Assembly (NCBI GenBank): GCA_003696605.1
Contig: RFGV01000100.1
Coordinates: 1-41,161 of the forward strand
Length of the DNA: 41,161 nucleotides
Direction of reading: 5' to 3'
From: Chloroflexota bacterium
GTDB taxonomy: Bacteria; Chloroflexota; Anaerolineae; Promineifilales; Promineifilaceae
The position numbers and the translations under genes were made by a program. Within the stretch, counting starts at the first letter, position 1; the number at the start of each line of letters is the position of its first letter. Under the pieces are notes generated by a model. It was given only the letters and a program-made list of their open reading frames with translations, had not been told where the DNA came from and did not search any database. Positions 1 to 41,161 of this stretch are shown here, piece after piece.

Positions 1-2090
1 CCTGTTTCATCGGTTGCCCGATATTGGGCCAGTACAATGCCGCCCCGACTGATTTGAATGATGCGGCTGGTGGCAGTGTCGGCCACAAAGATGGAAGTAT
101 TCAGGCCACGCCCGACCATTTTCACGGCCGTTATGCCTTGTAAGGGGGCATTGAGTCCGTTTTCCAGCAAATCGCTTTCTTGCCATTTGATGGTGCCGGA
201 AAGGGTGTCGTAGTAGCGTAAACGGCCGTCTCCATATGCCACAAGCAGGCTGCCATCTTCACTGTAGATAGCAATATCTACCGCTTGTGCCAGGTCTGGA
301 TTATCTGAAAAGAAAATGGTGCGTTCATTTTCCTGGAGCAAAAATCCATCCCCATCAGGAAAATATTTCCAGATTTGCTGTGCGCCAATGTCTAAAATAT
401 AGAGTCGCTCGTCGAATGTGGTGATATTGCGCGGCAGTTGCCAGTCACTGGCCAGTCCTAGTGTCACTGCCCGCAAGTCGTCGAAGTTAGGGTAGTAGGT
501 GATGAGTGCGCCGCCGCTATCCAGCATGGCCACCCCATCCCGGCTGACGGCTTGTCCTTTGGGTCGCCACATAATGTCAATCAGGTTGGTGATGACGTAG
601 TTGCCTACAACCTGACCACGAAACAGAATCTGGCGTGGTTCGGCCGTTTCTGGGTTCAGGTAGCTTTCGTCTGTGGGGTGATAAAACACCTGACTGTTCA
701 GGCCATCGAGCGTGTAAATGCCTTGTGTTTCTCCTTCTTGCAAAGCAACGGCCGTTAACCCCACCGAGGTATCGTATGTATAAACTAATTGCGTATTCAG
801 CCGCGTGACACCATCCAGCCTGTCCAGATGAGACAATGCTTCATCCCGCAAGCGAGCAATTTCCCTGTCACCTGGTCGAAGCATTTCTGCCTCGCTAGCC
901 AGCGCCAGCACGGTATAGTAATAATTCCGTGCCAATTCCTCATCGTCACCCGCTTCTTCAGCCAGGGCCAAATTTTGGCCAATTGCAGCCTTGATTTCCC
1001 CAAACCGACGTACACGCCCGCGTTGCAGGTACACACTGGTGACAATAATCGCCACAATCAGGGGAATGATGATGGCCAACAGAGTCGGCACAGCCCAGTT
1101 TGTGGGTGAGGACTCAGTTTCTTCTGCCTGGCGGGGTGGGCGCAAGCGGGTGAGTATGGCAGCTACCCAGTCGGTAAAGCTGGCCAATCCTATGGCAGCA
1201 CGGGAAGTCGCTTTACGTGCGGTTGTTTCCAGATCAGCTGTGGGGGTGCGAATGGGAGAGCCAGAAAACGGCCGTTTTGGTTGGGGGCGACGTGCCGTTG
1301 TGGTGGTTGGTACGAATGGCTTTTCCCGTCGTGGTGTGGGCACAACTGGCGTTCGCTTTGATTGTGGCCGTCCAATCAGTCCGGTTACCTCTGGCAGTTC
1401 TGGTGGTGGGTCGTCTGTGAATTCTACAAGCAGCAAACGGGCACTGTTATGGCCTACAATCGTTTGTAAGGCATCCAGAGCCTCTTCGGCCACACTATCT
1501 ACCAGAGCGGCTGCAAATGCCTGTGTTGGCAGATGGGCAATGCGAGGATCGGCCAGCAACAGCATATCACCTGGTTGCAAGCGGTGATGGAAATAGCGAA
1601 ATTCTACACCTGCGGAACGCCCCAGGGGAATCGGCCGTTCCGGGAAGCGGGGAGGGAGCCGCTCAATGCCAAAATTATGCCCCAGCAACGCCAATGACTC
1701 CCCTGCCTGCACCATAAACAACTCCCCCTGGCGCGCCACAGCACAAGTAATCGCCCCCTCGCGCACTGTGCTGGTGCCACTCAAATTCAACCGTAGCAAC
1801 AACTCATTTGCCCGAATCACCGCTCGCCGCAAAGCGGACGTCACGCTACCTGTTGCTTCGAAATATTGACGGCTGATAGTATCCACCAGATCTTCTGCCA
1901 GAGTGGATGTTTCTTCAGGTTGTCCACTCAGGGAGAGATGTACAAACAAGGTGTCTCGTTCTCGCCCTCTGGCCACTTTGCCGGGAGCAGATTGTGCCAG
2001 CAAGCCAGGTACGGCCGTTTCCGCTTGCACAACACCTTCTTTTATGTATAGTTGACCGGTGATGATTTGTAATTCCGAGCTGCTGGACAT
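1..2090 (-). CDS. Membrane protein with PP2C-like N-terminus and propeller-like C-terminus (3' end missing)
   Basis: An open frame runs without a stop from ATG at 2090..2088 to the window edge, giving 696 codons. Residues about 1-225 resemble a PPM/PP2C phosphatase fold (a 'REGAITCAVARQGELFMVQAG' type core and 'PGDMLLLADPRIA'), but the acidic DG metal motifs of active enzymes are not visible, so it may be a pseudo-phosphatase. A Pro/Arg/Thr-rich linker follows (about 235-320), then a hydrophobic membrane segment at about 335-356 and a helical stretch. From about residue 430 there are beta-rich propeller-like repeats such as 'RLYILDIGAQQIWKYFPDG' and 'DGRLRYYDTLSG'. This suggests a cytoplasmic N-terminus and an external sensor. 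No clear ribosome binding site precedes the ATG, and an upstream ATG at 2095 is out of frame. It is divergent from the hydrolase at 2169. Membrane topology and role are inferred; the real C-terminus lies outside the window. Confidence 0.8.
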   Translation of the reverse strand, partial: MSSSSELQIITGQLYIKEGVVQAETAVPGLLAQSAPGKVARGRERDTLFVHLSLSGQPEETSTLAEDLVDTISRQYFEATGSVTSALRRAVIRANELLLRLNLSGTSTVREGAITCAVARQGELFMVQAGESLALLGHNFGIERLPPRFPERPIPLGRSAGVEFRYFHHRLQPGDMLLLADPRIAHLPTQAFAAALVDSVAEEALDALQTIVGHNSARLLLVEFTDDPPPELPEVTGLIGRPQSKRTPVVPTPRREKPFVPTTTTARRPQPKRPFSGSPIRTPTADLETTARKATSRAAIGLASFTDWVAAILTRLRPPRQAEETESSPTNWAVPTLLAIIIPLIVAIIVTSVYLQRGRVRRFGEIKAAIGQNLALAEEAGDDEELARNYYYTVLALASEAEMLRPGDREIARLRDEALSHLDRLDGVTRLNTQLVYTYDTSVGLTAVALQEGETQGIYTLDGLNSQVFYHPTDESYLNPETAEPRQILFRGQVVGNYVITNLIDIMWRPKGQAVSRDGVAMLDSGGALITYYPNFDDLRAVTLGLASDWQLPRNITTFDERLYILDIGAQQIWKYFPDGDGFLLQENERTIFFSDNPDLAQAVDIAIYSEDGSLLVAYGDGRLRYYDTLSGTIKWQESDLLENGLNAPLQGITAVKMVGRGLNTSIFVADTATSRIIQISRGGIVLAQYRATDET

Positions 2091-2168
2091 AACATAAGAA
2101 TAGCACGACTGTTCGAGAAAACAAGTTGACAGCCAGCCAATTATACAAAGATCACAAGGAGGGATGAC

Positions 2169-2951
2169 ATGCCCCACAAACAAGTCAACGGTGTGTCATT
2201 GTATTATGAAGTTCATGGTGAGGGAGAGCCACTCTTGCTCTTGCACGGGTTAGGGTCCAGCGTACGCGATTGGGAGCGACAAATACCTGTGTTTAGCCGA
2301 TATTACCAGGTTATTGGTATAGACATGCGTGGACACGGCCGTTCCGACAAACCGCCTGGTCCCTACACCGTTTCCCTTTTCGCCCAAGACACAGCCGCAC
2401 TACTTCGTGCCCTCCAATTACCCCCAGCACACATTATCGGTATATCCATGGGCGGCATGATTGCTTTCCAGTTGGCTGTTGACACCCCTGAACTGGTTCG
2501 CAGTTTAGTCATTGTAAACAGCGGACCAGAATTAATCCCCAAAACCTGGCGTGAAAAGCTGATGGTATGGCAACGCCTGTTCATCATTCGTCTGTTAGGC
2601 ATGCGCCGCATGGGTGAATTTTTGGCGCCACGTCTTTTCCCGCGCCCAGATCAGGCCGAAGAACGAGCAGAGTTAATTGCACGATGGGCAGAAAACGACA
2701 AACAGGCATATTTGGCGGCCATGCGAGCATTGATCGGATGGAGTGTGGCCGATCATCTGGACAAAATTACCTGCCCTGTATTGGTGCTTGCCGCCGATGG
2801 AGACTATACACCTGTGTCGGACAAAGAAGCTTATGTGGCGCGTCTGCCCAACGCCCGGTTACAAGTGATTGCAGATTCGCGACATGCAACCCCCATTGAC
2901 CAGACAGAACTGTTTAATACGGCCGTTCTCCAGTTCCTGGCTCAAGTGTAG
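2169..2951 (+). CDS. Alpha/beta hydrolase, 260 aa
   Basis: A single-domain alpha/beta hydrolase of the esterase/lactonase/C-C hydrolase type. The oxyanion-hole region 'LLLLHGLGSS' lies near residues 22-31, the nucleophile elbow is GISMGG with Ser93, the probable acid is Asp210 or Asp212 in 'AADGD', and His239 in 'DSRHATP' is the likely catalytic base. A cap of about 75 residues lies between about 125 and 200. Length is normal for the family and there is no signal peptide, so it is cytoplasmic. The ATG is preceded by a strong AAGGAGGG site at about 2156-2163. The substrate cannot be read from sequence. The next gene, an acyl-CoA-dehydrogenase-like protein 78 nt downstream on the same strand, suggests acyl or ester metabolism, but this is only context. 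Confidence 0.9.
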   Translation: MPHKQVNGVSLYYEVHGEGEPLLLLHGLGSSVRDWERQIPVFSRYYQVIGIDMRGHGRSDKPPGPYTVSLFAQDTAALLRALQLPPAHIIGISMGGMIAFQLAVDTPELVRSLVIVNSGPELIPKTWREKLMVWQRLFIIRLLGMRRMGEFLAPRLFPRPDQAEERAELIARWAENDKQAYLAAMRALIGWSVADHLDKITCPVLVLAADGDYTPVSDKEAYVARLPNARLQVIADSRHATPIDQTELFNTAVLQFLAQV

Positions 2952-3029
2952 TGTAAAAATCCGCCAGTATGAGGTAAAATCAGCCCCAACCCTCAAGAGA
3001 CACTATGGTCTATACTTTCGGGAGGTTTT

Positions 3030-3782
3030 ATGAAAGTTGTCATTGCTGGCGAAATGCCCTTTGTGACAGAAGTAGGAGAACTTTGTACGCAAGCCGGACA
3101 TGACACAGTTATCTATCTGGTAGAGGATTTCAATTCGGCCGTACAAAGCGGTTCTGCCATGCCCGAAGCAGCCAATGTTGATGTTGCCATAGAACTGCAC
3201 AACGAATCGGCCGCCGCCAAAGAAGAATTATTAGCGGCATTGGCCGGTTTTATTCCGCGCGATGCCCTGATTCTCACATCCGCATTGGCTACCAGCACCA
3301 CCCAGGCGGCATCATGGGTTCCCAATCCAGCCCGTGTAGTTGGGTTTGGGGTGTTGCCCCCACTCAAATCAGGAAATCTGGTAGAGATAGCGGCTGCCCT
3401 GCAAACGGCCGATTCTGCCATAGAACAAGCCATTGCATTCTGGCAATCATTAGGCCAAGAAGCCATTCGTGTAGCAGATGGGCCAGGGCTGGTACGTGCC
3501 CGCACCGTTTGCTGCCTGATTAACGAAGCAGTCAGTGCCCTCATGGAAGGTGTTGCTTCAGCCGAAGATATTGACAGGGCAATGAAACTGGGCACAAATT
3601 ACCCACATGGGCCACTGGAATGGGCAGACTATATTGGTCTGGATACAGTATTAGGGGTCATGACAGGGTTATATAATGAATGGGGCGAAGATCGATACCG
3701 ACCATCCCCTTTATTGCGACGCAAAGTATTAGCTGGTCATTTGGGACGCAAAAGCGGTAACGGGTTTTATACATATTCCTGA
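3030..3782 (+). CDS. 3-hydroxyacyl-CoA dehydrogenase-like protein lacking the catalytic His
   Basis: The protein has 250 residues and aligns by eye with 3-hydroxybutyryl/3-hydroxyacyl-CoA dehydrogenases. The C-terminal domain is good: 'DGPGLVRAR', 'AMKLGTNYPHGPLEWAD' and the terminal 'GRKSGNGFYTYS'. The N-terminal Rossmann part is short and its glycine loop is degenerate ('IAGEMPFV', residues 5-12). The family motif G-x-H-F-F-N-P reads G-F-G-V-L-P-P at residues 105-111, so the catalytic His (position 106) and the Asn after it are absent. Known members use that His for hydride transfer chemistry, so this one is probably inactive as a classical dehydrogenase or has another role. The start is fixed by a GGGAGG site about 9 nt upstream. 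The zinc protein at 3790 follows after 7 nt, so the two are likely co-transcribed. Confidence 0.85.
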   Translation: MKVVIAGEMPFVTEVGELCTQAGHDTVIYLVEDFNSAVQSGSAMPEAANVDVAIELHNESAAAKEELLAALAGFIPRDALILTSALATSTTQAASWVPNPARVVGFGVLPPLKSGNLVEIAAALQTADSAIEQAIAFWQSLGQEAIRVADGPGLVRARTVCCLINEAVSALMEGVASAEDIDRAMKLGTNYPHGPLEWADYIGLDTVLGVMTGLYNEWGEDRYRPSPLLRRKVLAGHLGRKSGNGFYTYS

Positions 3783-3789
3783 GAAAACA

Positions 3790-4038
3790 ATGGCTGTCAA
3801 ATCGTGTCATATTTGCAACAGTGATCCACTAATAAAAAAGCGTTATGGGTCAGCCGGGCTGGCAGATGGTGACTATTGTCCAATTTGCTATCGGCCAACG
3901 TGCCGTTACCATCTAACCACTGTGCGTTGGCGCTGGCGGCGTACAGGCGAAGTAGATGCTGCACTTGTTTGCCAGGACTGCAAAAGACATTACGAACACC
4001 GTAGCTGGGATGTGGTTAATCGAGATTGGATTACCTGA
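3790..4038 (+). CDS. Small cysteine-rich zinc-binding protein, 82 aa
   Basis: I do not recognise a named family. The 82-residue protein has a regular set of metal-ligand candidates: Cys6/Cys9, Cys30/Cys33, Cys38 with His41, Cys61/Cys64 and His67/His70. This pattern (CxxC, CPICYRPTCRYH, CQDCKRHYEH) suggests two interleaved zinc sites, as in RING- or B-box-like or treble-clef folds. It is basic in the middle ('RWRWRR', 46-51), which could contact nucleic acid or acidic surfaces. It starts 7 nt after the dehydrogenase-like gene with only a weak purine-rich site, so it is probably translated from the same mRNA. An intrinsic terminator follows at 4051. Function unknown. Confidence 0.75.
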   Translation: MAVKSCHICNSDPLIKKRYGSAGLADGDYCPICYRPTCRYHLTTVRWRWRRTGEVDAALVCQDCKRHYEHRSWDVVNRDWIT

Positions 4039-4050
4039 ACCTGCAAATAA

Positions 4051-4082
4051 AAAAGCCCCTACTTAAACAAGTGGGGGCTTTT
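4051..4082. terminator. Bidirectional intrinsic terminator
   Basis: Arms 4051-4064 (AAAAGCCCCTACTT) and 4069-4082 (AAGTGGGGGCTTTT) pair over 14 bp with one G-U, around a 4-nt loop. The A-run on one side and T-run on the other let it serve both the plus-strand operon ending at 4038 and the minus-strand selenoprotein gene ending at 4091. Confidence 0.9.
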
Positions 4083-4090
4083 GATGATAG

Positions 4091-4366
4091 TTATTTAGAA
4101 CGGGGATAAGGTTCTACATCAGGCCCGATATATTCTTTGAATAAACGTAACACTTCCCCCGGTTCGGCATGGCGTCCCAGTGTTTTCTTGGAGAAGATAA
4201 CGTCGTCGTTTACTTTGACCTCAAACGCGCCTTTTTCACCTGTGATAAGAATAAAACGGTCAATGACGTGTTGGTAGTTGGTCAATATTTCGTCCGTCAC
4301 CCTGACGGCACGAGCGCTGTAGTCTCAAGGGACGCAATATTCAAGTGATACAGTGTACTTTTTCAT
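4091..4366 (-). CDS. SelW/Rdx-family selenoprotein with in-frame UGA (CxxU), 91 aa
   Basis: Reading from ATG at 4366..4364 gives MKKYTVSLEYCVP, then an in-frame TGA at 4327..4325 (codon 14), then a continuous frame to the stop at 4091. With the TGA read as selenocysteine the motif is Cys11-x-x-Sec14 directly after a beta strand, the exact place of the redox CxxC/CxxU of the Rdx family (SelW, SelT, SelH). The rest fits that family: 'GAFEVKVNDDVIFSKK' and 'GRHAEPGEVLRLFKEYIGPDV'. The ATG has a perfect site (AAGGAGG, 5 nt spacing), whereas the first ATG after the TGA has none and would lose the active site. A hairpin suited to a bacterial SECIS follows the TGA. Expected role: thioredoxin-fold redox protein, possibly glutathione or thioredoxin linked. 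The selenocysteine machinery is not in this window. Confidence 0.87.
4294..4327 (-). promoter_or_regulatory. Candidate bacterial SECIS element
   Basis: Downstream of the UGA (4327..4325) there are 16 nt, then a stem CCGUC (4308..4304), loop AGGGU (4303..4299) and stem GACGG (4298..4294). The loop A and U can pair as well, leaving GGG at the tip. A small hairpin about 16-37 nt after the UGA with a G early in its apical loop is the known pattern for bacterial SECIS recognised by SelB. Confidence 0.7.
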
Positions 4367-4397
4367 GTTGCCTCCTTGTGATATAATTATCAGGTGT

Positions 4398-4417
4398 ATC
4401 GTGTGGAAAAACACGAT
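4398..4417 (-). promoter_or_regulatory. Perfect inverted repeat in the selenoprotein leader
   Basis: ATCGTGT (4398-4404) and ACACGAT (4411-4417) form a 7-bp perfect inverted repeat with a 6-nt spacer. It lies just downstream of the predicted selenoprotein transcription start, so it could be an operator or an RNA hairpin in the 5' leader. Confidence 0.45.
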
Positions 4418-4427
4418 TGATAAGTGA

Positions 4428-4455
4428 GTATAACGGCGAAAAAAGGGCTTGACAA
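4428..4455 (-). promoter_or_regulatory. Predicted promoter of the selenoprotein gene
   Basis: On the minus strand TTGTCA (4455..4450) and TATACT (4433..4428) are separated by 16 bp; each matches the sigma-70 consensus at 5 of 6 positions. The -35 box overlaps the -35 box of the divergent tRNA promoter by five bases, so the two promoters may compete. Confidence 0.6.
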
Positions 4456-4477
4456 CTCACAAGGGCTGGGATAACAT
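4449..4477 (+). promoter_or_regulatory. Promoter of tRNA-Ala / T-box / leuS transcript
   Basis: TTGACA (4449-4454), a 17-bp spacer, then TAACAT (4472-4477). The predicted start near 4484 lies about 7 nt before tRNA-Ala(CGC). No equally good promoter is visible between the first tRNA and the T-box leader, so this one may drive the whole unit. Confidence 0.8.
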
Positions 4478-4490
4478 ACTAGCCGCTCTC

Positions 4491-4563
<73 letters not shown>

Positions 4564-4767
4564 CAGAGCTTAACAAGTGAAAAGAAAATGATTGAAAGGC
4601 GTTGAACAGGAGTAGTAGGTACGGCCGTTTCAGAGAGTTGCTCCACCGGCTGAAAGAGCAGCATTTATGTACCGAACTCGCCTGGGAGCTGCGGCGGTGA
4701 ACACCTTGAGGGTCAGTAATCGTCGACGGGTAGCGCACGTTACGCGTTTGAGTGGATGGTTATTTAT

Positions 4768-4840
4768 GGGCCTGTAGCTCAGTTGGGAGAGCACCACAAT
4801 GGCATTGTGGGGGTCAAGGGTTCGAGTCCCTTCAGGTCCA
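4768..4840 (+). tRNA. tRNA-Ala (anticodon GGC), nested inside the T-box leader
   Basis: A complete 73-nt cloverleaf: acceptor GGGCCTG/CAGGTCC with G3-U70, D arm GCTC/GAGC, anticodon stem CCACA/TGTGG with loop ATGGCAT, and T arm AAGGG-TTCGAGT-CCCTT. The anticodon GGC reads GCC. CCA is not encoded. It sits between Stem I/II and the antiterminator of the T-box leader. All expected pairs and the invariant T-loop bases are intact, so it looks like a functional gene rather than a tRNA mimic. Its release by RNase P and RNase Z would cut the leader between the tRNA-sensing and decision domains. Confidence 0.95.
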
Positions 4841-4884
4841 CCTGACGACTTTAGTCGCTACCATCAATCAGAGTGGTACCGCGG

Positions 4885-4922
4885 AAGACCCCTTTCGTCT
4901 CTGAACGAGAGGGGTCTTTTTG
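4885..4922 (+). terminator. T-box regulated intrinsic terminator
   Basis: AAGACCCCTTTCGT (4885-4898) pairs with ACGAGAGGGGTCTT (4905-4918) over 14 bp with one G-U and a 6-nt loop, followed by a T-run. It directly follows the T-box sequence, as expected for a transcriptional T-box switch. Confidence 0.92.
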
Positions 4923-4934
4923 GTTTGGTGTATC

Positions 4935-5561
4935 ATGGAAAACCTGTTTATTGAAACAGATTTTGGATGTGTGTTTGCCAAGTCAGCGGGTGAAATAGGG
5001 GCTCCGTTGGTGTTGGGGATTCATGGCTGGAGTCAGCGGAATGGTTGGCATACCTGGCAACCTTTGATGCCGCCACTGGCGCAGGCTGGCTTTTGGGTGG
5101 TGAGTGTGGATATGCCTGGCTGGGGGCAGAGTGTGGTACGAACGGCCGAACCCATGACAGGAGAGCGGGCGATAACGGCCGTTTGGGGTATCCTGAATGG
5201 ATTGCGGGAATGGGCCGAAACCGAAGGCAAAAACCCACCAGAAACGGCCGTACTCATGGGCAAAAGCTGGGGAGGCGGCGTCGCCCTCAAATTCGCCCTC
5301 AAATACCCCCGACAAGTCACAAAACTCATCCTCACTGCACCAGCCTTCCGCGAGTTTGACCGGCTACCTGAAATCACCCAGCCCATTCTCCTTACCTGGG
5401 CTGAAGACGATCCAGTCATCCCCTTTACCTACGCTGCCAAGTTCGCCGAAGCCTTACCCAACTGCCGACTTATTCCGTATCCCACTGGCGGACACAGCGC
5501 AGCCCAAAACAACGTGGACGATTTTGCACCCAAAGCAATAGAATTTCTTTGCGAAAATTAA
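4935..5561 (+). CDS. Alpha/beta hydrolase under T-box control, 208 aa
   Basis: A compact alpha/beta hydrolase without a large cap. Motifs: 'LGIHGW' at 27-32 (oxyanion region), nucleophile elbow GKSWGG with Ser111, acid Asp158/159 in 'AEDDP', and His187 in 'GGHSA'. It resembles small carboxylesterase or acyl-peptide hydrolase-type proteins; the substrate is unknown. I prefer ATG 4935 to a TTG at 4920, because the TTG lies in the terminator T-run and the protein fold begins after the ATG. The ribosome binding site is weak. The gene is the first cistron after the T-box terminator and ends 56 nt before leuS, so it should be induced together with leuS on leucine limitation, which is an odd partner for a synthetase. 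Confidence 0.88.
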   Translation: MENLFIETDFGCVFAKSAGEIGAPLVLGIHGWSQRNGWHTWQPLMPPLAQAGFWVVSVDMPGWGQSVVRTAEPMTGERAITAVWGILNGLREWAETEGKNPPETAVLMGKSWGGGVALKFALKYPRQVTKLILTAPAFREFDRLPEITQPILLTWAEDDPVIPFTYAAKFAEALPNCRLIPYPTGGHSAAQNNVDDFAPKAIEFLCEN

Positions 5562-5617
5562 AATTCAGAAAAGACAACTTTCATCAAGCCAAATTAGAAG
5601 CAATCAGGAGATTGTTC

Positions 5618-8062
5618 ATGACCAATTCTTACAACCCTCAAGAAATTGAAGCCAAATGGCAACAAAAATGGGAAGAAACCGGCCTGTATCGCCAAAAAAT
5701 TGATTGGGACAAACCCAAACACTACGCCCTGACCATGCTGCCCTATCCTTCAGGCGACTTGCACATAGGCCACTGGTACGCCATGACACCCAGTGATGCC
5801 CGTGCCCGCTTTATGCGCATGAAAGGGTACAATGTCCTCTTCCCGATGGGGTTCGACGCCTTCGGGCTGCCAGCCGAAAACGCCGCCATTAAACGCGGTA
5901 TTCATCCCAAAAAGTGGACCTATGCCAACATCGAGCGAATGCGCAAACAACTGCGAAGCATGGGTGCCATGTTCGATTGGGAGCGGGAAGCGATTTCATC
6001 TGACCCTTCCTACTACAAATGGACTCAATGGTTCTTCTGCAAACTGCTAGAACATGGATTGGCTTACCGTAAAAAAGCGGCTGTGGATTTTTGCCCCCAG
6101 TGTAATACGACATTGGCGCGGGAACAGGTTTGGGGCGAAGATCGCCATTGTGAGCGATGTGGCACTCCGGTCATCAAGAAAGACCTGGAACAATGGTTCT
6201 TTAAGACAACAGCGTATGCTGAAGAATTGCTGGATTTCAGCAAAATTGACTGGCCGGAGCGGGTGCGGATTATGCAAACCAACTGGATAGGCAAGTCAGT
6301 TGGGGCGGATGTTGTGTTCCACACCGAAGATGGGGATCCGATAGAAATTTTTACAACGCGGCCGGATACGCTGTGGGGAGCAACATTTATGGTGTTGGCT
6401 CCAGAGCATCCGCTGGTTGAGAAGATTACGACTCCGGAATATAAGGAGCAGGTGACGGCTTATGTGGAACAGGCACGCCGTATGTCTGATATTGACCGGG
6501 AATCGGCTGAACGGGAGAAAACAGGTGTCTTTACTGGGGCATATGCCATTAATCCTGTGAACAAGGAGCGGATTCCTATTTGGGTGGCAGATTATGTGCT
6601 GATGACGTATGGGTCTGGCGCGATTATGGCTGTACCTGCTCATGATGAACGGGACTTTGCCTTTGCTCAGAAGTATGGCTTGCCGATTGTGGAAGTGATT
6701 CGGATGCCTGGCCGTACAGATGAGGATGGTCCGTTAACTGAGGCGTATACGTCTAAAACAGAAGGCCATTTGATTAATTCTGGTCCATTTACAGGTACAC
6801 CAGTGGCAGGGGCTGCGGAACGGGTGACCGCCTGGCTGGAGGAGAATGGGCTGGGTAAGAAGGCGGTGAATTACCGGCTGCGGGATTGGTTGATTAGCCG
6901 ACAACGGTATTGGGGTGCGCCGATTCCGGTTGTTTATTGCCCGGAGCATGGGGCTGTGCCAGTGCCGGAGGAGGAGTTGCCGGTGGTGTTGCCGGAGGAT
7001 GTGGAGTTTATGCCGACGGGTGAAAGTCCGTTGAAATTCCATGAGGCGTTTATTCATACGACTTGTCCGATTTGTGAACGGCCGTCTTTGCGGGAAACTG
7101 ATACGATGGATACCTTTGTTTGTTCGTCCTGGTATCAGTACCGATACCTGAGTCCTCATTATGACGAAGGGCCATTTGACCCGGAAGAAGGAAAGTATTG
7201 GTTGCCAGTTGATCAATATACAGGTGGCATTGAACATGCGACCATGCACCTGATTTATACCCGCTTCTTTACAAAAGCGATGCGGGATATGGGGTTGGTG
7301 GATTTTGATGAACCGATGCTGGCGCTGTACAACCAGGGTATGGTGCTGGGGCCAGATGGCGAAAAGATGTCGAAGTCGCGTGGGAATGTGATTGCGCCGG
7401 ATGATTTGGTGCAGCAGTATGGTGCGGATACGGTGCGGGCATATTTGATGTTCTTTGCCCGTTGGGACCAGGGTGGTCCGTGGAATTATGACGGGATTAA
7501 GGGGCCACAACGGCTGTTGCAAGATGTGTGGGAGATTGCGCGGTATGACTATGTGCCGGGTGAGGTGAGTAAGGAGGCGAATCGGGCGCTGCGTCGTAAA
7601 ACGCATCAGACGATTAGAAAGGTGACGGAAGATTTTGAATCGTTTGCGTTTAATACGGCCGTTGCGGCTATTATGGAGTTGCGTAACAGTGTTTTGGAGG
7701 CAATGCGAATGGCGAATGTGGATACGGCCGTTTGGGAGGAAGCGGTAAATAATATGTTACTATTGCTGGCTCCCATTGCGCCACACATTACCGAAGAATT
7801 GTGGGCACAGCGTGGCCAGCCGTATAGTATTCATCAGCAAGCATGGCCTACCTGGGATCCAGAAGTGGCCAAAGAGGACACGATTACTCTGGTTGTGCAG
7901 GTAAATGGCAAAGTGCGCGATAAGATTGAAGTGGCCGCCGGACAGGATGATGAAACCTTGAAGTCAATTGCTTTGGCGTCAGAAAAGGTACAAAAGTGGC
8001 TGGATGGTGAGCCGCGCAAGGTGATTGTGGTAAAGGGTAAACTGGTGAATATTGTGAAGTAA
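5618..8062 (+). CDS. leuS: Leucyl-tRNA synthetase
   Basis: Class I synthetase of 814 residues that charges tRNA-Leu in the cytoplasm. HIGH signature HIGH at 49-52 in 'PYPSGDLHIGHWYAM', a zinc-binding insertion with CPQC and CERC at about 158-185, the CP1 editing domain with 'TTRPDTLWGATFMVLAPEHP' near residue 246, KMSKS at about 581-585 ('GEKMSKSRGN'), and the C-terminal 'VQVNGKVRDKIEV' typical of bacterial LeuRS. The length is normal. The frame is open further upstream, but ATG 5618 is preferred because the family sequence begins there ('YNPQEIEAKWQQKWEE') and a CAGGAGA site precedes it. Regulation by the T-box leader at 4591 is likely. Base composition changes inside the gene: it is C-richer before about 6060 and G/T-richer after. 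Confidence 0.98.
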   Translation: MTNSYNPQEIEAKWQQKWEETGLYRQKIDWDKPKHYALTMLPYPSGDLHIGHWYAMTPSDARARFMRMKGYNVLFPMGFDAFGLPAENAAIKRGIHPKKWTYANIERMRKQLRSMGAMFDWEREAISSDPSYYKWTQWFFCKLLEHGLAYRKKAAVDFCPQCNTTLAREQVWGEDRHCERCGTPVIKKDLEQWFFKTTAYAEELLDFSKIDWPERVRIMQTNWIGKSVGADVVFHTEDGDPIEIFTTRPDTLWGATFMVLAPEHPLVEKITTPEYKEQVTAYVEQARRMSDIDRESAEREKTGVFTGAYAINPVNKERIPIWVADYVLMTYGSGAIMAVPAHDERDFAFAQKYGLPIVEVIRMPGRTDEDGPLTEAYTSKTEGHLINSGPFTGTPVAGAAERVTAWLEENGLGKKAVNYRLRDWLISRQRYWGAPIPVVYCPEHGAVPVPEEELPVVLPEDVEFMPTGESPLKFHEAFIHTTCPICERPSLRETDTMDTFVCSSWYQYRYLSPHYDEGPFDPEEGKYWLPVDQYTGGIEHATMHLIYTRFFTKAMRDMGLVDFDEPMLALYNQGMVLGPDGEKMSKSRGNVIAPDDLVQQYGADTVRAYLMFFARWDQGGPWNYDGIKGPQRLLQDVWEIARYDYVPGEVSKEANRALRRKTHQTIRKVTEDFESFAFNTAVAAIMELRNSVLEAMRMANVDTAVWEEAVNNMLLLLAPIAPHITEELWAQRGQPYSIHQQAWPTWDPEVAKEDTITLVVQVNGKVRDKIEVAAGQDDETLKSIALASEKVQKWLDGEPRKVIVVKGKLVNIVK

Positions 8063-8084
8063 GATGTATTAGTCAGACGTGGAG

Positions 8085-8140
8085 AAACGGCCGTTTTCCG
8101 TGAGTTCATTCAGGTGCTTTCGGTATAAACGGCCGTTTTT
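8085..8140 (+). terminator. Two AACGGCCGTT palindromes able to form a terminator-like hairpin after leuS
   Basis: AAACGGCCGTTT occurs at 8085-8096 and 8127-8138. Being palindromic, the copies can pair with each other over 12 bp around a 30-nt loop, followed by TTATTT. Termination is plausible but the loop is long and the U-run weak. Confidence 0.45.
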
Positions 8141-8155
8141 ATTTGTGTCAGGTCT

Positions 8156-10006
8156 ATGACTCAACCATCACTCCCCCAACAAGCACTCGTTCTCTACAAA
8201 AACAGACCGGCGATCATCATTCAGGCAGGTTCTAAAAAGATTACTATTTCTCTGGATGATGGCCAGACTGTGAATGTACGTCCGAAAGATGTAACCTTGC
8301 TTCATCCTGGCCCATTAGCCCAATTGGCCGACCTCACCCCCCTGGATGAGGGGGAGATCCTTACAGCCTGGGAGTTGCTGGCTGGTGAAACAGTGACGCT
8401 GGCTGAACTGGCCGAACTGGCTTATGGTGAGTTTACCCCGCAAACAGCATGGAATGCATGGCAATATGTGGCCGATGGGCTTTATTTTCAGGGAACGCCA
8501 GAGCAAATTGTGGCCCAATCGGCGGAAGCGGTAGCACGGGAACAGGAAGCACGGGCAGCGAAAGAGGCGGAAAAACAAGCCTGGGCAGAGTTTTTGACCA
8601 GGGTGGAGCGGGGAGAATGGTTGCCGGAAGACGGCCGTTATTTGCAAGATGTTGTTGCTCTGGCCCTGGAACAACATACAGGCAGCCGGTTGCTGCGCGC
8701 CCTGGGTAGAGCAGAGACCCCTCAAAATGCACATGCGTTGTTACTGGAAAGCGGCTTTTGGGATGTAACCGTAAATCCCTATCCGCGCCGCCTGGGGTTG
8801 CCTACCGATGTCCCACAATTGCCAGTATCCAATTTGCCTGATGAACCACGTCGTGATTTGACCCATTTGCCGGCTTATGCCATTGATGATGAAGATAGCC
8901 GTGACCCGGATGATGCGTTAAGTTGGGAAAACGGCCGTCTTTGGGTACATATTGCCGATGTTGCTGCCCTGGTTCCTCCAGGAACACCCGCTGATGAAGA
9001 AGCACGTGGCCGAGGTGCCAATATTTACTTACCAGAAGGAACAATTCCCATGCTCCCTCTCGGCGTAACGGAAAAACTGGGTTTAGGTTTGCAAGAAATT
9101 TCACCTGCCCTTTCCTTTGGTCTGGATGTCTCGCCAGCGGGCGAAATTACCCATGTGGAAATCACACCTAGTTGGGTGCGGGTAACGCGAATGAGTTATA
9201 CACAGGCAGAAACTGAACTGGAGACGAATCCAGTATTGGCTGCGTTGTATGAATTGACATCCCGGTTTGAAGCCAGGCGACGCCAGCAAGGGGCAGTGAT
9301 GATAAACTTGCCGGAAGTAAAAGTGCGGGTGGTAGATGGGGAAGTGGTGATACGGCCGTTACCCAACCTTCGTAGTCGTGACCTGGTGCGCGAAGCGATG
9401 CTAATGGTTGGAGAAGCCGTTGCCCGCTTTGCCTGGCAGCACAAACTCCCTATTCCCTACACCGTTCAGGAGCCACCTCAAAACCCCCCCGCCTTGAATG
9501 GAAACACCTGGTCAGCCATGTTCGCCTTGCGCCGCACTCTTTCTCCCAGCCAGCAAAGCACAATGCCCGGTCTTCATGCTGGCCTGGGATTAGAAATGTA
9601 TGTTCAGGCCACCAGTCCTTTGCGCCGGTATCTTGACCTGGTTGTCCATCAACAATTGCGGGCATTTTTGAGCGGGCGGCCACCGTTAGATGAAGGGGAA
9701 CTGATGTTACGAGTAGGGGCGGCTGATGCTGTCAGGGGAGATGTGCGTTTGGCAGAACGATTGTCCAATGAGCATTGGACACTGGTCTATTTGCTCCAGC
9801 ACCCGGACTGGCAGGGTGAGGGGGTGATAGTGGACAGGCGAGGGGCGTATGATGTGGTATTGATACCTGCATTAGGTATGGAAACGCTGGTATACAGACA
9901 GGAAGAACGGCCGTTAGATACCACCATCACCCTTGCTGTACAATCTGTAAACCTGCCGGAGCGTGTTGCCCATTTTCAGGAAATTCACCCGAATCAGGTG
10001 GCTTGA
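8156..10006 (+). CDS. RNase II/R-family 3'-5' exoribonuclease (RNB domain), 616 aa
   Basis: Degrades RNA processively from the 3' end. The N-terminus has an SH3-like/OB-like barrel (residues about 10-50, 'NRPAIIIQAGSKKITISLDDG') and a winged-helix-like region, then a helical Ala/Glu-rich stretch. The RNB catalytic domain starts near residue 238. Its signature D244-D-E-D-S-R-D250-P-D252-D253 carries the acidic residues that bind catalytic magnesium. The C-terminal 'TSPLRRYLDLVVHQQL' near 486-501 is the conserved end of the RNB domain, followed by a short S1-like barrel. The organisation resembles the shorter RNase II type of cyanobacteria and plastids more than long RNase R. Start ATG 8156 has no strong ribosome binding site. 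The 3' end overlaps the convergent PIG-L gene by 13 nt. Confidence 0.93.
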   Translation: MTQPSLPQQALVLYKNRPAIIIQAGSKKITISLDDGQTVNVRPKDVTLLHPGPLAQLADLTPLDEGEILTAWELLAGETVTLAELAELAYGEFTPQTAWNAWQYVADGLYFQGTPEQIVAQSAEAVAREQEARAAKEAEKQAWAEFLTRVERGEWLPEDGRYLQDVVALALEQHTGSRLLRALGRAETPQNAHALLLESGFWDVTVNPYPRRLGLPTDVPQLPVSNLPDEPRRDLTHLPAYAIDDEDSRDPDDALSWENGRLWVHIADVAALVPPGTPADEEARGRGANIYLPEGTIPMLPLGVTEKLGLGLQEISPALSFGLDVSPAGEITHVEITPSWVRVTRMSYTQAETELETNPVLAALYELTSRFEARRRQQGAVMINLPEVKVRVVDGEVVIRPLPNLRSRDLVREAMLMVGEAVARFAWQHKLPIPYTVQEPPQNPPALNGNTWSAMFALRRTLSPSQQSTMPGLHAGLGLEMYVQATSPLRRYLDLVVHQQLRAFLSGRPPLDEGELMLRVGAADAVRGDVRLAERLSNEHWTLVYLLQHPDWQGEGVIVDRRGAYDVVLIPALGMETLVYRQEERPLDTTITLAVQSVNLPERVAHFQEIHPNQVA

Positions 10007-10839
10007 AGCCCCTCAAACAAATCATTCAGGCGAAACTCCTGAGAGACCGTTGGTCGAACCAGTGCAAAATACTCCCGGCTTAGCAGCGCCTTCATTTCCT
10101 CTTCTGGCAGCCTGCGGAAGAGATTATCTGGTCCAAATTGCGTGCGATGGCACAACAATGCCGCCCATTTGTGCGTAACAGTGGCTGATACATCCAGAAT
10201 GCAGTGTACTTGATCATCCGGCCACCCCTTTTCTCGCCGTTCTTCGATGCGCTCAAACCAACTGGTATCCATGCCTCTGGCTGCCATCCGTGCCCGCATG
10301 TTCTCGAAAACGGAAACGGGTAGCAGTTCGTAGAACAAACGGGGTGTATCCCAGGCTGTGCCCAGGTTTGGGTGGTAAGTCGGGTCGGCAGCGGCCGCAA
10401 CGGCAGCCAGTGTGTGCCGGTTGATGGCGATGTGGTCTGGATGGCCATATCCTCCCCAGGGCTCAAAGGTGAGAATGACATGCGGCCGTACCTGACGAAT
10501 GATGGCTACCAGCTGGGGGACAACTTGTGCCGCAGGTGCATTCATGAATGCTTGCGGATGATTGTTGTCTTCTGTGCCGGGCATACCAGAATCCCGGTAG
10601 CCCAGAAAGTGGACATGTCGAATGCCGAGTGTTTGGGCAGCACAAAGCATTTCGGCTTCGCGTACTTGGGCTAATGTTTCCGGTGTGGCGAGTGAGGGGT
10701 CAGCAATTTCGCCTGCTTCGCCACGTGTGGCACATACCCATTCGATGTGTACGCCTGCCTTTGCATAATGGGCAATTGTACCGCCCGGACCTAGTACTTC
10801 ATCGTCTGGATGGGCAAAACAACCAAGTAATCGTTTCAT
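9994..10839 (-). CDS. PIG-L/LmbE-family zinc deacetylase, 281 aa
   Basis: Metal-dependent N-deacetylase of N-acetylglucosaminyl conjugates, the family that includes MshB/Mca (mycothiol) and BshB (bacillithiol). The signature 'AHPDDE' at 9-14 supplies His10, Asp12 and Asp13, and 'GHPDHIA' at 132-138 supplies His133 and His136. 'GEAGEI' at 40-45 and 'FLGYRDSGM' at 78-86 are further family motifs. At 281 residues it resembles the Mca/MshB subfamily more than short BshB proteins. It is encoded 11 nt downstream of the VOC gene and near an FMN reductase, pirin and DoxX, so a role in thiol or electrophile detoxification is reasonable but inferred. No signal peptide. The exact substrate cannot be decided. 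Confidence 0.92.
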   Translation of the reverse strand: MKRLLGCFAHPDDEVLGPGGTIAHYAKAGVHIEWVCATRGEAGEIADPSLATPETLAQVREAEMLCAAQTLGIRHVHFLGYRDSGMPGTEDNNHPQAFMNAPAAQVVPQLVAIIRQVRPHVILTFEPWGGYGHPDHIAINRHTLAAVAAAADPTYHPNLGTAWDTPRLFYELLPVSVFENMRARMAARGMDTSWFERIEERREKGWPDDQVHCILDVSATVTHKWAALLCHRTQFGPDNLFRRLPEEEMKALLSREYFALVRPTVSQEFRLNDLFEGLQAT

Positions 10840-10850
10840 TTGTTTTCCTG

Positions 10851-11705
10851 TCAGTCAGTTGTTAAGATGATGCCGTTTTGTGATGGGTCTTGCAAGTAGA
10901 AACGGCCGTTTTGGTCTTCTACAGCGTGCCCCTGTTGTCGGATATGCTCAACCAGATTTTGCAAACTGGTGCTATCTGGCAGCTTGATTTCGTACCATAG
11001 CAGGTGGGCTGTGTCGGGGGGAGGGGGCGGCGCACCGACACCAGCCCAGGTATTGAGTCCGATATGGTGATGATAGCCTCCAGCTGAAACGAAAGCGGCT
11101 GAATTGCCGTAGTTGGCAATAAAGTCGAAGCCAAGCGTGCTGGTGTAGAATTGGGTGGCTTCTTGCAGGTGGGCTACATGCAGGTGGATATGGCCGATGG
11201 TGGTTCCGGTGGGCATTTGGTGGTTTGTGTAGGGTTGGTTATTGAGTTCACCCAGGAGGCTGTCGAGATCGAGGGGTTTGGTGACTATCTGTAAACGGCC
11301 GTTTTCCCATTGCCACTCCTCGCGCGGCCGATCCCGATACAGCTCAATCCCATGTCCATCCGGGTCAGTAAGATAAATTGCCTCACTGACAGCGTGGTCA
11401 GAAAAACCACCAATCGGTGTTTTGGTACTGATGAGATGATAGAGCGTTTTGGCCAGAGCCAGCCGCGATGGTAGCAAAATAGCAAAATGGTACAGACCGG
11501 TTGTACCCCGGGTTGGGCGGGCGCCAGGTTGCTCCTGGAGCAATAACAAAGGCTTGTCACCTGCACCCAGTTTGGCAGTTTGTCCATTTTGTGCCAGCAA
11601 TTGCAAGCCAATACGTGTCTGATAGTAAGCCAAAGACCGCTCCAGGTCAGCTACGGTGAGCGCAACAGTTCCCAGATGTGTTTGAGAAGGTAAAAGCGTG
11701 TTCAT
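10851..11705 (-). CDS. Two-domain VOC (glyoxalase/extradiol dioxygenase-like) protein, 284 aa
   Basis: Two vicinal-oxygen-chelate modules: residues about 8-125 ('HLGTVALTVADLERSLAYYQ', ending 'DPDGHGIELYRDR') and about 165-283 ('IGHIHLHVAHLQEATQFY'). The layout matches CatE-type catechol-2,3-dioxygenases (YfiE-like). Candidate metal ligands are His10 and the His and Glu of the first domain, and the HxH of the second; the last ligand position of domain two reads 'NGIILT' with no Glu, so metal binding there is doubtful. The start ATG 11705 follows a GGAGG site that is part of a hairpin (11713-11731). It forms a run with the FMN reductase upstream and the PIG-L gene downstream on the same strand. 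Substrate unknown. Confidence 0.9.
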   Translation of the reverse strand: MNTLLPSQTHLGTVALTVADLERSLAYYQTRIGLQLLAQNGQTAKLGAGDKPLLLLQEQPGARPTRGTTGLYHFAILLPSRLALAKTLYHLISTKTPIGGFSDHAVSEAIYLTDPDGHGIELYRDRPREEWQWENGRLQIVTKPLDLDSLLGELNNQPYTNHQMPTGTTIGHIHLHVAHLQEATQFYTSTLGFDFIANYGNSAAFVSAGGYHHHIGLNTWAGVGAPPPPPDTAHLLWYEIKLPDSTSLQNLVEHIRQQGHAVEDQNGRFYLQDPSQNGIILTTD

Positions 11706-11712
11706 AATAGAA

Positions 11713-11731
11713 CCTCCGCTAAAAGCAGAGG
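11713..11731 (-). promoter_or_regulatory. Hairpin holding the ribosome binding site of the VOC gene
   Basis: On the minus strand CCTCTGCT pairs with AGCGGAGG around a TTT loop (8 bp, one G-U). The GGAGG of the 3' arm is the only ribosome binding site of the gene, 7 nt before its ATG, so the hairpin could reduce translation. A second 6-bp repeat, GGTTCA/TGAACC, lies at 11736-11761. Confidence 0.5.
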
Positions 11732-11774
11732 AGGCGGTTCATGAAAAAGCAAGTTTGAACCACCCCCGGATAAT

Positions 11775-12377
11775 TTATGCAATAGTGGGCTGTTTTTGAT
11801 AAGCGGGCTGGAATAAATAGACCCAGTCCAGAAATGCGGTAATAAACTTGTTTAGTGATTGCCGATAACGTTCGCTGATAAGGTTGCCATTTTGATCAAA
11901 ATGTTCCCACCCACGGGCGATCATGAGTTGTGGTTGGGGCATGACATAGGTGCTGTTGTGCAGCAGAATGTCACGCAGGTGCATTTGGGCGCGAACTGTC
12001 CCCAAGCCACCACCAACGCCCATAATACCTACGGGTTTGTTGTTCAGGGGAGATGGGTCAGGAATGGCACGAGATGCCCAGTCGAGAGCGTTTTTGAGGA
12101 CGCCAGGAATGGAGTAGTTGTATTCTGGGGTGGCAATGAGGAGGGCATCGGCTTGTTGCAGGTGTTGACGGAGTTGGCGTACGGGTTCGGGGATGCCTTT
12201 GGCTTCGATGTCGGTGTTGAAGAGGGGGATTTCGTGCAGGTCGAAGATGGTGAGTTGTGCGTGGGATGGCAGCATGGCGCTGGTTGCCTGTAAAAGGGCG
12301 CGATTGTAGGAGTTTTGGCGCAAGCTGCCAGGAATTCCCAAGATGTGAACGGGTTGTTTTTGTGTTTTGTGTTGCAT
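11775..12377 (-). CDS. NAD(P)H-dependent FMN reductase (flavodoxin-like fold), 200 aa
   Basis: Flavoprotein of the NADPH-dependent FMN reductase / ChrR / azoreductase group, which transfers two electrons to quinones, metals or azo compounds. The phosphate loop 'GIPGSLRQNSYNRAL' at 14-28 binds FMN phosphate. 'PEYNYSIPGVLKNALDW' at 84-100 is the family signature over the isoalloxazine. 'GVGGGLGTVRAQMHLRDIL' around 120-138 also fits. Length is typical and it is cytosolic. ATG 12377 follows AAAGAGGT. The gene lies upstream of the VOC and PIG-L genes, supporting a redox or detoxification cluster. The physiological acceptor is not known. Confidence 0.93.
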   Translation of the reverse strand: MQHKTQKQPVHILGIPGSLRQNSYNRALLQATSAMLPSHAQLTIFDLHEIPLFNTDIEAKGIPEPVRQLRQHLQQADALLIATPEYNYSIPGVLKNALDWASRAIPDPSPLNNKPVGIMGVGGGLGTVRAQMHLRDILLHNSTYVMPQPQLMIARGWEHFDQNGNLISERYRQSLNKFITAFLDWVYLFQPAYQKQPTIA

Positions 12378-12506
12378 ATCGTTTGTACCTCTTTTTTATG
12401 GTTTGTCAGGATACGGCCGTATTGGTATCTACGGCTGTCATTTCTGGTAGTCCTTAAGTGTATAGAGTCCGGCCATGAGTAGAGTTGCGAATAATTTTTT
12501 GTGGTG

Positions 12507-13316
12507 TCATGATTTGTCCATATTGTTTTTCATGTGAGCTGGCAGGAATGGCTTGAGGTAGAAGGAGAGATAATTGAGGGGGGTGTTGCCAGCAGTAACA
12601 ACGGCCGTTTCTGCTTGTGGGGTTGCCAGTAGCACATCATACAACTCAATCCCGGCTGTGAAAGAAGAGGTTTGCAAACGGCCGTTTCCATCCACAAAAT
12701 AAAGAAACAAATCCTCATCAGAATGTGGCAGCTCAATTTCGGCCGTGCCACCCGGCGGTACAATGGTACTTGTCAGACGTGCCGACACATGTGCATCCGT
12801 CGCTCCGTTTGGACCAATAATTTCGCGAACGACACCATCTCCATGCTGACGGGGAAGCATTTCACTAAGCGACACGTGTTCATAGTGTGGTGGGAGATCC
12901 ATGTACGCCACATCTGCCACAAACCAGATTTGGATAACCCGTGTAAACGAGCCAGTCAGGTTTAGCTCCTGATGTTGAATGTATTGGCCAGAAAACATAC
13001 GTTGCACTTCGCCAGCCTTAATGACCCCCTGACCACCTGTTGTATCCTCATGATACAATTCACCATCGATCACATACGTATAAATTTCCAGTCCCCGATG
13101 TGGATGCCAGCGAAATCCATTACGCGGCTTGATTTGAGTCATGTGTGCAGTTAGCATACCACTGAGACGGCGCAAGGGACTATACCCACCAACCGCAAAA
13201 TGGGAGACCAGCCAATGTACTGGATGAATTACCGGAAATTGGCTTGCCTTAAAAAAATGCAAAGCGTTTGGCAAAGAGAGTCCGCTTATTTCGCTGGCAA
13301 AGACATCAGTTAACAC
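12507..13316 (-). CDS. Pirin-family bicupin, 269 aa
   Basis: Pirins are two-cupin iron proteins; some act as quercetinases and others as redox-sensing cofactors. Motif HPHRG at 71-75 and 'YIQHQE' at 112-117 provide the four metal ligands of the N-terminal cupin (His71, His73, His115, Glu117), so the metal site is intact. I place the start at GTG 13316 because AAGGAG lies 10 nt upstream. A longer reading from GTG 13355 begins inside the terminator hairpin at 13351 and is unlikely. The product lacks a signal peptide. It lies downstream of doxX with a terminator between, so it needs its own promoter or read-through. Quercetinase or regulatory activity cannot be decided. Confidence 0.92.
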   Translation of the reverse strand: MLTDVFASEISGLSLPNALHFFKASQFPVIHPVHWLVSHFAVGGYSPLRRLSGMLTAHMTQIKPRNGFRWHPHRGLEIYTYVIDGELYHEDTTGGQGVIKAGEVQRMFSGQYIQHQELNLTGSFTRVIQIWFVADVAYMDLPPHYEHVSLSEMLPRQHGDGVVREIIGPNGATDAHVSARLTSTIVPPGGTAEIELPHSDEDLFLYFVDGNGRLQTSSFTAGIELYDVLLATPQAETAVVTAGNTPLNYLSFYLKPFLPAHMKNNMDKS

Positions 13317-13342
13317 TTCTCTCTTTCTCCTTGTTCGTGGCG

Positions 13343-13370
13343 AAATAAAAGGCACAGCATCAGCTGTGCC
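13343..13370 (-). terminator. Intrinsic terminator after doxX-like gene
   Basis: GGCACAGC (13351-13358) and GCTGTGCC (13363-13370) form a perfect 8-bp stem with a 4-nt loop. On the minus strand it is followed by TTTTATTT (13350..13343), so it ends the transcript of the gene at 13403-13792. Confidence 0.9.
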
Positions 13371-13402
13371 TTCTATAAAAGATTGTCAGATTGTACCGGT
13401 AA

Positions 13403-13792
13403 TTACCCACCCAGGGCAAATGGCCAGGGTGTGGAGATGGCCAGGTACATGAGTGCTGAGCCCAGCAAGGCGGTGTTTTTCATGAATTGTGTCATTTCCA
13501 TCATTTTTGCTTGCTGGTCTTCAACTGCCCAGAAGTTATGCATTTTGAAATTAACGCCCAGGTAAAAGATGACCAGTGCAGCCACACCGATGACTGGCTG
13601 GAAACCAGTGAGAATGGTTAAGGCGGCAATCAGCAATAAAACGCCTGTACCCAAAGTCGCCAGTTTCGGGGCAGGCACGCCTTTGGAAGCTGCATAGCCA
13701 CTAAGCATTTCCAGTTGCATGAAATGGTTTGCGGCCATCATCAGATAGAACAGACCGACCAGAATGCGACCGATTAAGAATGCAATATCCAT
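13403..13792 (-). CDS. DoxX-family membrane protein, 129 aa
   Basis: Four hydrophobic segments at about 5-21, 46-63, 66-82 and 106-121 and the 'KMHNFW' element near residues 83-88 are typical of DoxX/SURF4-like proteins. Family members are inner-membrane proteins linked to quinone or thiol redox protection. ATG 13792 is chosen because AAAGGAGG lies about 10 nt upstream; the longer open frame contains no plausible signal. Expression is very likely repressed by the divergent TetR regulator, as the palindromic operators sit in and next to its promoter. The neighbours (pirin, FMN reductase, VOC, PIG-L) support an electrophile or oxidative stress role. Biochemical activity is not known. Confidence 0.9.
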   Translation of the reverse strand: MDIAFLIGRILVGLFYLMMAANHFMQLEMLSGYAASKGVPAPKLATLGTGVLLLIAALTILTGFQPVIGVAALVIFYLGVNFKMHNFWAVEDQQAKMMEMTQFMKNTALLGSALMYLAISTPWPFALGG

Positions 13793-13829
13793 TGTGCTAC
13801 TCCTCCTTTTGGAATCACAAAAATATAAG

Positions 13830-13858
13830 TGGACTCTAGTCCGTATTTCGGCTATAAT
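13830..13858 (+). promoter_or_regulatory. Predicted tetR promoter
   Basis: TGGACT (13830-13835), a 17-bp spacer and TATAAT (13853-13858). The weak -35 box is inside the first operator, so the regulator probably represses itself. Confidence 0.6.
13831..13842. promoter_or_regulatory. TetR operator copy 1
   Basis: GGACTCTAGTCC, a perfect palindrome outside its central CT/AG dinucleotides and entirely self-complementary. It covers the tetR -35 region and lies just downstream of the predicted doxX transcription start. Its centre is 34 bp from operator copy 2. Confidence 0.8.
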
Positions 13859-13885
13859 CATAACGGACTCAAGTCCGCTTGTCAA
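13857..13885 (-). promoter_or_regulatory. doxX promoter
   Basis: Minus-strand TTGACA (13885..13880), a 17-bp spacer and TATGAT (13862..13857), close to the sigma-70 consensus. Operator copy 2 fills the spacer, which would block polymerase directly. Confidence 0.85.
13864..13877. promoter_or_regulatory. TetR operator copy 2
   Basis: CGGACTCAAGTCCG, inverted repeat CGGACT-N2-AGTCCG, the same arms as copy 1. It lies between the -35 and -10 boxes of the doxX promoter. Confidence 0.82.
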
Positions 13886-13927
13886 GTATTGATTGAGTTT
13901 CTTGTGTAAATCTGATAAAGTGTGCTC

Positions 13928-14575
13928 ATGTCAAGATCAATTCCGTTAGAAATTATTGACGATCAGGAAGACGGCCGTTCCCAGCGGCGCGATGCTATTG
14001 CCAATCGCAAGCTTATTTTGCGCACGGCAGAAAAGCTGTTTGCCGAGCGTGGGGTGCATGAAGTGAATATGGCAGATATTGCTCAGGCAGCTGGCGTAGG
14101 AAAGGGAACACTGTATCGTCGTTTCACCAACAAGGCTGCCCTTTGTTTGGCATTGATGGATGCCCAGATGCGCGAGTTTCAAAATACGATGTTGGAGCGC
14201 ATGCGCACGATGAGTGCCAATGGCGTGTCTCGTCTGGAGCAGTTGATGCACTTTTTGGATGCGCTGGTGCATTTTACGGATGCCCATGTGCCGTTATTGT
14301 GTGAAATTCAGCGTGAGGGGATGGTGACCCAAGATGAAACCAGCCTGCAATTACCGCATTTTTGGCAGTATATGACGGTTAACGGCTTATTGCGGGCGGC
14401 ACGTGAGGCTGGGGAGATTGCTCCAGACCTGGATGTTGATTATCTGGCGGATGCTTTGCTGGCGCCACTGAAGGCGGATATTTTCCGGTATCAGCGGGAG
14501 GTGCGGGGGTTTTCGCTGGAGCGGATTAGTCAGGGGCTGCAAACGTTGGTGAGCGGATTACGTGTTTGTGTCTGA
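13928..14575 (+). CDS. TetR-family transcriptional regulator, 215 aa
   Basis: The N-terminal helix-turn-helix domain fits TetR: 'KLILRTAEKLFAERGVHEVNM' helix 1, then 'ADIAQAAGVGKGTLYRRFTNKAAL' with recognition helix at about 57-66. The C-terminal ligand domain (about 80-215) is divergent, as usual. It is divergent from the doxX-like gene, and two copies of the palindrome GGACT-N2-AGTCC lie between them, so these are its probable operators and it is likely autoregulated. ATG 13928 is used; a GTG at 13922 is possible and would add two residues. The effector is unknown, possibly an electrophile or quinone given the neighbouring genes. The end overlaps the glycosidase gene by 14 nt. Confidence 0.93.
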   Translation: MSRSIPLEIIDDQEDGRSQRRDAIANRKLILRTAEKLFAERGVHEVNMADIAQAAGVGKGTLYRRFTNKAALCLALMDAQMREFQNTMLERMRTMSANGVSRLEQLMHFLDALVHFTDAHVPLLCEIQREGMVTQDETSLQLPHFWQYMTVNGLLRAAREAGEIAPDLDVDYLADALLAPLKADIFRYQREVRGFSLERISQGLQTLVSGLRVCV

Positions 14576-16586
14576 GCAGGTGTCACGGCGGGGAAGCCGT
14601 GTAGGCTGGTTGGTTGTGCTATGGATTGGGTTGGGGAGCGTATTTTGGGGTTGGTTTACGGCCGTTTCTCCTCCTTCTGGCTCTGTATTGCCACCAGTAG
14701 CGGATGCTGCTTCTGTTTCCATTGCTTTGCTTACTGATACGATCCCTGCTTATGGGGTTAACTTTATCAGTTCGGCCGAGTCTCAGGGGGCGGATGAACA
14801 ACAGTACGCCAATGGTCTTGCTACTGGAGCAACATGGAACCGTTGGCCGATGTATTGGGACCGTATTGAGCAAAGCGATGGTGTTTTTAGTTGGGCGTTT
14901 CAGGATGCGGCCGTCATGGGGGATATTCAGCATGGCTTGCACACGAATGTGATTTTGTTGGGGACACCACCGTTTTATACGACTTCTGGTTTTGGGGGGA
15001 AGGGGAATCCATCTGGGGCGAGTCTGGTTCGTCCGTGGGGGGTGACGGCGCCGGCAACGGCCGTTCCCCAAGGGCTCTACACACCTGTTTTTAGCGATGG
15101 TACAGACACCCCTTCTCCTGGCAAAGCTATCAATCCGGATAACCGGTGGGCACGATTCGTTTTTGAAGCCGTTAACCGTTACAAACCAGGTGGCACACTG
15201 GCACAGGTCAACAACTGGCCTGCGGGGGCAGGTATCACACACTGGGAAATCTGGAACGAGCCAGATTTGAGTATTTTTTGGGATGGTACAGTAACAGACT
15301 ATGCCCGCTTGCTCAAGGTGGGTTATTTGGCCGCCAAACAGGCAGACCCGACTGCCACAATTCTTTTTGGCGGTCTGGCGAACGATGCCAACAACCTTAA
15401 TTTTTATAACAATGTGATGGCTGTTTTGGATGCGGATCCGGATGCTGTCACTTTTGACTATTTTCATGATATTTTGGCCACTCACAATTATTTATATGCC
15501 TGGGAATCCTGGTTTCATGTTTGGCGGGCAAGTAATACTTTGCAATCACGGGGATTGGACAAGCCGATTTGGTTGAATGAGTCGGGTGTGCCGGTGTGGG
15601 ATGACTATCCGGGACCAATTTGTGAGCCAGACAGTCCGTTTCGGGCTAGCATGAATGAGCAGGCGGACTTTATTATTCAGAGTGCATTTTATGCCACTTA
15701 TGCCGGTGCGGATGCGATTTTCTTTTTTCAACTTTATGACGGGTGTGGTAATCAGCCGGGGGGAACGGATTTTGACTGGTATGATGTGGATGCGTGCAAT
15801 GATCCTAATCATCCCAAGCCAGGTGGGGATGCATTTGGTTTGTATCGGAATCCGTCAGATGCGGCTTGCTATCGGCAGCATCCACAGCCGGAGACACCCC
15901 GACCGGGGTATGAAGCTTTTCGTGTATTGACGCGGTATTTTACGGATGTGGAGCCATTGTGGCGGATGCGACCAGGTAGTAATGATCCGTTTAATGGGCC
16001 ACAGGAGTGGATTGCGTTTTATAAGCCAACAACGGGGGAGCGTGTGTTGGGTATGTGGGCGCGGTTTGGTGCTGATGAAACGGCCGTTGTTACTGCCACA
16101 AATGCATCTGGAATGGGCGTGCTTATTACGCCGGATGGTCTGACTCAAACTGTGTCGGCCGTCAATGGTGTGTTTACTTTTACCCTGCCGGCAGCCACAA
16201 ACCAGAATGCTATTTGGGACCCATCGCTATATCCAATTGGTGGGCGGCCGTTCATTCTGATTGAATCGGATACGATGCCACCAGATGTAACGGCCGATGT
16301 GGTATTATCTGGCACAACTGACATGCTTGTAAGTTGGTCAGGGAGTGATTTGGGTAGTGGGGTGGCGAGTTATGATGTGGCTGTGGCTGTAGATGGGGGG
16401 ATGGCGACTGGGTGGCTGACGGAGACAACGGCCGTTTCCGGGCAGTTTGTGGGGGAAGTGGGACGTTTGTACACCTTTACGATTACAGCACAGGACCGGG
16501 CAGGGAATGTGAGTGGGGAAACGGCCGTATCCATCTTTACCCAAAACCTGCCAGAGAAGCTTTTCTTGCCCATGTTGGTTCGGTAA
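14562..16586 (+). CDS. Secreted glycoside hydrolase-like protein (TIM-barrel, GH39/GH5-like), 674 aa
   Basis: GTG start 14562 overlaps the TetR stop. Residues about 15-35 ('GWLVVLWIGLGSVFWGWF') are a signal peptide or anchor. The body resembles clan GH-A retaining glycosidases. 'WEIWNEPD' gives the probable acid/base Glu233, and 'PIWLNESGVPVW' gives the probable nucleophile Glu340. A barrel start is seen in 'GATWNRWPMYWDRIEQSDG'. Residues about 570-665 form a fibronectin-like or Big-type beta sandwich ('VLSGTTDMLVSWSGSDLGSG', 'YTFTITAQDRAGNVSGE'). The protein ends in 'KLFLPMLVR', a hydrophobic tail of a kind I associate with secreted Chloroflexota proteins. The target polysaccharide is unknown. 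The protein is probably exported and acts outside the cell. Confidence 0.87.
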   Translation: MFVSEQVSRRGSRVGWLVVLWIGLGSVFWGWFTAVSPPSGSVLPPVADAASVSIALLTDTIPAYGVNFISSAESQGADEQQYANGLATGATWNRWPMYWDRIEQSDGVFSWAFQDAAVMGDIQHGLHTNVILLGTPPFYTTSGFGGKGNPSGASLVRPWGVTAPATAVPQGLYTPVFSDGTDTPSPGKAINPDNRWARFVFEAVNRYKPGGTLAQVNNWPAGAGITHWEIWNEPDLSIFWDGTVTDYARLLKVGYLAAKQADPTATILFGGLANDANNLNFYNNVMAVLDADPDAVTFDYFHDILATHNYLYAWESWFHVWRASNTLQSRGLDKPIWLNESGVPVWDDYPGPICEPDSPFRASMNEQADFIIQSAFYATYAGADAIFFFQLYDGCGNQPGGTDFDWYDVDACNDPNHPKPGGDAFGLYRNPSDAACYRQHPQPETPRPGYEAFRVLTRYFTDVEPLWRMRPGSNDPFNGPQEWIAFYKPTTGERVLGMWARFGADETAVVTATNASGMGVLITPDGLTQTVSAVNGVFTFTLPAATNQNAIWDPSLYPIGGRPFILIESDTMPPDVTADVVLSGTTDMLVSWSGSDLGSGVASYDVAVAVDGGMATGWLTETTAVSGQFVGEVGRLYTFTITAQDRAGNVSGETAVSIFTQNLPEKLFLPMLVR

Positions 16587-16587
16587 A

Positions 16588-18381
16588 TCAATCCGAAAGT
16601 GAGGTTTTGAGTTCGGCCGGCAAAGAGGGTGTGGATAGAGAAACGGCCGTTTGCTGTAAACGCTGCTTCAATTGCAACGGCAACTTTACCCGAAAAACCG
16701 ATCCTCCACCTCGTCGTTCCGCCACTTCAATACTGCCCGCATGAGCCATCACTGCCATACGACAAAAAGCCAGCCCCAAACCAGCCCCCTTTCGCTTGCG
16801 CCCACTCACCTGCCCAAACTTCTCAAAAACACGCTCCCGGTCAGATTCCGGAATACCAGGCCCTGTATCCGTTACAGAAATAACCAGCCACTTATTATCT
16901 TCCACATCTGCCGAGACCGTAATTTCCCCCCCTTCAGGCGTAAACTTCAGTGCATTTGCCAACAAATTGTCTAATGTTCGCCCTAACAAATCTTTATCTG
17001 CCCAAACTGGTGGCAAGTCATCAGAAAACATGACCGCCAATGCTTGTTGTTGCTCCTGCGCCTGAATTTCCACCCGTTTCATGCGACTTCTAATCAATTC
17101 GGCCACATCAACAGATTGCAAATCCAAAGTCATCGAACCCGCTTCCATCCGCTCCAGATTTAACAAATCCTCAATCTGCCGAATAATATCCTGGCTAATT
17201 GTGTTCATTTCTTGTAGCAACTCTTCCTGCTTCCAGGTTAACTCACCCAGATAGTTGCCCTGCAACAAGCGAATACCACTGGCCAAAACAGTCAGTGGAC
17301 TTTTCAGGTCATGCACTATCAATTGAGTAAGCTCATTGCGCCAATGCTGTTCTTGTCGCCATGCTGCTGTCCGTTCCTGCACCAGTTTTTCCTGCTTGAT
17401 GACGATAATATACAACACCAAAAAACCAATTCCCCCCTGTACCAATGCCAGGCTAACAACTGAAGTACGGTTTACACCATTGGTTAGCCAGCGCATACCC
17501 ACTTCCCCTACAACCAGCGAGAGGGCCACAATGATACTGCTGCCCAAAGCAGCAAAATACCGGCTTGGTTGTAGAGCATCGCTTTCGCGGAGCTGTTTGA
17601 GGATGGCAAAGAAGGCGAGGATGATGGCTGTGGCAGTAGCTGGCAGAAAAAGTAGCCAGCTTAAGCGTCCCCATACGCCCAGGATGTGGCAAATTTCTGC
17701 CTGTGCCAACAGGATAAGAGAGAGGGTGATGTTGCGATCTACTGGCAAACGACTTTGTTGATAGTAGTTGTAATTGCGCCAGGTAGTCCAGACCAGCAGC
17801 AGGACAGATGTAATGGCAAGGGTATATTTGAGTACCGAGTCAAAACTGCTTTGGGCAATGGTGGTGAGCCAGCCGGGTTGCAGAAAGACGATCAGGGTAT
17901 AGCCAGAGAATAGCCCCAGGGCGACGAGGAAAATTTTATGACGTTGGGTGATGATTTTGGTTTCGATGTGTTTAGGCCAGGAAACGGCCGAAAGTGTGAA
18001 GATAATTGCTCCAACTGGCACACTCAGGCGTAATGACCAACGGAAAATTTCATTGGTTGCCCCCATAATTAAAATATTGGGTGTGGATAAACCACTGAGT
18101 AACAACAAGGCAGAAATCGTGCTAAATGCCAGTGTGATGAAAACAGCACGTGCGCTTTTTTGTGCATTTGGAAAGGAACTGAAAAAGAGGGCAGTAATTA
18201 GCGCCACGAAACTGGCAAAAGAAACAATGTAGTAATGTACTAGCCGTGTAAACCAACTAATTCCCCAGGCTGGTAAATCCCATGCGGGCATTAATCGTAA
18301 TACAACTAATCCGATCAAGGGCAAAAAGAGTATAATGGTTTGTAGAATCCTGCGTTTGTTGGTGAGAGTTACATTGCTCAT
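16588..18381 (-). CDS. Membrane-bound sensor histidine kinase (orphan), 597 aa
   Basis: The first 320 residues hold about eight to ten hydrophobic helices, a membrane sensor without a clear extracellular loop domain. The cytoplasmic part has a HisKA dimerisation domain with 'IVHDLKSPL' (phospho-acceptor His357), then a HATPase_c domain with N-box 'LDNLLANALKFTPEGG' (near 470), G1 box 'VTDTGPGIP', F box 'VFEKFGQ' and G2 box 'GAGLGLAF'. All boxes needed for activity are present. No response regulator is adjacent, so it is an orphan here. It is convergent with the glycosidase gene with one base between stop codons, and divergent from the GNAT gene. The signal it senses cannot be predicted. Confidence 0.95.
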   Translation of the reverse strand: MSNVTLTNKRRILQTIILFLPLIGLVVLRLMPAWDLPAWGISWFTRLVHYYIVSFASFVALITALFFSSFPNAQKSARAVFITLAFSTISALLLLSGLSTPNILIMGATNEIFRWSLRLSVPVGAIIFTLSAVSWPKHIETKIITQRHKIFLVALGLFSGYTLIVFLQPGWLTTIAQSSFDSVLKYTLAITSVLLLVWTTWRNYNYYQQSRLPVDRNITLSLILLAQAEICHILGVWGRLSWLLFLPATATAIILAFFAILKQLRESDALQPSRYFAALGSSIIVALSLVVGEVGMRWLTNGVNRTSVVSLALVQGGIGFLVLYIIVIKQEKLVQERTAAWRQEQHWRNELTQLIVHDLKSPLTVLASGIRLLQGNYLGELTWKQEELLQEMNTISQDIIRQIEDLLNLERMEAGSMTLDLQSVDVAELIRSRMKRVEIQAQEQQQALAVMFSDDLPPVWADKDLLGRTLDNLLANALKFTPEGGEITVSADVEDNKWLVISVTDTGPGIPESDRERVFEKFGQVSGRKRKGAGLGLAFCRMAVMAHAGSIEVAERRGGGSVFRVKLPLQLKQRLQQTAVSLSTPSLPAELKTSLSD

Positions 18382-18459
18382 AAAAATATCTTAGCGATGT
18401 AAGCTGACAGTTTGTCTTACAATTTGGGGGTTGTGTGAAGGAATTAAAGTGAGGAAGGA

Positions 18460-19023
18460 ATGCAACCGATTTTACGGGAAGTGCCGTTTAGTTTTGAAAC
18501 GGAAAGATTGCTGATTCGTGGTCCATTGCCTGGGGATGGAGCGGTGGTGCGAACGGCCGTTCTTGAGTCTCTAAACGAACTGCGAGCATGGATGCCTTGG
18601 GCAGTAAACATCCCCGACGAAACCGGTTATGAGGCCATCATTCGCGAAAAATACCTGGACTACCTGGCCAGGCGAGATTTGATGATGCTTTTGTGGCTCA
18701 AAGGCACAGACACACTCATTGGCGGCAGTGGTTTACACAAAATCGATTGGCGTGTACCCAAATTTGAAATCGGATATTGGGTACGAACGGCATACACCGG
18801 CAACGGATATATTACCGAAGCTGTGAAAGGAATTACCAAACTTGCCTTTGACGTGCTTGGCGCCAAACGTGTAGAAATTCGCTGTGATTCCCTCAATGAG
18901 CGAAGTGCAGCAGTTGCCCGACGAGCAGGATATCCGCTTGAGGCCACTTTGCGCCATCATGATCGCCATCATTTGACTGGTAACTTGCGAGACACATTGA
19001 TTTTTGCTTTAGTGGCCGATTAA
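18460..19023 (+). CDS. GNAT-family N-acetyltransferase (RimJ/RimL-like), 187 aa
   Basis: Acetyl-CoA-dependent acetyltransferase. It begins with the typical 'FETERLLIRGPLPGD' strand-loop. 'FEIGYWVRTAYTGNGYITEAVKGITKLAFD' (about residues 102-131) is the acetyl-CoA-binding motif A, with the pyrophosphate loop T-G-N-G-Y. 'RVEIRCDSLNERSAAVARRAGY' follows as motif B. The combination is characteristic of RimJ/RimL-type enzymes that modify ribosomal protein N-termini or small amines; the substrate is not defined. Length is typical. An AGGAAGGA site lies just before ATG 18460. A large hairpin with T-run at 19098 separates it from secD. Confidence 0.93.
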   Translation: MQPILREVPFSFETERLLIRGPLPGDGAVVRTAVLESLNELRAWMPWAVNIPDETGYEAIIREKYLDYLARRDLMMLLWLKGTDTLIGGSGLHKIDWRVPKFEIGYWVRTAYTGNGYITEAVKGITKLAFDVLGAKRVEIRCDSLNERSAAVARRAGYPLEATLRHHDRHHLTGNLRDTLIFALVAD

Positions 19024-19036
19024 TTACAAAACAGAT

Positions 19037-19064
19037 TTGCCACCTATCATGCAGTTGTTATAAT
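19037..19064 (+). promoter_or_regulatory. Predicted secDF promoter
   Basis: TTGCCA (19037-19042), a 16-bp spacer and a perfect TATAAT (19059-19064). The predicted start near 19071 precedes a strong hairpin and then secD. Confidence 0.65.
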
Positions 19065-19097
19065 CCCACCGTTTGAAATCCATTATAAAATGTGAAG

Positions 19098-19148
19098 CGT
19101 AATGCGTAGAAGTTGCCAGACACCTTCTGCACATTACGTTTTACGTTT
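19098..19148 (+). terminator. Terminator or attenuator hairpin before secD
   Basis: CGTAATGCGTAGAAG (19098-19112) pairs with CTTCTGCACATTACG (19124-19138) over 15 positions with one C-A mismatch and one G-U, 11-nt loop, followed by TTTTACGTTTT. It lies between the TATAAT at 19059 and secD, so it may end the GNAT transcript and attenuate secDF. Confidence 0.65.
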
Positions 19149-19162
19149 TAAGGAAGAGGTGT

Positions 19163-20500
19163 ATGAGCAATAGAGATTTTGGTTGGTTAGCCGTGATTTT
19201 AGTGGTCATTGCTGGCAGTATTTGGATTATTCAAAGTCCAAATTATCCTGTCCGGCGTGGTTTGGATCTGCAAGGTGGTTTGCAGGTCTTGTTGGAAGCA
19301 GATGTGCCATTGGACCAGGAAGTAACACCTGAGCAAATGGATACCGCCCGACAGATTATTGATCAGCGGGTCAATGCTTTGGGTGTGGCCGAACCATTGG
19401 TGCAGGTAGAAGGAGAGCGGCGAATTTTGGTGGAGTTGCCCGGTATTGATAATCCAGAAGACGCAATTGCATTGATTCAGGAAACGGCGTTGCTGGAGTT
19501 TGTGGATACGGGGAACCAGAGTTTGCCAGAGGGGATGTGTATTCGCACCACGTTGAATGAAGGGCCATCTCGGTGTGAACTGACGTCGGGAACGGCCGTT
19601 ACCAACACCAACACCGTACCCGCCCCAACATTCGAAACAGTCATGACAGGGGCTGCCTTGCGCGAAGCCCACGCTCAGGTCAGCCAATTTGGTGAATACT
19701 TTGTCAGTTTCGCCCTTCGCCCAGAAGATGCCGACTTCTTCAAGGAATACACCCAGACCCATCAGGGACAATTCCTGACCATCGTCCTGGACAAACAGGT
19801 AATCTCCAGCCCGCGCATCAGTGCGGTTATTGATGGTGCCGGTACAATTACAGGTAACTTTACCCAGGAAGAGGCTGAAAAACTGGCCTTACAGCTTCGT
19901 TTTGGTAGTTTGCCAGTACCATTGCGTATTGAAAGCACACGTCAGGTAGGCGCCACACTTGGTGAACTCTCTATTGAGTCCAGTATTCGTGCCGGTGCTA
20001 TTGGTGTGGCTATTGTGCTGCTCTTTATGCTTATTTACTATCGGTTGCCAGGTTTTCTGGCCGATCTGGCTTTGGTTACCTATGCCCTGGTGAATGTGGC
20101 TATTTTTGAGTGGTTGCCTGTGACATTGACATTGCCTGCCATCACAGGCTTTCTGCTTTCCACAGGAATGGCTGTTGATGCCAATATTCTGGTATTTGAG
20201 CGAATGAAAGAGGAATTGCGACGAGGCAGCACCTTGCGTGAAGCTATCGTCACTGGTTTTGACCGGGCGTGGACATCCATTCGGGATTCTAATATTGCCA
20301 CACTGGTCATTTGCTTTATTTTATGGACGTTTGGCCGTAACTTTGGGGCAAGTGCGGTGCAGGGATTTGCCCTGACTCTGGCGATTGGTGTGTTTGTCAG
20401 CTTGTTTACGGCCGTTATCGTTACCCGCACTTTTGTATTCCTGGCTATTGGCCGGGCAGCAGACTGGTTGCGGAACAAAAAATGGCTCATGGGCGCATAG
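19163..20500 (+). CDS. secD: Protein translocase subunit SecD
   Basis: Membrane component that, with SecF, uses the proton gradient to help SecYEG export proteins. Residues about 8-24 form the first membrane helix. 'RRGLDLQGGLQVLLEADV' (31-48) is the SecD D1 signature. A periplasmic P1 region follows to about 270. Five more helices occupy 275-440, including 'STGMAVDANILVFERMKEEL', which contains the conserved Asp in the proton path. At 445 residues it is shorter than E. coli SecD, as common in bacteria with a reduced P1 domain. ATG 19163 follows AAGGAAGAGG. secF starts 13 nt downstream, forming the usual secDF operon. Confidence 0.97.
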   Translation: MSNRDFGWLAVILVVIAGSIWIIQSPNYPVRRGLDLQGGLQVLLEADVPLDQEVTPEQMDTARQIIDQRVNALGVAEPLVQVEGERRILVELPGIDNPEDAIALIQETALLEFVDTGNQSLPEGMCIRTTLNEGPSRCELTSGTAVTNTNTVPAPTFETVMTGAALREAHAQVSQFGEYFVSFALRPEDADFFKEYTQTHQGQFLTIVLDKQVISSPRISAVIDGAGTITGNFTQEEAEKLALQLRFGSLPVPLRIESTRQVGATLGELSIESSIRAGAIGVAIVLLFMLIYYRLPGFLADLALVTYALVNVAIFEWLPVTLTLPAITGFLLSTGMAVDANILVFERMKEELRRGSTLREAIVTGFDRAWTSIRDSNIATLVICFILWTFGRNFGASAVQGFALTLAIGVFVSLFTAVIVTRTFVFLAIGRAADWLRNKKWLMGA

Positions 20501-20512
20501 GGGGATTTGGCT

Positions 20513-21439
20513 ATGTATAACCTGGTACAACATCGCAAACGATACTTTCTTTTCTCGGCCTTTGTTATTGGGCTAGGAATTGCTGCCATGATTTATTCGC
20601 TGGTAACCACCGGCGCACTTTTTCCGTTGGGTGTGGACTTCCGCAGTGGTACGCGGTTTGAGTTTCAGTTCAGCCAGCCAGTATCGGAAAATGAAATTCG
20701 TGAGGTATTTAACAACTTTGGCATTAACAACCCTTCTGTGATTGCCCTGCGTGGTGAAGGGTTGGAAAATGCCTGGCAGGTACGTACGGAATTTGTCTCG
20801 CCGGAAGAGGCGCAGGCGATTGAGAGTGCCCTAAATGATTTGGCGCCGCTAAAGCCTGGCACGACACAAGTGCAGAGTGTTAGCCCTTCTGTGGGGGCTG
20901 AGGTAACACGAGCCGCCTTTGTGGCTATTTTGGTGGCCGCCGTGGTGGTGCTGATTTACATCATGTTGGCGTTTCGGCAGGTGCCAAAGCCGTTTCGTTA
21001 TGGCGCGTGTGCTGTGACGGCTATGATTCATGACTTGCTGGTGATTTTTGGCTTTGCGGCTATCACCGGTATGGTGCTGGGGTGGGAAGTGGATGCGCTG
21101 TTTCTAACGGCCGTTTTGACTGTGGCTGGCTTTTCCCTGCAAGATACCATTGTCGTTTTTGACCGTATTCGGGAAAATATTGCCAAGCGGCCACTGGAAC
21201 GGTATGAAACGATAGTCAACCGCTCTGTGTTGGAGACAATTCATCGCTCACTGGCAACGCAGTTAAACGCCATGTTTGTGATGGTGGCTATTTTGCTCTT
21301 TGGTGGGGCATCCATCAAGCCGTTTATTGCTGTGCTTTTTGTAGGTATGTTGAGTGGAACGTATAGCTCGATTTTTACGGCCGTTCCCCTTTTGGTAGCC
21401 TGGGAAAAGGGTGAAATTCCGCTTCTTAAGCCAGCCTGA
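20513..21439 (+). CDS. secF: Protein translocase subunit SecF
   Basis: Partner of SecD in the Sec accessory complex of the inner membrane. First membrane helix at about 11-31, 'PLGVDFRSGTRFEFQF' is the SecF signature near residues 38-53, and five C-terminal helices lie at about 130-300 with 'LTVAGFSLQDTIVVFDRIRENI', the conserved SecF motif with the charged residues of helix 4. The length of 308 residues is typical. ATG 20513 has GGGGGA upstream; a TTG six bases earlier is less likely. It directly follows secD and ends 9 nt before the lipoprotein gene, so the three may be co-transcribed. Confidence 0.97.
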   Translation: MYNLVQHRKRYFLFSAFVIGLGIAAMIYSLVTTGALFPLGVDFRSGTRFEFQFSQPVSENEIREVFNNFGINNPSVIALRGEGLENAWQVRTEFVSPEEAQAIESALNDLAPLKPGTTQVQSVSPSVGAEVTRAAFVAILVAAVVVLIYIMLAFRQVPKPFRYGACAVTAMIHDLLVIFGFAAITGMVLGWEVDALFLTAVLTVAGFSLQDTIVVFDRIRENIAKRPLERYETIVNRSVLETIHRSLATQLNAMFVMVAILLFGGASIKPFIAVLFVGMLSGTYSSIFTAVPLLVAWEKGEIPLLKPA

Positions 21440-21448
21440 TATGAACAA

Positions 21449-22885
21449 ATGACCAGAATCTTGCCAGCAGCCGATACAAAACCACACGCTTTTTACCCTA
21501 AACGTGAGGGAAAGTATTGGTTGCTGGCAATTTTATTGCTCCTGTTGGCTGCATGTAGTGCGCCACCACCTACACCTACCCCCACGCCCGCTGGTATTCT
21601 TTCGTTCGGTCCTGTTCCGACTTTGGCGCCCACATTTACGCTGCCTCCTACTGTAGCCCCATTGCCCACAACAACCCCACTACCAGCAACACCACCTACC
21701 CCTACGCAAACACCCCCCGCTCTTGATACGACGATTATTGAGCTCCGATACACGATTCCCGCTTTGGAACTGGATCGACGGTTGCAGGCCACGCTAGGCA
21801 ATCAAGTAATCCTGGTGGATGAGACCACGAAACTGGCTGTGGAACGTACCAATCAGGGTGGCGTGGTACGAGAGATGTTGCAGGCATTGCCAGAATTGGT
21901 GCTGATGCCATTGCCGGAAGGGTGTAATACATGTGTACATTTGCGGTTTGAGTTGCCAGAGGCAGGAATAAGTGGTGATGGCTGGTTGCAAGACCCGGTG
22001 TTTTTGGCTAGCGTAGAGAATTATATGTCGGTCGCATTGGGGCCACATTTTCCGCCAGAGACGGTTTTGGGGTTGCGTCGCAGTGCGTCGCCGTTTGCAC
22101 CGGCTCATTCACTGGCAATGTTACCAGACGGCCGTTTTTGGCTTTGGTTGGCTACGGAAGACACAATTGACTCGCCAATGAATTTGCCGGATTCGGCCGT
22201 TTTTTTACAAACCCTTATCGCCGACCTCCCACTTGATACCCTGGCTGAACAATACACGGCTGCCTGTCCGGGTAGCCCTGTAGAGAGCTTATTGCTTGCT
22301 CAGGAAGAGACCCGTCGTCTGATCACCATTGTCTGCCCTGAATTTTCCTTGCCTGTCACATTATTACCCCTCTATCTGGCTGTGGATGGATTGCTCGCCC
22401 CCAAAATTGCCGATGTTTCCTTGCCCCGCCCACCTGCTGCTTTTCCGCTGGCTGCTCTGGCCGATTATAAACGAGCAGATGGTACCCGGTTGACGCTGTT
22501 TCAGGACGGGGAAGTGATCGCTCGCTCTGGCACTCAGGTGGTAACATCTACCCTGGAAATAACAGAAGTAATTAGCCTGACGAATGGCTTGCTGTCTAGT
22601 GGACTGGTGCAGCCAGGTCTGACAACATTTCGACCTACGCCAACGCCTGCGGCTACGGTGACAGCGACAGTGCCCACTTTGCCGGTTTCTGTTTTGTTGG
22701 TTCGGGGGGAAGCAGGTGTACTGGATGGCAGCTGGACAGAACGGCCGTCTTTGCCTGTGCTTGACACTTTAGACGAATTGTTAAATAATTTACTTGGAAT
22801 TACAGTGCCAGAACCGAAGGGAACGGCCGTTTTACCACAACCAACTTCGACACCACAACAAACTCCAACCCCTTCAGATTCATAG
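21449..22885 (+). CDS. Thr/Pro-rich lipoprotein of unknown function, 478 aa
   Basis: A lipoprotein signal: charged start, hydrophobic run 'WLLAILLLLLAAC' and lipobox L-A-A-C with Cys36, so the mature protein is anchored to the outer face of the membrane. Residues about 40-90 are a Pro/Thr linker of a type common in extracellular proteins of this lineage. The folded part (about 92-400) has no motif I recognise; it contains 'GCNTCVHLRFELP', which could make a disulfide. The C-terminus (about 395-478) is again Thr/Pro-rich. The start ATG 21449 gives an unusually long N-region of about 22 residues, but no later Met is available before the signal. It lies 9 nt after secF. Function unknown. Confidence 0.85.
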   Translation: MTRILPAADTKPHAFYPKREGKYWLLAILLLLLAACSAPPPTPTPTPAGILSFGPVPTLAPTFTLPPTVAPLPTTTPLPATPPTPTQTPPALDTTIIELRYTIPALELDRRLQATLGNQVILVDETTKLAVERTNQGGVVREMLQALPELVLMPLPEGCNTCVHLRFELPEAGISGDGWLQDPVFLASVENYMSVALGPHFPPETVLGLRRSASPFAPAHSLAMLPDGRFWLWLATEDTIDSPMNLPDSAVFLQTLIADLPLDTLAEQYTAACPGSPVESLLLAQEETRRLITIVCPEFSLPVTLLPLYLAVDGLLAPKIADVSLPRPPAAFPLAALADYKRADGTRLTLFQDGEVIARSGTQVVTSTLEITEVISLTNGLLSSGLVQPGLTTFRPTPTPAATVTATVPTLPVSVLLVRGEAGVLDGSWTERPSLPVLDTLDELLNNLLGITVPEPKGTAVLPQPTSTPQQTPTPSDS

Positions 22886-22932
22886 CAGCCTTTTTTGTGT
22901 AAAGATTCTTGGTTCCCCAAAAGGAGAAGATT

Positions 22933-24078
22933 ATGTCCAACAAGGGCCGTTTAGTGGCAGGCGCATCTCTGTTGGCAAACTTTATTTTGCTCTTCCTCTT
23001 ACTCAGCGGTACATTCAGCCAGTCCCAGAGCACCAGCAACCAGGCAAACCAACCAATTGCTCAGGCAAACAACGTGAACAACACGACTTCTTCCCCAGTA
23101 CCAGCACAACCAACAGCTACCCCAACCTCCCTGCCTACAGAAACAATATCAACAGAAGATACAGCAACCCCCACAGCCACCGTGCCACCTGAGCCTACTG
23201 AAACACCAACCCCAGCCGCTACCCCAACCCCAGAAGCCACACCTACCCCCGAAGTTCCACCAACACCTACCATTGCTCCCGGGCCACCCTGGTTACGCTA
23301 CGTCAACCTTTTCCGCGCCCAGGCCAATTTGCCCCAGCTAACCGAAAACCCGGAATGGTCAGAAGGTGATCGGTTGCATAGTGTGTACATGGTTAATACA
23401 GACCAGTTGTGGCATAGTGAAGATCCTAACAGCCCCTATTACACCAAAGCTGGCGACGATGCTGCCCATAATGGCAATATTGCAGCCAGTAATTACTTCG
23501 GCGAGTCAGATTTTGAATGGGCGATTGATTACTGGATATCAGCTCCGTTTCATGGGGCTCCTATTCTCGATCCGGAGTTGACAACAGTTGGCTTTGGTAC
23601 GTTTCGCGCTCAAGTTGGTACATTTTCAGTTGCGGCTACTATGGATGTTAAGCGAGGCATCGATCCCGCTGTGGAAGTCGAATATCCGGTAATGTTCCCC
23701 AAAGATGGTGGAGAAACATGGGTGTTGGCGTATAAATTGTTTGAGTTTCCGAATGCAATTCCGAGTTGCCCAGGCTTTGCCCGTCCAACCAGTGCACCAG
23801 TATATTTATATTTGGGTAATGGTGACCTGACGCCAGCAGTGTCTCAGGCGGTTATTTTGGAAAATGGGGCGCCAATGGAGACTTGTTTCTTTGATGAAAC
23901 CAGTTATTACAATCCCGATTCGAAACAGCAGGAGACAGGCCGGCTGATTTTAGACCAGCGGGATGTGGTGGTAATTATGGCCAAACGGCCGTTTCAGGTT
24001 GGTAGCACTTACACCGTCCAGGTATCTGCCAATGGCATGGATTTGGAATGGCGCTTCAAGGCAGTAAATCCCCCATAA
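22933..24078 (+). CDS. Secreted CAP (SCP/PR-1)-domain protein, 381 aa
   Basis: Start ATG 22933 has AAAGGAGAAG upstream. An N-terminal signal anchor (about 6-26, 'RLVAGASLLANFILLFLLLS') is followed by a Gln/Asn- and then Thr/Pro-rich linker (about 28-118). Residues about 120-245 look like a CAP domain: 'WLRYVNLFRAQANLPQLTENP', 'WSEGDRLHSVYM', 'HSEDPNSPYY', 'DDAAHNGNIA' and 'WAIDYWISAPFHGAPIL'. The His/Glu/His pattern suits a metal-binding CAP cleft. The rest (about 250-381) is beta-rich and ends in 'TYTVQVSANGMDLEWRF'. Bacterial CAP proteins are extracellular and of uncertain function. The gene follows the lipoprotein and precedes the dehydrogenase on the same strand. Confidence 0.85.
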   Translation: MSNKGRLVAGASLLANFILLFLLLSGTFSQSQSTSNQANQPIAQANNVNNTTSSPVPAQPTATPTSLPTETISTEDTATPTATVPPEPTETPTPAATPTPEATPTPEVPPTPTIAPGPPWLRYVNLFRAQANLPQLTENPEWSEGDRLHSVYMVNTDQLWHSEDPNSPYYTKAGDDAAHNGNIAASNYFGESDFEWAIDYWISAPFHGAPILDPELTTVGFGTFRAQVGTFSVAATMDVKRGIDPAVEVEYPVMFPKDGGETWVLAYKLFEFPNAIPSCPGFARPTSAPVYLYLGNGDLTPAVSQAVILENGAPMETCFFDETSYYNPDSKQQETGRLILDQRDVVVIMAKRPFQVGSTYTVQVSANGMDLEWRFKAVNPP

Positions 24079-24097
24079 GGCTTAAGAGGGAGGCGAT

Positions 24098-25060
24098 ATG
24101 CAAGCACTTTATTTGGCAAATGGTCAATTAAGCATCAGAACCAACCACCCCCAGCCACAGCCAGCATCCGGTGAAGCCCTGATTCGGATACGCCTGGCTG
24201 GCATTTGCTCCACCGATCTGGAAATTGTTAAAGGATATGCCGGATTTCGGGGTGTATTGGGACATGAGTTTGTTGGCGAGGTTGTTGCTACGGCCGATTC
24301 TGCCGACAAAGATTGGGTGGGGCAGCGTGTTGTGGGCACAATCAATATCGGTTGTCGGGAATGTGTTGAATGCCTGGCCCATGGTCCAGAACATTGTCCC
24401 CATCGTACTGTTTTGGGCATTATCGGACATGATGGTGTTTTTGCGGAATACATCACCCTGCCAGTAGCCAATTTACTGGTTGTGCCAGATACAGTGCCAG
24501 ACGAAGCGGCTGTATTTACTGAACCATTGGCGGCGGCGTTGCGGATTCGAGAGCAAGTGATGGTGAGGCCATCAGCAAAAACGGCCGTTGTTGGGCCTGG
24601 CCGTCTTGGCCTCCTCATTGGCAAAGTGCTTGCCCTTGCCGGCACAGAAGTGACCATGCTTGGGCGCTCCGAGCGTTCCCTCATGCTGCCGGCACAATGG
24701 GGATTGCGTACTGGCTTCGTTACCGATTACCCGGAAAACAGCTTCGACTTTGTGGTAGAAGCCACCGGTAATGAAGCTGGCTTTGCCCACTCCCTCCGCC
24801 TGGTACGTCCACGGGGTACACTTATCCTTAAAAGCACCTTTCATGGACAGACTACCCTCGATCTCACCAAGCTCGTAGTCGCCGAAATCAATGTGGTTGG
24901 GTCCCGTTGTGGACCATTTGCGCCCGCTTTGCGGCTACTGGCTGAAGAAGCTGTCCCTGTGCGTGATACCATCGAAGCGGAATATTCGCTCTCTGATGCC
25001 CTGACTGCTTTTGAGCACGCTGCCAGGCCAGGCGTACGCAAAGTGTTGATACGGCCGTAA
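24098..25060 (+). CDS. Zinc-dependent medium-chain alcohol dehydrogenase, 320 aa
   Basis: MDR-family dehydrogenase. The catalytic zinc ligands are Cys37 ('GICSTD'), His56-Glu57 ('LGHEF') and Glu142 ('FTEPLAAAL'). The structural zinc lobe is Cys86, Cys89, Cys92 and Cys100 ('CRECVECLAHGPEHC'), so both sites appear complete. The nucleotide loop 'VVGPGRLGLLIGKVLALAG' at 164-182 has the GxGxxG pattern, and 'GRSERS' follows the second strand, favouring NADP(H), though this is inferred. It resembles threonine/sorbitol-dehydrogenase-like members at 320 residues. ATG 24098 follows AGAGGGAGG. Convergent with the vWA gene, with a terminator between. Natural substrate unknown. Confidence 0.94.
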   Translation: MQALYLANGQLSIRTNHPQPQPASGEALIRIRLAGICSTDLEIVKGYAGFRGVLGHEFVGEVVATADSADKDWVGQRVVGTINIGCRECVECLAHGPEHCPHRTVLGIIGHDGVFAEYITLPVANLLVVPDTVPDEAAVFTEPLAAALRIREQVMVRPSAKTAVVGPGRLGLLIGKVLALAGTEVTMLGRSERSLMLPAQWGLRTGFVTDYPENSFDFVVEATGNEAGFAHSLRLVRPRGTLILKSTFHGQTTLDLTKLVVAEINVVGSRCGPFAPALRLLAEEAVPVRDTIEAEYSLSDALTAFEHAARPGVRKVLIRP

Positions 25061-25070
25061 CCCTACCCAT

Positions 25071-25101
25071 AACAAAAGAGGCGTTCCGTCCAAAGAACGC
25101 C
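25071..25101 (-). terminator. Intrinsic terminator of the vWA operon
   Basis: GGCGTTC (25080-25086) and GAACGCC (25095-25101) form a 7-bp stem with an 8-nt loop. On the minus strand it is followed by TCTTTTGTT. Confidence 0.75.
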
Positions 25102-25128
25102 CCTCAAAATAAACCAATCCCGTCGTGC

Positions 25129-25914
25129 TTATGGCGCAAAAATCACCGATGACACACCACCCTGTTGACTAACCCGCACTGTGGATTGCGAAACCAGGTG
25201 AAAAATACGCCGCAATTCCTTGTGCGAAAGGCCAGCCGTCAACACCTCCGGAAAACCAATCCGATTCGCCAATTCCTGCACCTCTGACTGCTTGATACCA
25301 CCCTGCCTAAACCCAACATACGCCAGCGTGTAAATCTCATGCTTCAATAGCTCTTCTGCTGCGCGGCGAATATCGCGGGCTTTTTGCCGAGATGCGTTAT
25401 CCTCCCCATCCGAATAGACAATGACAATACAGCGTACCATAACACCACTTTGACGCAATTGCTGTGCGTATAGCACCATATTTGTTAGCCCGCCTGCTAC
25501 AGCATCATACAATGCCGTTGACCCGGCTGGCATGTATTGGCTTCGTGTGAGTGGTGGTGTGTCCAGCAACGGCATATAGCCATGCAAAAGATAAACCTGA
25601 TTATTGAACAAGATGGTGCTTACCAAAATATCTTCTGCCGCACTTGAACCACGCATCGCTTCCAGATATGCTTCATTGTAAGCGTGTATCAGGTCAGAAG
25701 CATAGGGCATCATGGAGCCACTCATGTCAATAATGTTCATGGCTAGTGTGACATCGTTGCTGGCTAGTTGGTCCAGTGGTGCGCCAACGGCCGTTGCCAT
25801 TGTCGGCCCATTCAGATTTGATACAACCAAATTCATTGTCTTGTCTGTCAGTCCGTCATCATGTGCTGACTGAAACAGATCGTCCAGGTTGCCGAGTCCG
25901 TTGTTGTTTGTCAT
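25129..25914 (-). CDS. TerY-like von Willebrand factor A domain protein, 261 aa
   Basis: A single cytoplasmic vWA domain with a complete MIDAS metal site: D63-M-S65-G-S67, Thr133 in 'AGSTALYDAVAG' and Asp169 in 'VYSDGED'. There is no signal peptide or membrane helix. The short N-terminus and the 'STALYDAVAGGLTNM' section resemble TerY-type proteins, which occur with a PP2C phosphatase and a zinc-ribbon kinase in TerY-P triads; those two partners are encoded at 27378-29761. ATG 25914 has AAGGAG 8 nt upstream. The gene follows the isochorismatase-like gene after 47 nt on the same strand, so they likely form an operon under the palindrome-controlled promoter at 26940. vWA proteins of this type mediate metal-dependent protein interaction. 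Confidence 0.9.
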   Translation of the reverse strand: MTNNNGLGNLDDLFQSAHDDGLTDKTMNLVVSNLNGPTMATAVGAPLDQLASNDVTLAMNIIDMSGSMMPYASDLIHAYNEAYLEAMRGSSAAEDILVSTILFNNQVYLLHGYMPLLDTPPLTRSQYMPAGSTALYDAVAGGLTNMVLYAQQLRQSGVMVRCIVIVYSDGEDNASRQKARDIRRAAEELLKHEIYTLAYVGFRQGGIKQSEVQELANRIGFPEVLTAGLSHKELRRIFHLVSQSTVRVSQQGGVSSVIFAP

Positions 25915-25961
25915 TATTTTCTCCTTACGTTAGCTGGCTCTTACACCAACCTGAAAACCGA

Positions 25962-26891
25962 TCAGAAGGGCAGGGGATCGGTGCTGTTAATAAAATGCAC
26001 GCCTTGCCGGGCAAATTCCTCAAAGCGCCGTTCGGCAATTGCATGAAAGTCAATTTCAGGGTGAATAACTGGCGATGTGCAGTCCCGCAAGAAATAGATT
26101 TTGCGGAGGGCATCCGGTTTGTTACCAAAATCTTCTACCAGGTCTTCCACTGTTTCCAGTACACAGTGTGTTTCTGCCTCGCCAGCAATCAGTACCACGT
26201 CGGCATCAGCCAGGGTGTCCAAAAAGGCTTTGTTTTTGCCCCCCAATGGGTGATTGGGAACAGGGACTTCTGGCTGAATAATGGAGTAGTGTTCTGTAAG
26301 CGGGATACTTCCCTTAGTCAGCCAGGTGGGTTGGGTTTTGCGGGCAATGCTGTGCCAGATAACGGCCGACCAGAGTTCCGGGTCCAGGGCATTGCCGATG
26401 CCCCCAATCATCACATGGTATGGCCAGATGGTCAGTTGTTTTTTAGCCTGTTCTTCCAATGTTTTGACGTAATTGGTAGATTCTACTGGTGCAACCAGCG
26501 GCCGCCATTTGCCTGCTTTGATATCTTCGTAGGTGATAAGTGTGAATGGGGCTGGGTGATTGCCATTTGCATCTGCCCACCATGCGGGGTGGAAGATTTG
26601 GAAAGGCAGGTGGGAATCGAGTGAGCAGGTAATGTTTGTAATGCGTTCGGCATGGGTGTAGATGAATTCGATGAGGCGGCGGATGTCGTCGAGCGAACCT
26701 GGTACATTGAGGCTACCTTGTGCATGACAAAAATCTATTTGCATGTCAATGATGACCAGATGGACTTTTTGTTTGTCTTCGGCAGCTGGAGACAGGTTGG
26801 CGGCTGTCGCATCAGCGGCGATGGTGGCTATATCTGGGTAGAAGAGAGTGCCAATTCGTGATGGGTTGTAAAAGCTGGGAAAGTTTTTCAT
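25962..26891 (-). CDS. Isochorismatase/nicotinamidase-family cysteine hydrolase, 309 aa
   Basis: The core motif 'VHLVIIDMQIDFCHAQGSL' around 43-61 supplies catalytic Asp49, and 'VVLIAGEAETHCVLETVEDL' supplies the nucleophilic Cys with the conserved acid before it; 'RKIYFLRDCTSPV' is the following family strand. Nicotinamidases and isochorismatases use an Asp-Lys-Cys triad. The protein is about 100 residues longer than classical nicotinamidase, with an N-terminal extension of about 42 residues and a central Trp-rich insert. It may hydrolyse nicotinamide or another amide. ATG 26891 has AAGGAG 8 nt upstream; an earlier start inside the operator is unlikely. Two 17-bp palindromes lie in the promoter and leader. 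Gene order places it before the TerY-like vWA gene. Confidence 0.9.
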   Translation of the reverse strand: MKNFPSFYNPSRIGTLFYPDIATIAADATAANLSPAAEDKQKVHLVIIDMQIDFCHAQGSLNVPGSLDDIRRLIEFIYTHAERITNITCSLDSHLPFQIFHPAWWADANGNHPAPFTLITYEDIKAGKWRPLVAPVESTNYVKTLEEQAKKQLTIWPYHVMIGGIGNALDPELWSAVIWHSIARKTQPTWLTKGSIPLTEHYSIIQPEVPVPNHPLGGKNKAFLDTLADADVVLIAGEAETHCVLETVEDLVEDFGNKPDALRKIYFLRDCTSPVIHPEIDFHAIAERRFEEFARQGVHFINSTDPLPF

Positions 26892-26907
26892 GTTTCGCTC
26901 CTTATTT

Positions 26908-26924
26908 AGTGTAATTATTACACT
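26908..26924. promoter_or_regulatory. 17-bp operator O1 in the leader of the nicotinamidase-vWA operon
   Basis: AGTGTAATTATTACACT, a perfect palindrome around a central T. It lies between the predicted transcription start and the ribosome binding site. Confidence 0.85.
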
Positions 26925-26939
26925 AATTATTTGAGACAT

Positions 26940-26968
26940 AGTATAGTGTGATTGTTACACTTTGTCAA
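26940..26968 (-). promoter_or_regulatory. Promoter with embedded operator O2 (nicotinamidase-vWA operon)
   Basis: Minus-strand TTGACA (26968..26963), a 17-bp spacer and TATACT (26945..26940). The palindrome AGTGTGATTGTTACACT (26945-26961) fills the spacer. The same design is used at 29789-29817. Confidence 0.88.
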
Positions 26969-26995
26969 GGGGATGTGGAATTTTGCTTGTGGGGG

Positions 26996-27026
26996 AAAAG
27001 AAAAAGCCAGCATTGGATGCTGGCTT
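26996..27026 (-). terminator. Intrinsic terminator of the small membrane protein gene
   Basis: AAGCCAGCA (27004-27012) and TGCTGGCTT (27018-27026) form a perfect 9-bp stem with a 5-nt loop. On the minus strand the stem runs into TTTTTCTTTT. Confidence 0.92.
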
Positions 27027-27054
27027 GGAGGGGTGGGGGGAAAACGGCCGTTTT

Positions 27055-27333
27055 TTAATCTTCGCCGCTTTGTGATTGCCAGAACCCAATGCCTACAATT
27101 CCCAATGCGACAGCGCCAATGACACCGACCAGGGCAATCAAGGCGAGAATCAGACCCAACAGGCCAAGCACTACACCAACACCAGCCTGGCTACCTTCTT
27201 CCTGAGCTGCCAGTGTAACGGCCGTAGCCAATTCATAATTACCGGCGGCATGGGCAACCGCAGGCATTGCCACTGTTATCAGCAATGCCACCAGGACAGG
27301 TACAATTGACCAAAAGATGCGTGATTTCCGCAT
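27055..27333 (-). CDS. Small secreted or membrane protein, 92 aa
   Basis: ATG 27333 is preceded by GAGGAG about 10 nt upstream. Residues 1-30 are a signal peptide ending 'AVAHA'. Residues about 50-85 are a long Gly/Ala/Leu/Val/Ile-rich hydrophobic stretch, probably one or two membrane helices, and the tail is 'GFWQSQSGED'. No family is recognised. It lies between the kinase gene (44 nt upstream) and a terminator, on the same strand as the kinase-phosphatase pair, and so probably belongs to their transcript. That makes it a candidate membrane partner of the signalling module, by context only. Confidence 0.75.
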   Translation of the reverse strand: MRKSRIFWSIVPVLVALLITVAMPAVAHAAGNYELATAVTLAAQEEGSQAGVGVVLGLLGLILALIALVGVIGAVALGIVGIGFWQSQSGED

Positions 27334-27377
27334 GTTCTTTATTCTCCTCAATCAGATTTTGCCTGATTATACCGTCA

Positions 27378-29027
27378 TCAGGGGTGAATGGACAAAGAGC
27401 CATCTTTTTTTATTGCCAAATAGATGGGGTAAGAATCTGTAAATATATTTGTGCCATGACGGATTTGCCGTTCAATGAGGATGTGGTCTGGCTGAAAATG
27501 AAAAGTGACTTCTTGCAAGCTTTCACCCATTGCCAGAGGAGGGACAGGTAATTCCCATGTGGTTTGATTGTGCCAGCAGAAGAATTGGTAGTCGGTAAAA
27601 AGGCGATGATAGCCGATAAGGAGGTCATGGTGAGGTGAACTGGTAAACCAGGTTTGGGCGCGGTGAGCCGTAGCAATGGGGGTTTCCAGGTAAAGGCCAT
27701 TCTGTATTTGTCCGCGCATGATCCATGTGCCCGCAATGCGGTAGAGGGCATGAGGGGTGGTGGCAAAAACGGCCGTTTCCCGAAAATAGACTGTTTCGGT
27801 TAACGTTATCTTTTGGGGTTGTTCCCCGTTTGTATCCAGAACAAGGAGTTGTTTTCCCAGAGGTGGGTTCACGGCCAAATATCGTTGCTGGAACCAGCCA
27901 AAACGATAGCCAGGCCTGCCGGTGAAGAGAGGAATATTTGTTTGTTGGCCGTTGGCGGTACGGCGAGACAGGGTGTACAGGTTTTCTTTGCGGGTGATGG
28001 CCTGAAAACGGCCGTTTTCCCGCCACGTCGCTACCACATTGCCCGGCAGGTGAGCCAACCATTCCGTCCATTGGTCTGTTTTTTGGGTAACGGGCATTTT
28101 GGTTGGTCGTTGGCATACCGGACAAGACGGCCGTTGGCAGGCATACGATGTCCCACATTGGGCACATATACGCATATTGTGTACCAGTTCGGCCATCATT
28201 TCCTGTGAAACTGACACCCGTTCCCCCCTGGCAAACACCCTGTCAATTAGTTCCAGCCAGGTATCTGGCAGAATTTCCGGGGGGCGTGTATGGGGTGGTT
28301 TGGTCACATCGGGATGTCGCACAGGAATGCCCGCCTGGGCGCGGGTGGTCAGGGATTTGTATTGGTGGTGTGTGCCGCCGTATGGGTGTACCAGCAGGAG
28401 GGTTTTGACCAGCAGGACAAGAAAGGCGTACCAGTCGGTTAGGGGGGTAAAATACGGCCGTTTGCCAAAATTTGGCACGTTATACAAAGATGGATCCAAA
28501 AATTCGGCCGTTGCCACCGGGCACGGAAACCCGCCAAACTGGTAACTATCTACATCCACCCACCAGACCTGAGGCGATCCATCCGGCACAAAAAACAGAT
28601 TGCGGTCATTCAGATCACCCACGACGATACCCAGTTGGTGTAGCCGATTCAGTGTATGATAAATGCGTGTGAGCAACATGATTTGCCGGGACATACTGAT
28701 TCCGTGTTGGCGGCAGAATACGGCCGAAGTTAGCTTGCGTATGGGCTGGCTACCACGAGGCAGACGAGGCATCTGAAAGCCAATTGTTTTTCCCTTGATG
28801 TTAAAGATGAGTGCACAAGGAGCCAGAACTTCCGGTGGTAATTTTTTGTTCAGCGCCTCATCAAGTAAATAGGCGAGTTTTTTGATATGCTGTTTTTGGG
28901 GGTGATGATACAGTTTGATGGCGGTATTTCCCGCCGCAAAAATGATGCCCTCACCGCCTGCCTGAATCAGGTGGGATGCGTCAAGAGTTATTTGTGTGTT
29001 GTTGGCCAGCAAAACAGTGTGTTGCAT
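27378..29027 (-). CDS. TerY-P-type protein kinase with zinc ribbon and beta-propeller-like C-terminus, 549 aa
   Basis: A protein kinase-like fold: glycine loop 'QAGGEGIIFAA' (22-32), Lys38 in 'AIKLY', catalytic loop 'VGDLNDRNLFF' with Asp138 and Asn143, and the metal motif 'WVDVDSYQF' in place of DFG (Asp158/Asp160). The GDLN and VDVDSYQ motifs match kinases of TerY-P triads. A zinc ribbon follows at 288-305 (Cys288, Cys291, Cys302, Cys305). The C-terminal 220 residues contain repeated beta elements ('RPGYRFGWFQQRYLAVNP', 'TPHALYRIAGTWIMRG'), suggesting a propeller. The ATG at 29027 shares its A with the TGA of the PP2C gene (TGATG), so translation is coupled. It likely phosphorylates Ser/Thr of partners; no substrate is known. 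Confidence 0.88.
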   Translation of the reverse strand: MQHTVLLANNTQITLDASHLIQAGGEGIIFAAGNTAIKLYHHPQKQHIKKLAYLLDEALNKKLPPEVLAPCALIFNIKGKTIGFQMPRLPRGSQPIRKLTSAVFCRQHGISMSRQIMLLTRIYHTLNRLHQLGIVVGDLNDRNLFFVPDGSPQVWWVDVDSYQFGGFPCPVATAEFLDPSLYNVPNFGKRPYFTPLTDWYAFLVLLVKTLLLVHPYGGTHHQYKSLTTRAQAGIPVRHPDVTKPPHTRPPEILPDTWLELIDRVFARGERVSVSQEMMAELVHNMRICAQCGTSYACQRPSCPVCQRPTKMPVTQKTDQWTEWLAHLPGNVVATWRENGRFQAITRKENLYTLSRRTANGQQTNIPLFTGRPGYRFGWFQQRYLAVNPPLGKQLLVLDTNGEQPQKITLTETVYFRETAVFATTPHALYRIAGTWIMRGQIQNGLYLETPIATAHRAQTWFTSSPHHDLLIGYHRLFTDYQFFCWHNQTTWELPVPPLAMGESLQEVTFHFQPDHILIERQIRHGTNIFTDSYPIYLAIKKDGSLSIHP

Positions 29028-29761
29028 CAGGTTTCTCCATTTTGCGAAAAACAAATGGCTATGGCGCCGTCATCGTCAAATTGTCCCCGTTGTCTGGCCT
29101 GTATGTTGAGCCAGCGTTGCAGGGTGAGTGGCGTATGGGCTGTTTGCAGTTGGCAGAGGAGGTCAGGCGTCCAGCCGTCTGTGGCGACGACAAGCCGGCG
29201 CCGGGGGGTGGTAATTTGTTGGGTGTAGAAACGGCCGTTTGTGCGTCGTTGCCAGACATCATAAGCCAGATAGTCGGGAGCGTTGCCAGTGGCTATGAGT
29301 GGCTGGATATGCTCATCCCAGCCCAGGTACCCATCACCACGCCAGAAGAAAACGGCCGTTTCCGGTAGCCAAACAAAGCCTACCAGTGTACAAAGCCAGT
29401 GCGTTGCCAGGTAATTGGTGCGTTCTGTTTCGCTGGCAAAAGGGTGTAAATGACAAATTGAGGCTATGAAGCGGTAGCAGGCAGTGTACAGATTGGCAAC
29501 GAGGCTTTGGGGAGAAACGGCCGTATTTCCAGCCAGCTCTCTACTTAGCCACGTCGCAGCAAATTGTCCCAGCAATTGGGCGCCACTTTCAGACCGCGAC
29601 AATTGTCGGCCAGTACCAGTATTCACCTTGCTGCCACAACCATCCAGCACCAGCCCAAACCCGACACCAGGTGCTGGTTGTTTACAAACGGCGAAATCCT
29701 GTCCATTTATTTGCGCTAGCCGGTGTGCCCGGCCTGTAATTGTGGCTGTCGCTGTAATCAT
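29027..29761 (-). CDS. PP2C-type Ser/Thr phosphatase of the TerY-P module, 244 aa
   Basis: A PPM-family metallophosphatase. Metal ligands are visible in 'FGLVLDGCGS' (Asp40-Gly41), 'RLVVATDGW' (Asp195-Gly196) and 'FDDDGAIAI' (Asp229-231), so an active centre is present. It is cytoplasmic with no membrane segment. ATG 29761 is used because AAAGGA precedes it; an upstream extension of nine residues lies inside a 5' hairpin and is unlikely. Its stop codon overlaps the kinase start (TGATG), a typical antagonistic kinase-phosphatase pair. The promoter contains operator O3, identical in design to that of the nicotinamidase-vWA operon. Its expected role is to reverse phosphorylation by the kinase, perhaps on the vWA protein. 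Confidence 0.88.
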   Translation of the reverse strand: MITATATITGRAHRLAQINGQDFAVCKQPAPGVGFGLVLDGCGSKVNTGTGRQLSRSESGAQLLGQFAATWLSRELAGNTAVSPQSLVANLYTACYRFIASICHLHPFASETERTNYLATHWLCTLVGFVWLPETAVFFWRGDGYLGWDEHIQPLIATGNAPDYLAYDVWQRRTNGRFYTQQITTPRRRLVVATDGWTPDLLCQLQTAHTPLTLQRWLNIQARQRGQFDDDGAIAICFSQNGET

Positions 29762-29768
29762 AATATCC

Positions 29769-29789
29769 TTTGTGTCGTTTTGACACAAA
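29769..29789 (-). promoter_or_regulatory. Perfect hairpin in the 5' leader of the PP2C gene
   Basis: TTTGTGTC (29769-29776) and GACACAAA (29782-29789) form an 8-bp perfect inverted repeat with a 5-nt loop. It begins near the predicted transcription start and its 3' arm merges into the AAAGGA ribosome binding site. Confidence 0.55.
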
Positions 29790-29817
29790 TATTAGTGTAA
29801 AAAATACACTTTGTCAA
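29789..29817 (-). promoter_or_regulatory. Promoter with embedded operator O3 (PP2C-kinase operon)
   Basis: Minus-strand TTGACA (29817..29812), a 17-bp spacer and TAATAT (29794..29789). The palindrome AGTGTAAAAAATACACT (29794-29810) fills the spacer at the same position as O2 in the nicotinamidase-vWA promoter. Confidence 0.88.
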
Positions 29818-29897
29818 GTTGCGTGTTTGATAAAAATTTGGCACGCGAATGTGCCTGAATTTTTTCTGCTTCTACACGGATGGGGTAAAATCTGCGC

Positions 29898-30392
29898 ATG
29901 AAAGAACTACTGATTCTGCGCCATGCCAAGTCCAGTTGGGATAATGTAAGATTGGCTGATCATGATCGGCCGCTGAACAAGCGGGGTAAACGGGACGCGC
30001 CCCGAATGGGGGAGGTGTTGCGGCAGGAGGGGCTGACACCGGAACGAATTATTACCTCATCGGCAGAACGGGCATTGACAACGGCCGAATTGGTGGCCTT
30101 GTCATCTGGCTATGAGGCGGAGATTGAAGTAACCCGCCAACTTTATCTGGCGGATCCAGAAACGTATTTGGCAGTATTACGGCCGTTACCCGATTCACTG
30201 CAGCGTGTCATGGTCGTGGGGCACAACCCCGGAATGGAAGAATTGATAGAACGACTGACTGGGGAATCTGTTCGCTTTACCACAGCCAATATTGCTTACA
30301 TTCGCTTGCCCATTCATAGCTGGTCTGAATTAACCGAAGAAACCAGAGGCGAATTGGTCAATCTGTGGCGGCCTAAAGAGCTGGATTGGTGA
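29898..30392 (+). CDS. sixA: SixA-type phosphohistidine phosphatase, 164 aa
   Basis: Histidine phosphatase superfamily. The active-site motif is 'LRHAKSSW' with Arg8 and His9, and the second catalytic His109 is in 'VVGHNPGMEEL'. Short SixA proteins remove phosphate from histidine of phosphotransfer domains or the PTS, and 'RHAKSSWD' is their usual signature. Length is typical. A TAAAAT box at 29886-29891 lies so close to ATG 29898 that the mRNA may be leaderless. It is divergent from the PP2C gene and convergent with the large membrane ATPase. Whether it acts on the orphan histidine kinase at 16588 is unknown. Confidence 0.93.
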   Translation: MKELLILRHAKSSWDNVRLADHDRPLNKRGKRDAPRMGEVLRQEGLTPERIITSSAERALTTAELVALSSGYEAEIEVTRQLYLADPETYLAVLRPLPDSLQRVMVVGHNPGMEELIERLTGESVRFTTANIAYIRLPIHSWSELTEETRGELVNLWRPKELDW

Positions 30393-30417
30393 ACGACCAG
30401 TTATCACGAAAGGTGAC

Positions 30418-33400
30418 TCAGCCAGGTGAATTGCTTTGGTGCAGCCTGGCCGATATATGCGGCGAGCCATTATCGGCGTAAAGGTGGCTAAGGCTTTTGT
30501 GGCGAGATACCCACAAGCCAACCAGACCTACTCGTAACTCATAGGCAGTGGTGGCTTTTTCGCTGATTTCGTTCAGGATATCCCGTTCTACCAATCGGTT
30601 GAGAGCCGTAGTGACTTCGGCTGGGGAAAGGTGGATATCATAATTTTCAAGATGGCTGACGAGATCGGCCGGGTGGAAGGTTGTGCCATGGTCCATCAGT
30701 TGGGAAACGGCCGTTAACAACGCCCTTTCAGCAAAAGTAGATTGCTGCCACAAATACGCAAAATGTGCTTCCCCCAACTTCAACATTTCATCCAATGCCG
30801 TGTTCACATCCGAAATAGTGACATAACCAGTGCGCGTCGTATTTGCCTGCTTTACCAGCGTATAACAAACCAATTGCAAAAAGTAAGGATGTCCCGCAGT
30901 AACCCGCAAAATCTTATCCAGAGCCAGATCGTCATACACCAGATTAGGGGAAACCGGTTCACAAATCAGGCGGCGAGCTGATTGTTCATCCAGATAGCCA
31001 ATCTTGCGATACAAGGCAATATTAAATAACACTGACCAATAATCTGCGCTCATTTCTTCCAGGCGTCGTGTACCCACAAAGATGAAGCCCAGCCTGTCAC
31101 TATGCTGCATCAAGTGCCTCAAATAAGTAAAAAACGTGGCGGGCAAAATGCCATCTTCCACCAGGTTTTGCAATGCTTCGAACTCATCAAACACGAAAAG
31201 CAAAATATGATCTGGCAAAAGCTTTTTTACTTGTGGCAAAAAAGTTCGTTGGAAAAGACCGGTTGGATCGGTTTCCCAATGTTCAAGTGCTGGGATTTCC
31301 AGCTCAATATTTCGTGTAATGAGTGTGTCGGCAATAAGCCACGCCAGGTCGTGGAACAGGGCAGGCATTCCAGGCGTCACTCCCAGAGATTGACAATCTA
31401 TGTACACAGGGATGACATGGTCAGGCAGATGTTGCTCCAGTCGCAGGAGGATAGACGTTTTGCCCGTGCGCCGCTGGCCAATGAGGATGAGGACATTGCG
31501 CTGATCGGTACGGCTGACATTTTGGGCGATAAATTGGAAAAGTTCTTCTCGGCCGTAGAAGAGGGTGCTATGGCGACGAAGAGGGGAGCCAGGAAGATAG
31601 GGGTTGGGAATGGGTTTGAATTCGCGTGTTGGTGGGAGCAAGTGTACCATGTCGCCGAAAGCGAGTTCTTTGTCTTGTCCGTTTGGGTCGTCGTATGTGA
31701 TGGTCAGGGCGATGCGGAAGCGGTCGGCAACTTGGGGTTCGATGGTGAAAGAGACTTGGCGGGTGCGTCGGGGTGGGAGGAAGGAGATAATTTGGGGTGG
31801 GGAAAGGACTTTATAAGCGGGATCGTTGGCGAGTTCGAGGATGATGTTTTCGGCAGGAGAACGGCCGTTATTTTTGATTTCAAATACCAGTTCGGTTTGT
31901 TTGGTGGGCGCCAACCGTTTGGTTTTTAGAGTGACTACCGGATCGGCGCGTCCACGCAATTCCTCTATAGCGGCATTAACCAGCCCAATCCAACGATTGA
32001 CAACGGCCGTTATGAGCGTCTTTTCGATATTTACTTCAAAATCTGGCAACTGGTCTCGCAACTGATGCAACAACACCAGCGCTTCATTCAAGTAAACCAG
32101 ACGGTCTTCTGCCTGTTCTACTCGTTCGCTATCTCGCAAATTCGTCAACACCGGCAACAACGCATCCAACAAAGGCATCCAGGCCCCTTCTTGCTCCAAA
32201 AAGGTCAGCAAATCCATCAACTGTGGGCGAAGCAAACTTAATTCTGTAATTGATGGCGCTTCCAACAATAGCTTTGTATTTTCCATAACCTTTTGCCAGC
32301 GAGTAAACCCAACCCATTGCTCCGGCTGGTTTTCCAGTTCTGCCAGCATACTGGTAATAATTGGCAAGCCTACCAGAGGCCTGTCGGCTAACAAAAACAG
32401 GGCATCGGCCAAACCGGCAATAAGCTGGTCATTTTCCTGACGTGCCTGTGCTGCCAGATGTAGCCAAAAATTGGGTGCGCCGCCAGTGTGGGCATATTTG
32501 TTTTCCAGCAAGAGCAGGCTATGTTGAGGCTGTTGTTTTAAGCGGCGATAAAACCGTTGGGCACGGGCAGTTGGTGTTTGTGCCTGACGCATGAAAAGGA
32601 CAGCCAGGATTGCCAGCAAGATGCTTGCGCCTGTGAGCAGGGTGCGCGGAATTTCACTAAACAGAATACCCGTAACAGGTGGTCCGACTGGAGGTGTTAT
32701 ATACCCACGATGAAAACCATCGTCATAGAAAAAGCGGTATGCCAGTCCTTCTGTGTTGTTGGGTGGTGTGCGGACAAACCAAAATGGTACGCCCTCACCA
32801 TTTTCGACGATGTGGCTTTCCTGGGGAATCCATTCGCCGGTAGCGGGATCGTGTAGTTGTAGCTGTACGGTGACTGGGTCTTGTTCTACATCCAGTACAT
32901 TGATTCTGAAATTGAATTGACCCTGAGACAATTCGACTTGGGGAGCAGTGAGTAAGGGTGGCCAATTTTCCTGAGCGCGGAAGAGTTGTACCAGTCCGTT
33001 TTCGGTGATGACGAGTAGATTGGCACGTTGGTTGTTTCGCAGGCTGGTAATGGCGTAAACACTACTGAAAAGATTGAGGCCGGGGGCGAGTTTTGGGGAT
33101 TCTTGTTCGGCGTTGGTGTAGATGCGCACGCGACCATCTCGGTTGCCAATGGCCAGATCGGCCAGGGCGTCGCCGTCCAGGTCTCCGTAGAAGAGGGCGG
33201 TCATTTTGCCCAGGCCGGTAAGTTGCCAGCGGATGAAGGGGTGGTTGTCGTTGATGTTGAGCCAGAGTAAACGGCCGTCTTCTGTGGCAATGAGGAAGCT
33301 GTCTGGATTGGAAGCGTCGGGGTTGGCAGTGACGACCTGAAAGGCCTCTTCGATGAGATGGTGGGCGGCCAAACTGACTTGGGGAGGGCTGTGGAGCGGG

Positions 33401-35433
33401 AGTGGCCATTCGGGGAGCTGAATACCGCGCCAGTTTAGCCCACGGGCTGTGCCATCGGCCAGCAGTACCAGCAGGGCAGAGGCGAGTTCGTTACCGGGCT
33501 GGTTTAGGGGGAAGATGTTGACGATGGGGCTGTCGAAGACGGCCATGTGGATGATGGAGGGGGTTGTGCCCAGTTTGTAAATATGGTTTTGGGTGGCGGC
33601 GACAATTTCAAACGGCCGTTTCTCCGTCCCCCCCATTGTGAGCAGATAATTGACGCGCTCTGGAAGACTGGTTTCCCAAAGCTGTGAGCCAGATGCCCCA
33701 AAAGCAATGATACGTCCTGCGGCTGTTCCTACCAGAATTTGCGGCTGGTTGGGTGTGTTGACATCTGTTACCAGCAAACTGGTTATTTCGGTGAAAAGTG
33801 GTTGTTCCCAGATTTGTTCTCCGTTTGCTCGTCGCAGTTCTACCCAGCCAACGATTGTCTGGGTGCCGCTGGGGTCCTGGATGGTGGCGTTGCGGGCGAC
33901 GACAAAGTTGGGTGGGCTGATGGGTGAGGTGGGGAGGGTGGCCAGGTAGCTGATATCGCCTCCGGGTTCGATGACCCAGCGGATGGAGCCGTTGCTGTTC
34001 AGGCGATGTAAACGGCCGTCTTTTGCTCCTACCAACAGCTCATCCTGTCCGTCCTGGTCGAAATCAATCACCAACCATGAATGAGGGGCTGCAAACAGGG
34101 AGTATTCCCATTCCTGGGCATTGGTACTGGCCCCAATTCCCAGTCCTTGCAGTTCAATTGTGGCAAAGCGGGCGAGTAGCAACTCACTTTTACCGTCGTG
34201 GTTGATGTCGAGAAGGCGGGAGAGGCCGGTTACATCAATGGCTGGCAGCGTGTTTAGAGTACGGCCGTCATTTCCCAGCAATATCACATCTGCAGGCTCT
34301 TCCACGCCGCCTTGCCGCCGAATAACAGCCATGAGCATGGGTTGGCTGGAGGGAGGGACGAATGGTGCTGCGGAGAGTGAGACAATTTCCTTGTTGGCTT
34401 CTGGTGCCAAAAATCGTGCCCAGACACGCCGCCCTTGTTCGTTGTACACGATGACCCCGCCCACGCCAGTGCCGGCGACCAGACCAGGGCCTTCGGGTAG
34501 TTGGGCAATGGTCAGGGCTGTGATTGGTTTGTTGAGTGTGCGCATCCACACGCGCTGGCGGCTGGCTTCGTAGAGCAAAAGCTGCCCTCTGTCGGTGCCA
34601 ATAGCTATTTGCTGGGTGCCAGATTGGGAGAATGAGATGGGGAGCAGGTTGGTTACATGGCCGGAGATGGGTAAATCCTGGTCCCAGCGGGGTATGCCGT
34701 TGGTATTGAGTAGGGTTACCTGGCTAAAACGGCCGTTATAGAAAGCGTGGACGATTTCAGAACGGCCGTCTCCATCCATATCACTGACGGCAATTCGTGG
34801 TGTACTGTTCAATAATGCCGGTATGTTATTTTGGTATCGCCATTGAAGTTGCCCATTTTCATCAAAAAGCTGAAGCTGTCCTGACTGGAGTAAAACCAGA
34901 ATGTGTTGTGGATTATTGGCACCAGTGTTTACTGCGGCAATATCAGCAGGAAAAGCGGCATAAGCTGCTAACCATTGATTGGCAATTTCCTGCCCACTGC
35001 TGGTTAGTAGCGGAATTGGGGCAGAGCGAGCAGTCAGGGGAATTTCCCACAGTGGTTCACCGTTGGTATTGAGTAAAATCAGGCGATTAGAAATACCAAC
35101 GACGATTTCCAGGTTTGGTTCTTTGGGGCCGTGAACATTGATGCCACGAAGTGCCATGATCGGTTCTTCGGCATCAAAGCTCCACAACCGACGCCCCTGA
35201 GCATCAATGAGGTCAATTTTACCGCTCTGGTCAGCCAGGAGTAGTTCATCTACCCCGTCATGATTAATATCTATTGGTTGCAGGTGGCGTAGTCGGCCAG
35301 ATGCCGAGCGTTGCCAGTAATAATCATTGATGGTTTGGGCATTTGCGGGGGCAGGTCGCAGCCAAAGCAGGCCAATAATTAGAATCAGCAGGATTGGCCA
35401 GCGCTGTGAGTTATTCTGGGGAACGAAGGGCAT
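30418..35433 (-). CDS. Transmembrane protein: extracellular FG-GAP/VCBS propeller, one helix, intracellular ATPase; 1671 aa
   Basis: ATG 35433 starts a signal sequence (12-24 hydrophobic, cleavage after 'APANA' at 32). Residues about 38-900 are propeller repeats with calcium-loop-like motifs: 'DINHDGVDELLLAD', 'DMDGDGRSEIVHAF', 'DFDQDGQDELLVGAKDGRL' and 'DLDGDALADLAIGNRDGRV'. A membrane helix follows at about 931-950, then a helical region (about 955-1155), a CARDB-like beta sandwich (about 1160-1265, 'LVFEIKNNGRSPAENIILEL') and an AAA/STAND-type ATPase with Walker A GQRRTGKTS (1319-1327) and Walker B 'LLFVFDEFE' (Asp1416-Glu1417). The end resembles winged-helix domains. The ORF overlaps the upstream ATPase-wHTH gene by 23 nt, so the two form one unit. 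The ectodomain probably binds a ligand and the ATPase works inside; the ligand and output are unknown. Confidence 0.87.
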   Translation of the reverse strand: MPFVPQNNSQRWPILLILIIGLLWLRPAPANAQTINDYYWQRSASGRLRHLQPIDINHDGVDELLLADQSGKIDLIDAQGRRLWSFDAEEPIMALRGINVHGPKEPNLEIVVGISNRLILLNTNGEPLWEIPLTARSAPIPLLTSSGQEIANQWLAAYAAFPADIAAVNTGANNPQHILVLLQSGQLQLFDENGQLQWRYQNNIPALLNSTPRIAVSDMDGDGRSEIVHAFYNGRFSQVTLLNTNGIPRWDQDLPISGHVTNLLPISFSQSGTQQIAIGTDRGQLLLYEASRQRVWMRTLNKPITALTIAQLPEGPGLVAGTGVGGVIVYNEQGRRVWARFLAPEANKEIVSLSAAPFVPPSSQPMLMAVIRRQGGVEEPADVILLGNDGRTLNTLPAIDVTGLSRLLDINHDGKSELLLARFATIELQGLGIGASTNAQEWEYSLFAAPHSWLVIDFDQDGQDELLVGAKDGRLHRLNSNGSIRWVIEPGGDISYLATLPTSPISPPNFVVARNATIQDPSGTQTIVGWVELRRANGEQIWEQPLFTEITSLLVTDVNTPNQPQILVGTAAGRIIAFGASGSQLWETSLPERVNYLLTMGGTEKRPFEIVAATQNHIYKLGTTPSIIHMAVFDSPIVNIFPLNQPGNELASALLVLLADGTARGLNWRGIQLPEWPLPLHSPPQVSLAAHHLIEEAFQVVTANPDASNPDSFLIATEDGRLLWLNINDNHPFIRWQLTGLGKMTALFYGDLDGDALADLAIGNRDGRVRIYTNAEQESPKLAPGLNLFSSVYAITSLRNNQRANLLVITENGLVQLFRAQENWPPLLTAPQVELSQGQFNFRINVLDVEQDPVTVQLQLHDPATGEWIPQESHIVENGEGVPFWFVRTPPNNTEGLAYRFFYDDGFHRGYITPPVGPPVTGILFSEIPRTLLTGASILLAILAVLFMRQAQTPTARAQRFYRRLKQQPQHSLLLLENKYAHTGGAPNFWLHLAAQARQENDQLIAGLADALFLLADRPLVGLPIITSMLAELENQPEQWVGFTRWQKVMENTKLLLEAPSITELSLLRPQLMDLLTFLEQEGAWMPLLDALLPVLTNLRDSERVEQAEDRLVYLNEALVLLHQLRDQLPDFEVNIEKTLITAVVNRWIGLVNAAIEELRGRADPVVTLKTKRLAPTKQTELVFEIKNNGRSPAENIILELANDPAYKVLSPPQIISFLPPRRTRQVSFTIEPQVADRFRIALTITYDDPNGQDKELAFGDMVHLLPPTREFKPIPNPYLPGSPLRRHSTLFYGREELFQFIAQNVSRTDQRNVLILIGQRRTGKTSILLRLEQHLPDHVIPVYIDCQSLGVTPGMPALFHDLAWLIADTLITRNIELEIPALEHWETDPTGLFQRTFLPQVKKLLPDHILLFVFDEFEALQNLVEDGILPATFFTYLRHLMQHSDRLGFIFVGTRRLEEMSADYWSVLFNIALYRKIGYLDEQSARRLICEPVSPNLVYDDLALDKILRVTAGHPYFLQLVCYTLVKQANTTRTGYVTISDVNTALDEMLKLGEAHFAYLWQQSTFAERALLTAVSQLMDHGTTFHPADLVSHLENYDIHLSPAEVTTALNRLVERDILNEISEKATTAYELRVGLVGLWVSRHKSLSHLYADNGSPHISARLHQSNSPG

Positions 35434-36724
35434 AGCCAACGCCTCGCTCACTGATGATCCAGTTGTCGTAGGGGACAATGGAGCGGCGCAATCGCTTGAT
35501 TAGGGTTTTAAGTCGGTCTGGGTCTTCTTCGAGTACTTTGCCCCAAACGGCCGTTTGCAAATCGTCTGCATGGACAACCTGACCTGGTTGCTGGCATAGA
35601 CGGGCCAGGATGTTGAATTGGGAAATCGTCAAATTGACTTCTTTGCCGTTGATCCAGACCTGGTGTCGTTGCTGGTCAATGACAAATGGGCCTGTTTGAA
35701 TAAGGCCAGTAACCTGTTGGCGACGGACGAAACGGCGCAGTATTTCACTGGTGTATTCGTAACGGCCGTTTTCTTCCCGCAGCAAACATTGCTGTTCCAA
35801 CATACGTAAATGGTCAATCGGGCCATCTGTAATTGCAAGCGCATGCTGTTCGTCTGGTGTCAGGTTTTGCCACAAATAACTTAAGTGAGAATCAGCCTCC
35901 ATTTCAATAGGCGTATCCAGCTGGGCAAAATCAGCTTCAGTTTCCAGTTTTGTACCCTGAATCAATGCCTGATAAGCATGATAGCCAGCAATATGTAAAA
36001 AGAAAGGATGTGGGCCAACCAGGTAAACCAGATACTCAATTAACTCATCGGTGAAAGTGAGATTTGTATGTTGCAATCGGCTGCGCAACAGAGCACAGGC
36101 CTCTTCATGAGAGAAAAGGCCAATGGGTAAAGTGACGAAGATATTGAAAAAAGGAGAACTAAGGATCTCTTCCGTTGCTGTGACGGCAAATAACGGCCGT
36201 TGGCTGGCCGTCAGATAAGCCAACCCATACTTCGTAGTAAGCCCACGCAAACGAGCAAAGAAATACGGCGTTAAATGACTATTAGCCGCCAACAATTCAA
36301 ACTCATCCAGCAAAACCGCAACCAGCACCCCATCTTGAGTGACCCGATGCAAAACACGATCCAGCGTACGATACGTGCCGGGACTGGTAATATTACCCGG
36401 GTGAAACCCCGCTTCTTCCATCGCTTCCAACAGTCCCGTCAACAAAAACTCATACACTTCTTCTGGCGGAGAGCCCCCCAGTTCCTGACAATCCAGCAAA
36501 ACAAACAATGCCTTAGGGGATTCCAGATTCATTTTGGCCCGGACACTGTTTCGTTTCAGATGCAGGAGCAACGAACTTTTGCCAATACGTCGCGGCCCAA
36601 TCAGAGAAACACTTTGCCCATTTCTCAACAAACCCAGAATCTGGCTGATTTCAGCATCACGATTAAAAAAGTCTTTTTCGTGCCGAATAGCACCCCGATG
36701 ATAAAAGGGATTGTCTGCGCTCAT
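35411..36724 (-). CDS. ATPase fused to an OmpR/PhoB-type winged-helix DNA-binding domain, 437 aa
   Basis: The N-terminal part is an archaeal-ATPase/STAND-like NTPase: 'FFNRDAEISQILGLL', Walker A GPRRIGKSS (43-51), Walker B 'LVAVLLDEFELL' (about 134-145) and a sensor-like 'YLTASQRPLF'. Residues about 210-335 are helical with a winged-helix-like segment. The C-terminal 95 residues are a transcriptional regulator domain of OmpR type: 'INGKEVNLTISQFNILARLCQQPGQVVHADDL', recognition helix 'DRLKTLIKRLRRSI' and the wing 'ISERGVGYAL'. It should therefore bind DNA under ATP-dependent control. The same NTPase type is present in the overlapping membrane ATPase gene, so the pair may oligomerise or signal from membrane to DNA. 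Target genes are unknown. Confidence 0.9.
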   Translation of the reverse strand: MSADNPFYHRGAIRHEKDFFNRDAEISQILGLLRNGQSVSLIGPRRIGKSSLLLHLKRNSVRAKMNLESPKALFVLLDCQELGGSPPEEVYEFLLTGLLEAMEEAGFHPGNITSPGTYRTLDRVLHRVTQDGVLVAVLLDEFELLAANSHLTPYFFARLRGLTTKYGLAYLTASQRPLFAVTATEEILSSPFFNIFVTLPIGLFSHEEACALLRSRLQHTNLTFTDELIEYLVYLVGPHPFFLHIAGYHAYQALIQGTKLETEADFAQLDTPIEMEADSHLSYLWQNLTPDEQHALAITDGPIDHLRMLEQQCLLREENGRYEYTSEILRRFVRRQQVTGLIQTGPFVIDQQRHQVWINGKEVNLTISQFNILARLCQQPGQVVHADDLQTAVWGKVLEEDPDRLKTLIKRLRRSIVPYDNWIISERGVGYALRSPE

Positions 36725-36732
36725 AATTTCTT

Positions 36733-36761
36733 ATTGTAATGTGTTATGCGTTAATCGTAAA
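36733..36761 (-). promoter_or_regulatory. Weak predicted promoter of the ATPase-wHTH gene
   Basis: Minus-strand TTTACG (36761..36756), a 17-bp spacer and TACAAT (36738..36733). The predicted start is about 2 nt before ATG 36724, which would give a nearly leaderless mRNA; no ribosome binding site is visible. Confidence 0.4.
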
Positions 36762-37143
36762 CCGTTTATTAGAAATTCCAATTCGCCCGTTATCTCTTCC
36801 ACACCACGGTAGAGATATACCCGACAAATCACTGCAAGTTCGGTTGACCAAAACCGGTCGCTGTTCTATAATTTCTTCGAGTTTAACCGCAAAAATGTGC
36901 AAATATAGTGACTAACAGGACAATTATCTGCTTGATGCAGTGTAATGGTAATTTTGTGAAGAACAACATGATTGCCTTTCATTGTTCCACAAATCAATTA
37001 AATATGTCTGGGTGCGGGGGGTGAGCTTGCCTTGAACGAAACAAACCCAGACGCGCCTGACCCATATCAACGGGCGCTTATTTCTTTCCCAGTTACGGCC
37101 CAAAACAGGAAATTGCTACACTGTTGCCATCTGTGGCCTTGTT

Positions 37144-37171
37144 TTGGCCTGCCTGATACCAGGCGGGCCAA
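37144..37171 (+). promoter_or_regulatory. Strong hairpin in the leader of the first CNNM gene
   Basis: TTGGCCTGCCTG (37144-37155) pairs with CAGGCGGGCCAA (37160-37171) over 12 bp with one G-U and an ATAC loop. No T-run follows, so it is more likely a leader structure than a terminator. It lies about 25 nt before the ribosome binding site. Confidence 0.6.
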
Positions 37172-37205
37172 GTCTATTTCCACGTATGGATTCGATTAGG
37201 AGGAT

Positions 37206-38606
37206 ATGTCCATTATAGTTTTTGTTTTCGCTACGGTGGCATTGATGATTTTTATCAATGCCTTATATGTTGCTGCAGAGTTTTCCACAGTTGCGTCTCG
37301 GCGCACGAAGATTAGCCAGTTGGCAGCGGAAGGTAACCGCATGGCACAAAGCTTGTTGCCGATTATGGAAGATAAGGCACGGTTGGATAGCTATGTGGCT
37401 GCCTGCCAGGTGGGGATTACTATTTCGTCGCTGGTATTGGGGGCTTATGGACAAAACGTCATCGCCGGGTATTTGATTGCACCCATGACAGGACTTATTG
37501 AGTGGATGGAGCCGTTTTTGCAGTCGATTGGTATGGAGGTTTCGGATACAGTAGCAACGACTGCTGCTACTTCTATTTCCACGACTGGGGTGCTGATTTT
37601 GTTGACTTTTTTGCAAGTGATTATGGGTGAGCTGTTTCCCAAGTCTGTGGCGATTCAGTACCCGGAGCAAGTAGCTTTGGGTGTGGTTGTGCCCATGAAG
37701 TGGTCGTTGTGGATATTACGGCCGTTAATCTGGTTCCTGAATGGCAGTGGCGGGCTTATTCTTCGCTTGCTAGGGCGGGATATGAGCAAGGGGCACGGCG
37801 GGCATGCCCACTCCCCAGAGGAAATTGAATTGCTGGTGACAGAAAGCCATGAAGGAGGGTTGCTGGATGACCGGGAGCGGCAACTATTACGAAATGCACT
37901 CCGTTTGCGTGAGCTGACTGCCCGTCAGGTTATGGTACATCGCACCCGGTTGGTTGCTGTGCCAGCACAAAGCACGGTGCTGGAGGTGATGGAAAAGGCG
38001 ATAGAAGTTGGTTATTCCCGTATCCCTGTTTATCAGGAAAGTATAGATGACATTATCGGATTTGTGCATATTAAGGATTTGTTCCGCTTGCATGTGCAGG
38101 GAATGACTGAAATTGATTCTATTATTCGAGATGTGGTTTATGTGCCGGAGACAATGCCGGTTACTGAGGTGTGGCGATTGCTTAATACGAAGCGCAAGTA
38201 TGTGGCTGTGGTGTTTGATGAATATGGTGGCACAGCCGGACTCATTACATTTGAAGATGTGATTGAGGAGATTTTTGGCGAAGTACAGGATGAGTTTGAT
38301 GATGAAATGGCGTTGATTGCCAGAGATAAGGAGGGGCGCATTTATTTGCGTGGTGATTTGCTGGTGTCGGATGTGAATGAGTATTTGGGGTTGGATTTGC
38401 CTGAGGAAACGGCCGATACGCTTAGTGGTTTAGTTATTAGTGAGTTGGGTCGCCTGCCCAATGTTGGTGATATTGTGCAGGTGGGCGACATCGAAATTCG
38501 CGTGGAAGCCATGTCCGATCCTGGTGTGGGTGAAATCTCTTTGAAGCTGCCTGTGGTCGATCAGTTGCCCTCATATAGTGAGTGGGAGGTTGCTGAACAT
38601 GAGTAA
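37206..38606 (+). CDS. CNNM/HlyC-CorC-family membrane protein with CBS domains, 466 aa
   Basis: DUF21 membrane domain with about four helices (residues 1-200, 'IFINALYVAAEFSTVASRRTKI', 'VIMGELFPKSVAIQ'), a CBS pair (about 215-340, 'RVMVHRTRLVAV' region to 'VAVVFDEYGGTAGLITFEDVIEEIFGE') and a C-terminal CorC_HlyC domain (about 360-450). The family comprises magnesium and cobalt exporters or their regulators (CorB/CNNM); the older 'hemolysin' name has no support here. The CBS domains usually bind adenine nucleotides such as ATP-Mg. ATG 37206 follows a strong AGGAGG. The next gene is a paralogue overlapping by 8 nt, so the pair is translationally coupled and may form a heterodimer. Confidence 0.94.
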   Translation: MSIIVFVFATVALMIFINALYVAAEFSTVASRRTKISQLAAEGNRMAQSLLPIMEDKARLDSYVAACQVGITISSLVLGAYGQNVIAGYLIAPMTGLIEWMEPFLQSIGMEVSDTVATTAATSISTTGVLILLTFLQVIMGELFPKSVAIQYPEQVALGVVVPMKWSLWILRPLIWFLNGSGGLILRLLGRDMSKGHGGHAHSPEEIELLVTESHEGGLLDDRERQLLRNALRLRELTARQVMVHRTRLVAVPAQSTVLEVMEKAIEVGYSRIPVYQESIDDIIGFVHIKDLFRLHVQGMTEIDSIIRDVVYVPETMPVTEVWRLLNTKRKYVAVVFDEYGGTAGLITFEDVIEEIFGEVQDEFDDEMALIARDKEGRIYLRGDLLVSDVNEYLGLDLPEETADTLSGLVISELGRLPNVGDIVQVGDIEIRVEAMSDPGVGEISLKLPVVDQLPSYSEWEVAEHE

Positions 38607-40056
38607 ATTGCTCCTGCTCGCCCTGACAATTCCCGGTATTAGTTTTATGGTAGTGGTTTCGGCCGTGGCGGCTGAGGCTTTGCCCGGTATAGGCACCCTG
38701 TTAGTACCAATGCTGATTATCTTCCTGTTGGTATTTCTAAACGGGTTTTTTGTAGCAGCGGAGTTTGCCATTATTGGTGTGCGCCCGACTCAGATGGAGC
38801 AAATGGCGGAAGAGGGTGACGGCCGTGCCCGTACGATTCTCGATATTCTCAATTCCCGTCGCGGTCAGGACCAATACATTGCCACTGCTCAGTTAGGAAT
38901 CACCATTGTCTCACTTGGATTAGCCATGTATGGCGAACCCAAAATTGCCCATTTTATTGAGCCATACCTGGCGCGTTGGCTGGGGCGTGATCTTCATGAT
39001 GCCCTCATTGGTTCGATGGGCTATGTGATTGCACTTGGACTATTAACTTATCTCCACATTGTTGCCGGAGAAATGGTTCCCAAAACGCTGGCCTTGAGCG
39101 ACTCTGTTAAAACAGCGATGACTGTAACGCCCGCAATGCGTGCTCTGGAGCGGGTGATGTCGGTGCCTGTACATTTGCTCAATCAGATTGGTGTTTTGTT
39201 GTTGCGCTTGTTTAAAGTTCCGCCGGCACAGGGGCATGCCCGGGTGCTTTCGCCAGAAGAACTGGAACTGATTGTCACTGAAAGCGCGGAAGATGGTCTG
39301 ATTAATGTTGAGGAAGAGGAGATCATTCGCAATATTTTTGACTTTAGTGAGCGTTTGGTTGGTCAGGTAATGACGCCTCGCCCTAAAGTCCAGGCTATTT
39401 CGGTTGATATGCCGTTTGCAGAGATTTTGAAGCTGGTGACGGAAAGCCGCCATAGCCGGTTTCCGGTTTATCGGAATGATTTAGATCATATTGTTGGTAT
39501 TGTCCATGTGAAAGATTTGGTGCGGCATACGCTGCGTTCCTCTCAAGCCGGGTTTGATATTCGGCTGATATTGCGTAATGCGCCGGCTGTGCCGGAAGAT
39601 TATCCAGTGGCGTTGTTACTGACTGCTTTTAAGCGGCAGCATTTGCATATGGCGATTGTGTTGGATGAGTTTGGCGGGATGGCGGGCATTGTGACGCTGG
39701 AAGACCTGGTGGAGGAAGTGGTAGGGGAAGTGCGGGATGAGTTTGACCTGGAGAAAGAGCCGTATGTGGAGCTGGAACCGGGTGTGATTGAGGTGGCCGG
39801 TAATTATTTGATTGATGATTTGCTGGAGGATGTGTATTTGGGTGAACGGGATGCGTTGCCGGATGTAGAAACAGTTGGTGGGTTGGTGGTGGCTCGCCTG
39901 GGACGGCCGCCTCAGGTGGGGGATGAGGTGGTGTATAATGAGACGGTGCGTTTTCGGGTGCTGGATGTGGATCGGCGGGCTGTGGCCAGAGTACGAGTTG
40001 AGTTTCCTGCACCAGATCGGGAGTTGTCTGCCGAGTTGGAGGAGGATGAGGAATAA
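38599..40056 (+). CDS. CNNM/HlyC-CorC-family membrane protein, second tandem copy, 485 aa
   Basis: Same domain order as its neighbour: an extra N-terminal hydrophobic segment (about 2-24), DUF21 domain with 'FLNGFFVAAEFAIIGVRPTQM' and 'LHIVAGEMVPKTLALSD', CBS pair ending 'HMAIVLDEFGGMAGIVTLEDLVEEVVGEV', and a CorC_HlyC C-terminus. ATG 38599 has GGGAGG upstream and overlaps the stop of the first gene by 8 nt. The two proteins are clearly paralogous but differ throughout, so duplication is not recent. The stop codon TAA is itself part of an AACGGCCGTT copy. Ion transport (magnesium or cobalt) is a family-based guess. Confidence 0.94.
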   Translation: MSKLLLLALTIPGISFMVVVSAVAAEALPGIGTLLVPMLIIFLLVFLNGFFVAAEFAIIGVRPTQMEQMAEEGDGRARTILDILNSRRGQDQYIATAQLGITIVSLGLAMYGEPKIAHFIEPYLARWLGRDLHDALIGSMGYVIALGLLTYLHIVAGEMVPKTLALSDSVKTAMTVTPAMRALERVMSVPVHLLNQIGVLLLRLFKVPPAQGHARVLSPEELELIVTESAEDGLINVEEEEIIRNIFDFSERLVGQVMTPRPKVQAISVDMPFAEILKLVTESRHSRFPVYRNDLDHIVGIVHVKDLVRHTLRSSQAGFDIRLILRNAPAVPEDYPVALLLTAFKRQHLHMAIVLDEFGGMAGIVTLEDLVEEVVGEVRDEFDLEKEPYVELEPGVIEVAGNYLIDDLLEDVYLGERDALPDVETVGGLVVARLGRPPQVGDEVVYNETVRFRVLDVDRRAVARVRVEFPAPDRELSAELEEDEE

Positions 40057-40089
40057 CGGCCGTTTTCGTTCCCATTGGATAGTTCTGAT

Positions 40090-40124
40090 AATGACCGGTA
40101 GAATGGTGGCCGGTCATTTTTTTT
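40090..40124 (+). terminator. Intrinsic terminator after the CNNM pair
   Basis: AATGACCGG (40090-40098) and CCGGTCATT (40110-40118) form a perfect 9-bp stem with an 11-nt loop and then a run of eight T. It lies between the CNNM pair and the next gene, so that gene depends on read-through or its own promoter. Confidence 0.93.
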
Positions 40125-40148
40125 GCAAAACGAGGAGGTAAGCAAGAG

Positions 40149-40538
40149 ATGAATTTTTTACTGGAGTTGCATGGGAGTATTCGCTGGTGGTTGCTTTTGA
40201 TAGCAGTGGTGGCACTGGTGCGGTATGGTCTGGGATGGCAGGGAAAACGGCCGTTTCAGTCTCTGGATCGCACGCTCATGACCGCCTTTACCGGTTTGCT
40301 GGATTTGAATTTGCTGCTCGGATTAATCCTGATTATTTTTGGTGGGGGGCTCAATAACGCCCGAATTATTCACGCGCTGACAATGCTGGTGGCCATTATT
40401 GTGGCACATGCCACGGCTTCCTGGCGCAAGTCTGGCACAGATACCGTTAAATTCCGCAATAACCTGATTGTGGTGATCGTAGTGATGGTAATTGTATTTA
40501 TTGGGGTGATTAATTTGCGGGGGGGCTGGTTGTTCTAA
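40149..40538 (+). CDS. Four-helix membrane protein, 129 aa
   Basis: Hydrophobic segments at about 12-27, 43-64, 72-90 and 104-122, giving four probable membrane helices. His8 (first segment), His75 and His86 are spaced like heme ligands in some small cytochrome-like membrane proteins, but no family is firmly recognised and this is only a suggestion. ATG 40149 has GAGGAGG about 9 nt upstream. It is flanked by a strong terminator upstream and a bidirectional terminator downstream, so it is probably a single-gene unit. Function unknown. Confidence 0.82.
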   Translation: MNFLLELHGSIRWWLLLIAVVALVRYGLGWQGKRPFQSLDRTLMTAFTGLLDLNLLLGLILIIFGGGLNNARIIHALTMLVAIIVAHATASWRKSGTDTVKFRNNLIVVIVVMVIVFIGVINLRGGWLF

Positions 40539-40560
40539 CGACATTTGCCTGGTGTGATAT

Positions 40561-40607
40561 AAAAAACGGCCGTTTCTCTCCCATGCGCGGGCAGAAACGG
40601 CCGTTTT
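40561..40607. terminator. Bidirectional terminator built from two AACGGCCGTT copies
   Basis: AAAACGGCCGTTTCT (40563-40577) and AGAAACGGCCGTTTT (40593-40607) form a perfect 15-bp stem with a 15-nt loop. A six-base A run at 40561-40566 gives a T-run on the minus strand, which suits the M32 gene at 40748; the plus-strand gene ends 22 nt upstream. Confidence 0.75.
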
Positions 40608-40747
40608 GCATCATACACAGTATCCCCTGGCTGGTTGGCTGACAAATCTCACAATTCACCGCCGATCGTCAAAATCTTTTAACTTTCTCTCCTCTGCGCT
40701 CTCGGCGTTTTTTGCAGTTAGACAGGTTTTGTCAGTCACTCAGCCCC

Positions 40748-41161
40748 TTAGAGATGGTACAACTCGCCAAACTTCGCTTTGGCATACCGGATAAACGGCT
40801 CATGGCTCAGTGGCTTGCCCGTGGCCCGCTCCACCAGTTCGCGCGGCGGATACTTACGGCCGTGCTTGTGGATGTTCTCCCGCAGCCACGCCACCAGCGA
40901 GTCTGTTTTGCCCTGATTCATTTCTTCCACAATGGCGGGGTTTTGCGAAACGGCCGTTTCATAAAACTGCGCCGCATACAAATTCCCCAACGCATAAGTC
41001 GGAAAATACCCAAAACCAGGCCGCGACCAATGCACATCTTGCAAACACCCCTGGCTATCCGTCGGCGGCACAACTCCCAGCAACTCCTTCATCTTGTCAT
41101 TCCACGCCACCGGCAAATCCGCCACCGCCAAATCCCCATTCAACATCGCCTGTTCCAGCTC
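40748..41161 (-). CDS. Carboxypeptidase Taq (M32 metallopeptidase), C-terminal part
   Basis: The frame is open to the window edge and continues upstream of the first Met (the codons before it give 'ELEQA'), so this is the last 137 residues of a protein of usually about 500. 'QDVHWSRPGFGYFPTYALGNLYAAQF' contains the conserved M32 section 'DVHWs.g.fGYFPtY.lGn', and 'ERATGKPLSHEPFIRYAKAKFGELYHL' is the family C-terminus. M32 enzymes are cytoplasmic zinc carboxypeptidases that trim peptides; the HExxH zinc motif lies outside the window. It is transcribed towards the terminator at 40561. Confidence 0.95.
   Translation of the reverse strand, partial: ELEQAMLNGDLAVADLPVAWNDKMKELLGVVPPTDSQGCLQDVHWSRPGFGYFPTYALGNLYAAQFYETAVSQNPAIVEEMNQGKTDSLVAWLRENIHKHGRKYPPRELVERATGKPLSHEPFIRYAKAKFGELYHL

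Follow-up and report, generated by a model that had tools for sequence, protein, structure and literature searches.

A leucine-specific T-box leader with a complete tRNA-Ala(GGC) gene at the tip of Stem III, a probable dual-output RNA ahead of leuS

The window, a 41,161 nt stretch of DNA from a Chloroflexota bacterium of the Promineifilaceae (contig RFGV01000100.1), carries on its + strand a leader that combines two tRNA genes with a T-box riboswitch upstream of leuS. A promoter-like sequence, TTGACA-17-TAACAT, was located by promoter scan at 4449–4477, 5' of the entire unit. The first gene of the unit is a tRNA-Ala(CGC) at 4491–4564 (ARAGORN; Rfam tRNA, 63.9 bits), about which an earlier note on this DNA was silent. 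An upstream tRNA-Ala(CGC) is found at the equivalent position in most family relatives; at one locus (L041, genome G017) the anticodon of the upstream tRNA-Ala is TGC instead of CGC. Immediately downstream, the full T-box model RF00230 matches 4593–4905 with 98.4 bits (gathering cut-off, 93 bits), and all model positions 1–219 are covered. The match is interrupted only in the Stem III loop, precisely where a single 95-nt insert relative to the model contains a tRNA-Ala(GGC). The Rfam alignment assigns the specifier CUC, a leucine codon for tRNA-Leu(GAG), to 4677–4679, Stem II to 4692–4725 and the Stem IIA/B region to about 4727–4749. Stem III is preceded by GAGUG (4750–4754), read from the sequence as the RRRNG motif; this motif, the AA on the other side of Stem III and their role are described in PMC7778990.

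The two strands of Stem III, GAUGGU (4755–4760) and ACCAUC (4860–4865, followed by AA at 4866–4867), are placed by the Rfam alignment and by folding, and they enclose the embedded tRNA-Ala(GGC) at 4768–4842 (ARAGORN; Rfam tRNA at 4768–4840, 64.7 bits). Read from the sequence, this tRNA has a normal cloverleaf, a GGC anticodon and the G3-U70 pair, and its CCA is not encoded. The antiterminator follows at 4870–4902 (Rfam alignment), with the T-box sequence AGAGUGGUACCGCGG itself at 4870–4884 and the bulge UGGU. It is overlapped by a predicted intrinsic terminator hairpin with a U run at about 4886–4922, which the consensus scan of the window did not flag. An alpha/beta hydrolase gene (4935–5561; PF12146, PF00561) occupies the interval between the T-box and leuS, the leucyl-tRNA synthetase gene (5615–8062; PF13603 editing domain, PF00133), for which a TTG at 5549 is a possible alternative start. 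Similar hydrolase genes are present at two other loci (L165, L174). The earlier note had placed Stem I, the specifier loop, a IIA/B segment, the T-box sequence and the terminator by eye; the RF00230 alignment bears out this anatomy, with Stem I found at 4599–4689 and the terminator recovered as a predicted hairpin. The alignment and the hairpin together provide the mutually exclusive antiterminator and terminator and the UGGN bulge expected of a T-box. The leader has all of the defining features that sequence can show and is classed here as a T-box riboswitch, as a variant with a tRNA inside.

The earlier note had put the tRNA in the place of Stem III, and had proposed that it might act as a structural Stem III. 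An intact tRNA closed by GATGGT/ACCATC is indeed present, but the Stem III helix persists beneath it. Folding of 4750–4868 alone yields exactly the GAUGGU/ACCAUC helix closing the cloverleaf, and this piece is modestly more stable than its shuffles (z -1.07); the minimum-energy fold of the whole leader recovers neither the T-box fold nor the cloverleaf and is given little weight. With anchors set without the use of pairing, positions 1–4 of the helix under the tRNA pair in 79, 79, 71 and 78% of the loci listed, against 50–61% (maximum 68%) when partners are shuffled, a comparison that serves as a guide and gives no probability because the loci are related and not independent. GC, AU, UA, CG and GU pairs all occur across loci, the RRRNG motif is retained before Stem III, and AA lies at the expected site 3' of it in 123 of the 131 anchored loci among those listed. 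Since the helix and its flanks are kept, with covariation in the helix, Stem III is not replaced but carries the tRNA at its tip, and the suggestion of a structural substitute does not hold in the form in which it was put. In a group of Bacillota loci (L225–L232), Stem II and IIA/B are seemingly missing and Stem I nearly abuts the tRNA-bearing Stem III.

Several features identify the amino acid that is sensed. The specifier context is GAA-CUC-G-CC, in which CUC is succeeded by the usual purine and then by a paired CC, so that the switch is read as leucine-specific. A GCC (Ala) specifier, which would match the anticodon of the embedded tRNA, was rejected: its CC is engaged in the lower Stem I helix, and it is CUC that the alignment puts in the specifier slot. 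The host genome encodes a tRNA-Leu(GAG) (contig C401) with discriminator base A (A73), which fits the UGGU bulge of the antiterminator; CUC thus agrees with both the downstream leuS and an existing tRNA. Pairing of the 3' end of the embedded tRNA in cis with the UGGU bulge was set aside because the bulge is thought to require a free tRNA 3' end. Among the loci listed, the CUC specifier motif is present in 143 of 148, and leuS lies downstream in every one of the 60 for which 2.5 kb or more of sequence follows and in 137 of the 143 with 0.6 kb. The host genome has five more T-box matches (L001–L004, L006), four of them above the cut-off and none with a tRNA; their specifiers resemble Ser/Ile, Val, Ile, Trp and Thr codons.

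The arrangement is widespread. The earlier note had called for a search of related genomes for tRNA genes between Stem I and the antiterminator, and at least 154 distinct loci share this organization, 153 with tRNA-Ala(GGC) and one with tRNA-Ala(CGC) among the loci listed. They occur in Chloroflexota (including Thermomicrobia), Bacillota, Atribacterota and Armatimonadota. The search pattern, a tRNA T-loop immediately before a T-box, is blind to alanine, and the uniformity of tRNA-Ala is thus a real finding. Among 40 relatives, nearly all family members with a readable locus carry the unit. The pattern is present in 52 of 400 genomes of the phylum of the window, spread over many families and with a few matches that are not tRNAs, and in 57 of 299 genomes of the phylum of Syntrophomonas wolfei; cmscan confirmed T-boxes spanning a tRNA at the loci checked. 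A scan of named genomes, limited to tRNAs with GTTCGANYCC 19–49 nt ahead of the T-box, returned at least 118 stretches, in which, among those listed, the tRNA precedes the T-box in 111 and is absent in 7. Those with the tRNA include at least 51 from Bacillota, at least 43 from Chloroflexota, at least 6 from Thermomicrobiota, at least 4 from Atribacterota and at least 2 from Armatimonadota, besides at least 1 labelled Thermodesulfobacteriota and at least 4 unplaced, which are possibly mislabelled bins. Two trivial explanations were rejected. Chance matches are discounted by a reversed control pattern, which matched once in 400 genomes, and by the small number (7 of 118) of listed scan stretches without a tRNA. 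Mis-assembly or binning artefacts are discounted by isolates with the arrangement, namely Syntrophomonas wolfei subsp. methylbutyratica, Desulfofundulus, Dictyobacter and Tengunoibacter. A search of a plasmid collection gave tRNA matches only. The earlier note knew of no described example, and none was found in the open papers searched, although further T-box surveys may mention one; parts of two surveys (PMC2494555, PMC3766115) mention Chloroflexi T-boxes and, in those parts, no tRNA inside them.

Gene copy number and promoter layout bear on the source of the tRNA. The tRNA-Ala(GGC) pattern has one match, at the T-box locus, in the host genome and in most of the embedded-type genomes checked. 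Four Atribacterota genomes have one match each, and the Ktedonobacteria-like genomes checked have an occasional second copy. The promoter analysis covered 123 loci in which Stem I could be recognised, comprising, among the loci listed, 79 without and 44 with an upstream tRNA-Ala(CGC). In the listed loci without the upstream tRNA, a strong promoter, often the exact consensus TTGACA-17-TATAAT, lies just 5' of Stem I in 59 of 79 (5.7 expected from shuffling), and a promoter-like site inside the leader occurs in 1 of 79 (1.1 expected). A promoter only ahead of Stem I, combined with a single gene, makes the leader transcript the sole evident source of tRNA-Ala(GGC) at these loci. For lineages with this layout, it follows from the sequences that the tRNA must be excised from the leader. 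In the listed loci with the upstream tRNA-Ala(CGC), an internal promoter-like site is present in 23 of 44 (3.2 expected), and the tRNA may be made separately in those lineages. At the Ktedonobacteria-like loci L082–L096, a promoter-like TTGTCG-17-TATAAT overlaps Stem II/IIA/B, 34–49 nt before the tRNA, a possible double use of sequence.

The window belongs to the group with an upstream tRNA, yet has no internal promoter candidate. The + strand scan gave no candidate in the interval from Stem I to the embedded tRNA, nor 3' of the tRNA, where the earlier note had considered that a separate promoter might drive the antiterminator segment; the candidates all lie upstream of tRNA-Ala(CGC). The release of the tRNA from the leader, which the earlier note had raised conditionally, thus holds to different degrees: it follows for the single-gene lineages with one promoter, and in the window the tRNA is likely cut out of the leader transcript.

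A LeuS tree restricted to embedded loci divides largely into a Bacillota side and a Chloroflexota side, with Armatimonadota within the latter, and places the LeuS of the window nearest to Anaerolineae/Ardenticatenaceae sequences. This topology fits old inheritance plus some transfer. At L120 and L156, an Armatimonadota LeuS with an embedded tRNA branches among Chloroflexota LeuS, which suggests that the whole unit was transferred. Variant loci are also present. First, at L054 (genome G019) both tRNA-Ala(CGC) and tRNA-Ala(GGC) are present, Stem I is gone, and the T-box and terminator are a decayed relic; the switch was apparently lost and the tRNAs retained. Second, L166 (Anaerolineales) has a tRNA-Ala(CGC) with its own promoter-like site, a T-box sequence and a terminator, without Stem I and with leuS farther downstream. 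Third, L061, L063 and L064 are leuS T-box leaders of the same class and share with the window the specifier and a tRNA-Ala(CGC)/tRNA-Ala(GGC)/T-box neighbourhood, but both tRNAs lie 5' of Stem I and the T-box is complete, with a plain hairpin as Stem III. Because the tRNA is kept without a T-box at L054 and outside one at L061, L063 and L064, the link between tRNA and T-box is not obligatory.

The reading preferred here, and considered quite probable, is that a leucine-specific, transcription-terminating leuS T-box also serves as a tRNA precursor, so that the leader has a dual output. One promoter of tRNA strength would drive the whole leader. Stem I, transcribed first, would capture tRNA-Leu(GAG) through the CUC specifier; the complete tRNA-Ala(GGC) at the tip of Stem III would be made next, followed by the antiterminator/terminator. 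With uncharged tRNA-Leu, transcription would proceed into leuS; with charged tRNA-Leu, it would stop, and the T-box terminator would also be the terminator of the tRNA gene. RNase P and 3'-end processing would free tRNA-Ala(GGC) after the decision, splitting Stem I from the antiterminator; cleavage is expected at this stage since the decision is made during transcription, and the link between processing and leuS regulation that the earlier note raised may amount to no more than this order of events. Because the tRNA lies upstream of the terminator, each transcript, stopped or not, would carry one tRNA-Ala(GGC), and the yield would be independent of the decision. The proposal builds on the anatomy, conservation, single-copy tRNA, leucine specificity, downstream leuS, promoter layout and covariation described above; it would entail transcription of the leader as one unit in vivo, processing that comes after the decision, and antitermination with the tRNA in place.

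Other readings differ in what they add to or take from this one. The best of them, given a little less than an even chance, is that a tRNA-Ala gene entered the Stem III loop in a single ancient event and has no regulatory role: it would be tolerated because the loop is free to vary, and stuck there without a promoter or terminator of its own. This is a sub-case of the dual-output reading and is compatible with it. In T-boxes the part that varies is the Stem III loop, the LeuS of embedded loci splits largely between Bacillota and Chloroflexota as old inheritance predicts, some lineages exist in which the tRNA has gained an apparent promoter, and L054, L166, L061, L063 and L064 represent escapes from the arrangement. 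However, the constancy of the tRNA species, its position and the T-box specificity over several phyla exceeds what neutrality would give, though a trapped essential gene could explain it.

A second possibility, which seems unlikely, is that the folding, processing or elbow of the nascent tRNA-Ala alters the switch and tunes the leuS decision. For example, an RNase P cut before the terminator could detach Stem I with its bound tRNA-Leu, or the tRNA-Ala elbow could occupy the Stem I distal loops in cis. Should the tRNA mature from the leader, a cut separating Stem I from the antiterminator is unavoidable, and the extreme conservation of a single tRNA species is consistent with such an effect. 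Against it, the decision is estimated to come only ~1–2 s after transcription of the tRNA, and in several lineages a nested promoter apparently drives the tRNA. If such coupling does occur, tRNA-Ala production and leucyl-tRNA synthetase synthesis would be joined through one RNA, and the conservation of this exact tRNA in this exact T-box would reflect selection for coupling.

Still less probable is that the tRNA is a nested gene with its own promoter inside the leader, borrowing the terminator of the T-box. The excess of promoter-like sites in the interval from Stem I to the tRNA at the listed upstream-tRNA loci and the Ktedonobacteria-like sites overlapping Stem II/IIA/B point in this direction, but neither the window nor 78 of the 79 listed loci without an upstream tRNA have a candidate there. 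That the element is a degenerate tRNA mimic merely shaping the leader is highly improbable: it does occupy the tip of Stem III, but its tRNA score, G3-U70 pair and GGC anticodon are those of a normal tRNA, and most genomes checked have no other tRNA-Ala(GGC) gene.

T-boxes are seen as devices for control alone, and the transcripts that they terminate as waste. On the dual-output reading, the terminated transcript would itself give rise to tRNA-Ala(GGC), of which the cell usually has no other copy, in an arrangement conserved over several phyla, and a single leader RNA appears both to control a gene and to provide the material for an essential tRNA. The expression of a tRNA synthetase would thereby be tied to a tRNA promoter. 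The locus also indicates that Stem III is able to bear a large folded domain, and the embedded tRNA provides a positional marker for T-box history. Because the riboswitch would be cut between its sensor and its decision element, the relative timing of folding, decision and processing is directly testable.

The closest known system is the leuS class of RF00230, which shares with the window Stem I, a leucine specifier, Stem II, IIA/B, RRRNG-Stem III-AA, the T-box sequence, the antiterminator, the terminator and a downstream leuS. The window differs in that Stem III carries a complete and usually single-copy tRNA-Ala(GGC) gene at its tip; to release the tRNA, the leader needs to be cut. GOLLD RNA is a structured bacterial non-coding RNA that sometimes has a tRNA inside, and in this it resembles the leader of the window; unlike that leader, it is not a riboswitch and has no link to a synthetase gene. 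The thrS T-box leader of B. subtilis is cut upstream of its terminator to give a stable mRNA, and is thus a T-box leader subject to cutting, as is proposed for the window. In thrS, however, an RNase cuts within the antiterminator region, and the leader holds no tRNA.
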